Part shown: one piece after another, positions 1 to 55,882 of the stretch
Layout of the letters: each line of letters starts with the position of its first letter
Numbering within the stretch: the stretch's first letter is position 1
Assembly: GCA_023264995.1 (NCBI GenBank)
Contig: JAHFUR010000027.1
Span: 1 to 55,882 of the forward strand
Direction: 5' to 3'
From: Acidimicrobiia bacterium
Lineage (GTDB): Bacteria; Actinomycetota; Acidimicrobiia; Acidimicrobiales; AC-14
DNA length: 55,882 nucleotides
Program-made: the position numbers and the translations under genes
Notes under the pieces: generated by a model
Seen by the model: the letters and a program-made list of their open reading frames with translations, nothing else
Database searches by the model: none
Told to the model about the DNA's origin: nothing

Positions 1-1219
1 CGGCGGGTGCCGGCGGTGCCGGCGGTGCGCTGTCCGGTTGCGCGGTGGCGGCGGACGGGGTGGGCGCGGTCGGCACCGGCGTGGGGGGCGCGGCCGGCGC
101 CCCGCTGGCCAGGGCCCGCTCCAGGCGCTCGATCCGCTCGAGCAGGGCGGCGGGGGAGGCGTCGAGGTCGGGCCGGCACAGCCGGACGAAGGCCACCTCG
201 AGCAGGACACGGGGGTCGGGCGCCTCCCGCATGTCGACGAGGGCCTGGCCCAGCAGCTCCATGCCCCGCACGGTGGCCGCCCGCCCGAGCCGGTGAGCCT
301 CGGCCTCGACGGCGTCGAGCTCCTCGTCGGGCAGGCCCACGAGCGACCGGGCCACGCTCACCAGCAGCGTCTGACGCAGCCGTTCGAGCACGTCGGTAGC
401 GACCTGGCGGGGGTCCTGGCCGGCCCCGCACCGTTCGGCGATCGCGGCCACGGCCCGGGCCGCGTCACGCTCGCACAGCGCCTCGACGAACTCGCCGACC
501 GGCGCGGCGTGGTGGTCGATACCCCCGGCCGCCGCCACCTGGTCGAGGACGGACAGGGCGTCGCGCACCGACCCCTTGCCCCGCCGGGCCACCAGTTCGA
601 TCACCTCGTCGGGGAGGTCCAGGCCGGCGTCGGCGGCCACCCACTTCAGGTGGGCGGCGAGCAGGCCGAGCGGCAGCAGGCGGAACTCGAAATGTTGGGT
701 GCGGCTGCGGATCGTGGGCAGCACCTTTTGGGGCTCGGTGGTGGCCAGCACGAAGATGACGTGGCCGGGCGGCTCCTCGAGCGTCTTGAGCAGGGTGGTC
801 GACGCGTCGGTGGTCAGCATGTGGACCTCGTCGACGATGTACACCTTCCAGCGGCCCGGGGTGCCCAGCGACGCCCGCGAGACCAGCTCCCGCATGGCGT
901 CGACACCGCGGTTGGAGGCGGCGTCGAGCTCCACCACGTCGAGGGACCGTCCCTCGGTGATGGCCACACACGAGGCACAGACGGTGCACGGTTCGCCCTC
1001 GGCCGGGTTGGCACAGTTGAGGGCCTTGGCCAGGATGCGGGCCGACGAGGTCTTCCCGGTCCCTCTCGGCCCGCTGAAGAGGTAGGCGTGGGACACGCGG
1101 CCTTCGCGAACCGCGTTGCGCAGTGTCTGGCTGACGTGGTCCTGGCCCTTGAGCTCGGACCACCGCTGGGACCGGTACCGCCGGTACAGCGACTGGTAGG
1201 CCGGTGAGCCCTCTGTCAT
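1..1219 (-). CDS. dnaX: DNA polymerase III subunit gamma/tau, 3' end cut by window edge
   Basis: This is the AAA+ clamp-loader subunit that loads the beta sliding clamp at the replication fork. The reading frame starts at ATG 1219 and is still open at base 1, so only about 406 N-terminal residues are visible. Walker A (GPRGTGKTS) lies near residues 50-58. A zinc-binding cysteine set follows at about C69, C78, C81 and C84, then a Walker B segment (IVDEVH), and the sensor region TTEPQK. Domain III helices follow, and the frame ends in a Pro/Ala-rich linker typical of tau. The match to the family is strong along the whole visible length. The C-terminal tau domain is outside the window. Confidence 0.97.
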   Translation of the reverse strand, partial: MTEGSPAYQSLYRRYRSQRWSELKGQDHVSQTLRNAVREGRVSHAYLFSGPRGTGKTSSARILAKALNCANPAEGEPCTVCASCVAITEGRSLDVVELDAASNRGVDAMRELVSRASLGTPGRWKVYIVDEVHMLTTDASTTLLKTLEEPPGHVIFVLATTEPQKVLPTIRSRTQHFEFRLLPLGLLAAHLKWVAADAGLDLPDEVIELVARRGKGSVRDALSVLDQVAAAGGIDHHAAPVGEFVEALCERDAARAVAAIAERCGAGQDPRQVATDVLERLRQTLLVSVARSLVGLPDEELDAVEAEAHRLGRAATVRGMELLGQALVDMREAPDPRVLLEVAFVRLCRPDLDASPAALLERIERLERALASGAPAAPPTPVPTAPTPSAATAQPDSAPPAPPAPA

Positions 1220-1270
1220 AGGGGCCGACAGTACCCGGCCCCTGCCTCACCCAGCCCGGGTGCGGATGGC

Positions 1271-1735
1271 TCAGCGGCCTCCGGGGACCGTCCGGGGACG
1301 GGTCGGCGCCGCCGGCGTGGGATTTGCCCGTGCGCGGTTGGGACTGACCATGGGCTGGCTGCGCGGCCGCTCCGGGCTGAGGCCCCGGGTGCTGCGCTTG
1401 ACCAGCACCCGGTACATGGACGACAGCGCCGCCTTCTCGTCATCGGTCAGGACGACGTTCTGGGCGATGGCTCCTTCGACGGTGACCGATCGCGAGACAG
1501 GTTCCACCGGGAGGTAGCCGAGCGGGCGGGACAGCGCTCCCGGCTCCATGCCCAGCTTGTGCTCGATGGTGAACACGGTGGCCGCCGCGGGCTCGTACTT
1601 CCCGTTGATCCAGCCGCTCACCGACGACTGGGTCGTCCCGAGGGTCCGGGCCAGGTCGTCCTGCCGCAGGCCACGTGCCCGCAGCGCGTCCGCGAGGAGC
1701 CGGCCAAAGCCGTTGCGGCGGTCCTCGTCGCTCAT
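1271..1735 (-). CDS. XRE-family helix-turn-helix regulator
   Basis: This is a 154-residue DNA-binding protein. The N-terminal half is a Cro/CI-type HTH (about residues 8-65), with the recognition region around LARTLGTTQSSVSGWING. The C-terminal 90 residues are basic and Pro-rich with no recognisable domain. A longer frame opens at 1813, but ATG 1735 is preferred because GGAGA lies about 6 nt upstream and the protein then begins just before the HTH. It is divergent from the CAP-domain gene and could regulate that gene or itself; no operator was identified. The ligand and targets are unknown. Confidence 0.8.
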   Translation of the reverse strand: MSDEDRRNGFGRLLADALRARGLRQDDLARTLGTTQSSVSGWINGKYEPAAATVFTIEHKLGMEPGALSRPLGYLPVEPVSRSVTVEGAIAQNVVLTDDEKAALSSMYRVLVKRSTRGLSPERPRSQPMVSPNRARANPTPAAPTRPRTVPGGR

Positions 1736-1897
1736 GAAGTTCTCCGTTCCGTCCACCGTTCCACCGTCCACAGGCTCACGCTCCCCAGCGCTCCGACTCA
1801 TCCCACGGTACATGACTCATAAAGAAACCGGTCGCGGGCCAGGGAGATATCAGTCTAACTTGTGTGCAGCAGCTTCGCTGATGAATCATGTGCGGCG

Positions 1898-3613
1898 ATG
1901 CCACATCAGCGACACACATCATCGGCAGGACGCCGGGCCGGTGCCGGCCTGGTGCTCGTGCTGGCCATCCTGGCCGCGTCCTTCCAGGTCGCGGTGCGCC
2001 CGGCGTCAGCGGCGGCCACCTTCGAGGACCGGATGCTCGAACTGATCAACGGGGCGAGGGCGGCCCAGGGTGTGGCGCCCGTGCAGCGCTCGGCCGTGCT
2101 GGCCGGCATCGCCAGCGACTCCCCGTACCAGGGGTGCGGGTACAGCGTGGCCGGACGGTCGTCCGACATGGGGGCTCGCAACTACTTCAGCCACACCATC
2201 CTGAACTGCGGCGCCCAAGGTGCACCCGACATGCTGCGGGCCGCCGGGGTCGCCTACAGCAGCTTCGGGGAGAACATCGCCTGGGTCAATGCCATCACGG
2301 ACCCACTCGTGGCGGCCGAGCGGCTCCACAACGACCTGATGGCCAGCCCGGCGCACCGTGACAACATCCTCAACCCCGCGTTCACCCACGTCGGTGTCGG
2401 GTCGTGGCACACGGCGGCCGGCGCCACGTGGAGCGGGGGCGGGTACGCCCTGACGAACGTGTACTTGACGACGGAGGTCTTCACGTCGATGGCGGCCTCT
2501 CCGCCCGGCTCGCGCTATCACCCCGTCACGCCGAGCCGGATCCTCGACACCCGCACCGCCGGCGTCCCCCTCGGCGCGGGGGCGACGATGGACGTCCAGG
2601 TCACCGGGAGGGGTGGCGTGCCCACCGCCGGCGTCTCCGCCGTCGTCGTGAACGTGGCCGTCACCAGCCCCACGGCGTTCAGCTACCTCACGGTGTTCCC
2701 GGCCGGCGCGCCCGTGCCGCTGGCGTCGAACCTGAACTATCAGGCCGGTCAAACCGTGCCCAACCTGGTCACGGCCATGCTCGGCAGCGGCGGCCGGCTG
2801 TCGCTCTACAACGCCTACGGGTCGACGCACGTCATCGTGGACGTCGCCGGCTGGTACGACGACGGCACCGCCTCTGCGGGCGACCGCTACCACCCGTTGA
2901 CGCCCAGCCGCATCCTCGACACGCGGTCGGGCAGCGGCCCGTTGGGGGCGTCGTCGGCGATCGCGCTGCAGGTGACGGGCCGGGGTGGCGTGCCAGCTAC
3001 GGGCGTTGGGGCCGTCGTGATGAACGTCACCGTGACCGGGCCCACCGCCATGAGCTACCTCACGGTCTTCCCCGACGGGGAGGCCATGCCCCTGGCATCG
3101 AACCTGAACTTCGCGGCCGGCGACACCGTGCCGAACCTGGTGACCGCCAAGCTGGGCGCCGGCGGGCGGGTCGACTTCTTCAACGCCGCCGGCTCGGTGC
3201 AGGTGATCGCCGACGTCGCCGGCTGGTACGACGACGGCACGTCGCCGACGGGTGCGCTCTACCACCCCGTGGCCCCCGGTCGCATCCTCGACACCCGGAA
3301 CGGGGGCGGCCCGCTGGGTGCCTCGGCGTCCACGGAGCTGCAGGTGGCGGGCCAGGGTGGGGTGCCCGCGACCGGGGTCTCAGGGGTCGTGATGAACGTC
3401 ACCGTCACTGGTCCCACGGCGACGAGCTACCTCACCGCGTTCCCGACGGGTGAGGCGATGCCGCTGGCGTCAAACCTCGACTACGTCGCCAACCAGACGG
3501 TGCCCAACCTGGTGACGGCCAAGCTGGGCGCCGCCGGCCGCGTCTCCCTCTTCAACGTCGCCGGCACCACCCACGTCATCGCCGACGTGGCCGGCTGGTT
3601 CGACGCCGGCTGA
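1898..3613 (+). CDS. Secreted CAP/SCP-domain protein with three tandem repeats
   Basis: This is an exported protein of 571 residues. A signal peptide (basic start, hydrophobic core, ASA-A cleavage region) ends near residue 39. It is followed by a CAP/SCP domain with the family pattern FSH..., GEN, and HRDNIL (about residues 42-195). Three tandem repeats of 124 residues follow, each starting YHP(V/L)(T/A)P(S/G)RILDTR and ending DVAGW(Y/F)D. These repeats are known from actinobacterial surface proteins and are thought to be cell-wall associated. ATG 1898 is chosen over the in-frame codon at 1862 because it gives a normal signal peptide. The substrate is unknown; CAP proteins are often lipid-binding or protease-like. 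Confidence 0.88.
   Translation: MPHQRHTSSAGRRAGAGLVLVLAILAASFQVAVRPASAAATFEDRMLELINGARAAQGVAPVQRSAVLAGIASDSPYQGCGYSVAGRSSDMGARNYFSHTILNCGAQGAPDMLRAAGVAYSSFGENIAWVNAITDPLVAAERLHNDLMASPAHRDNILNPAFTHVGVGSWHTAAGATWSGGGYALTNVYLTTEVFTSMAASPPGSRYHPVTPSRILDTRTAGVPLGAGATMDVQVTGRGGVPTAGVSAVVVNVAVTSPTAFSYLTVFPAGAPVPLASNLNYQAGQTVPNLVTAMLGSGGRLSLYNAYGSTHVIVDVAGWYDDGTASAGDRYHPLTPSRILDTRSGSGPLGASSAIALQVTGRGGVPATGVGAVVMNVTVTGPTAMSYLTVFPDGEAMPLASNLNFAAGDTVPNLVTAKLGAGGRVDFFNAAGSVQVIADVAGWYDDGTSPTGALYHPVAPGRILDTRNGGGPLGASASTELQVAGQGGVPATGVSGVVMNVTVTGPTATSYLTAFPTGEAMPLASNLDYVANQTVPNLVTAKLGAAGRVSLFNVAGTTHVIADVAGWFDAG
2516..3613 (+). repeat. Three tandem 372-bp coding repeats
   Basis: The repeat unit begins with the Tyr codon of YHP at 2516, 2888 and 3260, an exact 372-bp (124-residue) period. 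The copies are similar but not identical, with conserved blocks RILDTR, GGVP, NLVTA and IxDVAGW. This indicates old domain duplication rather than recent slippage. Confidence 0.85.
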
Positions 3614-3623
3614 GCGGTCAGCC
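3608..3623. terminator. Short bidirectional hairpin holding both stop codons
   Basis: GGCTGA and TCAGCC form a 6-bp stem with a GCGG loop between two convergent genes. The TGA stop of the CAP gene (3611-3613) is in one arm, and the TCA that is the TGA stop of the ABC permease (3618-3620) is in the other. There is no T-run. A termination role is inference. Confidence 0.5.
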
Positions 3624-4456
3624 CCGCTGGTAGCGGCGAGCGGCGATCGGGGCGAAGACCAGGATGAACAGCGCGCACCAGAGCACGGTGCGGCCGGCGA
3701 AGTAGCCGGCGGAGTGACCGAGCACCTGCTCGGCCTTGTCGCCCAGGGAGAAGCCCCGGACGGCGTTGACGAGCTGGGTCAGGGGCTGGTTCCGGGCGAA
3801 GGCCTGCATCCAGCCGGGCATTGACTCCACGGGCACGAAGGCGCTCGACACGAATGTGAAGGGGAACACCAGGAGCCCCATGCCCTGGGCGGCCTGCGGC
3901 GTGCCGGCGATCAGGCCGAGCAGGACGAACATCCAGGTGAAGGCGAAGGCGGCGAAGATGCACAGGACAAAGGCCAGGAGCAGCCCACCGATCGGCGCCG
4001 AGGTCCGGAAGCCGACGGCAAAGCCGACGAGTGTCGTGACGGTCAGGCCGATGGTGGCCAGCGCGGTGTCGGCGACAACCCGGCCCGCCACCACGCCGAG
4101 GCGGGGAACCGGCAGCGAACGGAGCCGGTCGAACAGGCCGAGGGTGAGGTCCTCCGCCGCCCCGGTGGCCGAACCCATGCCCGAGAAGAGCACGCCGGTG
4201 CCGACGAAGCCCGGCACGAGGAAGTCGACGTAGCGGATGCCGCTGGTGATGGCCCCGCCGAAGACGTAGCGGAAGATCAGCAGGAACATGGCGCCCTGGA
4301 CCATGCCGAGGACGAAGACCTGCGGGTTGCGGATGTTGTGCAGCACGGTCCGGCGGGCAACGCTGAGCGTGGTGGTGACCGCGCCGGCGGTGCGGGTGGG
4401 CCGGGGCAGGTCGAGCAGGCGGAGGCGGTGGGTCTCGAGGGCGGGGTTGGCGGTGG

Positions 4457-4460
<4 letters not shown>
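3618..4460 (-). CDS. ABC-2 type exporter permease (DrrB-like)
   Basis: This 280-residue integral membrane protein has about six hydrophobic segments and ABC-2 permease features: an RNPQVFVLGMVQG start after a cytoplasmic N-terminus, then GFVGTGVLF and a central GLFDRLRSLPV. It resembles the DrrB/daunorubicin-resistance family of permeases that pair with a separate ATPase. Its ATG overlaps the stop of the upstream ATPase gene (ATGA at 4457-4460), so the two are co-translated. The substrate cannot be told from sequence; drug-, lipid- or antibiotic-type hydrophobic exports are typical for the family. Confidence 0.9.
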
Positions 4461-5476
<1,016 letters not shown>

Positions 5477-5732
5477 GTGCAGGTCTCTCCTAGGTGGTCG
5501 ACGTGGGGGTGGACGGTCCGGAGCTGGGGAACTCATCGCCGGCGTGGCGAGGGCCGACGCAAGGGGAGCCCGGCGCTCGACGCAGCGGCCAGGCTGGACT
5601 GCGGCACACGTATCGGCCCGCTGAGAGCTGCTGCCTCCCGGCCCTGACTCGGTTCACGGGGATACGTTGCGCAGGACCCAACCGCTGCGTGAAACGACGG
5701 GCTCCGCTAGGAAGGATACCCTGTTGGGCGCT

Positions 5733-5820
5733 GGAGGGGTGCGGGAGCGGCCGAACCGGCACGCCTGGAGAGCGTGTAGGGGGCAACCCCTCGTGGGTTC
5801 AAATCCCACTCCCTCCGCCA
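5733..5820 (+). tRNA. tRNA-Ser (anticodon GGA)
   Basis: An 88-nt class II tRNA with encoded CCA. The acceptor GGAGGGG pairs with TCCCTCC. The anticodon arm CACGC-CTGGAGA-GCGTG gives anticodon GGA. A long variable arm follows, and the T arm contains GTTCAAAT. Seryl identity agrees with the long variable arm. Confidence 0.95.
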
Positions 5821-5829
5821 CGGCATGCG

Positions 5830-5861
5830 CCGGCCCGCCCTCCGATGAGAGGGTGGGCCGG
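5830..5861 (+). terminator. Strong hairpin downstream of tRNA-Ser(GGA)
   Basis: A 13-bp stem (CCGGCCCGCCCTC with GAGGGTGGGCCGG, one G-T pair) closes a 6-nt loop (CGATGA) 9 nt after the tRNA. It has no T-run, as is common for terminators in high-GC actinobacteria. Confidence 0.65.
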
Positions 5862-5862
5862 A

Positions 5863-5884
5863 GACCGGCCCGGGAGGCCGGTCC
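5863..5884. repeat. 22-nt palindromic element, copy 1
   Basis: The arms GACCGGCC and GGCCGGTC flank a CGGGA loop. An identical 22-nt sequence occurs at 22224-22245, directly after clpS. Here it lies between the tRNA terminator and the start of tadA. Confidence 0.7.
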
Positions 5885-5902
5885 GTGGAGGCACGCGGGC
5901 CA

Positions 5903-6358
5903 GTGACTGACGAGGAGGCTATGGGACTGGCGCTGGACGAGGCGCACCGCGCCGTCGACCACGGCGACGTCCCGGTGGGCGCGGTGGCGCTCGTCGCCGG
6001 CCGGGTCGTGGCCGCCGACCACAACCGCCGGGAGGAGCGGGGCGACCCCACCGCCCACGCCGAGATCCTCGTCCTGCGGGCCGCGGCGGCCGTCGCCGGC
6101 GGCTGGCGGCTGGGCGACGTCACCCTGGTCGTCACCCTGGAGCCGTGCCCGATGTGCGCCGGCGCCCTGGTCGCGGCCCGGGTGGGCCGGGTCGTGTTCG
6201 GGGCCGCCGATCCCCGGGCCGGGGCCTGCGGCTCGCTGTACAACCTGTGCGCCGACCCCCGGCTGAACCACGACGTGGCCATCACCCGCGGGGTGCGGGC
6301 CGGCGAGGCGTCCGGCCTCCTCGCTGACTTCTTCGCCCGCCGGCGCCCCGCCCGCTAA
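5903..6358 (+). CDS. tadA: tRNA-specific adenosine deaminase TadA
   Basis: This zinc enzyme converts adenosine 34 to inosine in tRNA-Arg(ACG). The protein has 151 residues. The deaminase motif HAE is at about residues 52-54 (H52 ligand, E54 general acid) and PCPMC is at 81-85 (C82 and C85 ligands), followed by the family block GSLYNLC. GTG 5903 is preferred, giving TDEEAMGLALDEA after the start and GGAGG 11 nt upstream; GTG 5885 is an in-frame alternative. The gene lies between two tRNA-Ser genes, an arrangement often seen in actinobacteria. Confidence 0.95.
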   Translation: MTDEEAMGLALDEAHRAVDHGDVPVGAVALVAGRVVAADHNRREERGDPTAHAEILVLRAAAAVAGGWRLGDVTLVVTLEPCPMCAGALVAARVGRVVFGAADPRAGACGSLYNLCADPRLNHDVAITRGVRAGEASGLLADFFARRRPAR

Positions 6359-6370
6359 CCTGACGGCCCC

Positions 6371-6455
6371 GGAGGGGTGCGAGAGCGGCCGAATCGGACG
6401 GTCTCGAAAACCGTTGTGGCGCAAGTCACCGTGGGTTCAAATCCCACCCCCTCCG
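6371..6455 (+). tRNA. tRNA-Ser (anticodon CGA), used as an integration site
   Basis: An 85-nt class II tRNA without encoded CCA. The acceptor GGAGGGG pairs with CCCCTCC. The anticodon arm ACGGT-CTCGAAA-ACCGT gives anticodon CGA. Its 3' portion from 6397 and the downstream terminator are duplicated 3144 bp away at 9541, marking it as the attachment site of an element. Confidence 0.95.
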
Positions 6456-6501
6456 CTCGGTCTGACAGGGCTTTCGGACGCGAAAGCCCTGCTCAGACGG
6501 C
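6397..6501 (+). repeat. Attachment-site direct repeat, left copy
   Basis: The segment runs from the anticodon arm of tRNA-Ser(CGA) through its terminator. Bases 6397-6477 are identical to 9541-9621 (81 bp). The match continues to about 6501 with two further substitutions after the first mismatch at 6478. A duplicated tRNA 3' end is the classic footprint of tyrosine-recombinase integration. Confidence 0.9.
6467..6490 (+). terminator. tRNA-Ser(CGA) terminator hairpin
   Basis: A perfect 10-bp stem (AGGGCTTTCG with CGAAAGCCCT) has a GACG loop and begins 12 nt after the tRNA. The copy at 9611-9634 keeps the stem and changes only the loop. Confidence 0.75.
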
Positions 6502-6520
6502 ATGCGAGGGTGGTCACCGC

Positions 6521-7410
6521 CGGCGACCGAACGGGTCCGCCGGCGCCGTCACCGTCCACCGCAGCCAGGGCGCCACCGTCGAGCGGGCGCACGCCTTGGA
6601 GGACGGCGGCGGGCGGGAGCTGGCGTACGTGAAGATGAGCCGGGCCAAGGACCAATCGACGGTCTACGTCGTGGCCGACTCTGCAGAGCAGGCCGCCGAG
6701 GACCTGCGCCGGAACTGGAAAGTCGAGCGCCGACTGACCTGGGTCATCGACCGGCCGGAGGCCACCGACCGCACCGCCGGTCGCCGTCGGGACGTCGACG
6801 CCGCTCTGCGACGGGGCGGGCTCCTGGCCGAGCGCCATGCCATCCTCGCCTCCGTGCCGGCCGACCCCACCGCCGCCATCCGGGCGGCCGAGCTTGAGCT
6901 GGATCGCCTACGCCGCCAGCGGGCCGACCTGGAGACCGGTCGAGGCAGCTACGCCAATCACCGCCTGAACCGGGCCGTGATCGCCCACGACGAGGCAACC
7001 AGGAACGTCACGCGGCTCCAGGGCAACCTGACGAGAGGGCGCCTGCCCCGGCGGGAGCGGCGCGAGGAGGAATCGGAGTTAGCCAGATGGCGGGTTCGTG
7101 CCGCCGTCGCAGCCAAGACGCTCGCCGAGATCCGTGTGCCCGAGCAGCGACATCTCGACAGCGACGAGAGCAAGGTCGGCGCCGATCTTGCCGGCCTTCA
7201 CGGCCAGCGGTTGACCGAGCCGACTGGTTGGCCAGGCACCCAGAGGCAGCCCGTCGCCTCGACGGCATCGAACGCGAGGTCGAGACGCTCAACGTCGCCG
7301 ATCGTGACGGTGCCGCCGGGAACCTCGGGCGTGACGCCTGGCGCGACTGGCCGTGGTTGCGCGACACGCCGGTCAAGGACCGTGGTCTCGACCTGGGCCT
7401 CGGGCGCTGA
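6521..7410 (+). pseudogene. Remnant of a MobF/TrwC-type relaxase-helicase C-terminus
   Basis: The frame starting inside the tRNA repeat has no start of its own. From about 6530 it reads AVTVHRSQGATVERAH and later YVKMSRAKDQSTVYV, which are helicase motifs V and VI of the RecD-like domain of conjugative relaxases. An Arg/Glu-rich coiled region follows. Near 7205-7215 the frame is lost. The continuation DWLARHPEAARRLDGIERE is in the +1 register and ends at 7410. Everything upstream of motif V is missing, so this is a truncated, frameshifted fossil. The relaxase at 43746 in this window belongs to the same broad family. Confidence 0.75.
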
Positions 7411-7585
7411 CAAGCCGAAGGGCTGCTCTTCGCACCGGGGTCGGCTGAGGGGTTATCGGTTAGTCCGGGCGGCGCGGCACCAAGCGAGATCCAGCGATTC
7501 CGCCCGACAGGGCGGTGACGCAGACGATCGTGCCGTTGCCATCAGGAGTTGCTCGTCTGCTTCTCTACAATTGCCGACGGTGCGG

Positions 7586-8006
7586 ATGCCGTCCCTGGGC
7601 GTTGATTTCTGGGAACTCGAGTCTGGGGAGGCGCGGCATGAGGAGGCGCCTCAGTCATTCCATATTCCGCCGCGGCCTGATCGTGAAGCGCTGCGTCCCG
7701 GGCAGCACGCGAAACTACTCTTCATGCTGGAGGGGAATGAGGACGACGGCAGCGTGGGCCTGCAGGTTGAGCGCATGTGGGTGGTTGTCGCTGAAACGCT
7801 CACTGACGGCGTCTACATCGGACTTCTCGAGGGACCAACCGGCGTCGTACGAGCCAAGCGCTGATCTTTACCTCGTGCGGGGTGCGGAGGTTCCATTTCG
7901 ACCGGAGCACGTCATTCAGATCAAGGGTCGGCCCATGCGGTTCGGGAGGACGTTCAGGCTGCCGAGGCCGGTTCATCGGTGGCCAAGAGAAATGACATCG
8001 ACTTAG
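7586..8006 (+). pseudogene. Frameshifted DUF2314-like protein
   Basis: From ATG 7586 the frame encodes a small protein containing FHIPPRPDREALRPGQHAKL and RMWVVVAETLTDGVYIGLL. It then ends at 7864 in an unrelated tail. In the next register the expected continuation, DQPASYEPSADLYLVRGAEV followed by PFRPEHVIQI, is read through to 8006. Joined, the two halves resemble the DUF2314-like fold (WV.V....YIG.LDN.P......GAEV.F.PEHI). A one-base loss near 7830 explains the break. A sequencing error cannot be excluded. Its role is unknown. Confidence 0.6.
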
Positions 8007-8228
8007 CTGAGACGGGCGATCGATAGGTGCCGATCGCGGGTCGGCGGTCGGCAGCCCATGGCTAGGCAGTATTCAGCGACCTCGGTGTTCTCGCTCGCAG
8101 TCCTAGCGGACGGGGTCACCCCGCGGTGGGCTGTCCGAGCCGAACCGTTGGCTGTTGCCGCTCATCCCGCGGTCATTTGGGGGCTGGCCCTCATGGTCGC
8201 GCGCCGCCCGCCGTCCACAATGGCCAAC

Positions 8229-8465
8229 ATGAGGCAAGTCCGTGGCCAGCTCACGACGATCGTGAGCGCGATCGCACTGGCAGTGGTCCTCACGGGCTGC
8301 CCTATTGGTCGGGAGACGACTTGCAGCAGGGGCGAGCACGTCGTCAGGTCGATCGAGGCGCCCGAAACTGGACGAACTTGCGTTCGCAACGGCCAAACCC
8401 CACCGAAAGGATACGAGGAGTACCCCGCTGGCAACGTGCCTACCTACATGGACGAGGACGACTGA
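8229..8465 (+). CDS. Small SCO0607-like lipoprotein
   Basis: A 78-residue exported lipoprotein. A signal sequence (MRQVRGQLTTIVSAIALAVV) ends in the lipobox LTGC. The mature part carries CSRGEHVV, a second Cys pair and PPKGYEEYPAGNVPTY, resembling the actinobacterial SCO0607 lipoprotein family (CSxGEYPV...PPxGYxxYPxGxVP). ATG 8220 is an alternative start three codons upstream. The function of the family is not known to me. It lies within the tRNA-bounded island. Confidence 0.65.
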   Translation: MRQVRGQLTTIVSAIALAVVLTGCPIGRETTCSRGEHVVRSIEAPETGRTCVRNGQTPPKGYEEYPAGNVPTYMDEDD

Positions 8466-8771
8466 GCATGCGTCCTCGACGCCGAGCTGCAATGCACCCG
8501 CGTGCCATCACTGGATGACCGAGCGGTAGGTGTGTCGTGGTGCATCGGTCGGGTGACGCGCCGTTCGACCGGGATCTACGGTACCCGTACTTGCCGCTCG
8601 GGTCGCTCGACTTGCAGCGTCGTCGAGCGCGTCTTCCCCGATGCGGAGACGGCGCAAATGTGCGCGTGATGGAGACGCCGCCGGGCTGGTTCGGCGAGAG
8701 CGGCTATTCGGCGTTCCCCGACTGCCGTTGATGTGGCTGCACCGAACACCGGGGCGGCGTACGCTCGAACT
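8466..8771. other. Gap of about 300 bp without a supported gene
   Basis: Several short frames are open but none has a convincing start, Shine-Dalgarno sequence or family resemblance. One plus-strand frame ends in VFPDAETAQMCA and could be gene debris. I see no RNA gene or strong hairpin. Confidence 0.5.
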
Positions 8772-8936
8772 GTGTCAGTCGCCGAGAACACCGGGGAGTC
8801 AAGCCACCTCACGGTGGTCACTCCGAAGGAGGCGCTGCAACGAGCGCGGCCTCTTCCGAGCGACGACGACATGGTGATCGAGGGCCTCACCGACGACGAA
8901 TGGGACGCGTTCGAGCAAGCGCTCTCTGATCGGTGA
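8772..8936 (+). CDS. Putative VapB-like antitoxin
   Basis: A short acidic protein of about 54 residues, with a C-terminus (IEGLTDDEWDAFEQALSDR) rich in Asp and Glu, directly upstream of a PIN-domain gene. The stop overlaps the toxin start (GTGA at 8933-8936), the usual arrangement of antitoxin and toxin. GTG 8772 is chosen; GTG 8733 would add 13 residues. No standard DNA-binding motif is visible, so assignment rests on position, size and coupling. Confidence 0.6.
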   Translation: MSVAENTGESSHLTVVTPKEALQRARPLPSDDDMVIEGLTDDEWDAFEQALSDR

Positions 8937-9361
8937 CAGCGTCCACGTCCGTGGTGGTCGACACCATGGTCGTGTCGGCGCTCCTCCATGCCGGTCGTGA
9001 TCCGGGCGCGTCCGCCCGATATCGGTCCGCCATCGACAGTCGGACGGTCGTCGTGTCCTTCGTGACCGTCACCGAGATGCGCTTCGGTGCCATCAAGGCG
9101 GGGTGGGGCGAAATCCGGCGTCGGAGTCTGGAGCGCGTCCTCGGCGGACTCGTCGTCGTGCAGCCGGACGACGACCTCATGCGCACATGCGCCGAACTCC
9201 GGGCCAGCTGCTTGGCGGCTGGGCATGCGTTGGGCCAGAAGGTCCACGAGGCGGACCGCTGGATAGCGGCGACGGCCATGGCACTCGGCGTACATCTGAT
9301 TTCGGGTGACGCCGTGTTCGAACACGTCCCCGGTCTCGTTGTGCACAGACCGTCGACGTGA
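8933..9361 (+). CDS. PIN-domain ribonuclease toxin (VapC-like)
   Basis: A 142-residue PIN-domain protein, predicted to be a Mg-dependent RNase toxin neutralised by the preceding gene. The acidic active-site residues are present in order: D in VVDTMV (about residue 10), E in VTEMRFGA (about 47), D in EADRWIAA, and D in ISGDAVF near the C-terminus. Length and motif spacing match VapC-family proteins. It lies immediately inside the right attachment repeat. In a decayed element, survival of an addiction module is typical. Confidence 0.85.
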   Translation: MTASTSVVVDTMVVSALLHAGRDPGASARYRSAIDSRTVVVSFVTVTEMRFGAIKAGWGEIRRRSLERVLGGLVVVQPDDDLMRTCAELRASCLAAGHALGQKVHEADRWIAATAMALGVHLISGDAVFEHVPGLVVHRPST

Positions 9362-9540
9362 CGAGCCGTCCTTGAGCCCACGGCTCTCGCCGCCGCTGAG
9401 AGTGGCCGAGGAGCGAACCGCACCAGCGGGGTGGGGTGCGAAGGGGGTGCGGGGTCGATCACGCTCCGTGAAGCGACTCCCGTCGCAACTCTGTGACCTG
9501 CACTTTCGCGGCGCGAGACGGGCTCACCACGAGCACCTTC

Positions 9541-9645
9541 GACGGTCTCGAAAACCGTTGTGGCGCAAGTCACCGTGGGTTCAAATCCCACCCCCTCCGC
9601 TCGGTCTGACAGGGCTTTCGGTCGCGAAAGCCCTGCTCAGGCGGC
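9541..9645 (+). repeat. Attachment-site direct repeat, right copy
   Basis: A copy of the 3' part of tRNA-Ser(CGA) plus its terminator, offset 3144 bp from the left copy and identical for the first 81 bp. It lacks the tRNA 5' half and cannot encode a tRNA. It marks the right edge of the 3.1-kb island. Confidence 0.9.
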
Positions 9646-9744
9646 ACGACTTGCTCGGGCGGTGATGGGGAGCGGGCGCCCGCGTCGGGGTGCGCGCATC
9701 GAGCCGGGGTAAGAAATGTCACACCCTCCTGCGATCATGGGCGC

Positions 9745-10068
9745 ATGGCAGACACGGATGCGGTGAGGGACTTCGCCGGCACGGCGCGGCGGTTGGCGGC
9801 GGCGGCCAGGGCCAGGGGCCTCGATGCGCCGGGCTTCCGCACGCCGCCCCGCCAGGCCGGGTGTGACCGCACGATCCGCCGCTACCCCGACGGCACGGCG
9901 CTAGTCGCCGTTCGCGTCAAGGGCCGCCTTTGGGACGACGTGGTCGACGACCTGATCGCCGGCATCCTCGCGGTGAACAGCCTGCACGGCGCGCGGGCGG
10001 CCGAGGTCCGCTTCGGGCTGTGGTGCGACCTGAGTGACACGCTGAGCCGCCGTACCTCGGCCGCGTGA
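9745..10068 (+). CDS. Conserved hypothetical protein, 107 aa
   Basis: A small soluble protein with an Ala/Arg-rich N-terminal helix (ARRLAAAARARGLDAPGFR), then CDRTIRRYPDGTALVAVRVKG and DDVVDDLIAGILAVNSL. It looks genuine because of consistent codon use and its position in front of xseA. I do not recognise a domain. It is the first host gene after the island and may be co-transcribed with xseAB. Confidence 0.65.
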   Translation: MADTDAVRDFAGTARRLAAAARARGLDAPGFRTPPRQAGCDRTIRRYPDGTALVAVRVKGRLWDDVVDDLIAGILAVNSLHGARAAEVRFGLWCDLSDTLSRRTSAA

Positions 10069-10098
10069 CCCCCGCCCCTCGCCGGTAGCCTCGCCGGC

Positions 10099-11706
10099 AT
10101 GCCGCCCGACGCCGAGGAGCCCCGCCTCTGGGGCATCGGTGACCTCAACCGGCGGGCCAGCTTGGCCGTCGTCCGTGACTTCAGGGGCCAGATCTGGTGC
10201 GTCGGCGAGCTGACCAAGCTCGACGACCGGCGGGGCCACCGGTACCTCCAGCTCCTCGAACGTGGTGGCGGCCGCGACGGTCGCGACGCCCACCTCGACG
10301 CCTTCTGCTCGGCCACCAAGTGGCAGCGGCTCGAGCGCCGACTGGCCGCGGCCGGGGTGGAGCTGCGGGCCGGCCAGCGGTTGAAGGTCCAGGGCTGCCT
10401 CGACATCGGCGACCGCGGCCGGCTGACGCTCACCGTCGACGACCTCGACGTCGATGCGCTGGTCGGTGAGCGGGTGCGCTCCCGGCAGATGCTCGTGCAG
10501 CGCCTGATCGACGATGGCCTCTTCGACGCCAACCGCCGGCTCCCGCTCCCGGCCCTCCCGCTGCGCATCGGGCTGGTGGCCAGCGCCGGCAGCGACGGCC
10601 ACCGCGACGTGGTCCGCCAGCTCGAGGGGAGCGGTTTCGCGTTCGCGGTGACACTGAGGTCGGTACCCGTGGAGGGCCCTGCTGCACCTCGCGCCATCCA
10701 GGCCGCGCTGGCCACATTCGGCCCCGACGACGTCGATGTCGCCGTGATCGTACGGGGCGGTGGGGCCAAGGCGTCGCTCGACGTCTTCGACACGCCCGTG
10801 GTCGCCCACGCCATCGCCACGTCCACCGTGCCCGTGTGGACCGGCATCGGCCACACCGGCGACCGGGCGGTGGCCGACGAGGTCGCCCACCGAGCCTTTC
10901 CCACGCCCTCGGCGTTGGGTCAGGGCCTCGCCGCCGCCGTTGCCGCGGCCCACGACGATGTCGCCCGTCTCGTCGCCCGCATCGGCGGGCAGGTCGACGC
11001 CCGGCTGGCGACGGCTACGGCCCAGCTCGACAGCCGGTGGGGGTCGGTCACCACGCGGGCGCGGTCGCAGCTCGCCCTCCACGAGCAGGCGTCGGCCCGG
11101 GCCGCCGGCGACCTGCGCCGCAGCGCGGGGCACGGCCTCGACCTGCGGGCGGGGCAGCTGGCCGCGGCCGTCTTCTCGATCAGGGCGTCGGGCGGGGTGG
11201 AGCTCCGCGACGCCCAGCGCCGGCTGGCCGGTCTGGCCCTCGACACCGCCGGCGCCGCCGGCCGGCGGTGCGTCGACGCCCGCCGCGAGCTGGTGGCCGG
11301 CGCGGCAGCGGCCACGGCGGCAGCGGGCGATGTCCTCGACCGAGCCGTCCTCCCGGTCCGGGCCGCGGGCGTGGCGCTGCGCCGGCCCCGGTTCGACCGC
11401 GTGCTCGACCAGCAGTCCACCGCCGTCGCCGCGTCGGCCCGTGAGCTCGGGCGCGACCTGCGCCGGCGGCTCGCTGCCGACGCCGGCCGCGCTGAGGTGC
11501 TCCGGGCCGTCCTCGCCGCCTACGACCCCGGGCGCCAGCTGGCCCGGGGTTGGACGCTCACCCATACCGCCGACGGCCGGCTGGTCCGCAGTGCCCAGGC
11601 GGTGACCACTGGCGATGCCCTGGTCACGACCTTCGCCGACGGCACGGCCGCGTCCACCGTCACCGGCGTCACCCACGATGATCAGGAGGGCCCGCCCCAT
11701 GAGTGA
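10099..11706 (+). CDS. xseA: Exodeoxyribonuclease VII large subunit
   Basis: This is the catalytic subunit of ExoVII, which degrades single-stranded DNA from either end. The 535-residue protein has an N-terminal OB-fold (VVRDFRGQIWCVGELTKL). The central catalytic domain contains IGLVAS, VIVRGGG followed by LDVFD, and the VPVWTGIGHTGDRAVADEVA motif. A long helical C-terminal region follows. It overlaps xseB by 8 bp, so the two subunits are coupled. The N-terminal domain looks somewhat divergent from well-studied XseA, but the catalytic core is clear. Confidence 0.93.
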   Translation: MPPDAEEPRLWGIGDLNRRASLAVVRDFRGQIWCVGELTKLDDRRGHRYLQLLERGGGRDGRDAHLDAFCSATKWQRLERRLAAAGVELRAGQRLKVQGCLDIGDRGRLTLTVDDLDVDALVGERVRSRQMLVQRLIDDGLFDANRRLPLPALPLRIGLVASAGSDGHRDVVRQLEGSGFAFAVTLRSVPVEGPAAPRAIQAALATFGPDDVDVAVIVRGGGAKASLDVFDTPVVAHAIATSTVPVWTGIGHTGDRAVADEVAHRAFPTPSALGQGLAAAVAAAHDDVARLVARIGGQVDARLATATAQLDSRWGSVTTRARSQLALHEQASARAAGDLRRSAGHGLDLRAGQLAAAVFSIRASGGVELRDAQRRLAGLALDTAGAAGRRCVDARRELVAGAAAATAAAGDVLDRAVLPVRAAGVALRRPRFDRVLDQQSTAVAASARELGRDLRRRLAADAGRAEVLRAVLAAYDPGRQLARGWTLTHTADGRLVRSAQAVTTGDALVTTFADGTAASTVTGVTHDDQEGPPHE

Positions 11707-12007
11707 CACGCCGCCGGCGCAGTTGACCTACGCCCAGGCCGTCGACGAGCTGAACGCCATCATCGGCGAGCTCGACGACGGGCTGGTCGACGTGGATGCC
11801 CTTACCGTGCGTTTCCAGCGGGCCATCGACATCATGGAGGACCTCGACGGGCGCATCCGCCGGGCCCGGGCCAAGGTCGACGAGCTGGCTCCCCGCCTCG
11901 ATGCCATCAGCAGGGCCGCCGGCGACGGCCCTGCGGTGCCGCCGGCGCCGGCGGCAACATCGGCCGCCGATCCGCCGGCGCCCGGCTACGGCGACGAGCC
12001 GTTCTGA
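11699..12007 (+). CDS. xseB: Exodeoxyribonuclease VII small subunit
   Basis: The small ExoVII subunit. Its helical hairpin binds the large subunit in several copies. The 102-residue protein has the family pattern LTYAQAVDELNAIIGELDDG followed by VDVDALTVRFQRA at residues 8-40. An Ala/Pro-rich tail of about 35 residues is extra to the usual 70-80. ATG 11699 overlaps the end of xseA. Confidence 0.93.
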   Translation: MSDTPPAQLTYAQAVDELNAIIGELDDGLVDVDALTVRFQRAIDIMEDLDGRIRRARAKVDELAPRLDAISRAAGDGPAVPPAPAATSAADPPAPGYGDEPF

Positions 12008-12010
12008 GTG

Positions 12011-12268
12011 ATGCCGGGCGAGCGAATCATCGGCCAGCGGCGGGTGATTGGGCTCCTTGCCTTCTTCGCCACGTTCCCGGCGCTGCTCGCCTCCCAGGCC
12101 GCCTTCGCCGTCGATCCCGCCTTGGTGCTCATGGCGTTCGTCGTCATCGGTCTTCTCCTGCTCCTCGCCCAGCCCCTACGGACGGTCGGGATCGGCCTTC
12201 TCGTCGCGTCGGCGACCATGTACGGCGCTCTCCTCGTGTTCGCCGTCGTGTTCGCCAGCGCTGACTGA
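12011..12268 (+). CDS. Small membrane protein, 85 aa
   Basis: A short protein with about three hydrophobic segments (LLAFFATFPALLASQ, LVLMAFVVIGLLLLLAQP and GLLVASATMYGALLVFAVVF). It starts 3 nt after the xseB stop at ATG 12011, or at GTG 12008, so it is probably in the xseAB operon. No family was recognised. Confidence 0.6.
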   Translation: MPGERIIGQRRVIGLLAFFATFPALLASQAAFAVDPALVLMAFVVIGLLLLLAQPLRTVGIGLLVASATMYGALLVFAVVFASAD

Positions 12269-12299
12269 CCGGGCCGGCAGTCACGGGCCCGGCCCTGAT

Positions 12300-13235
12300 G
12301 TGCGGCCCTCGCCCACCGGGATCTACGCCGGCGTGCGCATCCTCGCCGGGCGGTCGAACACGGCGGTGCGGAACGGCACCATCCGCGGGTTCACCATCGG
12401 CGTCACCATTCAGGCGACGGCGAACGGGAACGACATCTCCGGCCTCGCCCTCTCGGGCGACGGTCAGGGCGTCAACACCCAGACCGGGGTGCAGAACAAC
12501 CCGCTGCCCACGTCGGACAACAACGTCATCCACGCCAACACCATCGACTCGAACACGTCGAGCGCGGCGCAGATCACCGGGGTAGGGAACCGGTTCGAGG
12601 AGAACTCGGTGACGAACAACCGGTTCGGGCTGTCGATCGCCGGGACCGGCGCCGTGGTGCGGGCCAACCGGATCGTCAACAACCTCAGTACGGGGATCAA
12701 CGCCAACGGGCAGGGCGCCATCCTCTCGGGGAACACTGTCATCCAGAACTCGGGCAACGCCATCAACATCGGTGGCCCGTCGACCGCCGTGGTCTTGGAA
12801 GGGAACCGGATCGAGGGCAACGAGATTGCCCAGAACGGTGACCCGGCCAACAGCTTCGGCGCCATCAACGTGTTCTCCTCGAACAACGCGGTCGTGAGCG
12901 CCAACCGGGTTGTGGGCATCTTCCGGGGGACGGGGGTCTTTGCCGCCGCCAACACGGTGGGGACCACGATCTCGGGGAACGCCATCTCCTGGTTCGTCGA
13001 CGGCGTCTCGATCAACAACGGGGCGACGAACACGCTCATCTCGGGCAACCAGGCGACCCAGAACACCGACGACGGGTTCGACGTGCGCTCGGCGTCGACG
13101 ACGATCGTCGGCAACACCGCCATGGGCAACGCCGACTGGGGCATCGTGGCGGTCCCGGGTGTGACCGATGGTGGCGGGAACCACGCCGGCGGGAACGGCC
13201 ACCCCGGCCAGTGCGCCGGGGTCGTCTGCACCTGA
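12300..13235 (+). CDS. Right-handed beta-helix repeat protein, probably 5'-truncated
   Basis: About 311 residues made of short parallel beta-helix coils with repeated N-x-(I/V)-x-x-N patterns such as VRNGTIRGF, NVIHANTIDSN, NRIVNN and NTVIQNSG (NosD/pectate-lyase-like fold). Such proteins normally have a signal peptide and an N-terminal cap, but here the helix begins almost at once after a weak GTG at 12300. The upstream part of the open frame overlaps the preceding membrane-protein gene out of register. I read this as a gene that lost its 5' end. The frame itself is intact to its stop. Confidence 0.6.
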   Translation: MRPSPTGIYAGVRILAGRSNTAVRNGTIRGFTIGVTIQATANGNDISGLALSGDGQGVNTQTGVQNNPLPTSDNNVIHANTIDSNTSSAAQITGVGNRFEENSVTNNRFGLSIAGTGAVVRANRIVNNLSTGINANGQGAILSGNTVIQNSGNAINIGGPSTAVVLEGNRIEGNEIAQNGDPANSFGAINVFSSNNAVVSANRVVGIFRGTGVFAAANTVGTTISGNAISWFVDGVSINNGATNTLISGNQATQNTDDGFDVRSASTTIVGNTAMGNADWGIVAVPGVTDGGGNHAGGNGHPGQCAGVVCT

Positions 13236-13244
13236 TCGGCGGCC

Positions 13245-14642
13245 CTACCGGGTGAGAGGCCGGGTGGCCAGGACGAGGGCCGGGTCGGCGTGGCCGAGGA
13301 CGAGGCGGTACGGGTACCGCGCCTCGGCTGCGTCGATCACCCGGCGGTCGCTGGCGAACCACGCCGCGGTCGTCGGCCACCAAGCGGCCACCACGACGAC
13401 GTCGCAGCCTTCGAGCTGCGCCGGCTCGGTAATGGTGGCGAAGTCCCGAGGCGTGTCGAGGTAGGCGCGCATCGGCGGGACGCCGACATCGACCACACAG
13501 GCTCGTGACCCCGAAGCGCTGGTCGACTCGACCAAGGCGGCGGCCAGGCGGTACGAGGTCGGGTCGCGTGTGTAGCCGGGGACGATCACGGCCAGAGCCA
13601 GCGCCGCGGAGCCGGCGGCCAGCACCCATGACCCACGGACGCGGGCGATGGCCACGCCGGCCAGGTACGCGGCGCCGGGGACCATCCAGACGAAGAACCG
13701 CTCCTCGAGAGCAGAGGATTGCATCACGGCCCATAGGCCCAGGAGCACCACCGCCATGCCGGCCGCCGCGCCTCGTGCGGCGCGGCTGTCCCGCAGCACG
13801 ACGAGTGCGCCCGCGCACACCAGCGGCGCGACGACCAGCGCCGCCCAACCGCCACCGGTGGCCATGGAGGCGACGTGCCACGGCATGGCCGGCTTGAAGA
13901 CGCGGGCGTGCTCGCCGGCGGCCTCGACCATCGCCGCGGCCATGCCTGCGTAGGCGACGGCGCCGGCGAGGAGCACGCCGAGGAGCCGCCGGCGCCAGCG
14001 GCCGTCCCAACGGCCTCGGGCCAGGAGCATCCCGACGTGGGCGGCGAGCACCGGCACCATGTAGAGGTGCGTAGCCAGCCCGGCGCCGGCGGCGACGATG
14101 TACAGCGCGTCGACGCGACGCGGGTGGGTGCGCGGGTCCTCCACGACCACCAAGGTGGCGACGAGCGCGCAGAGGGTCAGCAGGCTGTAGCCCCGGGCTG
14201 CCCGCGACAAGCCGGCGAACGTCGGGTTGCAGGCCAGCAGGGCGCCGGCGGCGAGACCGGCAACCACCCCGTGGCGGTGAGCCACGAACCATGCCAGCAC
14301 GCCGACGCACGTGGCGCCGCACAGGACGGGCAGGAGCCGCATGGTGGCCGCGCCGGACCGCCCCGTCGTGGCCCGTACGAGCTGCTCGAGGAACGAGAAC
14401 ATGGGGTGGTTGTTGAAGACCGCCTGCTGGTGGAAGACGGACCAGGGCGGCCCGGGCCGCACGAACAGCCCGATGGTTTCCGCGCTGTCGAAATCGAGGG
14501 ACCGGCCCAGCCCGGGCAGGTACCCGGCGAAGGTGAGCAGGCCCAGGACCACGCCGGCCACCCGAGGGGTCAACGTCGCACGCGTCGGACGGGTTGCGAC
14601 CTCCGGTTGTATCGTCGACACGCTCACCGACCCCTCGTCCAT
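13245..14642 (-). CDS. GT-C fold membrane glycosyltransferase (PMT/ArnT-like)
   Basis: A 465-residue polytopic membrane protein with around ten hydrophobic segments. The N-terminal loop carries the acidic pair in LDFDSAET, the place of the catalytic Asp in GT39/GT83 enzymes. It then has NNHPMFSFLEQLV, like the HPPL loop of the family, and ARGYSLL before later helices. Such enzymes transfer a sugar from a polyprenyl-phosphate donor outside the membrane. Donor and acceptor are unknown. It stands alone, convergent with the beta-helix gene. Confidence 0.8.
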   Translation of the reverse strand: MDEGSVSVSTIQPEVATRPTRATLTPRVAGVVLGLLTFAGYLPGLGRSLDFDSAETIGLFVRPGPPWSVFHQQAVFNNHPMFSFLEQLVRATTGRSGAATMRLLPVLCGATCVGVLAWFVAHRHGVVAGLAAGALLACNPTFAGLSRAARGYSLLTLCALVATLVVVEDPRTHPRRVDALYIVAAGAGLATHLYMVPVLAAHVGMLLARGRWDGRWRRRLLGVLLAGAVAYAGMAAAMVEAAGEHARVFKPAMPWHVASMATGGGWAALVVAPLVCAGALVVLRDSRAARGAAAGMAVVLLGLWAVMQSSALEERFFVWMVPGAAYLAGVAIARVRGSWVLAAGSAALALAVIVPGYTRDPTSYRLAAALVESTSASGSRACVVDVGVPPMRAYLDTPRDFATITEPAQLEGCDVVVVAAWWPTTAAWFASDRRVIDAAEARYPYRLVLGHADPALVLATRPLTR

Positions 14643-14697
14643 GCAGGCGTCCCCTCGCTGTCTGTCGTCCGGTCTGTGCCGAGACTTGAGGAGCCGA

Positions 14698-14988
14698 ATG
14701 GGTCGCGATGTGATGGAGCCGCAGCTGTGGGCCGTCGCCGGTTCCCTCTTCGAAGTCTCGCTGCCCGAAAAGGAGGGCGAGCAGTGGTGCTGGGCCGACC
14801 CGCCGCCCCCCGGCGTGACGCTGGTGGGTGAGTCCCTCCGGGGGCCGCACCGCCACTTCCGGTTCCGGGCCGAGACCGAGGGCGACGTCGCCCTGCGGTT
14901 CCGGAACCGGACGGCCGAGCGGGCGGTCGTGCTCCGGAGCGTGGCGGTCCGGGTCGCCCCCGACGTCGACCCGGCGGCACGGAGCTAG
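14698..14988 (+). CDS. Small chagasin-like (I42) beta protein
   Basis: A 96-residue protein with no signal peptide. The pattern LFEVSLPEKEGEQWCW, GVTLVGES, FRFRAETEGDVALRFRNR and VVLRSVAVRV resembles the Ig-like chagasin family of cysteine-protease inhibitors (G-x-W, then a FRF....G pattern). ATG 14698 is used; ATG 14713 is an alternative. It converges on a subtilase gene and the two stop codons share the palindrome CTAG at 14985-14988. Inhibitor activity is not shown by sequence alone. Confidence 0.5.
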   Translation: MGRDVMEPQLWAVAGSLFEVSLPEKEGEQWCWADPPPPGVTLVGESLRGPHRHFRFRAETEGDVALRFRNRTAERAVVLRSVAVRVAPDVDPAARS

Positions 14989-16127
14989 CGCCGGCGCCTC
15001 GTGGCCACGGCGCCGGCGGCCGCGCCGGCAAGGAGCACCGCCGCCAGCGCCGGGAGGAGGGGACTGCGACCCGCGTCGGCTCGGGGCCGGCTCACCGTCG
15101 GCGGCGGGATGGCCACCGTCGACGGGGCCGCCGTGGCGGTGACCGCGGCCCGGGCGTCGAGGCGCCCGCGGCAGCCCAGGCCGCAGGGGACCGAGTGGTC
15201 GAGCGTGGCCAGGAGCCGCTCGACGGCTGCGGAGGGCGAGAGGCCCTGGGCCAGGAGCAGGGCCAGCGCACCGCTGACATGCGGCGCGGCCATCGAGGTC
15301 CCCGCAACCCACTCATAGCGCCCGCCGGGGACCGGGGCGAGGATGTCCTGGCCGGGGCCGGCCCCGCTCCCGCCGGGCGCCACCAGCCCCCACATGGCGT
15401 TGCCCAGCGACGTCGAGTAGCCGGGCACGCGGCCCTTGTTGTCGGTGGAACCGACGACGAGGGCATGGAGGTCGCCATAGTTGGCGCTCCCCTGGCCGTT
15501 GAGGTTCTCGTAGTTGCCGGCGGCCAAGACCGGTATGGCGCCCCGGCTCCACGCGTACTCGATGCCCGGCCGCAGCGGGGTCCCGACGCGCGACACGATC
15601 ATCAGGTCGGGCTCCCCGAGGCTGAGGTTCACGATGCGGGCGCCCCTGTCGACGACCCACTGGATGCCCCGGTTGATGTCCTCGGTCACGCCGCTGCCGT
15701 CGCTGCCGAGCACGCGGGCGACGATCAGGTGGGCATCGGGGGCGACCCCGGCGATCCCCAGGCCGTTGTCGGACGTCGCCGCGGCGATGCCCGCCACCGC
15801 GGTCCCGTGGCCCTCGCTGTCCCGCGCCGGCCCTTCCCGGCAGGTCCCGCCGACGCAGTCGGCCTGGGCGTCGACCTTGCCGGTGAACTCGGGGTGCGAA
15901 GCGTCGATCCCCGAGTCGACCACCCCGATCGGCACGCCGGCGCCTCGCGACACTGGCCATGCGTCCGGGGCGCCGATCTGGGTCAGGTTCCACTGGTCGG
16001 CGAAGTACCGGTCTGGAGTGGTCGCGGCACCGGCCACCGCAGTGGAGAAGGTGAAGGCGGTGCAGCCGGCGACGCACAGCGCCCGGAGCCAGCCATGCCT
16101 TTTCGTCCCGTCCGCCCGGTCCCGCAC
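14985..16127 (-). CDS. Membrane-anchored subtilase (mycosin-like S8 peptidase)
   Basis: A 380-residue secreted serine protease. From GTG 16127 there is a signal peptide (WLRALCVAGCTAFTFSTAVAG). The catalytic Asp is in IGVVDSGID, His in SEGHGTAVAGI and Ser in GTSMAAPHVSGALALLLA. The oxyanion Asn lies in VLAAGNYEN. It ends with a Pro-rich linker, a C-terminal hydrophobic helix and RRRR, the layout of actinobacterial MycP-type proteases. No ESX/type VII genes are in the window, so a secretion-linked role is open. A longer frame to 16298 lacks support. Confidence 0.9.
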   Translation of the reverse strand: MRDRADGTKRHGWLRALCVAGCTAFTFSTAVAGAATTPDRYFADQWNLTQIGAPDAWPVSRGAGVPIGVVDSGIDASHPEFTGKVDAQADCVGGTCREGPARDSEGHGTAVAGIAAATSDNGLGIAGVAPDAHLIVARVLGSDGSGVTEDINRGIQWVVDRGARIVNLSLGEPDLMIVSRVGTPLRPGIEYAWSRGAIPVLAAGNYENLNGQGSANYGDLHALVVGSTDNKGRVPGYSTSLGNAMWGLVAPGGSGAGPGQDILAPVPGGRYEWVAGTSMAAPHVSGALALLLAQGLSPSAAVERLLATLDHSVPCGLGCRGRLDARAAVTATAAPSTVAIPPPTVSRPRADAGRSPLLPALAAVLLAGAAAGAVATRRRR

Positions 16128-16223
16128 ACGATGAGCTTGGCACCAGTTGGGGCCCCGGGGAGACCAGAGCCGACGGCGGTCCCCGGGTGGGCCCGTGCCG
16201 GCGGCTATCCTGACGCTTCGTCC

Positions 16224-16850
16224 ATGGCGAGGAACTCGGCGTTCGGCCGTCCACAGGCGCAGGACCGGGTGAGGTCGTGGTGGTATGCCAAGAGCCACAC
16301 CTCGCGGGTGAACGCCCTGGTGGCCGTCGTCGTCGCCATTGCTGTCGTCGCCATCCTGGTGGCGGCGACGTCTCGTGACGCGGCCCGTAACGTCCCGCTG
16401 GCCAACGCCACCCGCCCGCAGCTGGGCCCGGGCGTGAGCGCGGCCGTCCCGTCGACCGTGATCGTCGGCGACCTGGCCGCCGTCGGCTCCACCACGGCTA
16501 CCTCCATCGGCGATCTGTTCGGGCCGAGCTCGACCAGCTCCAGCACGACCGTCGCCGCCGCCGGCGTCCCCACGTCGGCGGTGCCGGCCCGGGCTTCGGT
16601 CCCGCCGGCCCGTACCGCGGCGGCGGCGACGACCACCACCACCGTGGCCAACCCCGGGGTGATCTACTCCGAGGCGCCGGTGATCACGGTGGCGACCACC
16701 GCCGCGCCGCCCAGGACGACCCAGCCGCCGGTCACCCTGCCTCCGCCGCCGGCGACCGCACCGCCGACGACGGCGCCACCGACCACCGCGCCACCGACCA
16801 CGGCGTCGCCCGGGCTCCCGCTCCCCCTCCCCCTCCCACTGCTCGGCTGA
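16224..16850 (+). CDS. Single-pass membrane protein with Thr/Ala/Pro-rich extracellular region
   Basis: About 208 residues. A basic cytoplasmic start (MARNSAFGRPQAQDRVRSWW) is followed by one membrane helix (ALVAVVVAIAVVAILVAA). The rest is a low-complexity outside region of Ser, Thr, Ala and Pro, with APPTT repeats and a PLPLPLPL end. This is a surface or wall-spanning stalk type; no enzymatic domain is visible. It is divergent from the subtilase gene. Confidence 0.7.
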   Translation: MARNSAFGRPQAQDRVRSWWYAKSHTSRVNALVAVVVAIAVVAILVAATSRDAARNVPLANATRPQLGPGVSAAVPSTVIVGDLAAVGSTTATSIGDLFGPSSTSSSTTVAAAGVPTSAVPARASVPPARTAAAATTTTTVANPGVIYSEAPVITVATTAAPPRTTQPPVTLPPPPATAPPTTAPPTTAPPTTASPGLPLPLPLPLLG

Positions 16851-16865
16851 GCCGGCGGCTCAGCC
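16845..16865. terminator. Bidirectional terminator-like hairpin holding both stop codons
   Basis: A perfect 9-bp stem (GGCTGAGCC with GGCTCAGCC) has a GGC loop. The TGA stop of the plus-strand gene (16848-16850) lies in the left arm and the stop of the minus-strand hydrolase (16860-16862) in the right arm. Confidence 0.65.
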
Positions 16866-17708
16866 GGCCGTGCCCCGCAGGAACTCGTCCACCCGGGCCA
16901 CGTAGGCGGCGCGGTCGGTGTCGAACGCCTTGGTGTGGGCCACACCGGGGAGCAGCCAGAGCTGCCCTCCGGTGAGGGCGCCGACCCGCCGCCCGCCGGC
17001 CGGAGGGACGGTGCGGTCGCCGGTGCCCTGGATGACCAGCGTGGGGACGCCGAAGGGCCGGCTCCCGAGCTCGCGGGCGACGTCGACGGCATGGCCGCCC
17101 CCGCTGAAGGCCGGGTAGAGCACGGGGAGCAGGTTGGTGGCCAACCGGGGGACGTGGGCCCGGAAGGCCACGACGTCGCGGAAGCTCAGGAAGCCACTGT
17201 CGGCGACCAGCGCCGCCGGCCGTGCGCCCCGGGCCACCGCCGCCAGCGACGCGAACGCCCCGCCGGAGAACCCCAGCACCGCCGCCGGCGTGCCCACGGT
17301 GGCGCCAACCCAGCGGACGGCAGCCGCCACCTCGTCGGCCTCCCGCTGGCCGCCGCCGTAGCGAGCCGCGCCCGACACGTACCCGAGGTCGATGAAGAGC
17401 AACCCATAGCCGGCGGCGTGCAGGGGCGGGCCCACCTCGACCGTGGCCGTGCGGTTCCCGCCGTAGCCGTGCACGACCACGATGACCGGCCGCCCCGGTT
17501 CCCCGGCCACGTACCAGGCGGGCAGGCCGGCGTCGTAGGTGACGTTGTCGAACCGGAGGCCGACCGATCCCGGGTCAGGGAGCTGGCGGAGGTCGGTACC
17601 GCCCCGGGCGATCTTGGCCGCCGCGTACGCGTTGAGGGAGAACCAGGCCGTGACCACGGCGGCGAGCAACCCGATCGCGGCCCGTTGGGGCCAGTGACGG
17701 CGCCTCAG
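16860..17708 (-). CDS. Membrane-anchored alpha/beta hydrolase, apparent CTG start
   Basis: About 282 residues. The N-terminus RRRHWPQRAAIGLLAAVV is a signal anchor. It is followed by an alpha/beta-hydrolase domain with VVVHGYGGNR (oxyanion region), the nucleophile elbow GFSGG, TLVIQGTGDRTVP (acid) and VAHTKAF (His). No ATG, GTG or TTG stands at the right place. CTG 17708 overlaps the TGA of the upstream MarR gene (CTGA) and gives the ideal start; TTG 17669 or GTG 17657 would cut into the anchor. The substrate is unknown. Confidence 0.8.
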   Translation of the reverse strand: MRRRHWPQRAAIGLLAAVVTAWFSLNAYAAAKIARGGTDLRQLPDPGSVGLRFDNVTYDAGLPAWYVAGEPGRPVIVVVHGYGGNRTATVEVGPPLHAAGYGLLFIDLGYVSGAARYGGGQREADEVAAAVRWVGATVGTPAAVLGFSGGAFASLAAVARGARPAALVADSGFLSFRDVVAFRAHVPRLATNLLPVLYPAFSGGGHAVDVARELGSRPFGVPTLVIQGTGDRTVPPAGGRRVGALTGGQLWLLPGVAHTKAFDTDRAAYVARVDEFLRGTAG

Positions 17709-18187
17709 ATGTGCGACGCCGGCCCACCTGCCGCCACCGAGCTCCTCACGACGGCGTCGAGCGACGCGGCCAGCGCGTGGAGGTCCTGCCCGTCGAGCTG
17801 GGAGACGAAATGCCGGCGCACGCCCTCGACGTGGGTGGGCGCGGCGGCATCGAGCCGGAGGCGGCCGGTCTCCGTCAGGACGGCGAAGACGCCCCGCCGG
17901 TCGGTGGGGCAGCTCCGCCGGGCGACGAGGCCGGAGTCGACCAGCCGGTCGAGGCGACGGGTCAGGCCACTGCGCGACACGAGGGTGCGGGCGGCCAGCT
18001 CGGTCATGCGCAGCTCGCCCGACGGCTCCGACGCCAGGTGGACCAGGATCTCGTAGTCGGCCAGGGAGATGCCATGGCCGGCCAGCTCGGCGTCGAGCCG
18101 CTCCATGAGGCGGATACTGGCGCGCAGGAAGGCCTGCCAGACCTCCAGCTCCTGCTCGTCCAACCACAGTGCAGTCGCCGTTATCAC
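17705..18187 (-). CDS. MarR-family transcriptional regulator
   Basis: A 160-residue winged-helix regulator. It starts at GTG 18187 (VITATALWLDEQELEVWQ), continues through the MarR core GISLADYEILVHLASEPSG, the recognition helix TLVSRSGLTRRLDRL and the wing RRSCPTDRRGVFAVLTETG. It is the first gene of a two-gene operon with the hydrolase, coupled by CTGA. It is divergent from the His-rich protein gene, which is the natural candidate target; no clear operator palindrome was identified. A longer frame to 18535 is a shadow of the neighbour. Confidence 0.88.
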   Translation of the reverse strand: MITATALWLDEQELEVWQAFLRASIRLMERLDAELAGHGISLADYEILVHLASEPSGELRMTELAARTLVSRSGLTRRLDRLVDSGLVARRSCPTDRRGVFAVLTETGRLRLDAAAPTHVEGVRRHFVSQLDGQDLHALAASLDAVVRSSVAAGGPASHI

Positions 18188-18310
18188 GGACCGTAGAATA
18201 TCGGTTTGCCTGCCCCGTGTCTCGGGCCCGCACGGCTGCCCCAGCCGATGGGTGCCGACTTCTGCACGGTGGGGGCGCAATGATGGTGGCCCCAGACACA
18301 GGGAGCGGAC

Positions 18311-18628
18311 ATGTCGCACAACGAGACCAACTGGGAGCCCCACGACCACGACGCGGTCGTGCACACCCACCGCCATTTCCACGTCACGCACAACTATCGC
18401 GACGCCACCGGCGACTTCGAGCACCACGCCGCCGCGCACGACCACGAGCACGACCACGGGGCGACGACGCACAGCCACCACCCTCACCGCGACTTCGACG
18501 TCGAGCACGCCGGCGAGGCCCACGTGCACGACCACGCCGCGGCGATCAGCGCCGGCGCCCAGGCGGCGGCGAAGCCGAAGAAGGCCCCGGCCAAGCGGGC
18601 GGCCAAGGCATCGGCGGCGGAGGCCTGA
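18311..18628 (+). CDS. Histidine-rich protein, 105 aa
   Basis: A small soluble protein with 22 His in its first 75 residues, many as HDH, HTHRH or HHPH clusters, followed by a Lys/Ala-rich tail (AAAKPKKAPAKRAAKA) like a histone-type or DNA-binding tail. The start ATG 18311 has GGGAG upstream. The composition suggests metal (Ni, Zn, Cu or Co) buffering or storage, but no known family is recognised. The next gene, a lipoprotein, overlaps its stop (CTGA). Confidence 0.75.
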   Translation: MSHNETNWEPHDHDAVVHTHRHFHVTHNYRDATGDFEHHAAAHDHEHDHGATTHSHHPHRDFDVEHAGEAHVHDHAAAISAGAQAAAKPKKAPAKRAAKASAAEA

Positions 18629-18984
18629 GGCACCGCCCGGCGCTGGCCCTGGCGGCGGTGGCGCTCGTGGTGGGCGCCTGCTCCTCCGGTGACTACACCT
18701 CTGGGCCCGCGCCGCCGCCCACCACCACGACCACGGTGGCCGAGGTGACCGTCCGCGGCGTCGTCGCGGTGTACTCCGCGAGCGCCCGAGTCCTGACGCT
18801 GGCGTCGCCGGCGGCAGGCGTCACCACCGTGGTCGTCCCGGCCGAGACCGAGGTGGTCCGGGCGTCGGGCGCGCCCGCCGGCGTCGCCGACCTGGTCACG
18901 AAGGCCGGGGTCGAGGTCACCGGTCGCCCCAGCGCCTCAGGCGTCCCGGACACTCTGGTCGCCCGACGCATCGTGCTGCTCTGA
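18625..18984 (+). CDS. Lipoprotein with DUF5666-like domain, apparent CTG start
   Basis: A protein of 119 residues. The signal sequence (RHRPALALAAVALVVGAC) ends in the lipobox VGAC. A Thr/Pro linker and one small beta domain follow (VRGVVAVYSASARVLTLASP ... GVEVTGRPSASGV), resembling OB-like DUF5666 repeats. The only sensible start is CTG 18625, which overlaps the TGA of the His-rich gene (CTGA) with GGAGG close upstream. The protein is outside the membrane; function is unknown. Co-translation with the His-rich protein hints at a shared metal-related role, which is inference. Confidence 0.65.
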   Translation: MRHRPALALAAVALVVGACSSGDYTSGPAPPPTTTTTVAEVTVRGVVAVYSASARVLTLASPAAGVTTVVVPAETEVVRASGAPAGVADLVTKAGVEVTGRPSASGVPDTLVARRIVLL

Positions 18985-19018
18985 GGTAGCCGCCGACGAC
19001 CGCCTACCCTCTCCCGGG

Positions 19019-20902
19019 ATGCGGGGATACGGGTACGGGTTTCACCATCGGATGGGTCGGGATCCCGACCTGGTGGCCGGCAAGGGGGTGGACAAGGCCG
19101 TCCTGCGCCGGGTCCTCACCTTCGCCCGCGCCTACCGGAAGCTCCTGGTTGTCTTCGTGGCCACCATCCTGGCCGGGTCGATCGTCGGCATCCTGCCCCC
19201 GCTGGTGTTCCGCAGCATCATCGACCATCACGCCGTCCCCCGGCGCCTCGGCGGTCTCGACCGCCTGGCCTTGCTGGCCCTCTCGCTGGCCTTTGCCGAC
19301 GCCGGCCTCAACATCCTCCAGCGGTGGCTGTCGGCCCGGATCGCCGAAGGCCTGATCTTCGACCTTCGCTCGGCTCTCTACGACCACGTGCAGGGCATGC
19401 CGCTCGCCTTCTTCACCCGCACCCAGACCGGCTCGCTGATCAGTCGTATGAACAACGACGTCATGGGCGCCCAGCAGGCGTTTACCGGGACGCTGGGCAG
19501 CGTGCTGCAGAACGTCCTCGACCTCACGGTCACCCTGTTCGTGATGGTCCAGCTCGAGTGGCGGCTCACGGCGCTGGTGCTCCTCGTCGTGCCGGTCTTC
19601 CTCTTGCCTGCCCGGCGGGTCGGCCGCCAGATGCAGAAGCTGACCCGGGAGTCCTTCCAGCTCGACGCGGTGATGAACGCCGGCATGACCGAGCGTTTCA
19701 ACGTCTCGGGGGCCTTGCTGGTCAAGCTGTTCGGTCACCCCCGCCGGGAGGCGGCCGAGTTCGCCGAGCGGGCCGGACGGGTGCGCGACATCGGCATCCG
19801 CACCGCCATGTACGGCCGCCTCTTCTTCTCGGCCCTGGCCTTGCTGGGCGCCGCCGGCACAGTCGGCGTCTACTGGCTGGGCACCCGCCTCGTCATTTCC
19901 GGCACGATCACCCTCGGCACGCTGACCGCGCTGGCGGTGTACGTCACCCGCATCTACAGCCCGCTGACCCGCCTCACCAACGCCCAGGTCGACATCATGA
20001 CGTCGATCGTGAGCTTCGAGCGGGTCTTCGAGGTGCTCGACGCCACCCGGGCCATCGAGGACGCCCCGGGGGCCTACGACCTGATCGAGCCCACCGGGCG
20101 AATCGAGTACGACGACGTGTGGTTCCGGTACCCGGCGCCGTCGACCGTCTCGATTGCCTCGCTGGAGGCCGATGCCAACGCCCCGCTCTCTGACGAAGCC
20201 TCGGGCACGGTGTTGAAGGGCATCTCCTTCGTGGCCGAGCCCGGCCAGATGGTCGCCCTCGTCGGCCCCACGGGGGCGGGCAAGACCACCCTGTCGTACC
20301 TGGTGCCCCGCCTCTACGACGTCACCGCCGGGTCGGTCCGCATCGACGGGCACGACGTGCGCCACCTCACGTCGGAGACGCTGTCGGCGGCGATCGGGAT
20401 GGTCACCCAGGACGCCCACATGTTCCACGACACCGTTGCCGCCAACCTGCGCTACGCCAAGGCCGACGCCACCGACGAGGAGCTGGCCGCGGTGTGCCGG
20501 GCGGCCCGCATCCACGACCTCATCGCCGGCCTGCCCGAGGGGTACGACACCGTCGTCGGCGAGCGCGGCTACCGCCTGTCGGGCGGGGAGAAGCAGCGGC
20601 TGGCCCTGGCCCGGGTCCTCCTCAAAAGCCCGGCCATCGTCGTCCTCGACGAGGCCACCGCCCACCTCGACTCCGAGACCGAGCTGTTGATCCAGCAGGC
20701 CCTGGCCGAGGCCCTCGCCGGCCGGACCTCCCTGGTGATCGCCCACCGCCTGTCCACCATCCAGGCCGCCGACCAGATCCTGGTCCTCGACCAGGGCCGC
20801 ATCGTCGAGCGGGGCACCCACGCCGAGCTGGTGGGCCGCGAGGGCCTCTACCGCGAGCTGTACCTCACCCAGTACGCCCGGACGGCCACCGGCGCCGGCT
20901 GA
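19019..20902 (+). CDS. ABC exporter, fused membrane and ATPase domains
   Basis: A 627-residue half-transporter that would work as a dimer. A six-helix membrane domain (about residues 35-330, with coupling-region MPLAFFTRTQTGSLISRMNN) is followed by the nucleotide-binding domain. That domain has an A-loop Tyr (DDVWFRYPAP), Walker A GPTGAGKTT, Q-loop VTQDAHMFHD, signature LSGGEKQRLALAR, Walker B IVVLDEATAHLD and switch His IAHRLSTI. An insertion of about 20 residues rich in Ala, Glu and Asp lies between the A-loop and Walker A. It is a MsbA-like type IV exporter of unknown substrate. Confidence 0.93.
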   Translation: MRGYGYGFHHRMGRDPDLVAGKGVDKAVLRRVLTFARAYRKLLVVFVATILAGSIVGILPPLVFRSIIDHHAVPRRLGGLDRLALLALSLAFADAGLNILQRWLSARIAEGLIFDLRSALYDHVQGMPLAFFTRTQTGSLISRMNNDVMGAQQAFTGTLGSVLQNVLDLTVTLFVMVQLEWRLTALVLLVVPVFLLPARRVGRQMQKLTRESFQLDAVMNAGMTERFNVSGALLVKLFGHPRREAAEFAERAGRVRDIGIRTAMYGRLFFSALALLGAAGTVGVYWLGTRLVISGTITLGTLTALAVYVTRIYSPLTRLTNAQVDIMTSIVSFERVFEVLDATRAIEDAPGAYDLIEPTGRIEYDDVWFRYPAPSTVSIASLEADANAPLSDEASGTVLKGISFVAEPGQMVALVGPTGAGKTTLSYLVPRLYDVTAGSVRIDGHDVRHLTSETLSAAIGMVTQDAHMFHDTVAANLRYAKADATDEELAAVCRAARIHDLIAGLPEGYDTVVGERGYRLSGGEKQRLALARVLLKSPAIVVLDEATAHLDSETELLIQQALAEALAGRTSLVIAHRLSTIQAADQILVLDQGRIVERGTHAELVGREGLYRELYLTQYARTATGAG

Positions 20903-20958
20903 CGCCGCCGCCCGCCGGTGACGGTCCGACAGGTCCAGGCGTGTTCGATCGTCACCAG

Positions 20959-20988
20959 TTGGGGTGGTGGGCGCGACCGCTCTACCAT
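20959..20988 (+). promoter_or_regulatory. Possible promoter for a leaderless ctaA transcript
   Basis: TTGGGG at 20959-20964 and TACCAT at 20983-20988 are 18 bp apart. The predicted start falls near GTG 21000, which would leave no leader. The -35 match is weak. Confidence 0.35.
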
Positions 20989-20999
20989 CGCCCTCCGAC

Positions 21000-21917
21000 G
21001 TGCGCGTGCCCACTCTCTCCCCGACGGCCTACCGGCGGGTCACCCTCTTCGCCCTCCTGGCCCTGACCTTCATCGTGGTCACCGGCGGCGCGGTCCGCCT
21101 CACCGGGTCGGGCCTGGGCTGTCCCGACTGGCCGACCTGCGCCAAGGACCGGGTCGTCGCACCGTGGGAGTACCACGCCATGGTCGAGTTCGTGAACCGG
21201 ACCATCACCGGGCTGGTCTCGGTGGCGGTGATGCTGGCCGTGCTCGGCTCGCTGGTCCGCCGGCCTCGCCGGCGGGACCTGCTGTGGCTGTCGATCGGGT
21301 TGGTCGGCGGCGTGATCGGCCAGATCGTCCTCGGCGGCCTGACTGTGCTGTTCGAGCTGCGGCCTGGTTTCGTGATGGCCCATTTCCTCGTGTCGATGGT
21401 CCTGCTCGCCAATGCCGTGGTCCTGCACCACCGGGCCGGGCGCCCGTCGGGCCCGACCCGGCCGGCGGTGGGCGCCGACGTCGTCGCCCTCGGCCGATTG
21501 GTGGTCGCCGCCGCCGGCCTGGTGATCTTCCTGGGCACGATCGTGACGTCGTCGGGCCCGCACGGCGGCGACGAGAACGCCGAGCGCCTGCCTTTCCTGC
21601 TGACCGACGTCGCCCGCCTCCACGGGATCGCGGTGATGCTCTTCCTGGCCGTGACCCTGGTGACGATGGCGAAGCTCCGCCGGGCCGGCGTGGACCGGGG
21701 GATCCTGCAACGGAGCGAGGTACTGCTGGCCGTGCTCGTCGCCCAGGGCGCGCTCGGCTACCTGCAGTACTTCACCGGTGTCCCGGTCGTGCTCGTGGGG
21801 TTCCACATCGCCGGCGCGACCGCGGTCTGGGTCGCCGCCCTGCGCCTGTTCCTGGCCTTCTCGGTCCCCGCGTCGACGCCCGCGGCCGCCGCCGCCGGCG
21901 ATAGCGTGCGGGTGTGA
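21000..21917 (+). CDS. ctaA: Heme A synthase (COX15/CtaA family)
   Basis: This membrane enzyme oxidises heme O to heme A for aa3-type cytochrome oxidase. It has about 305 residues and eight hydrophobic segments. The family motif [19 protein letters not shown] is at the end of helix 1. The EFVNR block carries the conserved Glu and Arg of loop 1. MAHFLVS has one heme-ligand His, and later RLHGIAV and VGFHIAGA supply the others. GTG 21000 is preferred over ATG 20964, which lies inside the putative promoter; GTG 21006 is also possible. Its stop overlaps a GTG of the clpS frame. Confidence 0.92.
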
Positions 21918-21937
21918 TCGGTGGCGCCCGTCCGGCC

Positions 21938-22225
21938 ATGACCGCCGTCCCGGTGGAGGTCAAGGAGCCCGACGTCGAGGACGTCGTCGTCCCCGACCGT
22001 CCCTGGATCGTCATCGTCTGGAACGACCCCATCAACCTCATGAGCTACGTCACCTTCGTGTTCCAGAAGCTGTTCGGCTACAGCCTCGAGAAGGCCACCA
22101 AGCTGATGCTCGACGTCCACGAGAAGGGGAAGGCAGTGGTGTCGAGCGGGCCCCGGGAGAAGGCCGAGCTCGACGTCTTCCGCCTCCACGAGCACGGCCT
22201 GTGGGCCACCATGGAGCACCAGTGA
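21938..22225 (+). CDS. clpS: ATP-dependent Clp protease adaptor ClpS
   Basis: This adaptor delivers N-degron substrates to ClpAP/ClpCP. It has 95 residues, with the core [40 protein letters not shown] and [17 protein letters not shown]. The NDP..LM hydrophobic pocket and the conserved VHxxG are present. ATG 21938 is used; GTG 21914, overlapping the ctaA stop, would add eight residues. The DUF2017 gene follows, as is usual in actinobacteria. Confidence 0.93.
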
Positions 22226-22245
22226 CCGGCCCGGGAGGCCGGTCC
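22224..22245. repeat. 22-nt palindromic element, copy 2
   Basis: Identical to 5863-5884. It begins inside the clpS stop codon region and forms a GACCGGCC / GGCCGGTC hairpin, a good place for a transcription terminator or attenuator between clpS and the DUF2017 gene. Confidence 0.7.
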
Positions 22246-22289
22246 AACGAATCTTCAAAGGGGCACACTCCCAACGGGAGGGTGGACCA

Positions 22290-22775
22290 GTGATTCGTAG
22301 GCGGGTCCGCCGGGACCGGCGAGGCGAGTTCGAGCTGCGCATCCCGCCCGACGAGCGCGACCTGCTGCGCTCGGTCGGCCCCCAGCTCCGCGACCTCCTC
22401 GTCCGCGAGGCAGCGTCGGCCCAGGGCGGGGAGGACACCGCCGTGAGCCGGCTGTTCCCTGTCGCGTACCCCACCGACGAGGACCGCCAGACCGAGTACC
22501 GCCTGCTGGCCCACGACGAGCTGCTGGCCTCCCACCTGGGCGCCCTCGCCGTGCTGGAGGAAACCGCCGGCGCCGACCGCCTCGACGAGGACCAGCTCCT
22601 CTCGTGGATGCGGGCCATCAACCACGTCCGCCTGGTCCTCGGCACCCGCCTCGACGTCACCGAGGACGGCGACGAGCGGCCGAGGAGCGCCCGAGACCCC
22701 CGGGCGCCGGCGTTCGCCGTCTACGACTACCTGACCTACCTCCAGGGCGAGATCATCGAGGCCCTCTCGGGCTGA
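22290..22775 (+). CDS. DUF2017 family protein
   Basis: A 161-residue helical protein of the actinobacterial DUF2017 family, commonly found beside clpS. Visible family features are RRRVRRDRRGEFELRIPPDE, the helix LLRSVGPQLRDLL, the central AYPTDEDRQTEYRLL and the C-terminal VYDYLTYLQGEIIEAL. Its biochemical role is unknown. The position after clpS suggests a link with regulated proteolysis, which is inference. GGGAGG lies upstream of the GTG 22290 start. Confidence 0.88.
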   Translation: MIRRRVRRDRRGEFELRIPPDERDLLRSVGPQLRDLLVREAASAQGGEDTAVSRLFPVAYPTDEDRQTEYRLLAHDELLASHLGALAVLEETAGADRLDEDQLLSWMRAINHVRLVLGTRLDVTEDGDERPRSARDPRAPAFAVYDYLTYLQGEIIEALSG

Positions 22776-22901
22776 CCGCCTACCCCTCGCGTTCGCGTAG
22801 TTGGGCGAGCGTTGTGAATGTATTGGGCGGTCCTTGACGCGGGTCGTGCACCGTCTGGGGTGCAGACCACGTGCGACCGTTTCGAAAGGTCGGTGACGAC
22901 C

Positions 22902-23660
22902 ATGCAAGCCCTCCAGAGCCGCCCCTCCCTCGCCCTTGCGCCCCTCTCGGCCAACGTGCCGGCCGGCCTCGACCCCGGAGTACGGGTCCACCCGACGGTC
23001 GCCGTCGTCATCCCGACGCTGAACGAGGGCAAGAACCTGCCGTACGTGCTCGACCGCCTGCCGGCATGGATCGACGAGGTGATCATCGTCGACGGGCACT
23101 CCACCGACGACACCGTGGCCGTCGCCCTCCGCTGCCGACCCGACGCCACCATTGTCGTGCAGGACGGGAAGGGGAAGGGCAACGCGCTCGACTGCGGGTT
23201 CAAGGCCGCGTCGAGCGACATCACCGTCATGCTCGACGCCGACGGGTCGACCGACCCCGCCGAGATCCCCCGTTTCGTGGCGGCATTGACCAACGGGTAC
23301 GACTTCGCCAAGGGCACTCGCTTCGTCACTGGTGGGGGCAGCGATGACATCACGCCGCTTCGGCGCTTCGGCAACTGGGGCATCACCACCCTCGTGAACA
23401 CCCTCTGGGGGGTGAACTACAGCGACCTCTGCTACGGCTACAACGCCTTCTGGACCCGGGCCATGCCCCACGTCGGCGACTGTTCGGGGTTCGAGATCGA
23501 GACCCTGATGGGCATCCGGGTGGCGAACTCCAATGCCAAGGTGATGGAGGTGCCGAGCTTCGAGGGCAACCGCCGGCACGGGACGTCGAACCTCCGGGCC
23601 GGCCGCGACGGGCTCCGGGTCCTGCGCACGATCATCGCCGAGTGGGTCCGGCCCCGCTGA
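22902..23660 (+). CDS. GT2 glycosyltransferase (DPM/DPG synthase-like)
   Basis: A 252-residue cytoplasmic GT-A enzyme. The N-terminal core VAVVIPTLNEGKNLPYVLDR, then IIVDGHSTDDT and the metal-binding MLDADGSTDP (D-x-D) are present, followed by FAKGTRF and the acceptor loop DLCYGYNAFW. This is the layout of polyprenyl-phosphate sugar synthases. It lacks C-terminal membrane helices. ATG 22902 is chosen; earlier in-frame codons lack support. It opens a run of polysaccharide genes, and its stop overlaps the next ATG by one base. Confidence 0.88.
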   Translation: MQALQSRPSLALAPLSANVPAGLDPGVRVHPTVAVVIPTLNEGKNLPYVLDRLPAWIDEVIIVDGHSTDDTVAVALRCRPDATIVVQDGKGKGNALDCGFKAASSDITVMLDADGSTDPAEIPRFVAALTNGYDFAKGTRFVTGGGSDDITPLRRFGNWGITTLVNTLWGVNYSDLCYGYNAFWTRAMPHVGDCSGFEIETLMGIRVANSNAKVMEVPSFEGNRRHGTSNLRAGRDGLRVLRTIIAEWVRPR

Positions 23661-24562
23661 TGAACGTCACCGTCGTGATCTGCGCATTCGACCTGGACCG
23701 TTGGTCGCGCACCGTCGACGCGGTGTCCTCCGTGCTGGTCCAGGAGCGGCCGGCGGCCGAGGTCATCCTCGTCGTCGACCACAACCACGAGCTGTTCGCC
23801 CGGGCCTGCGAGACCTGGTCGGGGCCGCCGGTGCACGTGGTCGTCAACGCCGGCGCCCCCGGCCTCTCCGGAGCCCGCAACGCCGGCGTGGCCCACGCAT
23901 CCTCGGAGGTCGTCGCCTTCCTCGACGACGATGCCGTCGCCGCCCCCACCTGGACGGCCGAGCTGCTCGCCCCCTACGACGACCCGGACGTGGTCGCCTG
24001 CGGGGGAGCGGTGATCGCCAACCTGGGCGGGCCGCGGCCCGCTTGGTGGCCCAGGGAGTTCGACTGGGTGGTCGGCTGCTCGTACATCGGCCAGCCCCTG
24101 CGCCGGGCCGAGGTCCGCAACGTCATCGGCGCCAACATGTCGGTCCGGCGCGACGCCGTGGTCGAGGTCGGCGGGTTTGCCGAGGGCATCGGCCGCGTGG
24201 GCACCCGCCCGGTCGGTTGCGAGGAGACCGACCTCATGATCCGCCTCGTCCAGCGCCGGCCTGCGGGGCGCATCGTGTACGAGCCCGCCGCCGTGGTCCA
24301 CCACTGGGTCCCGCCCGCCCGCTTGTCCTGGGCCTATTTCCGGTCCCGCTGCCTGGCCGAAGGCGAGTCCAAGGCCCTCGTTGCCGGCCGGGTCGGGCCC
24401 GATCGGGCTCTGGCATCGGAGCGGTCCTACGTCCGCAGCGTGCTGCCCAGGGGCCTGGCTGCCGCAGTGGCCCAGGGCGAGCCCCGTCGTGCCCTGGCCA
24501 TCCTCCTCGGGCTGGCCCTCACCACTGCCGGCTACTTCGGTACCCGGCTCGGAAGGCCCTGA
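23660..24562 (+). CDS. GT2 glycosyltransferase
   Basis: A 300-residue GT-A enzyme. It starts MNVTVVICAFDLDRWSRT and has VVDHNHEL, GLSGARNAGVAHA and the metal site FLDDDAVA. An ANMSVRR acceptor-side block, GCEETDLMIR (catalytic ED) and a C-terminal VHHWVPPARLSW follow. The C-terminus has one hydrophobic helix (ALAILLGLALTTAGYFG). The closest behaviour is that of family 2 rhamnosyl/galactosyl transferases of surface polysaccharides. The sugar is unknown. It is tightly coupled to both neighbours. Confidence 0.88.
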   Translation: MNVTVVICAFDLDRWSRTVDAVSSVLVQERPAAEVILVVDHNHELFARACETWSGPPVHVVVNAGAPGLSGARNAGVAHASSEVVAFLDDDAVAAPTWTAELLAPYDDPDVVACGGAVIANLGGPRPAWWPREFDWVVGCSYIGQPLRRAEVRNVIGANMSVRRDAVVEVGGFAEGIGRVGTRPVGCEETDLMIRLVQRRPAGRIVYEPAAVVHHWVPPARLSWAYFRSRCLAEGESKALVAGRVGPDRALASERSYVRSVLPRGLAAAVAQGEPRRALAILLGLALTTAGYFGTRLGRP

Positions 24563-24563
24563 C

Positions 24564-25352
24564 GTGCGCATCCCGATCCTCGCCTACCACTCGATCTCCG
24601 ACAACCCGTGGCCCGGCATGGAGCGCTTCACGGTCACCCCGGCCCACTTCGCCCGTCACCTGGACCTGGTGGTCGCCGGCGGGTTCACCGCACTGACCGT
24701 CTCCGACCTGGCCGACCGCCTTGACCGTGGCCAGGCCGTGCCTCGCCGGACGGTGGCCCTGACGTTCGACGACGGGTACGACGACACCCTCACCCTGGCG
24801 GCCCCCATGCTGGCGGCGCGACGGTTGACGGCCACGGTGTACGTGACCACCGGCCTGCTGCGCGGGAGCCCGGAGCCGGGCGCCGGGCCGGCGCTCGGTC
24901 GCATGCTCGGTTGGGGCCACCTCGTCGAACTTGAGGACGCCGGCTTGGAGGTCGGTGCCCACTCCCACACCCACCCCCAGCTCGACGTGCTGGCCCGGTC
25001 GGATGCCGCCGCCGAGATCCGCAACTGCAAGCGCCTGCTCGAGGACGGGCTCGGTCACACCGTGCGGACCTTCGCCTACCCCCACGGCTACGCCTCGCGG
25101 TGGGTCCGGGACGAGGTGCGCCGGAGTGGGTTCCGTTCTGCATGCGGCGTGCGCAACGCCTTCAGTCATGAGGAGGACGCCCGATGGATGATGGCCCGCT
25201 TGACAGTGACGGCGTCGGCGACCGCCGCGCAGGTACAGGCGTGGCTCGACGGCACCGGCGCCAGGACCGCCGGCCGCGGCGAGCGGGTGCGGACCACGGC
25301 GTGGCGCGGCGCACGACGGGCCCGGCGGCTCTCGCACTCACTCGTCCGGTGA
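24564..25352 (+). CDS. Polysaccharide deacetylase (NodB/CE4 family)
   Basis: A 262-residue carbohydrate esterase. The start region RIPILAYHSISDNPW is followed by the NodB motif 1 ALTFDDGYDD (catalytic and metal Asp), motif 2 VGAHSHTHPQLD (metal His pair) and motif 3 RTFAYPHGYAS. GTG 24564 is preceded by GGAAGG. No signal peptide is visible, so it may act on a lipid-linked or cytoplasmic intermediate, or use an unrecognised route. It is embedded in the glycosyltransferase operon and overlaps the next gene by GTGA. Confidence 0.9.
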   Translation: MRIPILAYHSISDNPWPGMERFTVTPAHFARHLDLVVAGGFTALTVSDLADRLDRGQAVPRRTVALTFDDGYDDTLTLAAPMLAARRLTATVYVTTGLLRGSPEPGAGPALGRMLGWGHLVELEDAGLEVGAHSHTHPQLDVLARSDAAAEIRNCKRLLEDGLGHTVRTFAYPHGYASRWVRDEVRRSGFRSACGVRNAFSHEEDARWMMARLTVTASATAAQVQAWLDGTGARTAGRGERVRTTAWRGARRARRLSHSLVR

Positions 25353-26644
25353 CCGACGTGAGCACGATCTCCGTCCTGGTCGAGAAGGGGGCGGTCCTCC
25401 TCGTCGATGTCGAGATCTCCGAGCCCATCGACGACCTCTGCCCCGGGGGCCCCTTCGAGCGGGCCAGGATCCTGGTCCGCCTGCATGGCCGACCGATCGG
25501 GACGGTAACGGTCCCGCTGCAAGTCATCATCCTGAGTGCTCCATTGGTGGCCCAGACCATCTGGGACGAGCTGGCCCCCGCCATCCGGCGCCACTGCCGG
25601 GCCGACGGCTTCGGAGAGCCACGGGCCCTGACCGCCGCTGGGCTTGGGCTGTCCCGCGAGCCCCCCTGCTCGTGGCGGGCCGCCTTTCGCACCACGCCCC
25701 CGCCCGCCGCCACCGTCGTGGTCACGACCTGTGGCAGCTCCGAGCGGCTCAACCGCACCATTCGCGGGGTGCTGGCCCAGACCTACCCCCGGTTCGACGT
25801 CGTCGTCGTTGACAACCGGCCCCGGACGTCGCGGGTGCGCCAGACGCTCGAAGCCGCGTTCCCCGGCGACACCCGGCTGCGCTATGTCGCCGAGGAGCGC
25901 CAGGGCCTCTCCTGCGCCCGGAACCGGGGGGCGGCGGAGGCTGGTAGCCCGGTCGTGGCCTTCACCGACGACGACGTCGATGTCGACCCGGAATGGCTCG
26001 GGAATCTGATGGCCGGTTTCGAAGGGGACGACATCGCGTGCGTCACCGGGCTCATCCTGCCCCTCGAGCTGGAGACGGCCGCCCAGCGTCTGCTCGAGGA
26101 GTTCGGCGGGTACTCGAAGGGCTTCGAGCGCCGGACGTGGGACAACCGCGCCAACCGACTCCACCACCCGCTCTACCCCTACACGGTGGGGGCGTTCGGC
26201 TCGGGCGCAAACGCGGCCTTCCGGGTTGCGGCGCTGGCCGAGATCGGCGGCTTCGACGAGTCCCTCGGCGCGGGCACGCCGGCGCGGGGAGGCGAGGACA
26301 TCGACATCTATGTCACCTGCATCGAGCGGGGCTACCGGATCGCGTACGAGCCGGCGGCGATCGTCCGCCACGCCCACCAGCGCGGCATGGACGAGATCCA
26401 CCAGAAGCTGCACGACTACGGCGTCGGGCTGGGCGCCATGTTGACCAAGCACCTTGTGCGTGACTGGTCGACGTTCGCCGCCATGCTGGTCCGGGCCCCC
26501 TGGGGCCTCGGGCACCTTCTCAGCCGGAGCTCCTCCAAGAACGCCGGCCGGTCAGCGGACTTCCCCTCCTCACTCGCTCGGGCCGAGCTGGCCGGTGTCC
26601 TGCACGGGCCGGCGGCCTACCGCCGGAGCAGGGCCGCGAGGTGA
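25349..26644 (+). CDS. GT2 glycosyltransferase with N-terminal extension
   Basis: A 431-residue protein. The first 120 residues form an extra domain (ISVLVEKGAVLLVDVEISEP ... GRPIGTVTVPL) seen in some actinobacterial transferases. The GT-A domain then runs ATVVVTTCGSSERLNRTIRG, VVVVDNRPRTS, GLSCARNRGAAEA and the metal site AFTDDDVDVD. The acceptor side has GSGANAAFR, GGEDIDIYV and VRHAHQRGMDE. GTG 25349 overlaps the previous stop. The stop overlaps the flippase GTG, giving a continuous operon. Confidence 0.87.
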   Translation: MTDVSTISVLVEKGAVLLVDVEISEPIDDLCPGGPFERARILVRLHGRPIGTVTVPLQVIILSAPLVAQTIWDELAPAIRRHCRADGFGEPRALTAAGLGLSREPPCSWRAAFRTTPPPAATVVVTTCGSSERLNRTIRGVLAQTYPRFDVVVVDNRPRTSRVRQTLEAAFPGDTRLRYVAEERQGLSCARNRGAAEAGSPVVAFTDDDVDVDPEWLGNLMAGFEGDDIACVTGLILPLELETAAQRLLEEFGGYSKGFERRTWDNRANRLHHPLYPYTVGAFGSGANAAFRVAALAEIGGFDESLGAGTPARGGEDIDIYVTCIERGYRIAYEPAAIVRHAHQRGMDEIHQKLHDYGVGLGAMLTKHLVRDWSTFAAMLVRAPWGLGHLLSRSSSKNAGRSADFPSSLARAELAGVLHGPAAYRRSRAAR

Positions 26645-27969
26645 CCGTGCTGACCAGGCCCGACGTCGCGCATCGGGTGGTCGTCGACACCCGGGCGGAG
26701 CGTCCGCGCCGCGACCACCTCGCGACGACGGCCCTGGCCCTCATGGCCAACACCGGTGTCACGTCCGTGCTTGGACTGGCCTTCTGGGCGGGCGCGAGCG
26801 CCGTCTATTCGCCTGAGGAGCTGGGGGCGAGCGCGGCACTGATCTCGGCCATGATGTTGCTCTCGGTCGTATCCCAGTTCGACCTGGCGACGGGCATCCA
26901 GCGGCTGCTGCCGCAGGTCCGCGGCCGCCGGTGGCGACCCGTCGTGGGTGCGTACGGCGTTTCTGCCGCCGCTGCGATGGTTGTGGCCGGCGGCTTCGTC
27001 GTGGTCGCGCCCCGCCTCTCGGGCAGCTTCGCGTTCCTCGGTCACCGGCCGGCCCTGGGGGTCGGCCTGGTCCTCGCCGTCGCCCTCTGGAACATCTTTG
27101 CCCTGCAGGACGCCGTGCTCACCGCGGTGCGATGGGCGGCGATGGTCCCGCTGGAGAACGGCGCCTTCGGGATCCTGAAGATCGGGCTCATGTTCGTCTT
27201 TGCCAGCCAGTTCGGTGGCCATGGCATCTTCGTGGCGTGGGTGGTGGCCATGGCGCTGACGCTGGTGCCGGTCAACTCGCTGATCTTCGCCCACATCCTC
27301 CCGTCCGGGCCGGAGCCGGCCGCGGTGGCGTGGCCGAGCGCCCTGCCCATCGAGGACCGCGGTCGGGTCGGTCGCTACCTGGCCGTCGACTACGCCGCGG
27401 GGCTCATGGCCCAGGGGTACACGGCGTTGCTGCCGTTGCTCGTGCTGGCCGTGCTCGGTACCGACGCCAACGCCTACTTCTACATCGCCTTCCTCATCGC
27501 CGGGGCGGTGCGAGCCGTGGCCCAGAGCATGAGCACGTCGCTCGTGGTCGAGGGCGCCCACCAGGAACGGAGCGTGGGGGCGATGGCCCGGGTCAGCGTG
27601 GTCAGGTATGGGCGGTTCGCCCTGCCGGCGATCGTGGGCCTGGTCCTCGGCGCCCACCTTCTCCTGCGGCCGTTCGGCGCGGTCTACGCGGACCGGGGCG
27701 CGACGCTGCTGCGGCTCCTGCTCGTCGCCACCGTGCCCCATGCGCTCGTGGCGCTCTACCTGGGGTTGGAGCGGGTACGAGGACGCGTCGGCCGGGTCAT
27801 CGCCGTCGAGGCGGCCCTCGTCGTCCTGGTGACAGCGGGGGCGCTGGCGGCCATGCACCGGTACGGCCTCGCCGGCGTCGGCGTAGCCTGGCTCGCGGCC
27901 CACACCCTCGTGGCCGTCCTCGTGGCGCCGGCCTTCTGGAGGGCATGCAGCCGGCCCACGCCCGGGTAG
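26641..27969 (+). CDS. Polysaccharide flippase / oligosaccharide exporter (MOP superfamily)
   Basis: A 442-residue membrane protein with about twelve hydrophobic segments. The N-terminal region TTALALMANTGVTSVLGLAF, then YSPEELGASAALISAMMLLS and IQRLLPQ match Wzx/MurJ-type lipid-linked oligosaccharide flippases. It would move the repeat unit assembled by the neighbouring GT2 enzymes across the membrane. GTG 26641 overlaps the upstream stop. No polymerase of clear Wzy type is adjacent, although the large membrane proteins that follow are candidates. Confidence 0.85.
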   Translation: MTVLTRPDVAHRVVVDTRAERPRRDHLATTALALMANTGVTSVLGLAFWAGASAVYSPEELGASAALISAMMLLSVVSQFDLATGIQRLLPQVRGRRWRPVVGAYGVSAAAAMVVAGGFVVVAPRLSGSFAFLGHRPALGVGLVLAVALWNIFALQDAVLTAVRWAAMVPLENGAFGILKIGLMFVFASQFGGHGIFVAWVVAMALTLVPVNSLIFAHILPSGPEPAAVAWPSALPIEDRGRVGRYLAVDYAAGLMAQGYTALLPLLVLAVLGTDANAYFYIAFLIAGAVRAVAQSMSTSLVVEGAHQERSVGAMARVSVVRYGRFALPAIVGLVLGAHLLLRPFGAVYADRGATLLRLLLVATVPHALVALYLGLERVRGRVGRVIAVEAALVVLVTAGALAAMHRYGLAGVGVAWLAAHTLVAVLVAPAFWRACSRPTPG

Positions 27970-28053
27970 CGCGTCGCTCGGAGCCACCCACTGAAAGAAC
28001 ACGCCGCCGTACGACTCGATGGGGAGGGGCCGGATCTGCTCGGCCCCGGGGTC

Positions 28054-29130
28054 GTGCGCGCCGCCGACGCCACCGCCGCGGTGGTGACGGCTGCCCTGAT
28101 CGCCGCCGTGGCGCTGCAGGTGGAGGGGCCGGTCCGCCTCGCCCTCGCCCTGGTGTTCGTGACGTTCGTGCCCGGGTGGGCCGCGCTCGGCCACACGCGC
28201 CTGGCAACCGGCACCTCGAGGATCGCGCTGGCGGTTGCCGCCAGCCTGGCCATCTGCACCGCCACGGCAGCCACGATGGTCTGGCTGCGGGCCTGGCACC
28301 CCTTTGCCCTCTTCTACGGGCTCGCCGGGGCGGCCCTCGTGCCGCTTATGGTGCGGGCCGTCCTCGGCCCACCGCCGGCGCCGGGTGTCGACGAGCGGCC
28401 AGAGCCTGCCCGGGCCGCGGCCGCGGCGGTGCCCCGGCGCCGGCGCGAGCCGGCTCCGGCCGCAACCGTCCCGGCGACCAGCGGGGCGCTGACGCTCCAG
28501 AGCGTCTCGGTCCGTATTGCGTTCGCTGCCCGGGCTCCTTTCACGGCCCAGGAGCTGGCCGGCTTGTTCGCCGCGGTCCAGGACCGGCACCCCTTCGCCG
28601 AGTTCCGTCGAGACGAGGACGCCGGCGCGGTGATGGAGATCGCCGGTTCCCGCCGCCTCGAGATCCGGCGCGACGCCGTTGACTACCTGGAACGGGCGCC
28701 CGTCGATATCGAGCAGGCCGGGCGGCGTGCCATCGACCTCCTGGAGCGGGTGCAGGGCCAGTTGGGGGTCGGGTTCCCCGCCAGGCCGTCGTACTGCCTC
28801 CGGGCCAGCTTGGCCCCACCCGCCGGCGCCGGCGGGCCTTTCGTCGGGTTCGCCGACCCGGGCGTGGTCGGGATCCTGGGGAGCAGCATGCCGGTGGCGG
28901 CCGGGTGGCATGTCACGGGCGCGTCCGGCTCGCCGGCGCACTCGTGGCGGGTGACCGTCGAGCCTGACGGCGACGAGGGCCGGCTCACCGTCGTCGTGGA
29001 TGCCGACTTCGCGCTCAGCGACGACGCCGCTGGGGTCGGTGAGCACCTCCGGCACATCCACGACTTCCTGACCGGGAACGTGGCCCGGTTCGTGCAGGCG
29101 GCGACGAGACCGCCTGGTGACGAACGATGA
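28054..29130 (+). CDS. Membrane protein with two or three helices and a C-terminal soluble domain
   Basis: A 358-residue protein. The N-terminal 110 residues hold about three hydrophobic segments (ADATAAVVTAALIAAVALQV, LALALVFVTFVPGWAALGH, RIALAVAASLAICTATAATM, FALFYGLAGAALVPLMV). A Pro/Arg linker is followed by a 200-residue soluble domain starting LQSVSVRIAFAARAPFT with no family I recognise. It overlaps the following GT-C-like gene by ATGA. Position suggests a regulatory or structural role in polysaccharide assembly. Confidence 0.7.
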   Translation: MRAADATAAVVTAALIAAVALQVEGPVRLALALVFVTFVPGWAALGHTRLATGTSRIALAVAASLAICTATAATMVWLRAWHPFALFYGLAGAALVPLMVRAVLGPPPAPGVDERPEPARAAAAAVPRRRREPAPAATVPATSGALTLQSVSVRIAFAARAPFTAQELAGLFAAVQDRHPFAEFRRDEDAGAVMEIAGSRRLEIRRDAVDYLERAPVDIEQAGRRAIDLLERVQGQLGVGFPARPSYCLRASLAPPAGAGGPFVGFADPGVVGILGSSMPVAAGWHVTGASGSPAHSWRVTVEPDGDEGRLTVVVDADFALSDDAAGVGEHLRHIHDFLTGNVARFVQAATRPPGDER

Positions 29131-31052
29131 GCATGGCGTCCTCGCGCCCGCTCCTGGTCCTCGCGTCCCGGCGGCGGGCTGCGGATGTGGCCGAGCCTCT
29201 CCTCGCCCGTCGGCTGCACCCGTCGGACGTGTCGTTCGTGGCCGCCATCGTCCTGTGGGTGGTGGCGCTCGCCGGGACCCGGCCCGACGCCATGGACGAC
29301 TGGGGTCTACTCCGCGCCCTGCCGGTGACGTTCTTCGTCGCCGTTGGCCTGCTGATGCTCTCGATCGGGCTGGTCCTCACGGCCGAGCGGGTGTCGCCCC
29401 TGCGCCTGGGCCTCCACCTGGTGGCCTTGGTCGTGGTCCTCCACGGGACCGTACCTCTCCTCTTCCCGGCCACCAACTACCCGTGGGCGTACAAGCACAT
29501 GGGGGTCGTCGGCTACATCGACCTCCACGGCTCGCTCGACCCGTCCATCGACATCTACCAGAATTGGCCCGGGTTCTTCGCGGTGGCAGCACTGTTTGGA
29601 CGGATCGCGGGGGTGGGCAGCCCGCTGGTTTACGCGAAATGGTCGCCCGTGTACTTCAACCTCCTCCTATGCCTCGAGCTGGCCTTCATCCTGCGCCGGC
29701 TGGGGCTGGGCCGGCGCGAGCGGTGGCTGGCGCTCTTCCTGTTCGTGGCGGCCAACTGGGTGGGGCAGGACTACTTCGCCCCTCAGGCGCTCACTTTCGT
29801 CCTCTGCCTGGCCGTCTACGGGATGGTGCTCGCCTGGCTCCAGGCCGACCGCCCGCCGGCACCGGCCCGTGCCCTGCGCCGGCGGGCCTGCCGCGTCGCC
29901 CGCCCGGCCGAGGCGGCAGGGCCCCCGGGGCCGGCATTCTCGGGCTGGTCCCGGGTGGTGGGGCTGGGGACCCTGTTCGCCGTGTTCACCGTCGTCGTGG
30001 TCAGCCATCAGCTCTCGCCGTACCTCGTGGTGAGCGGCCTGGTGCTGCTGGCGTTGGTCGGCCGGCTCCGTTCCCGGTGGGTCGTGGTGGTGCTGGCGGT
30101 GATCATGTTCGGGTACCTCGTGCCCCATCTCCCGTACCTCCGCGACAGCCGGAACCTGGCGGGCTCGCCACTCAATCCCCGCGATGTCCTGGATGCGCTC
30201 AGCAACCCGTTCGACAACCTGCAGGCCCACGGCTTCGACGGTGTGAGCCCGCGGCCAGGCCGGGCGTTGACCGCGCTCGGCGCGCCGGCGCTGATGCTCG
30301 GCATGTGGCTACTGGCCGTGGTCGGCGCGTTTCGCCGGCTCCGGTCCAGGCGGCCCGTCCTGCTCCTGGCGGTCCTCGGCTGCGCACCGGCGCTCCTGGC
30401 GTTCGGCCAGAACTATGGCGGCGAGGCCATCTTCCGCATCTACCTCTTCTCGCTGCCCTGGGTCGTGGCGCTGGCGGCGTCGGCCCTGGCGCCCCGGCGC
30501 GGCCGGTGGCGGGCCGCGACAGGGCTCGTCGTCGTCCTCGTGCTGTCGGGGACGGCGGCCCTGTTCATGTCGGCGTTCTATGGGTCGGTCGAGCTCTACC
30601 GGGTCCGGCCCGGGGCGGTGGCCGCTGTGCGCTACTTCTACAGCCACGCCGAGCCGGGTAGCGTGCTCGGGCTCGGCGCCCCGAACGCGCCGACCCGGCT
30701 GGCCGCCAACTACGACGAGTTCCGCGCCGGCTCCACACCCCCACCCCTCACGACCCTGGCCGCGTTCCAGGGCCATCCCCTCGGCGCCGCCGACGTGCCG
30801 GCGCTCTCCGCGCTGTACGACGAGCATGTCGCCGGCACCCCGGGGCACGTCTACCTGCTTCTGGGCGCCGACCAGGACGTCTATGCCGCCGTCCTCGGCT
30901 ACATGCCCGCCGGGTCGCTCGCCGGCCTCGACCGGGCGCTGTCGTGGTCGTCCCGGTGGCAGCTGTTTCACCGGGAGCCCGACGCGGTGATTTACGAGCT
31001 CCTCCCCGAGGCGGCCCCCCCGCTGGCCGTCGGGGGGCCTTTCAGCGAGTAA
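29127..31052 (+). CDS. Large polytopic membrane protein, GT-C/polymerase-like
   Basis: A 641-residue protein with about twelve membrane helices and a C-terminal soluble domain of about 130 residues. Loop 1 contains PATNYPWAYKHMGVVGYID and then DIYQNWPGFFAV, resembling the long first outside loop of GT-C transferases and O-antigen polymerases. ANWVGQDYFAPQALTF and VVVSHQLSPYLV are further conserved-looking loops of this actinobacterial family. A role in polymerising or decorating the polysaccharide is inference. Its 3' end overlaps the convergent ATP-grasp gene by 11 bp. Confidence 0.8.
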   Translation: MSMASSRPLLVLASRRRAADVAEPLLARRLHPSDVSFVAAIVLWVVALAGTRPDAMDDWGLLRALPVTFFVAVGLLMLSIGLVLTAERVSPLRLGLHLVALVVVLHGTVPLLFPATNYPWAYKHMGVVGYIDLHGSLDPSIDIYQNWPGFFAVAALFGRIAGVGSPLVYAKWSPVYFNLLLCLELAFILRRLGLGRRERWLALFLFVAANWVGQDYFAPQALTFVLCLAVYGMVLAWLQADRPPAPARALRRRACRVARPAEAAGPPGPAFSGWSRVVGLGTLFAVFTVVVVSHQLSPYLVVSGLVLLALVGRLRSRWVVVVLAVIMFGYLVPHLPYLRDSRNLAGSPLNPRDVLDALSNPFDNLQAHGFDGVSPRPGRALTALGAPALMLGMWLLAVVGAFRRLRSRRPVLLLAVLGCAPALLAFGQNYGGEAIFRIYLFSLPWVVALAASALAPRRGRWRAATGLVVVLVLSGTAALFMSAFYGSVELYRVRPGAVAAVRYFYSHAEPGSVLGLGAPNAPTRLAANYDEFRAGSTPPPLTTLAAFQGHPLGAADVPALSALYDEHVAGTPGHVYLLLGADQDVYAAVLGYMPAGSLAGLDRALSWSSRWQLFHREPDAVIYELLPEAAPPLAVGGPFSE

Positions 31053-32274
31053 CGCGGCGGGCGACCATGGCGACGGCCGGGCCAAGCGACCGGGCGGCCG
31101 CGCTCAGCGCCGGGAGGGGGTCGTCGAGGGCGAGCCAGGCCCGTTCCGTGCCGGCCCAAGGCAGGCCGGCCGGCCGCCGGCCGCCCTCCCTCCGGTAGGC
31201 GAGGAGGGCAGGGACGTCGAGGTTCTCGACGCAGAAGCCCCGCCCATCGACCTGCCGGCCATATGGCACCGACCGGCCGGTGAGGTCGAGGTGGAGGGCG
31301 CGGACGACGTCGACGCCGGCGGTGGTCTGGAAGAGCCGGAACTGGGCGCCGACTCGCGGGTTGAAGTCGAGCAGGTTGTAGCGGCCGGTCGTTCGGTCGC
31401 GCCGCCAGTCGAGGTCGGCGATCCCGCGGTACCCGACGGCCCGGCACAGCGTTGTGGTCAGCTCGACGAGCACCGGGTTGGCCATGGCATAGGCGCGAGT
31501 GGCGACGCCGGCCCGGGGAGGCCAGGTGCGTGTCTTGACGCCGGTGAAGACCGCTCGCGGCTCGGCCCGCCGGTCGCAGTAGACCGCCGCCATCCAGTCC
31601 TCCGCCTGTGCGGTGGCCAGGTACTCCTGGACGAGGACCTCCGGCATCCTTGGCCACCCAGCGGCGATGCCGACCAGCTCGGCCTCGTCGTGGACCACGG
31701 TCGTGGCCGCCACCGCCGGCCGGTCGAGGCGCGACCAGGGCCCTGCGTTCTTCAGGACGACCGGGTAGCCGATGGCCCCAGCATCGCGGACCAGGTCGTC
31801 GACCGAGGCGGGCAGGGCCGAGGCCGGCGCCGGCACCCCGTGGGTCATGCACAGCCTGTAGAGGCTGTACTTGCCGGCGAGCTGGCCCGGCAGGTCGGGC
31901 GGGACCTCGGGGAGGAGGAAGTGGCGGGCCAGGGCCCCCGCGTGCCGGGCGACGAGGACCGCAGCCTCGTCGTCGGTCGGGAGGAGGACCGAGGGGCGGT
32001 CGAGCGCGCTGCCGATGGTCAGCAGGCCGTCCACGAGCTCATCGGCGCTCTCCCGGCCGGTGGTCGGCCAGACGAAACGGCGATGCAAGTGCCGCGAGAG
32101 GGCGGCCGGGGTGAACCGGTCCTCGGTGACGGCGGCCACGGGTACGCCGAGGCGGCCGAGCGACCGGATGGCGCCGGTCCCCCCGGGGTGGAGGGGGTAG
32201 TGGCCGACCTTCGCCACCAGTAACGGCACAGACCGGTCGAGCCCGAGGCCCTCCCCACTGTCCCTGACGCGCAC
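31042..32274 (-). CDS. ATP-grasp carboxylate-amine ligase
   Basis: A 410-residue ATP-grasp enzyme. The N-terminal pre-ATP-grasp fold (GGTGAIRSLGRLGVPVAAVT) is followed by KYSLYRLCMTHGVPAPAS, the ATP-binding IGYPVVLKNAGPWSR, VLVQEYL and the metal-binding NLLDFNPRVGAQFRLF (N-x-R). Such ligases join a carboxylate to an amine through an acyl-phosphate. Here the context points to amide decoration of a surface polymer, but the substrate is unknown. GTG 32274 starts 12 nt after the GH16 stop, so the two form a minus-strand operon. Confidence 0.85.
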   Translation of the reverse strand: MRVRDSGEGLGLDRSVPLLVAKVGHYPLHPGGTGAIRSLGRLGVPVAAVTEDRFTPAALSRHLHRRFVWPTTGRESADELVDGLLTIGSALDRPSVLLPTDDEAAVLVARHAGALARHFLLPEVPPDLPGQLAGKYSLYRLCMTHGVPAPASALPASVDDLVRDAGAIGYPVVLKNAGPWSRLDRPAVAATTVVHDEAELVGIAAGWPRMPEVLVQEYLATAQAEDWMAAVYCDRRAEPRAVFTGVKTRTWPPRAGVATRAYAMANPVLVELTTTLCRAVGYRGIADLDWRRDRTTGRYNLLDFNPRVGAQFRLFQTTAGVDVVRALHLDLTGRSVPYGRQVDGRGFCVENLDVPALLAYRREGGRRPAGLPWAGTERAWLALDDPLPALSAAARSLGPAVAMVARRVTR

Positions 32275-32285
32275 GCCGGCCGAGG

Positions 32286-33640
32286 CTACGACGTGATCTT
32301 GCCCTGGTTGTAGTGGTTGGCGACCTGGGTGGCCGTCAGCGCCTTGGCGTAGACGGCCACATCGTCGAGGCGGCCGGACAGGAACTCCGAGCTGGCATCC
32401 CAGGACCCGAGGACGATGGAGGTCGTATTCACGCTCGGGCCGCCGCTGAACGTCGACGTCGCCACCTGGGCGCCGTTCACGAACACCCGCTGAGCCGTCC
32501 CATCGAAGGTGCCGACCACGTGGTAGGTCTGCCCGGCCACGATGGCCCCGGCCGGCGCCTGGGTACGCCGGCGGGCCCCGTTGCGCATGGTCGTGAACTC
32601 GAGGCGGCCCCCGTTGAACTGCAGGGAGTAGGACTCGGCCTTGGTCACGATGGATGCGAAGTTGCCGCTCGACGGCAGTGCCGCCGGCCGGATCCACGCT
32701 TCGACGGTGACGGCCCCCGAAGGGCTCAGGCCGGCGGAACTGGGAATGGTCACCGCGTCGTTGGACCCGTCGAGGGACACGGCGGGGTTGGCGCCGTCGT
32801 TGGTGAGGCTGGGGACACCGAGCGACACGCCGTTGCGGTACGTGCCGGCGCTGGCGCCCATCTCGTCCGCCGCGGTCACCCCCGTCGCCTCGCCGAGGCG
32901 CCAGTAGCCCGCCGGCCCATCGCCGGTCACGGCGGCGCGGTAGGTCGACGGCGGGGGCGGGGCGGTCGAGCTGCCCTGGGTGAAGTGGTCAGCGATGCTG
33001 CGGGCGGTGAGCGCCTTGTCGTAGACGGCGACGTCGTCGATCGTGCCGGCCAGGAACTCCGACGCGGTGTCCCACGAGCCGATGACGACGGGGTTGGTGT
33101 TGGCGCCCATGGAGCCGGTGAAGCCGGCGCTGGCCACTTGCGTCCCGTTCACGAAGAGGCGCTGCGTCGTGCCGTCGTACGTGCCGACCACGTGGTACGT
33201 CTGGCCGGCCACCAGCGCGCCGGCGGGAGCCTGGGCTCGCCGGCGGGTGCCGTTGACCATCGTCGTGAACTCCAGCTGCCCGCCGTTGAACTGCAGCGAG
33301 TACGACTCGGCCTTGGTGGCCACCGACCTGAAGGTCCCCGCCCCAGGCAGGCTCGTCGGCCGGACCCACGCCTCGACGGTGACCGCGGCAGCCGGGCTGA
33401 GCCGGCTGGTGCTGGGGATGGACACGGCGTCGTTGACACCGTCGAAGGATGCGGCCCGGTTCGCCGGATCGCCCGTCAAGAGGCTGGGTGCGCCCAGGGT
33501 CACGCCGTTGAGGTAGGTGCCGGCGTTGGCGCCCTGGACGTCGGCGGCGACGGTGCCCGATGCGTCGCCGAGGCGCCAGTACGACACCGGCCCGTCGGCG
33601 GCCACGGCGCCGGCGTAGCCGGTGGCCGGCGCCGGCGGCG
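32286..33640 (-). repeat. Direct duplication of the LamG coding region
   Basis: The two halves share long near-identical stretches such as KAESYSLQFNGG, LEFTTM.NG.RRR.QAPAGA and VAGQTYHVVGT, indicating a fairly recent internal duplication of about 650 bp. Confidence 0.75.
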
Positions 33641-34511
33641 TCGGGGTGCCGAAGTGGTCCCACACCCGTACGTAGTCCACCAGGTAGTCGCTCGGGAAGG
33701 CGGTCGAGGCGTTGGGCGATCCCGGCCACGTCCCGCCCACGGCCAGGTTCAGCAGGAGGTAGGCCGGCTCGGAGGTGATGGCGGCGGCGTCAGTGAAGCG
33801 CCCGCGCTCCACGCCGTCGACGTACCAAACCATGGCGTCGGGCTGCCAGTCGACCCCGAAGGTGTGCCACCCCTGGGAGAAGTCGGGGCCGGTCCAGGCC
33901 TGGCCGGGGCTCATGTGGGTGCCGCTGCCGTTGAGGTAGTGGTAGGTCATGTTGACGGTGCTGGGGTCGCTGCCGAGGATCTCCATGGCGTCGATCTCCG
34001 GCGGCCAGCCGTAGCTGGCCGGAAGGGCCCAGAACGCCGGCCACAGGCCCTGGCCTGCGGGGACCTTCACCCGGGCCTCGGCGTACCCGTAGCGGTAGGT
34101 GAACCCGGGCGCGGCCCCGCCGCTCTGACCGCCGGTCATGACCATGCCGGATGTGTAGGCGTAGCTCTTGCCGTTCCAGCCGACGGCGCTTTCCCGGCGG
34201 GCCTGCAGCGCCAGCGCCCCGTTGGTCACTGACACGTTGCTCGGTGTGTACAGCTCCAGTTCGTTGTTCGTCTCGATCGAGCACGTCGACGATGCCCACC
34301 AGAAACAGGTGCGCCACGTGCTCGTGTTCAGGGCCGTCCCGCTGAACTCGTCGGCGAAGATCAGGTTGGCGCCCCCGGACGACCCGACCGGGAGCACGGC
34401 GGCCGACGCCGGAGCGCTTTTCAAGAGCGGGAGGGCCAGCGCGCCGACCAGCGCGGCCAGGGCAACCATCCCCTTCAGGGACCGGGACGGGACGCCGACG
34501 ACATCGTTCAT
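32286..34511 (-). CDS. Secreted GH16 endoglucanase with two LamG-like domains
   Basis: A 741-residue exported protein. The signal peptide is MNDVVGVPSRSLKGMVALAA through ASA-A near residue 38. The GH16 domain spans about 45-300 with the catalytic EIDAMEILG (E172 nucleophile, D174, E177 acid/base) and Trp-rich substrate loops (GLWPAFWALPASYGW). It is followed by two concanavalin-like LamG_3 domains (about 310-510 and 525-735) that are very similar to each other. It should cut beta-1,3 or beta-1,3/1,4-glucans, or remodel the polymer made by the locus. ATG 34511 is chosen for the signal peptide. Confidence 0.92.
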   Translation of the reverse strand: MNDVVGVPSRSLKGMVALAALVGALALPLLKSAPASAAVLPVGSSGGANLIFADEFSGTALNTSTWRTCFWWASSTCSIETNNELELYTPSNVSVTNGALALQARRESAVGWNGKSYAYTSGMVMTGGQSGGAAPGFTYRYGYAEARVKVPAGQGLWPAFWALPASYGWPPEIDAMEILGSDPSTVNMTYHYLNGSGTHMSPGQAWTGPDFSQGWHTFGVDWQPDAMVWYVDGVERGRFTDAAAITSEPAYLLLNLAVGGTWPGSPNASTAFPSDYLVDYVRVWDHFGTPTPPAPATGYAGAVAADGPVSYWRLGDASGTVAADVQGANAGTYLNGVTLGAPSLLTGDPANRAASFDGVNDAVSIPSTSRLSPAAAVTVEAWVRPTSLPGAGTFRSVATKAESYSLQFNGGQLEFTTMVNGTRRRAQAPAGALVAGQTYHVVGTYDGTTQRLFVNGTQVASAGFTGSMGANTNPVVIGSWDTASEFLAGTIDDVAVYDKALTARSIADHFTQGSSTAPPPPSTYRAAVTGDGPAGYWRLGEATGVTAADEMGASAGTYRNGVSLGVPSLTNDGANPAVSLDGSNDAVTIPSSAGLSPSGAVTVEAWIRPAALPSSGNFASIVTKAESYSLQFNGGRLEFTTMRNGARRRTQAPAGAIVAGQTYHVVGTFDGTAQRVFVNGAQVATSTFSGGPSVNTTSIVLGSWDASSEFLSGRLDDVAVYAKALTATQVANHYNQGKITS

Positions 34512-34563
34512 GTGCAGCTTGTCGGCCGCCCTTGTTCTCACCTTGAGTGGTGGCATGCCTACT

Positions 34564-35403
34564 TTAAGCACCACCGGGTGCCGTCCTCGCGAACATGGCC
34601 CCGACGGTCCCCGGGCCGGTGTGGGCGCCGACGCTGGGGCCGATCCGGTAGCGGACGAGGTCGATGACCTCGAGAGCGTTCCGTAGGCGGTCTTCCAGGG
34701 CGACGACGAGCGGCCGCGAGCTGGCGTCGGACAGACCCACCCCGACCCGTAGCGATGGGCCGGCGGCGGCGACGAACGCGGCCATGGCCCCCGCCGTCTC
34801 CTCCAGCCCCGAACACCGGTCGACCTCGCACATGACGCCGCCGGACAGGGTGAGGACGGGGACCGTCGTCGCCGCCTCCACCCCGCCGGCCAGCCGCCCG
34901 CCGGCGCGGGCCATGTCCAGCGCGCCCACGACGAACACGTTGCCGACGGCGGCGCTCACCCGCTCGGCCGCTGCGGCCGCCTCCTCGACGTTGGCGCCGG
35001 CGGCGATGGCCTCGGCCGCCTCCCACAGGCACAGGGACACGGCGAAGGAGGCCGTGCCCGTGTCGACGATGCGCACGGGCACCTGCGACACCTGACTGGC
35101 CAGCCGGGCGGCGTTCACCGTGCCCGAGACAGACGACCCGATGTGCACGGAGAGGATCTCCGTCGCCCCCCGCTCGGCGACCGCCTCGTAGGCGGCGGCG
35201 AACCGGCCGGGGCTCGGCTGTGAGGTCGAGACCTGCGGGCGGCCGGCGCCGAACCGGGCGTAGAAGTCGTCGGCGTCGAGGTCGACACCTTCCAGGTACT
35301 CGACCCCGTCGACCACCACGGTGAGGGGCACGACCTCAACCTGGTAGCGCTCCTTTAGTTCGGACGGCAGCTGGGCGTTCGAGTCGGTGACGAGGCCGAT
35401 CAC
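34564..35403 (-). CDS. DegV family fatty-acid-binding protein
   Basis: A 279-residue DegV/FakB-type protein that binds a fatty acid for phosphorylation by FakA. It has VIGLVTDSNAQLPSELKERY, VVPLTVVVDGVEYLEGVDLD and the lipid-binding VSTSQPSPGRFAAAYEA. Later blocks are SSVSGTVNAARLAS, VRIVDTGTAS and the C-terminal HTGPGTVG. GTG 35403 overlaps the plsY stop (GTGA). Pairing with the acyltransferase PlsY gives a phospholipid-synthesis context; no fakA is in the window. Confidence 0.9.
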   Translation of the reverse strand: MIGLVTDSNAQLPSELKERYQVEVVPLTVVVDGVEYLEGVDLDADDFYARFGAGRPQVSTSQPSPGRFAAAYEAVAERGATEILSVHIGSSVSGTVNAARLASQVSQVPVRIVDTGTASFAVSLCLWEAAEAIAAGANVEEAAAAAERVSAAVGNVFVVGALDMARAGGRLAGGVEAATTVPVLTLSGGVMCEVDRCSGLEETAGAMAAFVAAAGPSLRVGVGLSDASSRPLVVALEDRLRNALEVIDLVRYRIGPSVGAHTGPGTVGAMFARTAPGGA

Positions 35404-36011
35404 GCCGGCGCGGCCGCCGCGACCGGGCGTTTGGAAGTGAGGAACCGGTACATGATCACCGCGCTGCTCGCCGCCGCCGAGACGGGCAGGGCCGCGGACG
35501 GCGCCGGCCCCCAGCCGTTGGGCCAGCCCTTCCGCCACCACAGGAGCCCGGCCGCCACCCACGTGGCTGATGCGGCCGCCGTGCCGGGGAGGGTGCGGCC
35601 GGTGCGTTTCCCCACGTACCAGGCCACCCCGAGGTCGATGGGCAGGTAGGCCGGGAAGGTGGCCGCGCAGTGGCCGAGGCTGACGGCCACACCTTTGCCG
35701 CCCCGGAAGCCGTTCCAGACCGGGAAGCAGTGGCCAACGAGGCACGCGGTGCCGGCGGCGTGGGCGCCCGCCGGCCCGGCCAGGCGCCGGCCGGCGGTGC
35801 AGGCCAGCGCCCCCTTGGCCAGGTCGGCGGCCAGGATGGCGCCGCCCCACCCCGTGCCGAGGACGGCCATGGCGTTGACCGCCCCCGGGTTGCCGGTGCC
35901 CCGGTCCCGCAGGTCGGTCGAGCCCCCGGTGGCCAGCCGGGCCGCGGCGTCAGCGCACGGGACGGTGCCGATCAGGTAGCCGGCGGCGGCCGACGCGAGC
36001 AGGGCGAGCAT
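35400..36011 (-). CDS. plsY: Glycerol-3-phosphate acyltransferase PlsY
   Basis: This membrane enzyme transfers an acyl group from acyl-phosphate to glycerol-3-phosphate. It has 203 residues with five or six membrane helices and the PlsY loops GTVPCADAAARL, DLRDRGTGNPGAVNAM, GHCFPVWNGFRGGKGVA. ATG 36011 begins with MLALLASAAAGYLIG, the normal family start; the frame continuing to 36185 is not supported. It is divergent from the metallophosphatase lipoprotein and first in the plsY-degV pair. Confidence 0.92.
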   Translation of the reverse strand: MLALLASAAAGYLIGTVPCADAAARLATGGSTDLRDRGTGNPGAVNAMAVLGTGWGGAILAADLAKGALACTAGRRLAGPAGAHAAGTACLVGHCFPVWNGFRGGKGVAVSLGHCAATFPAYLPIDLGVAWYVGKRTGRTLPGTAAASATWVAAGLLWWRKGWPNGWGPAPSAALPVSAAASSAVIMYRFLTSKRPVAAAAPA

Positions 36012-36045
36012 CGGGAGAGCGTAATTCCGGCCTACGGTCGTCGGG

Positions 36046-37026
36046 ATGCGAGGGAAGGACCGGAGGGCGGCGGTGGCGGCCCTGCTGGCGGCGGCCTCGG
36101 TGCTGTCCGCCTGTTCGGGCGGGGCCGGGAGCACCGCTCGGGCGGTCGCGCCCAAGGCCGGCGCCACCTTCGAGTTCGGCGTCATCGGCGACTACCCCTA
36201 CGGGGCTGACCAGTTCGCCAAGTTCGACCGCCTTGTCGACATGGTCAACCAGGAGAAGCCGGCGCTCCTCCTCCATGTGGGCGACGTCGGCGGCAAGCCC
36301 TGCACTGACGCCGACCTGACCACCAGCCTGGCCACGCTCCACCGCTTCACCATGCCGGTGGTGTACACGCCGGGCGACAACGAGTGGACCGACTGCTCCA
36401 CCGCCGGCGCCGACCCCCTCCAGCGCCTGGCCCGGGTGCGCCAGCTGTTCTTCCCGTCCGACCAGTCCCTGGGCGGGCGGACGCTCACCCTCGCCCGCCA
36501 GAGCACGGAGTACCCGGAGAACACCCGGTTCGCGTTCGGTGGAGTGACGTTCGTCGGGCTCCATTGGGTCGGGAGCGGGAACGGCACCGGCCGCACCCCC
36601 GAGGGCGACGCCGAGGCCGCGGCCCGGTCGGCGGCCGGCCTGGCCTGGGCCCGCGCCGGCTTCGAAGCGGCCAAGGCCGACGGGAGCAAGGGCATCGTGG
36701 TGTTCTTCCAGGCCGACCCCAACTTCGACCTGTACCGACTGGGCCTTCACAACGCCCACACCGAGCTGCTGCGCACCTTCGAGCGTGAGGCCATCGCCTA
36801 CCGGCGCCCCGTCCTGTTGGTCCACGGCGACACCCACATCTTCCGGGTCGATCAGCCCCTGATCGGGTCCAGTGACACACCGCTCCCCAACGTCACCCGG
36901 CTCGAGAACTTCGGGAGCCCCAATGTCCATTGGAGCCGGGTCACCGTCGACCCAAGTGGTCCCCAGCTCTTCACCTTCAGTCCGGCGATCGTCGAGGGGA
37001 ACGCCTTGGAGAACACACCACGATGA
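36046..37026 (+). CDS. Calcineurin-like metallophosphoesterase lipoprotein
   Basis: A 326-residue exported lipoprotein. The signal sequence ends in LSAC near residue 23. The metallophosphoesterase motifs follow: FGVIGDYPYG (D-x-x first site), LLHVGDVGG, YTPGDNEWTD (GDNE), and the C-terminal LVHGDTHIFR (GDTH). The second H motif appears as FFQADPNF rather than the usual H, so metal geometry may differ. The substrate is unknown. It overlaps the next gene by ATGA, giving a three-gene operon to 39088. Confidence 0.87.
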   Translation: MRGKDRRAAVAALLAAASVLSACSGGAGSTARAVAPKAGATFEFGVIGDYPYGADQFAKFDRLVDMVNQEKPALLLHVGDVGGKPCTDADLTTSLATLHRFTMPVVYTPGDNEWTDCSTAGADPLQRLARVRQLFFPSDQSLGGRTLTLARQSTEYPENTRFAFGGVTFVGLHWVGSGNGTGRTPEGDAEAAARSAAGLAWARAGFEAAKADGSKGIVVFFQADPNFDLYRLGLHNAHTELLRTFEREAIAYRRPVLLVHGDTHIFRVDQPLIGSSDTPLPNVTRLENFGSPNVHWSRVTVDPSGPQLFTFSPAIVEGNALENTPR

Positions 37027-37841
37027 GGGTCGACGTTGCCGAGGGGGTAGCTCTCGACGTCGACGTCTGGGCCGGCGGCGGCCGGGTACCGGTGCTGCTC
37101 GTCCACGGGCTGGCGTCGAACCGCCGCACCTGGGATGGCGTGGCGCGGCGGTTGCACGAGCTGGGCCACCCGGTGGCCAGCGTCGACCTCCGCGGCCACG
37201 GCCTGAGTGACAAGCCGGGCGAGGGGTATGACTTCCTCACGATGGGCCGCGACCTGTTGGAAGTCATGGACGCCGTCGAGTTCGGGACGGCCGTGCTCGC
37301 CGGCCAGTCGACCGGCGGCAACCTGGTGGTCGACCTGGCGGCCCGGGCGCCGGAGCGTGCCGCCGGCGTGGCCGGCGTCGACGGAGGGGCGTTGGAGCTG
37401 GCGCGCGACTGGCCGGACTGGGAGGTGTGCAAGGTGGCCCTGGCCCCGCCCCCGCTGGCCGGCACCCGGGCGGCGGACCTCGAAGCGCGCCTGCGCGAGT
37501 GGCACCCGACGTGGTCGGACTGGGGCATCGAGGCCACCATGGCCAACTTCGAGCGGCTCCCCGACGGCACGGTCCGGCCCTGGCTCACCCTCGACCGCCA
37601 CCTTCGGATCCTGCGCGCCCTGTGGGAGCACCACCCGGCGGATGTCATCCCGAAGCTCGATGCCGCCGTACTCCTAGTGATGGCCGACACGGGTGACGCA
37701 TGGGCCGAGCAGAAACGGGCGTCGGGTGCCGCGCTGGCCGGGGAGGCCCACGTGCGGGTCGAGTGGTTCTCGCCGGGCGACCACGACCTCCACGTGCAGT
37801 TCCCCCGCGAGCTGGCCGACCTGCTGGACCGGACGTTCTAG
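37023..37841 (+). CDS. Alpha/beta hydrolase
   Basis: A 272-residue soluble hydrolase. LLVHGLASNRRTW (oxyanion), SVDLRGHGLSDKP, the nucleophile elbow GQSTGG near residue 97, LLVMADTGD (acid region) and GDHDLHVQFP (catalytic His) are in family order. The substrate is not predictable from sequence. It is coupled to the metallophosphatase upstream (ATGA) and its last base touches the GTG of the next gene. Confidence 0.85.
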   Translation: MRVDVAEGVALDVDVWAGGGRVPVLLVHGLASNRRTWDGVARRLHELGHPVASVDLRGHGLSDKPGEGYDFLTMGRDLLEVMDAVEFGTAVLAGQSTGGNLVVDLAARAPERAAGVAGVDGGALELARDWPDWEVCKVALAPPPLAGTRAADLEARLREWHPTWSDWGIEATMANFERLPDGTVRPWLTLDRHLRILRALWEHHPADVIPKLDAAVLLVMADTGDAWAEQKRASGAALAGEAHVRVEWFSPGDHDLHVQFPRELADLLDRTF

Positions 37842-39088
37842 TGGCGCGCCTGCTGGTCATCATGGGCTCGGGCGAGACCAGCCCGACCATGAGCAAGGTC
37901 CACCGCCAGCTTCTGGCCCGGGCCGGGCCGGGGCCGGCGGTCATGCTCGACACGCCCTTTGGGTTCCAGGAGAACGCCGACGACATCACGGCCAAGGCGC
38001 AGGCCTACTTCAAGGAGAGCGTGCAGCGGGAGATCGGGCTGACGTCGTTCCGGTCGGCCCTGGAAGCCGACGCCGACCCGCTGGCCCACGAGACCATGCT
38101 GGCCCGGCTGCGGGAGGCGTCGTACGTCTTCGCCGGCCCCGGGAGCCCGTCGTACGCGGTGGCCCAGTGGGCGGCCAGCCAGGTGCCGGCGATCCTTCGG
38201 CAGAAGCTCCGCACGGGTGGCTGCGTCACCTTCGCCAGCGCCGCCGCCTGCACCCTCGGCCCCGTGGCCCTCCCGGTCTATGAGATCTACAAGGCGGGCG
38301 AGGCGGTCCACTGGCTGGACGGGCTGGACCTGACCGGTGACGTCGGCCTGCCAGCGGTGATCGTGCCCCATTTCAACAACGCCGAGGGCGGCAACCACGA
38401 CACCCGCTTCTGCTACATGGGTGAGCGCCGGCTGGCGGTGCTCGAAGGCATGCTCCCCGATGAGGTGTTCATCCTCGGCGTCGACGAGCACACCGGGTGC
38501 ATCCTCGACCTCGACGCGGGCACGGCCACCGTCGCCGGGCTCGGCGTGGTGACCGTCCGGCGCGACGGCCGGATGGCGCCGGTTGCCTCCGGGACGACGA
38601 TGCCGATCGCCGAGCTGGCGGCGCTCGCCACCGGCGGCGGCTCGGCCCTGCCGTCCATCTTGTCGCCGGTCGCGTCGCTTGCCATGGCGATGGTGTGCGC
38701 CGACCCGTTGGTCGCCGACATCGACCGCTTCGAGCAGGGCTTCGACGCGGCGCTGGTCGCCGGCGACGCCCCTGTCGCGGTGAAGGTGGCCCTGGAGCTC
38801 GAGTCCCTGCTCCACGACTGGTCGCGGGACACCACGGAGTCGGACCTGCTCGACCGCGGCCGGGCCGCGGTGCGGTCGATGATCGTGCGCCTGGGTGAGG
38901 CGGCCGAGGCCGGGGTGCGCGACCCTCGCCTCCTCGTCGGCCCGTTCGTCGAGGCGCTGCTCGACGCCCGCCGGCAGGCCCGGGCCGACAACCGGTGGGC
39001 CGACGCCGACGTCCTACGGGACCGCCTGCTCGCCGCCGGCGTCGAAGTGCGTGACACCGCTGGCGGTACCGAGTGGCAGCTACGATGA
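37841..39088 (+). CDS. S51/cyanophycinase-like protein fused to a CysRS-type C-terminal domain
   Basis: A 415-residue protein. The first 220 residues form a type 1 glutamine amidotransferase-like / peptidase S51 fold: LLVIMGSGETSPTM, PFGFQENADDI, YVFAGPGSPSYAVAQW and the nucleophile segment TFASAAACTLG with Ser in the S-A-x-A position. The final 65 residues (LLVGPFVEALLDARRQARAD ... WADADVLRDRLLAAGVEVRD) closely resemble the C-terminal helical domain of cysteinyl-tRNA synthetase. No aminoacylation domain is present. Activity is unknown. It ends 17 bp before tRNA-Glu. Confidence 0.8.
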   Translation: MARLLVIMGSGETSPTMSKVHRQLLARAGPGPAVMLDTPFGFQENADDITAKAQAYFKESVQREIGLTSFRSALEADADPLAHETMLARLREASYVFAGPGSPSYAVAQWAASQVPAILRQKLRTGGCVTFASAAACTLGPVALPVYEIYKAGEAVHWLDGLDLTGDVGLPAVIVPHFNNAEGGNHDTRFCYMGERRLAVLEGMLPDEVFILGVDEHTGCILDLDAGTATVAGLGVVTVRRDGRMAPVASGTTMPIAELAALATGGGSALPSILSPVASLAMAMVCADPLVADIDRFEQGFDAALVAGDAPVAVKVALELESLLHDWSRDTTESDLLDRGRAAVRSMIVRLGEAAEAGVRDPRLLVGPFVEALLDARRQARADNRWADADVLRDRLLAAGVEVRDTAGGTEWQLR

Positions 39089-39105
39089 GGTGCCCTCAGG
39101 GCTCG

Positions 39106-39178
39106 GCCCCCATCGTCTAGCGGCCCAGGACACCGCTCTTTCAAGGCGGCAGCACGGGTTCGAATCCCGTTGGGGGCG
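39106..39178 (+). tRNA. tRNA-Glu (anticodon UUC)
   Basis: A 73-nt tRNA without encoded CCA. The acceptor GCCCCCA pairs with TGGGGGC. The anticodon arm CCGCT-CTTTCAA-GGCGG gives anticodon TTC, and the T arm is CGGGTTCGAATCCCG. An integrase gene starts about 100 bp downstream, so it is the likely integration site. Confidence 0.94.
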
Positions 39179-39187
39179 CCGGTATAA

Positions 39188-39216
39188 CCGCAGGTCAGAG
39201 GGCATCTGGCCTGCGG
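39188..39216 (+). terminator. tRNA-Glu terminator-like hairpin
   Basis: The stem CCGCAGGTCAGA pairs with TCTGGCCTGCGG (12 bp, one T-G pair) around a GGGCA loop, 9 nt after the tRNA. There is no T-run. Confidence 0.6.
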
Positions 39217-39247
39217 TGCTTGCGTTGGAGACGGCACTTTGCCAATC

Positions 39248-39274
39248 TTTTGCCAATCCTTGTGTTGGCGAAAG
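39248..39274. promoter_or_regulatory. Inverted repeat upstream of the integrase
   Basis: TTTTGCCAA and TTGGCGAAA form an inverted repeat, and TTTGCCAATC is also present as a direct repeat just upstream. It lies 8 bp before the integrase start. It could be an operator or an arm-type recombinase site. Confidence 0.4.
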
Positions 39275-39281
39275 GGGTCGC

Positions 39282-40484
39282 GTGACCGGATTTATGCGGC
39301 AGCGGGGCAGCTCCTGGGAGCTGCGGGTCTACGCCGGTCGCGACGTCGTGACCGGCCGCAAGCGCTGGGTCACCAAGACCGTCCGGGGCGGCAAGCGGGA
39401 GGCCCAGCGGGCGCTCGCGGCCATGGTGGCGGAGAACGACCGGGGGGAGCACAGCCACACCAACGCCACCGTCGGCGAGCTTCTGGAGGAGTGGTTCGCG
39501 CTGGCCGGGCCGGGCTGCTCACCCAAGGGCGCCCGGGAGACGCGGGGCGTGATGGACCGCAACCTGCTCCCGTTCCTCGGCAACGTGCCGCTGTCCAAGC
39601 TCGGCGCGGCCGACATCGACCGCTTCTACCGCCGTCTCCGGGAGAAGGGCGGGCGAGCCGGCCGACCTTTGGCCCCGGCCACCATCCGGCGGGCCCACGG
39701 CATCCTCCACCGGGCCCTCGTCCAGGGCGTGAAGTGGGGATGGCTGAGCGCCAACCCGGCGTCATCGGCGACGCCACCCCGTATCCCGATACCCGACATC
39801 AACCCGCCGGCGCCCCACGAGCTGGCCCGGCTGTTCGCGCTGGCCACCGAGGCCGACGTCGACCTCGCCGACTACATCCTGCTGGCCGCCGCCACCGGGG
39901 CTCGCCGCAGCGAGCTGATCGCGCTGCGGTGGCCCGACCTCGACCTGGCCAAGGCATCAGTGTGGATCTCGCGGGGCATCGTGCTCGGCGACGACGGCCT
40001 GGTGGAGAAGGACACCAAGACCCACGCCGCCCGCCGGGTGTCCCTCGACCGGACCACGGTGGCGGCCATGACCGCCCACCGGGCCCGGGCCGTCGAGCGC
40101 GCCCGGCTGTGCGAGCACGCGCTCGACCGCCGGGCCTTCGTGTTCAGCAGCGAGATCGACGGCTCCGAGTGCTGGTACCCCGACTCGGTCAGCCGGGCCT
40201 TCGCCCGGATGTGCCGCAAGGCCGGGATCAAGGGTGTGCGCATGCACGACCTCCGCCATTACGTGGCTACCAGGCTGCTGTCCGAGGGTGTGGACGTCCG
40301 CACCGTCGCCGGCCGTCTCGGCCACCGCAACGCGGCCACCACGCTGAACGTGTACTCGCACTTCCTCCCCGAGTCCGACCGCGAGGCCGCCAACGTCCTC
40401 GGCCGCATCTTCGACGAAGCGCTCCTGGAGGTGACCGAGGTTCCGCCGGCCGAGGAGGAGGACGACGAGGAGGAGACGGCTTGA
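39282..40484 (+). CDS. Tyrosine recombinase / phage-type integrase
   Basis: A 400-residue site-specific recombinase next to tRNA-Glu. The N-terminal AP2-like arm-binding region is RQRGSSWELRVYAGRDVVTG. The SAM-like core-binding domain contains LSKLGAADIDRFYRRL. The catalytic domain has Arg in GARRSELIALRW, a Lys in KDTKTHAARRVS, His-x-x-Arg in HDLRHYVAT, His in GRLGHRNAATT and Tyr in NVYSHF. GTG 39282 has AAAGGGG upstream; ATG 39294 is an alternative. It ends in an acidic tail (EEEDDEEE). It is the integrase of an integrative mobilizable element. Confidence 0.95.
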   Translation: MTGFMRQRGSSWELRVYAGRDVVTGRKRWVTKTVRGGKREAQRALAAMVAENDRGEHSHTNATVGELLEEWFALAGPGCSPKGARETRGVMDRNLLPFLGNVPLSKLGAADIDRFYRRLREKGGRAGRPLAPATIRRAHGILHRALVQGVKWGWLSANPASSATPPRIPIPDINPPAPHELARLFALATEADVDLADYILLAAATGARRSELIALRWPDLDLAKASVWISRGIVLGDDGLVEKDTKTHAARRVSLDRTTVAAMTAHRARAVERARLCEHALDRRAFVFSSEIDGSECWYPDSVSRAFARMCRKAGIKGVRMHDLRHYVATRLLSEGVDVRTVAGRLGHRNAATTLNVYSHFLPESDREAANVLGRIFDEALLEVTEVPPAEEEDDEEETA

Positions 40485-40536
40485 CGCCTTGACGCTTGAC
40501 GCAGTGACGCAGTGACGCAGTGACGCAGTGACGCAG
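40481..40536 (+). repeat. Tandem octamer repeat (iteron-like)
   Basis: Five exact head-to-tail copies of TGACGCAG occupy 40497-40536. They are preceded by two shorter TTGACGC units, the first overlapping the integrase stop. The array lies between the integrase and the next element gene. Confidence 0.85.
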
Positions 40537-40541
40537 AGGGC

Positions 40542-41060
40542 ATGGCCGACGCCGAGGCTGCGCTCTCCGAGGGGTTCCATGAGCACCTGGGCCGGATGCT
40601 CGCTCGTCACGGGCAGCTTCTCGACAAGGTCGACCGGAGGGAGGCGCGACAGCTCGGAAGGCGCGCCGCCGAAGCCGCGCTGGCTCCATTGCTGTGGGCT
40701 GAGGCGGTTGGCGATCGGTGGGACACGACCGAGACCGCCGAGTTCCTTGGCGTCACCCGCCAGGCCTTCCACGAGAGGGTGAAACGGGCACGCTGCTCGG
40801 CCTCCCAGGGCGGGGCGTGACCTGGTTCCCCATTTGGCAGTTCGATCTGGCCGCCCGCCGAGCGCTCCCGGTCGTGGCCACACTGCTCCAGGTGTTTCGC
40901 GACATGGACCGTCCGCCCGAGCCAGTCGAGATCGCATCGTGGGCACAGCTGCCGCAGCAGGAGTTCAACGACGTCGCCCCCGCAGACTGGGTGGCCGAAG
41001 GTCGACCCGACGAGGCAGTCCTTGCCAGTGCCCGGCGCAGCGCGCCTCGCTACTTGAAGC
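40542..41060 (+). pseudogene. Frameshifted HTH/MbcA-like antitoxin gene
   Basis: The first frame (ATG 40542) encodes a helical N-terminus and an HTH-like DTTETAEFLGVTRQAFHERV, then runs into a stop at 40820. From about 40790 the neighbouring register continues the protein: TLLGLPGRGVTWFPIWQFD, VVATLLQVFRDMDRPPEPVE and PADWVAEGRPDEAVLASARR. The joined sequence resembles Xre/MbcA/ParS-type antitoxins with a toxin-binding C-terminus. A single-base change near the AAACGGGCA stretch accounts for the break. The end is uncertain. No RES-type toxin partner is visible beside it. Confidence 0.55.
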
Positions 41061-41116
41061 GGCGTCCCTCCGCTCGGTCGGCGGCAGCCGGTCGAAGGAG
41101 TGGACGCGATCGGGCT

Positions 41117-41410
41117 TCAGCCTCTGTTCCGAGGAAGGGACTCAATGGCGAGGCACCGAATGACGGGATCGACCTCACTGACCCAGTAGTACGCGACTAC
41201 CGCCACCCAGGTGTTACCTGCACCTGGTATCTCGGCGAACCAGCCGGACCAGCCCGGCGCGTCCAGCGCCGGCTCGCGTTCGGCTCCACGGAAGGGGTCA
41301 GAACCGAGGCCGCGAACCCATCCATTGACCGGCTTGCGCCATTCGCTGGGCGGTTGGGTGGCGATCCAGTCCGCGATGCACGGGCCGAAGCCACGGAGGT
41401 CCCACTCCAC
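41117..41410 (-). CDS. Hypothetical protein, possible RelE/ParE-like
   Basis: About 97 residues (EWDLRGFGPCIADWIATQPP ... TWVAVVAYYWVSEVDPVIRC). The alternation of a helical first half and a beta-rich end reading VAVVAYYWV....VIRCLAIESL is reminiscent of RelE/ParE-type toxins, but I cannot confirm it. GTG 41410 is used; TTG 41416 is possible. It is the last gene of a four-gene minus-strand operon behind an XRE regulator. Confidence 0.5.
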   Translation of the reverse strand: MEWDLRGFGPCIADWIATQPPSEWRKPVNGWVRGLGSDPFRGAEREPALDAPGWSGWFAEIPGAGNTWVAVVAYYWVSEVDPVIRCLAIESLPRNRG

Positions 41411-41425
41411 GGGCAAGGCGCAGGA

Positions 41426-41608
41426 CTACTGGGCCGACTCTTCGCCGAGCAGCCGAGCGATCTCATCCATGTCGTCGCGCACACCTGGATCGGTTCGGGC
41501 GAGTTCGACGTTGCGTTCGAGCCGTTGCTTTCGCTTGGGATCGGCCTGGATCGCTCGCCAGTACCACTCGCGGCGGGCGCTTGCCGAGGTCGTGTCGGGC
41601 TCGCTCAT
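41426..41608 (-). CDS. Small helical protein, 60 aa
   Basis: A charged, probably all-helical protein (ARREWYWRAIQADPKRKQRL ... DDMDEIARLLGEES). Its ATG overlaps the stop of the upstream gene (ATGA at 41605-41608), and the next gene starts 15 nt after its stop. Size, charge and position would suit an antitoxin for the following protein. No DNA-binding motif was recognised. Confidence 0.55.
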   Translation of the reverse strand: MSEPDTTSASARREWYWRAIQADPKRKQRLERNVELARTDPGVRDDMDEIARLLGEESAQ

Positions 41609-41913
41609 CGCTCTGCACCCGCCGGAAGGTCGGTCGGCCATAGCGCTGTGAGGATGTCGACCGTCGGGTCGAGGGGCACACGGAACACCGTCGCCCCGTC
41701 GATCCCGTGCTCACGTAGCCAGGCGACGACGTCGAGCGGGACGTCAGCGTCAATCAGAACTCGCTCGTCCTTCTGCCCGACGAAGCGTCCCCGGTAGGGG
41801 CGCAAGACGTCGGCCCCGGCCTTGCGGCGCGCCTCGACCTCCGGACGAACTTTCGGCTCGGGCAGGCGGATCACCTGGCGCATCGAACCAGTATGCACCC
41901 CGTCCGCGGTCAC
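41605..41913 (-). CDS. Hypothetical protein, 102 aa
   Basis: A small mixed protein (MRQVIRLPEPKVRPEVEARR, RGRFVGQKDERVLIDADVPL, DVVAWLREHGIDGATVFRVP). GTG 41913 overlaps the stop of the XRE gene (GTGA); ATG 41883 is an alternative. I recognise no family. Translational coupling on both sides shows it belongs to the operon. Confidence 0.55.
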   Translation of the reverse strand: MTADGVHTGSMRQVIRLPEPKVRPEVEARRKAGADVLRPYRGRFVGQKDERVLIDADVPLDVVAWLREHGIDGATVFRVPLDPTVDILTALWPTDLPAGAER

Positions 41914-42827
41914 GTCTCCGACCCGTCGTCGCGCGCCGACTGTCGGCGGGACCGGCTCCGTCGGGCGAGCCGTTCCTGCAGGAGCTCTTCGGCACGGTCG
42001 TACACCGACGCCAGCCGCTCGACGATCTCGGGGTCGTCGAGGTCGATGGCGGCCTCGATCGCCTCGGGTGAGGGAATCCGGCTCCGCAGCAGCGTGTACC
42101 GGCCGACGTCGGCCGGGTCGGAGGTCTGCAGCACCTTGGCGAACACGGCCTCGCCGATGAGGGAGTGCGAGATCGCCCGGTAGACCTTCCGGGGGTGGGA
42201 GGCGTAGTGGGAGCGCTGGGACAGGTCGTCGAAGCGGGCGACCACCCTCCGGAGGTCGCCCATCAGCCGTTCGATCTCAGACGTCTCCTCCTCCACCAGC
42301 TCGAACAGCGCCTCCTCCCGGCTGCGTTGGAAGTGCTCCCAGCTCAGCTCCGCCGGGAAGCTGCCGGCCTCGGCCAGCATTTCGCCCGAGGACTCGGGGT
42401 CGGCCTTCCGCAGCTCCCGCATCCGCTCCTTGATGTCATCGAGCTGGTCGTCGCGACCCAGGAGCAGGGTGGCGAGCCGCTGGAGGGACCGCCCGGCCGC
42501 GGCCAATTGGTAGTCCGCAGCGCCGGGTGGCGGGAGCAGGAACCACACGACGGGCAGGTCGAAGGTGAGGGAAAAGGCCACCAGTTCCTGGGCGTCGAAG
42601 AACCGCTTGCGCTCGCCGTCGAGGGACCGCTCGATCCCCGAGATCGAGGCCTTGGGCAGGACCTGGCCGATGTAGGGGGCGAGGCGATGCGCCGTCTCCT
42701 CCTGGGTCCAGCCCCGCAGCTCACGGGCGGCCCGGAAGTTGTAGGCCACCACTTGGTTGGCGTCCAGCACCTTGGGCGGTGCCGGCGGCTCTTCGATCGG
42801 TGTCGCCTTCTTCGTTCGTCTGGCCAT
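41910..42827 (-). CDS. XRE-type regulator with large C-terminal domain
   Basis: A 305-residue protein. The HTH is at about residues 24-70 (AARELRGWTQEETAHRLAPY, LPKASISGIERS). It is followed by LVAFSLTFDLPVVWFLLPP and a long helical, acidic C-terminal region. ATG 42827 is chosen because the longer start at 42845 lies inside the palindrome CATGTAC...GTACATG. It is divergent from the excisionase-like gene and probably represses that promoter, acting as the element's control gene. The C-terminal half might sense a protein or peptide; this is inference. Confidence 0.8.
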   Translation of the reverse strand: MARRTKKATPIEEPPAPPKVLDANQVVAYNFRAARELRGWTQEETAHRLAPYIGQVLPKASISGIERSLDGERKRFFDAQELVAFSLTFDLPVVWFLLPPPGAADYQLAAAGRSLQRLATLLLGRDDQLDDIKERMRELRKADPESSGEMLAEAGSFPAELSWEHFQRSREEALFELVEEETSEIERLMGDLRRVVARFDDLSQRSHYASHPRKVYRAISHSLIGEAVFAKVLQTSDPADVGRYTLLRSRIPSPEAIEAAIDLDDPEIVERLASVYDRAEELLQERLARRSRSRRQSARDDGSET

Positions 42828-42842
42828 GCCGATCATCCTAGC

Positions 42843-42859
42843 CATGTACCCAGTACATG
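42843..42859. promoter_or_regulatory. Operator palindrome between XRE and excisionase genes
   Basis: A perfect CATGTAC-CCA-GTACATG inverted repeat lies between the divergent genes. A TATACT -10 box for the plus strand stands at 42870-42875, so the palindrome would cover its -35 position. This fits repression of the excisionase/transfer genes by the XRE protein. Confidence 0.6.
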
Positions 42860-42922
42860 GGCATGGGTGTATACTCAGCCGCTGCTCTCATCCGTCGCTC
42901 CGTTGATTGGGTGGAGGTCCCC

Positions 42923-43111
42923 ATGCCCGACGATGAACGCCTGGTCGTTTCGGTCCCCGAGGCCGCCAGGCTGCTCGGCATCTCCCGCACGCACGCCTAC
43001 GAGCTGATCGCCCGCGGCGAGCTGCCCTCCATCCGCCTGGGGCGGCGCATCCTCGTGCCCGTGCGACCGCTGATGCGCCTCCTCGAAGGCGCCGGCGCCT
43101 CCCCTCGCTGA
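42923..43111 (+). CDS. Excisionase-family HTH protein
   Basis: A 62-residue MerR/AlpA-like winged helix (LVVSVPEAARLLGISRTHAY, ARGELPSIRLGRRILVPVRP), the standard small excisionase domain. ATG 42923 has GGTGGAGG upstream; the frame opening at 42857 lies in the promoter. It would bend attachment-site DNA and direct the integrase towards excision, or activate transfer genes. Confidence 0.85.
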   Translation: MPDDERLVVSVPEAARLLGISRTHAYELIARGELPSIRLGRRILVPVRPLMRLLEGAGASPR

Positions 43112-43117
43112 ACCGAG

Positions 43118-43564
43118 GTGCTCGTACATCTCGGCCCCGACTGCCGGGCGCTGCGCCTGCGCCTGCGTGCCCTCGAATGGGTCGTGCTCGAAGACGTCGC
43201 CCTCGACGCCGTCCTCGATCCCGCGGGCAGAGCCGTCGCCCCCACCAGTGCCAGGCGCATTGCCGCCAACCTCGCCCTCGACCCCGGCACCGTAGCCAGG
43301 GCCCTCACGCACCTGCGCGCCCTCGGCCTGATCGAGCACAGCCGAGCCCAGGGCGCCGACGGACGCTTCGGACTCTCCGCCTACCTGCTCGCCCCGATCC
43401 CCGGCATCGAACTCGTCGAACTTGGCGCACCAACCATGGCCCGACCACGCACGGACCGACCACGAGTGGAGGAGCCACCCATGGCATCACCGTCGATGCC
43501 GACGCCCAAGACCCGCAACACCCGGCCCGCCCAGCTCGATCTCCTCGGCAACGACTCGTCCTGA
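43118..43564 (+). CDS. Winged-helix protein upstream of the relaxase
   Basis: A 148-residue protein. Residues 15-100 look like a MarR/replication-initiator-type winged helix (LRALEWVVLEDVALDAVLD, TSARRIAANLALDPGTVARALTHLRALGLIEHSR in two parts), followed by a Pro/Arg-rich tail. GTG 43118 starts 6 nt after the excisionase stop, so the two are co-transcribed. Its place immediately before the candidate oriT and relaxase suggests an accessory transfer or regulatory role, which is inference. Confidence 0.7.
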   Translation: MLVHLGPDCRALRLRLRALEWVVLEDVALDAVLDPAGRAVAPTSARRIAANLALDPGTVARALTHLRALGLIEHSRAQGADGRFGLSAYLLAPIPGIELVELGAPTMARPRTDRPRVEEPPMASPSMPTPKTRNTRPAQLDLLGNDSS

Positions 43565-43705
43565 TCACCGTCATGAACATCCTCGTCAATCCGCCCAAGG
43601 TCCACGTGCAACACGATCCCGACCTTCCTCGCCACCGCGGCAACATCGGTCGCACCCCTCAGCAGTCGAGCCCCGAATGCCCACGACCCCCGCAGCCACA
43701 GACAC

Positions 43706-43736
43706 GTGCCACCTGGGTGGCACCCAGCCCGCGGGC
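43706..43736 (+). other. Candidate origin of transfer (inverted repeats before relaxase)
   Basis: A perfect inverted repeat GTGCCACC-TG-GGTGGCAC (43706-43723) is followed 3 bp later by the palindrome GCCCGCGGGC (43727-43736), ending 9 bp before the likely relaxase start. MobF relaxases recognise hairpins next to their own gene. No nic site can be assigned. Confidence 0.4.
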
Positions 43737-43745
43737 AGCAGTCTC

Positions 43746-46472
43746 GTGCTGAACATCACGCCGTTGCGCGACGCCGAGTACCTCATCTCCTCCGTCGCCC
43801 TCGGCATCGACGAGTACTACCTCGGCGTCGGCGAGGCGCCCGGCTTGTGGCAGGGCCGGTGGGCGGCGGAGCTGGGCCTGGCCGGCGTGGTGGAGGCCGA
43901 CGAGCTGCGAGCCCTGGTCGAGGGCGTGCATCCCGGCACCGGTGTCGACCTGCTGGAGGGCAACCGCAAGCGGGAGACGTTCGCCTTCGACGCCACCTAC
44001 TCCTGTCCCAAGTCGGTGTCGCTGCTGTGGGCGTTCGGGACGCCCGAGACGGCGACGGTCGTCTCCCGGGCCCACACCGAGGCCGTGGCCACCGCCCTGG
44101 CGTTCCTGGAGGACAAGGCCGCATTCGCCCGCCAGCAGGAGGGCGGGGTGCGCCGTCGCGTCGCGACGCACGGCTTCGTGGTGGCCACCTTCGTCCACCG
44201 CACGTCGCGCGAGGGCGATCCCCAGCTCCACACCCACTGCCTGGTCCCCAACGTCGTGCAGCGGGCCGACGGCTCCCATGTGGCCTTCAACGCCCATCCC
44301 CTCCATGAGTGGAAGAAGGCGTCGGGGAGCCTGTTCCAGTCCGAGCTGCGCCGGCTGCTGAGCCGGGACCTGGGCGTCGAGTGGGGCCCCGACCGCCACG
44401 GCTGCCGGGAGATGGTCGGCTTCAGCCGGGAGCAGCTGCGCACGTTCTCCAAGCGCACCGCCCAGATCGAGGCCGAGCTGGAGGCCCGGGGCGGGGAGTA
44501 CGAGTCCGCCGCGGCGCGCATGCGAGCCAACGACGCCGCATCGCTGGCTACGCGTCGGCCCAAGGACCGCCAGCTCACGCCCACGCTGCTGGCCGAGGCG
44601 TGGGAGGCCGAGGCCCGCACCGTCGGCCTGGAGGGGCCGGCGCAGGTCGAGTCACTGGTGGTCGGGCGTAACGTCGCCCGCTCGCCGATCAGTCGCGACG
44701 AGGTGTTCGCCCACCTGGTCGACCCCGATCTCGGCGTGTGCGCCCACCGGGCCCGCTTCACCGAGGCCCACGTGTACGAGGCCGTGTGCGCCCTCTCCGA
44801 CGGCCGGTGGGACGCGGATCAGGTCGCCGGTCTGGCCGGAGCGTTCCTCGCCTCTCCCCACGCCGTGCGCCTGGCGCCCGCCGTCGGGGCGGAGTGGTGC
44901 GAGTCGGCGCGGTGGTCGACGGCGGAGCACCGGGCACTGGAGGACCACGTGCTCGGCCGGCTGGAGCTGCTCGCCCGGCGCAGCGACGACGGCGTCGACC
45001 CCCAGGTGGTCGAGGCCAGCCTGGGTCGGGAGCCGGCGCTGGGCGACGACCAGGCCGAGGCAGTCCGGGAGCTGTGCGCGCCCGGAGCCGCCCTGAGGGC
45101 GATGATCGCTCCCGCGGGCCACGGCAAGACGACGGCGGTGCACGCCGCCGCCGTGGCCCAAGGCGAGGCGGGCCGGCGGGTGCTGGGCCTCGCCGCCACC
45201 AACAAGGCGGTGGAGGAGCTGCGGGGCGTGGGCCTGGAGGCCATGACGATCGCCCGCCTCCGCATCCAGCTGGCCGACGGTGGGCTGGCGCCGGGGACAC
45301 TGCTGGTCGTCGACGAGGTGTCCAAGGTCTCCACCCGAGACGCCGCCGTCGTGCTCGACGCCGCGGTGGTCACGGCCGGCGCCGGCGTGTGGTTGCTGGG
45401 CGATCCCCGACAGGGCACGCCGGTGGCCGCCGGTGGGATCGCGGCGGAGGTCGCCCGTATGGGCGCCGAGGGCATGATCCCGGCACCGGAGCTGACCGAG
45501 AACCGTCGCCAGCGCGACGCCGGCGACCGCGAGGCCCTGGCCGAGCTGCGAGGGGGCCGGGCGGCCCAGAGCCAGGCGACACGCGCCCGCCACGGCTGGG
45601 AGCACGAGCACGAGAGCCCGGAGGCGACGAAGGAGGCCATGGCCGAAGCCGTGGCCGCCGACGTCGTGCGCTTCGGGGCTGAGGCCGTCGTCACCCTTGC
45701 CGTCTCCCACGCCGACTGTGAGGACATCGCCGATCGGCTCCGCCGCCGGCTGATCGCCATGGGCCACATCGCCGAGGGCGGCGCCCGGGGGCCGGGCTGG
45801 GGGATGGCGGAGCGGACCTACGCCAGAGGCGACCGCGTCCTGTTGCACGCCGGGTTCCGTGATGCAGGGGCAACCCTGTACAACGGATCCGTGGGGACGG
45901 TGACCGCCGCCGGCGACGGCGGCGCCCTGCGGGTGCGCTTCGGGGAAAGGGAGGTGCTCCTGCCCGCCTCCTTCGTTGCCGGCCTCCGAGACGACGCCAC
46001 GCCAAACCTGTCCCATGCCTGGGCCCGCACGGTGGACGGCGCCCAGGGTGGCACCTGGGAGGCGGCCCACCTGCTCGGCACCGACGCCCTCGACGCCATG
46101 CGCGGCTACGTGGGCCAGAGCCGCAGCCGGGTGCCGACCCACACCTGGAACGTCCGGCGTACTCCGGCCGTCGACCACGGCGGCGTGCTCGCCGATGACC
46201 GCGACGGCGCCGCCCAGGTGCTCGCCGCCCTGGGCCGGGAGCCAGACGTCGATTTCGCCGCCGTCGATGACCCCTGGCCGGCGGACCGGCGCCTGCGGGC
46301 GGAGCGGGCCGAGCACCGCGAAGTCCTGGATCGCTGCCCGAACGACCGGGCCATGGAGCTGCAGGCGGCCGTGAACCGGCGCCACGAGGCCGCGTTGCGG
46401 CTCCGCTTCGCAGAGGGCGATGTCGAGCGTGGCGTTCAGGCCCTCAAGGAGCTGCCCACCTCGGCCGGTTGA
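43746..46472 (+). CDS. MobF-family relaxase with RecD-like helicase domain
   Basis: A 908-residue conjugative relaxase that nicks oriT and unwinds DNA. It starts at GTG 43746, giving the family N-terminus LNITPLRDAEYLISSVALGI then DEYYLGVGEAPG with candidate catalytic tyrosines. The three-His metal site is H151, H162 and H164 in FVHRTSREGDPQLHTH. The helicase domain has Walker A APAGHGKTT near residue 455, Walker B LVVDEVSKVS and late motifs VDGAQGGTWEAAH and YVGQSRSR. GHGKTT is unusual for the common GTGKT. ATG 43677 is a possible earlier start but translates the candidate oriT. Confidence 0.92.
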   Translation: MLNITPLRDAEYLISSVALGIDEYYLGVGEAPGLWQGRWAAELGLAGVVEADELRALVEGVHPGTGVDLLEGNRKRETFAFDATYSCPKSVSLLWAFGTPETATVVSRAHTEAVATALAFLEDKAAFARQQEGGVRRRVATHGFVVATFVHRTSREGDPQLHTHCLVPNVVQRADGSHVAFNAHPLHEWKKASGSLFQSELRRLLSRDLGVEWGPDRHGCREMVGFSREQLRTFSKRTAQIEAELEARGGEYESAAARMRANDAASLATRRPKDRQLTPTLLAEAWEAEARTVGLEGPAQVESLVVGRNVARSPISRDEVFAHLVDPDLGVCAHRARFTEAHVYEAVCALSDGRWDADQVAGLAGAFLASPHAVRLAPAVGAEWCESARWSTAEHRALEDHVLGRLELLARRSDDGVDPQVVEASLGREPALGDDQAEAVRELCAPGAALRAMIAPAGHGKTTAVHAAAVAQGEAGRRVLGLAATNKAVEELRGVGLEAMTIARLRIQLADGGLAPGTLLVVDEVSKVSTRDAAVVLDAAVVTAGAGVWLLGDPRQGTPVAAGGIAAEVARMGAEGMIPAPELTENRRQRDAGDREALAELRGGRAAQSQATRARHGWEHEHESPEATKEAMAEAVAADVVRFGAEAVVTLAVSHADCEDIADRLRRRLIAMGHIAEGGARGPGWGMAERTYARGDRVLLHAGFRDAGATLYNGSVGTVTAAGDGGALRVRFGEREVLLPASFVAGLRDDATPNLSHAWARTVDGAQGGTWEAAHLLGTDALDAMRGYVGQSRSRVPTHTWNVRRTPAVDHGGVLADDRDGAAQVLAALGREPDVDFAAVDDPWPADRRLRAERAEHREVLDRCPNDRAMELQAAVNRRHEAALRLRFAEGDVERGVQALKELPTSAG

Positions 46473-47581
46473 GGGGGGCGGGCCGGGCCGCTCGCGCCCG
46501 GGCCGAGTCGCGCCTCAGCGACGCGACGGGAGTCCTCGACCAGCGCCGGGCCGAGGTCGCCGACGCTGGCCACCGCGTCGGCGAGCTCCAGGACCACCAG
46601 CGCGATCGGGAGGAGTTCCTGGCCCGGGAGGGCTGGCGGTCGTCGCGAATCGTCGCCATCGACGACGAGCTCGCCCGCCACTGGGCCCCGGTGGTCCTGG
46701 CCGCCGTCCACCAGGACGATCCGCTCGCCTTCGGCCTCGACCGCGTCCGGGCGGCGCGAGTCACCTACGGCACCCAGCTCGGCCGCCTCATCCGGTCATT
46801 GCCACCCGACCGGGCCGACGCCCTGGAGCGGTCCCAGGCCGAGGCCGCTCGGGCCCGTGGCGCGGTGGCCGAGGCACAAGCCGCGGCGGCCGAGGCCAGC
46901 GCAGCGCTCGACGACGCCCGCCGTCGTCATTGGGGCCGGCGCGACCGCGACGCGGTGGAGTCCGCGGCCCGGCGGTGCGAGCATGCCGAGGCCCGGCTCT
47001 CGGCCGCCGTCGACCACGAGAGCAACTCCCGGCGCGTCGTGAAGCTGGAGGCCGCGGCGCAGCGGGCCCGCGTCCAGGCGCTGCGGGACAACCGCGGCGC
47101 CCTCGCCGACCTGGAGCAGTCGTTCGCCGACGTCGACGGGGTGCTGGACCGCCTCCGGACCGACCGCGTGATCGACATGGCGAGCGGCCACGCGCCACGA
47201 ATGCACGTGGTCGCGATGCTGGGGGAGCCTCCGCCCTCGATCGCCGGACGCCAAGCGTGGTGCGCCCTGGCCTACGAGATCGAGACCTACCGGGACCACC
47301 ACCCCGACGCGGGTGGCCACGAGCACGAAGACGGCGTACGGGCCGCTATCGGTCCTTCGCCCTCCTCGCTCAGCGACAGAACCGCCTGGGACCATCTGGT
47401 ACGGCGGATCGCTCATGGAGCGGAGATCATCGCCGTGGCGGACGGCCTTCCGCTTGACGATGAACCCGATCGGCTTGGCGGGCCGGAACGCTGGTCCGAG
47501 CGTCTCAACCGTGCGTTCGAGGCACGGGATGCCGTCGTGGCGCTCGAGCGGGAGGCGCCCGGCCTCGGGATCGACTTCTGA
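46469..47581 (+). CDS. Coiled-coil relaxase C-terminal partner
   Basis: A 370-residue protein rich in Ala, Arg and Glu heptads (about residues 1-210), then a globular end (SIAGRQAWCALAYEIETYRD, AIGPSPSSLSDRTAWDHLVR, IIAVADGLPL). This end resembles the C-terminal tail of long actinobacterial MobF relaxases. TTG 46469 overlaps the relaxase stop (TTGA), in a different register. So a domain normally fused to the relaxase appears as a separate, coupled protein. Alternatively a frameshift split one gene. Confidence 0.75.
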   Translation: MRGAGRAARARAESRLSDATGVLDQRRAEVADAGHRVGELQDHQRDREEFLAREGWRSSRIVAIDDELARHWAPVVLAAVHQDDPLAFGLDRVRAARVTYGTQLGRLIRSLPPDRADALERSQAEAARARGAVAEAQAAAAEASAALDDARRRHWGRRDRDAVESAARRCEHAEARLSAAVDHESNSRRVVKLEAAAQRARVQALRDNRGALADLEQSFADVDGVLDRLRTDRVIDMASGHAPRMHVVAMLGEPPPSIAGRQAWCALAYEIETYRDHHPDAGGHEHEDGVRAAIGPSPSSLSDRTAWDHLVRRIAHGAEIIAVADGLPLDDEPDRLGGPERWSERLNRAFEARDAVVALEREAPGLGIDF

Positions 47582-48245
47582 GCGGCGACCGCCGAGTGGA
47601 CGCCGAGGAACCAGGGACAATACCGAGCGGTCTCGCTGCACGACTCTGCGAGTTTCCGGGCGATGCTGCGACGGGATCAGAGCGGCACTCGGACGGTGTC
47701 CAACAGGGCGTGATTACCCCGCGTTACGCGCGGGTCCACGCCCCTGCATCCCGCACTCTAGGTCTGGCGGTTCAGCGGGGTCGTGACCGTGGGCGCGGCG
47801 TCGTTTATGAGCGTCCCGTTCCGCAGGTGCACGGAGCGGAAAGCATCGCCGGAGCTCGGTGCCGGTGACCCACCGCCGGCGTTAGTGGACCACCCTCGGT
47901 CGAGGGCGCCCGTGATTATGGGCGGGCGCCGATGGCCAGGAGCGCCAATCTGAACCAGACCCATCGGCGACCGTCCCGCAGCACCGCGCTCCGGACGAGG
48001 TATCGCCGCCAGTCGCCTTCGATTCCCCGCCCGGTCATCCCCCGCTGCGGGTGGTGCGGAGGTGGGGGGAGTTTGCAGCACCTCCAGGGTCGGTCGGTGC
48101 GCCGTTCGCAATGCGAGGCCCTGAATGAATGTTCTCGCCGACGGATGGGTCCTGGTCTGACAAGTGGGAGTCAGCGACTGGGGGCCATGAGTGTCCCGAC
48201 CGTCGTGAGGCCTGGCGAGCTGGACCTGCGCAGCCGAAGTAAATG
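47582..48245. other. 664-bp gap after the relaxase module
   Basis: No convincing gene is seen; frames on both strands are short with poor starts. The gap holds a hairpin at about 47906-47932 (GGCGCCCG / CGGGCGCC) and a smaller one near 47717-47733 (CCCGCG / CGCGGG). I searched it by eye for a copy of the tRNA-Glu 3' end (GGGTTCGAATCCC) and found none. Confidence 0.6.
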
Positions 48246-49547
48246 TCAGGGGACAACGAGCAGCGGGTCGCCGTCGGCCTGACAGGGCCCGACCGGCGGG
48301 ATCGTCTCCTCCATTCGTGCCGCGACGACAATTCCCGAGAGCACGCTCAGGACCGCCATCGCCATGACGGCGACGCGGAGGTCGTACAGGTCGGCGACGA
48401 CTCCTCCGAGCAGGGCACCGACGACATAGCCCGCGTCACGCCAGAAGCGGTAGACACCGACAGCTTTCGCCCGCCAGGTCGGGTGGGCAACATCACCGAC
48501 GGACGCGATCAGCGTCGGGTACACCAGCGCAGTGCCCACGCCGATCAGCCCGGCGCCGAGCGCCCAGAGCGCAAACCCGGTCATGGCCGCCATCAAGGCG
48601 AGCGCTGCGCCCTGCACCACCATCCCGGCCACGATCAGGGGTTTGCGCCCGACTCGGTCCGACCACGACCCGGTGACGAGCTGGCCAACGCACCAGACGC
48701 CCGGGTAGACGGCTGCCAGGATGCCGATGTCCTCCACCGACTCGCCGCCGGCGGCGAAGAGCAGGGGCAGGATGCCCCACGCCAGGCCGTCAACGGCGTT
48801 GTTCACCATGCCGGCCTGGCTGAGCGCGTTGAGGGTCGGGTCCCGCCAGGTGGCGCGGGCGAAGATGGCTCCGAAGCCGTCGCCGGCGTCGTCCCGTTCC
48901 GGGGTGCCCGCGGCCTCGTGGTCCGCGTAGGCCCGGGTCTCGCGAACGAACAGGCTGGACAAGCCGAGACCGAGGGCGGCGAAGGCGACGCCCAGGAAGA
49001 ACGGCGCGGGCCGCAGGCCGTAGCGGGCGGCGATGGCCCCGGTGGCGAGCGCGGTGAGCGACACCGCGCCGTAGCCGGCGGCCTCGTTGAAGCCCAGCGC
49101 CGTCCCCCGCCGGGCCGGCCCGACCAGGTCGATCTTCATCACGACCGTCGTCGACCACGTCATGGCCTGGTTGATGCCGAGCAGGACGTTGGCGGCGATG
49201 ATCCACCCCCAGCTGGGGGCCCAGATGAGCAGCAACGGGACCGGCACGCCGACGAGCCAGCCGGCGACGAGCACCGGCTTGCGCCCGATGCCGTCGATGA
49301 GGGCTCCGGTAGCCAGGTTGGCCACCGCCTTGGTGGCGCCGAAGGCCACGATGAAGGTGGCGCTGGCCGTGAACGCGCCGAGGGCGAAGGTGCGTGTGGC
49401 CAGCAGCGGCAGCACGGTGCGCTCCTGGCCGACCATGCCGCCCACCAGGGCGTTGACCGCCACCAGGAGGCTGAACTGGGCCAGGTTCTCCCGAAGTCCC
49501 AGGCGCAGCACCGCCGGAGCCCCGACGAGTCCCCCTCGCCGCCTCAC
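48246..49547 (-). CDS. MFS transporter
   Basis: A 433-residue major-facilitator protein with about twelve membrane helices. The motif A-like loops ALIDGIGRKPVLVAGW and GSWSDRVGRKPLIVAGM, one in each half, are clear. GTG 49547 overlaps the stop of the MBL-rhodanese gene (GTGA), and it is last in the ArsR-rhodanese operon. Likely export of a small product or toxic anion handled by the pathway; the substrate is unknown. Confidence 0.88.
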   Translation of the reverse strand: MRRRGGLVGAPAVLRLGLRENLAQFSLLVAVNALVGGMVGQERTVLPLLATRTFALGAFTASATFIVAFGATKAVANLATGALIDGIGRKPVLVAGWLVGVPVPLLLIWAPSWGWIIAANVLLGINQAMTWSTTVVMKIDLVGPARRGTALGFNEAAGYGAVSLTALATGAIAARYGLRPAPFFLGVAFAALGLGLSSLFVRETRAYADHEAAGTPERDDAGDGFGAIFARATWRDPTLNALSQAGMVNNAVDGLAWGILPLLFAAGGESVEDIGILAAVYPGVWCVGQLVTGSWSDRVGRKPLIVAGMVVQGAALALMAAMTGFALWALGAGLIGVGTALVYPTLIASVGDVAHPTWRAKAVGVYRFWRDAGYVVGALLGGVVADLYDLRVAVMAMAVLSVLSGIVVAARMEETIPPVGPCQADGDPLLVVP

Positions 49548-50896
49548 ACCACGAGGCGCAGACCGCGGGCGGCGGCGACGTCGGCTGGGCCACCCACCAG
49601 CACGGCGACATCGGTGCGCCCATGGGCGGCGAGGATGCTGGCCGCGCTCATGGCCCGCTCCCCGTGGCCGCACATGAGGGTGATGGGAACGGCCGGCAAG
49701 GTCGAGGCCAACGATGCTGCCTCACCGAGCTCGACACTGAGGGCGCCGGGCACGTGGCCGGCGGCGAACTCGTTGCGCTGGCGGACGTCGACGACGGTCC
49801 CGCGCACCTCCCCCGGCTCGACGAGCTCCACGCGTTCGACGGGCCGGCCGCCGGCCTGCCACGCGTCGATGCCGCCCGAGAGCTCCCCGACCAGGCGCTC
49901 GTAGCCGATGGCCAGGCACTGGCGGACCAGCTCGTCACGGTCCTGGCCGGCGCCGGCGACGAACACGAGCGGGCGGTCCCGAGCCACGAGCCACCCCAGC
50001 CAGCTAGCGAACTGCGGGCGCAGCGGAATCGACAACGACCCGGGCAGGTGGCCGGCGGCGAAGGCCTCGACTGGTCTGACGTCGACGATGGCCGCGCCGT
50101 CGTCGAGGAGGCGTTCGGCGGTCGCCGCATCGAGGGGGGCCAAGGCCGGGTACTCGCCGTAGAGGTGGGGGCCGCAGCGGTTGACCTTGCGCAACTCGAG
50201 GAAGTAGGTGGGGAAGGTGCCGAACCCGGCGAGCAGGCGGGCGACGAAGGCGTCCTCGTCGGGCGCGCCGAGCAACGGGTTGGTCGCTCGCTCCCGGCCG
50301 ATAGTCGTGACCCGCTCGCCGCCGGGGGCGACCGAGCAGAACGAGCCGGCGCCATGGGTGGGGTACACGGCCAGGTCGTCGGGCAGGCAGAGGAGGCGTT
50401 CCCGGATCGACCGCCACAGCGACCGGGCCAGGTCCTCGGTGGCCTCCGGCGCGATCAGGTCGGTGCGGGCCACCGCTCCCACCAGCAGGGACCCTCCGCT
50501 GAACAGGGCCACCGGCCGGCCGTCGTCTCGCAGGAGGTAGGCGAGGTGCTCGGGCGTGTGGCCCGGCGTCTCGATGGCCTCGAGGCTGAGCCCGCCGAGG
50601 TCCAGCGTCTCGCCCCCGGCCAGTCCATGGTGGGGGTGCTCCAGCCCGGCGGCCCGGGCCGCGACCACCGTGGCCCCCCGGGCGGCGAGCTCGCGGCTGC
50701 CGGAGATGAAGTCGGCGTGGAGGTGGGTCTCCGCGCTCAGGGCGATACGGAGGCGGCGCCGCTGGGCATAGGCCAGATAGGGGCGAGGGTCGCGCTCGGG
50801 GTCGACCACCATCGCCCGACCATCACCCAGGTCGACCAGGTAGGAGCAGTTGCCCAGCCCCTCGTCGACCAGCGCCGAGATGTCGGGGCCCCTCAT
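49544..50896 (-). CDS. MBL-fold hydrolase with two rhodanese domains
   Basis: A 450-residue protein. The N-terminal metallo-beta-lactamase fold resembles persulfide dioxygenases: ETHLHADFISGSREL (H58, H60, D62), PGHTPEH (H113) and SGGSLLVGAVARTDL. Two rhodanese domains follow. The first has AGAGQDRDEL where the active-site Cys loop should be, so it is probably inactive. The second has MCGHGERAMS with the Cys. ATG 50896 overlaps the end of the UGA-containing methyltransferase frame (ATGA). A role in persulfide or thiosulfate-type sulfur handling is likely. Confidence 0.9.
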   Translation of the reverse strand: MRGPDISALVDEGLGNCSYLVDLGDGRAMVVDPERDPRPYLAYAQRRRLRIALSAETHLHADFISGSRELAARGATVVAARAAGLEHPHHGLAGGETLDLGGLSLEAIETPGHTPEHLAYLLRDDGRPVALFSGGSLLVGAVARTDLIAPEATEDLARSLWRSIRERLLCLPDDLAVYPTHGAGSFCSVAPGGERVTTIGRERATNPLLGAPDEDAFVARLLAGFGTFPTYFLELRKVNRCGPHLYGEYPALAPLDAATAERLLDDGAAIVDVRPVEAFAAGHLPGSLSIPLRPQFASWLGWLVARDRPLVFVAGAGQDRDELVRQCLAIGYERLVGELSGGIDAWQAGGRPVERVELVEPGEVRGTVVDVRQRNEFAAGHVPGALSVELGEAASLASTLPAVPITLMCGHGERAMSAASILAAHGRTDVAVLVGGPADVAAARGLRLVV

Positions 50897-51672
50897 GCCA
50901 GCGGTCTGCGGGCCATGAACGGGTGACCGAACACGGCATAGGCCCGGGCGTTGGCCTCCCCGCCGGCGCCGCCAAAGGTGTCGACCGGCTCGCCGATGCG
51001 GACGTCCACGAAGCCCGCTTCCTCCAGCATCTGCTGCCAGCCTGCGCACGGCAGGCCACCGGCAATTCAGCCGGTCCACAGGTCGATGTCGGCGAGGGCC
51101 TCGGGAGGGACCGGGCGCCCGTTGGCGATGTCGGCGAACTGGAGCACCCCGCCGGGGCGCAGGACGCGAAAGATCTCGGCGAACACCGACCACTTGTCGG
51201 CACACAGGTTGATGACGCCGTTGGAGATCACCGCGTCGGCCCACCCGTCGGGCACCGGGAGCCGTTCGGCCAGGCCCTCGCGGAACTCCACCTGGGCCAG
51301 CCCCAACAGCCCGGCGGTGGCCCGGGCCTTGGCCAGCATCGCGGCCGTCATGTCGACCCCGACGACGTGGCCCTCGACCCCGACGTGGGCGGCGGCCACG
51401 AAGGAGTCGAAGCCGGCGCCCGAGCCCACGTCGACCACTCGCTCCCCGGGGGCGAGCGGGCGCAGCGCCAGCGGGTTGGCCACGCCGGCGAACGACTCGA
51501 CGGCCACCTCGGGGAAGCCGTCGACCAGGCCGGTGTCGTAACCGAGGCGGGCGGCGAGGCCACGCCCGGTGTGGAAGTGGTAGGTGGCGGTGGGCTCGGT
51601 GGCCACGGCCCGGTACTTCTCCCGCACCTCGGCCCGGAGGCGCTCGGCGTCGACGAGGGTCTGCTGGGGCAC
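50893..51672 (-). CDS. SAM-dependent methyltransferase, probable selenoprotein (Sec202)
   Basis: 259 residues if UGA at 51069-51067 is read as selenocysteine; 201 if it stops. GTG 51672 has AGGAG 6 nt upstream. The class I methyltransferase core is VVDVGSGAGFDSF (motif I, residues 79-91), VVGVDMT, AVISNGVINLCADK and VLRPGGVLQFADI. After IDLWTG comes UGA, then IAGGLPCAGWQQMLEEAGFV to the stop at 50893. ArsM/UbiE-like relatives have Cys-(I/V)-x-G(A/G) here. The other ArsM As-binding Cys (ISNC) is Gly. The read-through frame ends in a perfect ATGA overlap with the next gene, so the natural product includes the tail. The substrate is unknown. Confidence 0.8.
51026..51069 (-). promoter_or_regulatory. 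UGA codon and bSECIS-like hairpin
   Basis: In mRNA sense, UGA is followed after 16 nt by a 5-nt apical loop CGUGC closed by the perfect 6-bp stem GCCUGC/GCAGGC, which can be extended by G-U and U-G pairs. The distance, stem length and a G in the first two loop positions match the usual bacterial SECIS description. Confidence 0.65.
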
Positions 51673-51683
51673 TGTGACTCCTC

Positions 51684-52352
51684 TCAGTCGTGGCCGGCGG
51701 CGACCGGCAGTCCCGCCCGCTTCCACTCGGGGTACCCGTCCTCCAGGCGCCGGGCCCGGTACCCCCGGCGGTCGAGCTCGCGCACGGCGTCATCCGCGTA
51801 CACGCAGTAGGGGCCGCGGCAGTAGGCGACGACCTCGGTGTCCTTGGGTAGGGCGGCCAGGCTGCGGCGCAGCTCCGCCGGCGGCACCGACCGGGCGCCG
51901 GGGATGTGGCCGGCCCGGTACTCGGCGTCGGGGCGGATATCGAGCACGACGACGTCGCCGAGGGCCAGGCGCTCGGCCAGCTCCTGGCGGGAGATGGCCT
52001 CCAGGCCGGCGCGGTCGCCGAGATAGTCCCGGGCCAGCCGCTCGATGCCGGCGACGTGCTCAGTGGCGACGTCGCGCAGGGCGGCCCACAGGGCGCCGAC
52101 ACGCTCGCTGGCCAGGGCGTAGTAGATCCGGGTCCCGTCACGGCGGGTGCAGACAAGGCCGGCGCGGGCCAAAGCCCGGAGATGGTGGGAGGTATTGGCC
52201 AGCGTCTGGTCGAGCTCCTCCGCGATCGCCTCCACCGAGCGCTCGCCTTGGGCCAGCACGTCGACGATCTCGGCTCGCCGGCCGCTGGCCAGCGCCTTGG
52301 CCACCTCGGCGAAGGCGTCGAACAGCGCGTCCTTCGCCTGGCGATCTCCCAT
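51684..52352 (-). CDS. ArsR-family regulator fused to a rhodanese domain
   Basis: A 222-residue sensor-type repressor. The winged helix spans residues 10-95 (SVEAIAEELDQTLANTSHHL, VCTRRDGTRIYYAL). There is no classical As-binding Cys pair in the recognition helix. The rhodanese domain (about 115-215) has the active-site loop YCRGPYC (C178, C183), able to carry a persulfide. Such fusions are thought to sense sulfane sulfur or oxidation. It is the first gene of a four-gene operon and should bind the palindrome just upstream. A -10 box (CAGGAT) 6 nt before the ATG implies a leaderless transcript. Confidence 0.92.
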   Translation of the reverse strand: MGDRQAKDALFDAFAEVAKALASGRRAEIVDVLAQGERSVEAIAEELDQTLANTSHHLRALARAGLVCTRRDGTRIYYALASERVGALWAALRDVATEHVAGIERLARDYLGDRAGLEAISRQELAERLALGDVVVLDIRPDAEYRAGHIPGARSVPPAELRRSLAALPKDTEVVAYCRGPYCVYADDAVRELDRRGYRARRLEDGYPEWKRAGLPVAAGHD

Positions 52353-52358
52353 GCCGCC

Positions 52359-52432
52359 ATCCTGCGGCCTGTCGGGCCTATTGTCAAGTAATCAAACTAC
52401 TACTTGACAAGATGGGACGGCCGGCGGAGGAT
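52359..52432. promoter_or_regulatory. Divergent promoters embedded in an ArsR operator
   Basis: TTGTCAAGTA (52381-52390) and TACTTGACAA (52401-52410) are perfect 10-bp arms 10 bp apart. Each arm contains TTGACA, one per strand. Minus strand: TTGACA 52387-52382, 17 bp, CAGGAT 52364-52359. Plus strand: TTGACA 52404-52409, 17 bp, GAGGAT 52427-52432. A bound repressor would shut both promoters. Confidence 0.82.
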
Positions 52433-52471
52433 GCGGCCTGAGGACATCCGAACCGAACACAGGGGAGACCA

Positions 52472-52834
52472 ATGACCGGGAAAGCCGTTGTCAGCCTGAG
52501 CACCGGACTCGAGGACGCCGAGAAGGTGACCGTGGCCTATCTCGTCGCCGTCGGGGCCGCCGAGTCGGGCCGGCCCACGCTCATGTTCCTGACCAAAGAA
52601 GCGGTCCGCCTAGCCCTCGGCGGCGTGGCCGGCGGCGTGGCGTGTGAGGGTTGCCCTCCCCTCGCCAGCCTGCTCGATCGCTACGTGGCCGCCGGCGGGC
52701 GCTACTTCGTCTGTCCCATCTGCTTCAACTCCAAAGGGCTCGACTCCTCCGGTCTGATCGGCGGCGCTGAGCTGGCCGGGACGGTGCAGCTGTGGGAGTG
52801 GATCGGCGACGGGGCGACCACGTTCAGCTACTGA
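52472..52834 (+). CDS. DsrE/DsrF-like family protein
   Basis: A 120-residue cytoplasmic protein of the DsrE superfamily, small sulfur-carrier or peroxiredoxin-like trimers. It starts KAVVSLSTGLEDAEKVTVAY and has a LMFLTKEAVRLAL strand-helix. Two Cys pairs are present, C58-x2-C61 (ACEGC) and C81-x2-C84 (FVCPICF), which could carry sulfur or bind metal. GGGGAG lies 8 nt before ATG 52472. Transcription from the ArsR-controlled divergent promoter ties it to the rhodanese operon. Confidence 0.87.
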   Translation: MTGKAVVSLSTGLEDAEKVTVAYLVAVGAAESGRPTLMFLTKEAVRLALGGVAGGVACEGCPPLASLLDRYVAAGGRYFVCPICFNSKGLDSSGLIGGAELAGTVQLWEWIGDGATTFSY

Positions 52835-52867
52835 ACCCGGGCGACGACGAGAACAGGGGAGGTCGAT

Positions 52868-53644
52868 ATGGCCAGGCTGGCGGCGACGGAGATCGCCGCC
52901 CTCGACCCGTACAAGTTCATGGCGGTCGTCGGCAAGCGGGTGATCCATCCCGGTGGGCGAGAGTCGACGGAGTCGCTCCTCGCCCGAGCCGACGTCACCG
53001 AGGCCAGTCGGGTCCTCGACGTCGGCTGCGGGGTGGCGACCACCGCCATCGAGATCGCTCGCCGCCACGGGGCGGAGGTGACCGCAGTCGACATCTCGCC
53101 GGTGATGCTGGACAGGGCCGCCGCCAACGTGCGCGTCGCCGGGGTCGAGGACCGGGTCCGGGTCGCCGCGGGCGACATCCTCGACCTCGAGTTCGACGAC
53201 GGCGCCTTCGACGTCGTCATCGCCGAGGCGGTGACCATGTTCGTCGACCGCCGGCGGGCGGCGGCGGAGCTGAGCCGGGTGACCAGGTCGGGGGGAAGGG
53301 TCCTGGCCACCGAGTTCTTCTGGCGGCGTGCCCCCTCCGATGAGGCCCGCGAGGTGTTCCTGGGCCAGGTGTGCCCCGGCCTGGAGTTCGACACGGTCGA
53401 GGACTGGACGGCGATCTACGGCGCCGCCGGGCTCGCCGATATCGAGACGGAGACCGGCCCGTTCGAGATGATGACGCCACGGGGTTTCCTCGCCGACGAG
53501 GGCCTGACCCGCAGCCTCGCCATCATGGGGCGGGTGGCGGTCCGGCCGGCCCACGTTCGCAAGATGGCCTGGCTGATGCCCCGGATGGCGCGAGCCGTCC
53601 CTTACCTCGGCTACATCGTCGTCACGGCCACCAAGCCGGGCTGA
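52868..53644 (+). CDS. SAM-dependent methyltransferase (class I)
   Basis: A 258-residue enzyme. The N-terminal MAVVGKRVIHPGGRESTE is typical of a subgroup found near sulfur genes. Motif I is VLDVGCGVATTAIEIA, then VTAVDISPVMLDRA, DILDLEFDDGAFDVVIAEAV and LSRVTRSGGRVLATEFFW. GGGGAGG lies just before ATG 52868. It is second in the DsrE operon. This makes two methyltransferases on either side of one ArsR-type operator; whether they share a substrate is unknown. Confidence 0.88.
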   Translation: MARLAATEIAALDPYKFMAVVGKRVIHPGGRESTESLLARADVTEASRVLDVGCGVATTAIEIARRHGAEVTAVDISPVMLDRAAANVRVAGVEDRVRVAAGDILDLEFDDGAFDVVIAEAVTMFVDRRRAAAELSRVTRSGGRVLATEFFWRRAPSDEAREVFLGQVCPGLEFDTVEDWTAIYGAAGLADIETETGPFEMMTPRGFLADEGLTRSLAIMGRVAVRPAHVRKMAWLMPRMARAVPYLGYIVVTATKPG

Positions 53645-53660
53645 GGCACATATCCGGCTG

Positions 53661-54584
53661 TCACCGCGCCGGCGCCCACAACGCCGGGTGGCCGGGCACT
53701 GCCCACGCCTGTGGCGGGCCGGTCGTCTCGTCGCCGACGAGATAGCTGTATGCGACAGGCACCCGAGTTGGAACTGGCGGAAGATCATGGGGTACCTCCT
53801 CAGGGAATAGTCGGACGAGGAACCAGACGGCGAAGATGACCAGGAGCGTCCCGAAAGCGCGACGGGCGAACCGGGCCGACAGGCGTGGCGCGAAACGGGC
53901 TCCCACAGAGGAGCCCGGGAGGACCCCGATGGCGAAGGCGATGGCGATGGGCCAGTCGATGTGGCCGAGGAGCCAATGGGTCAGCAGCGTGGGGATGGTC
54001 AGCACCCCGACGGCCACCATGCTGGTGCCCGCCGCCTCACACGCGCTCAACCCGAGGAGCACGATGAAGAGGGGGACCAGGAGGAAGCCGCCACCGTTGG
54101 CCAGCAGCCCGGTGAGCAGCCCCACCGCGAACGCGCCAGCCAGGACGATGCCCGTGCTCTCGCGACGAGCGGCGCATCGGCGCGCGCTGTCGACCGGGTC
54201 GGGCAGGAGCACCCGGACACCGACGACGAGCAGCATGATGCCCGATGCCACCACCAGCCGGCCGCCGCCGACCGCCACCGACGCCAGGGCCCCGAGGATC
54301 GCCCCGGGCACGCCGCCGGCGACCGCCAGCTTGGCCACCCGTACGTCGAGCTTGCCTGAGCGCAGGGAGCGACGGGCGCCGACGATGGACGCCGGAATCA
54401 TGGCCGGCAGCGGCGAGGCGACGGCGAAGGTGCCGGAGACCCCGAGCAGGGCCATGACCGGCGTGGCGAAGGCCGAGCCGCCGGCGCCGAAGACGCCGAA
54501 GACGGCGCCGATGCCCAGTCCTGCGGCAACCATCTCCACATAGAGCACATCCTCATGGAACGCCCGGTCGACCCAGAAGTCCAA
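53661..54584 (-). CDS. TauE/SafE family anion exporter
   Basis: A 307-residue membrane protein with about eight helices. Two repeated halves carry the family motifs VFGVFGAGGSAFATPVMALL and GLLTGLLANGGGFLLVPLFI. TauE/SafE proteins export sulfite, sulfoacetate or other sulfur anions, consistent with the neighbouring sulfur genes. It is convergent with the methyltransferase gene and divergent from LysR. The last 40 residues form a Pro-rich soluble tail. Confidence 0.88.
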   Translation of the reverse strand: MDFWVDRAFHEDVLYVEMVAAGLGIGAVFGVFGAGGSAFATPVMALLGVSGTFAVASPLPAMIPASIVGARRSLRSGKLDVRVAKLAVAGGVPGAILGALASVAVGGGRLVVASGIMLLVVGVRVLLPDPVDSARRCAARRESTGIVLAGAFAVGLLTGLLANGGGFLLVPLFIVLLGLSACEAAGTSMVAVGVLTIPTLLTHWLLGHIDWPIAIAFAIGVLPGSSVGARFAPRLSARFARRAFGTLLVIFAVWFLVRLFPEEVPHDLPPVPTRVPVAYSYLVGDETTGPPQAWAVPGHPALWAPAR

Positions 54585-54605
54585 GACACGATGTGGGGGT
54601 TACTC

Positions 54606-54620
54606 ATAAGATATTCCTAT
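54606..54620. promoter_or_regulatory. Palindrome over the LysR start codon
   Basis: ATAAGA-TAT-TCCTAT is an imperfect inverted repeat (5 of 6) that overlaps the ATG at 54619. TAAGAT within it could be the -10 box of a leaderless LysR transcript, and the site could give autorepression. The -35 is not clear. Confidence 0.4.
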
Positions 54621-55497
54621 GGACCTGAGACGGCTCGGCCTGTTCCTGGCCGTGGTGGACCACGGCGGGTTCACCGCCGCGGCCAATGCCGTCCATGTGG
54701 CCCAGCCCGCCATCTCACTCGCCGTGCGCGAGCTGGAAACCGAGCTGGGCGCCACCCTCCTGGTGCGCTCTCGCACCGGGGCCGTCCTGACATCCGCCGG
54801 GCGGGCCCTGGTGGAGCCCGCCCGCACTGCGCTGCGCGATGTCCGCACGGCCACGGCCGCCGTCGCCGCCGTCACGGGCCTGATCGCCGGCCAGCTCGAC
54901 CTCGTCTCGCTCCCCAGCCTGGCCGCCGACCCACTTGCCGGCCTGGTGGGCCGCTTCCGGAGCGCGCACCCGGCGGTGACGGTGCACATCGCCGGGGCCG
55001 GCGACCCGGTCGAGCTCGCGGGCATGGTCCGTTCGGGCAGGGCGGAGGTCGGCATCACGGGCGCCGGCAGTGCGGTCGCCGCGCTCGATGCCATCCCGAT
55101 CGCGACGCAGGAGCTCATCGCCATCTCGCCCCCGGGAACGACCGGCGGTGACGGGGTATTGCGTCTCGGTGACCTTGCCGAACGACCGCTGGTCGTCACC
55201 TACCTCGGGTCGTCGCTGCGCACGATGCTCGACACGGCGATGGCCGGCGAGGGTCTGACACCGAACGTGGCCGTGGAGACCGCTCAGCGCGACGCGCTCG
55301 TCCCGCTGGTGCTCGCCGGCGCCGGCACCGCGGTCGTGCCGGCGTCGCTCGCATCAGTCGCCGGCGCCCTGGGCGCGGTCGTCGAGACGATCCGCCCCGC
55401 CCTCTGCCGCGCCGTCGTGATCGTCCATCGGCCAGGCGTGCTCTCGCCCGCGGCCCAGCGCTTCGTCGAACTTGGCGCACCTGGAAGGGTCGGCTGA
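54619..55497 (+). CDS. LysR-family transcriptional regulator
   Basis: A 292-residue regulator. The N-terminal HTH is MDLRRLGLFLAVVDHGGFTA followed by ANAVHVAQPAISLAVRELE and the LLVRSRTGAVLTSAGRAL wing. The C-terminal substrate-binding domain begins near residue 90 (QLDLVSLPSLAADPLAGLVG). It is divergent from TauE/SafE across a 34-bp gap, the usual arrangement for a LysR protein and its target, suggesting control of anion export. The inducer is unknown. Confidence 0.92.
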   Translation: MDLRRLGLFLAVVDHGGFTAAANAVHVAQPAISLAVRELETELGATLLVRSRTGAVLTSAGRALVEPARTALRDVRTATAAVAAVTGLIAGQLDLVSLPSLAADPLAGLVGRFRSAHPAVTVHIAGAGDPVELAGMVRSGRAEVGITGAGSAVAALDAIPIATQELIAISPPGTTGGDGVLRLGDLAERPLVVTYLGSSLRTMLDTAMAGEGLTPNVAVETAQRDALVPLVLAGAGTAVVPASLASVAGALGAVVETIRPALCRAVVIVHRPGVLSPAAQRFVELGAPGRVG

Positions 55498-55741
55498 CGC
55501 AAGAAGGACGGGGTAGTCGCTGTATCGGCGAGTCCGCGAGTGCCCTCCTACCTAGCTGTCGAGCCGATACACGATGCCCGCGTTGCCACCTGCGCACCGT
55601 TCCGCGAGGGCCGGAGTCGTCGCGTTGCACTGTCCCAGAACACCCGGGCTATGCCCGCACGTCTCCCGACATGGCCTAGCCCACCAGTGCCGCACGGTGC
55701 CGGCGATCAGGGGCGCGATGGTTGGGCGGACGTCGGCGTGC

Positions 55742-55882
55742 TTATGGGGCAGGCGGAGGGCGGCCGACGAGGTCTGGCCACGTCGGCAGGTGCTCGGCAT
55801 CGAACACCTCGACGATCGGCGCTGCAATGACCCGCCCGATCTGGAGCGCCAACTGCTTCGCAGTGGGTTCGAAACTCGGATC
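55742..55882 (-). CDS. Possible 3' end of a gene entering from the right
   Basis: A minus-strand frame is open from the window edge to TAA at 55742, reading 46 residues (FEPTAKQLALQIGRVIAAPI, VEVFDAEHLPTWPDL). It has protein-like composition but no recognisable family, and could be a chance frame. Between LysR and this point (55498-55741) I see no gene. Confidence 0.3.
   Translation of the reverse strand, partial: DPSFEPTAKQLALQIGRVIAAPIVEVFDAEHLPTWPDLVGRPPPAP

Follow-up and report, generated by a model that had tools for sequence, protein, structure and literature searches.

The window (the whole stretch of 55,882 nucleotides that was analysed) carries a run of genes on its minus strand. 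Within this run, the gene at 50893..51672 encodes a putative selenoprotein of 259 residues, a SAM-dependent methyltransferase of the ArsM superfamily with selenocysteine (Sec) predicted at residue 202; this description is based on the reading frame, protein families, relatives in the PDB, orthologs and a structure model. Directly upstream and in the same direction, an ArsR/SmtB-type regulator fused to a rhodanese domain is encoded (51684..52352). On the other side lies the gene for a metallo-beta-lactamase (MBL)-fold protein with two rhodanese matches (49544..50896), which is ATGA-coupled to the selenoprotein gene, and the last gene of the run encodes an MFS transporter (48246..49673). The true start of the MFS gene is probably inside the listed open reading frame, which overlaps the gene before it. 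Two divergent neighbours are present on the plus strand: one encodes a DsrE/DsrF-like small protein (52472..52834) and the other a second SAM methyltransferase (52868..53644), which is only distantly related to the first. All these neighbours were assigned by protein families. Recurrence of the neighbours was counted by clustering in 39 named loci, with at most 6 kb taken on each side (many contigs are shorter) and Pfam applied to few members. The ArsR-rhodanese protein was found in 8 of these loci, an OsmC protein in 8, the MBL-rhodanese protein in 7, the DsrE-like protein in 7 and the MFS transporter in 6. The second methyltransferase gene is also near the ortholog in L010, L011 and L012.

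Starting from GTG 51672 on the minus strand, the frame reads VPQQTLVDAERLRAEVREKYR...DIDLWTG and then meets TGA at 51069-51067, as a sequence-only reading of this DNA had reported. After this codon, the frame continues with IAGGLPCAGWQQMLEEAGF...ARRPLA and ends at TGA 50895-50893. The TGA at 51069-51067 (residue 202) is the sole internal stop of the frame. The tail past it stays open and, as previously described, overlaps the next gene: the stop of the selenoprotein gene and the ATG (50896) of the MBL-rhodanese gene together form ATGA. The tail is composed of 57 sense codons, not 58 as first counted. Similarly, if the UGA were terminal, the gap to the ATG of the MBL-rhodanese gene would be 170 bases (51066-50897) and not 190 bp. 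A Shine-Dalgarno-like GAGGAG is found just 5' of GTG 51672, and this GTG is the likely start codon. Because an earlier GTG (51726) is the first start in the list of open reading frames, the assignment of GTG 51672 is likely but not proven.

Both Pfam and NCBIfam place the product among SAM methyltransferases. The best NCBIfam match is NF041537 (ArsM-type double selenoprotein, methyltransferase part) with 218.5 bits against a cut-off of 510. NF008823 (arsenite methyltransferase) gave 208.1 bits and its curated cut-off of 263 was not reached; the cut-offs of NF041536 (190.6 bits; cut-off 575) and NF047649 (200.8 bits; cut-off 460) were also not reached. The four best solved relatives by sequence (phmmer) are arsenite methyltransferases. 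In the phmmer alignment, the UGA falls on the C of "geClgGAL" and I-x-G follows, in line with the earlier remark that the UGA occupies a conserved Cys position before I/V-x-G. A structure model was built from a 56-row alignment with Sec entered as Cys, and its mean pLDDT was 96.6. When the model was compared with known structures by Foldseek, the first nine rows were ArsM chains. In a second structural alignment, the top three chains were all ArsM: CmArsM 4fr0 (Z 26.3, rmsd 2.4, 217 aligned), 6cx6_A (25.8) and 5evj_A (24.8), and the next row scored 21.8. By families and model, the ArsM fold with its SAM site is present in the window protein. These results indicate a SAM-dependent methyltransferase with the ArsM fold, related to ArsM by descent. 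After the UGA, a helix (209-218), a strand (222-226), a further helix (239-244) and a further strand (248-255) are modelled with high confidence. Because these elements lie past the UGA, termination there would remove part of the predicted fold, which bears out the expectation that a stop would cost the C-terminus. A gene caller that stops at the UGA would truncate the enzyme at residue 201.

An alternative idea is that translation really ends at the UGA, either as a genuine stop or after a recent nonsense mutation, and that the frame beyond it is in decay. The SAM-binding core is contained entirely in the part before the UGA, and UGA is the ordinary stop of other genes here, including the selenoprotein gene itself at its own end. 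It should be noted that this last point also led us to reject a recoding of UGA throughout the genome. The idea of decay can be compared with the orthologs. The UGA (51067..51069, minus strand) lies in the column of CmArsM C224 in the motif U-I-A-G, and the same TGA was found in orthologs of 5 of the 40 relatives searched beside the source genome G000. The identities of these five orthologs are 80, 76, 72, 68 and 73%, the last one being partial. Two further weak matches with one TGA were seen among the relatives (G033:C274 and G003:C64). In 132 aligned rows, duplicates included, the column contains 58 TGA, 68 Cys, one Gln and five gaps; thus, it is Cys or TGA in 126 of the 127 rows that have a residue there. 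The column is invariant in the 56-row alignment, in which Sec is written as C. The homologue loci are the best 80 of at least 557 confirmed ones and were chosen by similarity to Sec proteins. The comparison with homologues proposed by the sequence-only reading therefore gave Cys or UGA in the column, and the close relatives, in which ordinary stops or decayed tails would have spoken for a pseudogene, keep both the UGA and a conserved tail.

Selection on the two parts of the frame was compared by dN and dS. Against L010, dN/dS values were 0.062/0.319 before the UGA and 0.062/0.536 after it. Wherever dS was computable among 27 pairs with the window gene, dN was smaller than dS on both sides, except for L065 before the UGA, where the alignment is gapped; dS was not computable for L061 on both sides and for L063 before the UGA. 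This pattern indicates that the frame is under purifying selection both before and after the UGA at 51069-51067. Selenoprotein genes are marked by an in-frame UGA, a conserved coding stretch after it and Cys at the UGA position in relatives, and this combination was found here. The same codon and the conserved tail occur in genomes titled as several phyla, Cys stands at the site in relatives, and the hairpin codons and the UAG ortholog described below also argue against a true stop, which we regard as extremely improbable. A sequencing or assembly error, in which TGC or TGT was changed to TGA, would need only one base. However, the TGA and the hairpin are common to independent assemblies and the Cys homologues do not have the hairpin, so that an error of this kind seems to us even more remote. 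Both a nonsense pseudogene and a sequencing error were rejected on the basis of the same UGA and hairpin in independent genomes.

The source genome encodes the machinery for Sec insertion. Its tRNA-Sec gene was detected with 66.4 bits (cut-off 47) and has the anticodon TCA. The selA and selB genes are adjacent on contig C7, both over their cut-offs, and selD, also over cut-off, is itself a Sec gene with the motif GUACK. Thus, a search whose failure would have spoken against Sec found tRNA-Sec, selA, selB and selD together. In each of the five genomes with UGA orthologs, selA, selB and tRNA-Sec were found over their cut-offs. Across 30 genomes, selA was over cut-off in 20 of the 23 with a recoded copy, as compared with 2 of the 7 that showed Cys copies only. 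The three genomes that have a Sec copy without selA over cut-off are 60, 78 and 56% complete.

A bacterial SECIS element possesses a G early in the loop of its hairpin. A predicted hairpin with this feature is located just downstream of the UGA (51038..51058, minus strand), and its prediction is based on covariation, a control with Cys members and fixed synonymous codons. The stem of 8 bp (51058-51051 with 51045-51038) is complete in the window sequence, and the loop CGUGC (51050-51046) starts 16 nt after the UGA. In 34 Sec sequences without Arg at +7, a common stem is formed by columns 12-19 with 25-32 after the UGA. In this stem, 92.3% of cells are paired as compared with 77.4% in shuffles (0/500 as high), and the covariation was 0.446 as compared with 0.205 (0/500 as high). 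Slid versions of the stem pair in 26.5-47.1%, a lenient comparison in that the stem was drawn from the tested sequences and the subgroups were split after the registers had been seen. Two of the five measures for these 34 sequences are weak: pairs changed on both sides numbered 5 as compared with 3.4 in shuffles (25/500 as high), and further pair types 14 as compared with 12.2 (83/500 as high). The control with Cys members is the fairer test. In the same columns, the Cys members of the clade (18 of 20; two second-copy Cys rows were left out, first copy in L068, second in L143) showed 48.6% pairing, as compared with 49.9% in shuffles. Within the 42-nt stretch after the codon, CGUG[CUA] was found in 38 of 52 Sec sequences and in 1 of 67 Cys sequences; this count leaves out L009, L054 and L064 as well as sequences whose 42-nt stretches are identical. 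Thus, the predicted hairpin appears to covary in the Sec members and to be absent from the Cys members.

The position of the hairpin differs among subgroups. The "LPR" subgroup with Arg at +7 comprises 14 TGA sequences and the UAG one. In 13 of these 14 and in the UAG sequence, the CGUG loop is located two bases later with a 4-bp stem, and L157 has CGGGA. Because the 4-bp stem is invariant, covariation cannot be tested in this subgroup. Four second-copy paralogs have the loop motif shifted five bases further downstream. Synonymous codons are fixed within the hairpin: in one subgroup, CCC, CGT and GGC are used in 12 of 12 sequences (15 of 100 conserved columns are equally fixed), and in the other, CCG and GCA are used in 14 of 14 (no other of 90 columns is). 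The Ala and Gly codons just 5' of the hairpin vary. The folding energy of the stretch in the window was not unusual relative to shuffles (z 0.35). Therefore, covariation and fixed codons, not stability, are the basis for the hairpin.

A further ortholog bears on the identity of the residue. In Modestobacter sp. DSM 44400, which we take to be a member of the Geodermatophilaceae, the ortholog (L058) has UAG in the Sec column and then the tail of the family. The tRNA-Sec of this genome was detected with 66.9 bits and has the anticodon CTA; ARAGORN labels it tRNA-Pyl. A second, weaker match to tRNA-Sec (48.1 bits) is just over the cut-off, and such weak matches can be tRNA-Ser, as in the example of L175 (52.9 bits). 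Sec encoded by UAG and a tRNA-Sec with CUA anticodon have been reported from the Geodermatophilaceae, and the portions of that paper available to us name formate dehydrogenase, UGSC protein and AhpC as the gene types (PMC5330540). The Modestobacter ortholog would add a UAG-Sec gene beyond the three types named there. A residue other than Sec would not easily account for a codon that changes together with its tRNA, and the pair of UAG ortholog and CUA tRNA-Sec provides an independent natural confirmation of the site. From codon, conservation, machinery and hairpin, we consider it nearly certain that the gene is a selenoprotein gene whose UGA is decoded as Sec and whose product has a methyltransferase fold. 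The suggestion of a probable new selenoprotein therefore holds for the gene but not for the family, because an arsenite methyltransferase with the motif UxxG is already catalogued in the excerpted tables of a recent review (PMC13188914).

We compared the window protein with the arsenic-binding site of ArsM. In the alignment, whose ranges give the residue numbers, C72, C174 and C224 of CmArsM correspond to Val64, Gly152 and Sec202 of the window protein. A survey of ArsM, in its available text, names 72, 174 and 224 as conserved positions and requires at least three of four ligand Cys (PMC5552862). The window protein has Cys at none of the three positions. Since two ligand Cys are absent, by the standard in that text the window protein is not an ArsM. 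The term "ArsM-like" used earlier is therefore appropriate for fold and descent but not for the arsenic site, where two of three ligand Cys are absent. In a set of 116 rows, 51 have Sec without both other Cys, 20 have Cys without both and 45 have Cys with both; no mixed row, in which one of the two other Cys is kept, was found (0/116). This set leaves out the presumed duplicates L009, L054, L064 and L150, rows shorter than 175 residues, rows that are gapped in the column (the UAG row L058 among them) and L017. Thus, both other ligand Cys are missing from all 51 Sec sequences that reach 175 residues. In the 46 sequences with both other Cys, the third site is Cys in 45 and Gln in one (L017). Because similarity to Sec members was the basis of the sampling, the statement that Sec does not occur in canonical ArsM holds for the sample only. 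In a quick tree, the one-site rows are on one side of a branch with a support of 37, so that a single origin is not established, and the tree needs at least nine changes between Sec and Cys. For the sampled Sec members, which do not possess the arsenic site, the name arsenite methyltransferase is probably misleading.

The window protein could nevertheless be an arsenite methyltransferase in which Sec replaces one arsenic-binding Cys and which is regulated by the adjacent ArsR-type protein. The best solved relatives by sequence and the fold are those of ArsM enzymes, the NF008823 profile matches with 208.1 bits, the adjacent regulator is of the ArsR/SmtB type, and the catalogue, as excerpted, gives the family this name (PMC13188914). 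However, Val64 and Gly152 replace C72 and C174, both other Cys are missing from all of the 51 long Sec sequences, the cut-off of 263 bits for NF008823 is not reached, and the survey, in the text available, asks for at least three of four ligand Cys (PMC5552862). We therefore consider arsenite a rather unlikely acceptor.

MddA, a methanethiol S-methyltransferase, provides a different link. In Gemmata, a TGA-containing relative and MddA (344.3 bits; cut-off 270) form one in-frame fusion. Among 102 genomes of the order of Gemmata, which we take to be Gemmatales, a match over the whole length of the fusion with one internal TGA was found in four (G790, G815, G885 and G868); G790 is the source of the fusion query and is counted among the four. 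In G831 and G832, the genes for the Sec-methyltransferase and MddA are side by side. The TGA and the MddA part were read on the letters in one frame in L180, L182 and L183, and the fusion in L181 is known only from its search row. Identity between the fused lineage and the window protein is about 45-48%. MddA was over its cut-off in 3 of 27 genomes and, at E 1e-40, no MddA was found in the source genome G000. Around the MddA genes of L176 and L177, no match to the Sec-methyltransferase profile was found within about 1.5 kb in either direction. We rejected the idea that MddA is a general partner: only three of the 27 genomes have it, and two of these three are without an adjacent Sec-methyltransferase within about 1.5 kb. 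When 396 genomes of the phylum were searched with NF041537 (E 1e-75), no match was obtained; the control genomes were silent too, so that this search is uninformative on absence.

The MddA fusions and adjacency and the sulfur-type neighbours point, with weak to moderate force, to sulfide, selenide or a thiol as the acceptor. The enzyme would then be a methyltransferase for sulfide, selenide or a small thiol that is Mdd-like in action but not a member of an Mdd family, and in the order of Gemmata it would feed the fused MddA domain to form dimethyl sulfide or dimethyl selenide. This proposal is consistent with the in-frame fusion in 4 of 102 genomes and the adjacent genes in G831 and G832, and with the rhodanese, DsrE and OsmC neighbours; Mdd enzymes of UbiE/UbiG type exist, according to the available portions of a recent paper (PMC12904073). 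On the other hand, MddA is over its cut-off in only 3 of 27 genomes and was not found in that of the window, the fused lineage has limited identity to the window protein, and the two parts of a fusion could be detoxifying methylases that act on different substrates. In addition, the ArsR-type regulator is as compatible with arsenic as with sulfur. ArsR-type regulators sense several metals and reactive sulfur; therefore, the regulator is neutral between the two readings. Taken together, we favour a chalcogen acceptor (sulfide, selenide or a small thiol) over arsenite; the chalcogen is a serious candidate that still falls short of being probable, and other soft metals or an unassigned acceptor would account for the rest. 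The MddA fusions provide a concrete alternative substrate to test.

The gene belongs to an already catalogued selenoprotein family and is not a new kind. The excerpted catalogue of the 2026 review lists an arsenite methyltransferase with the motif UxxG and one Sec, together with three fused relatives, and its entry NF008823 cites Fomenko et al. 2007 (PMC13188914). An older GOS paper, as far as its text was available, names arsM among selenoprotein families (PMC2398784). The catalogued UxxG enzyme, as excerpted, shares the superfamily, the UxxG motif and the single Sec with the window protein (PMC13188914); the window protein itself is below the NF008823 cut-off and is without equivalents of C72 and C174. 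The methyltransferase parts of ArsM/AhpD (NF041537), ArsM/DUF2284 (NF041536) and methyltransferase/UXPK-star (NF047649) match the window protein. According to the excerpted catalogue, these double selenoproteins possess two or three Sec and a second domain (PMC13188914). In contrast, the window protein has 259 residues, one Sec and no second domain, and is far below their cut-offs. Canonical ArsM and AS3MT (CmArsM, CrArsM and human AS3MT) have the same fold and third-site position, whereas the window protein has Val64 and Gly152 for two Cys and Sec at the third. The same chemistry is proposed for the window protein as for the sulfide and methanethiol S-methyltransferases MddA, MddH and MddM1/MddM2, with MddH and MddM being likened by description and not by sequence. 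In the available portions of the paper, MddA is an unrelated membrane protein, and MddM1 and MddM2 are UbiG/UbiE-type proteins of 210 and 204 residues (PMC12904073). MddA is fused to or beside relatives of the window protein in the order of Gemmata, but, at E 1e-40, no MddA partner was found in the genome of the window. In the titles and abstract beginnings that were searched, no description of a Sec methyltransferase with methanethiol or MddA was found. The loss of two Cys in the sampled long Sec sequences, the MddA fusions and the UAG ortholog are not stated in the literature covered at this level, and we make no claim of a first report.

We propose the following mechanism. The UGA at 51069-51067 would be decoded by tRNA-Sec and SelB under the direction of the downstream hairpin within the coding region. 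Sec202 would stand in for the third arsenic-ligand Cys in a protein that keeps only one of the three ligand positions of ArsM, and may keep the methyl acceptor beside SAM, as a soft-atom ligand or as a nucleophile. The use of Sec instead of Cys may give a faster step or a residue that is easier to recover from oxidation. The operon, with its ArsR-rhodanese sensor, methyltransferase, MBL-rhodanese protein and MFS transporter, may constitute a stress or detoxification unit. More broadly, we tentatively suggest, with more doubt than confidence, that the selenoproteins known as UxxG arsenite methyltransferases are mostly not arsenite methyltransferases but a separate clade in which a single Sec (or Cys) replaces the arsenic site of three Cys, made up of Sec-dependent sulfide, selenide or thiol methyltransferases. 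If this is true, the clade would represent a branch of the bacterial formation of methanethiol, dimethyl sulfide or dimethyl selenide that makes use of selenium. Such a branch would be coupled to MddA in the order of Gemmata and to rhodanese operons in actinomycetes, and one of its lineages would have moved its Sec codon from UGA to UAG.

The ortholog of the window selenoprotein gene in Modestobacter sp. DSM 44400 has UAG at the Sec column (locus L058:6589-6591), and the same organism encodes a tRNA-Sec gene with the anticodon CTA (L173:1501-1596), which ARAGORN labels as tRNA-Pyl. In the source genome of the window, selD (contig C36, L051) is a selenoprotein gene too, with the motif GUACK. 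The window itself has two tRNA-Ser genes on the plus strand (5733-5820 and 6371-6456). Both match the tRNA-Sec model weakly, at scores below the cut-off, and neither is a tRNA-Sec. Near the operon, a TrwC-type relaxase with a helicase domain (43422-46472, plus strand) is a sign of an adjoining conjugative or mobilised element.

In Gemmata (L084:5992-7509), a UGA-containing methyltransferase domain and MddA (methanethiol S-methyltransferase) share one frame, and the same in-frame joining was found at L180, L182 and L183. In genomes G831 (contig C57) and G832 (contig C38), the two are separate adjoining genes. Another, more distant Sec methyltransferase, with the motif AWAGU-V-A/S-GAL, was observed at L019, L060, L067 and L080; its CGUG loop is placed further downstream. 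Clusters of sigma-factor-like and zinc-finger-like genes lie nearby in L060, L067 and L080 (Pfam, searched with one member per neighbour cluster: Sigma-70, L068; zf-HC2, L060).

As aligned in A3 and A5 (columns 16-30), sequences with Cys and those with Arg at Sec+7 (LPC or LPR) differ by two bases in where the SECIS loop lies. The amino acid at Sec+7 thus seems to be dictated by the predicted SECIS hairpin.
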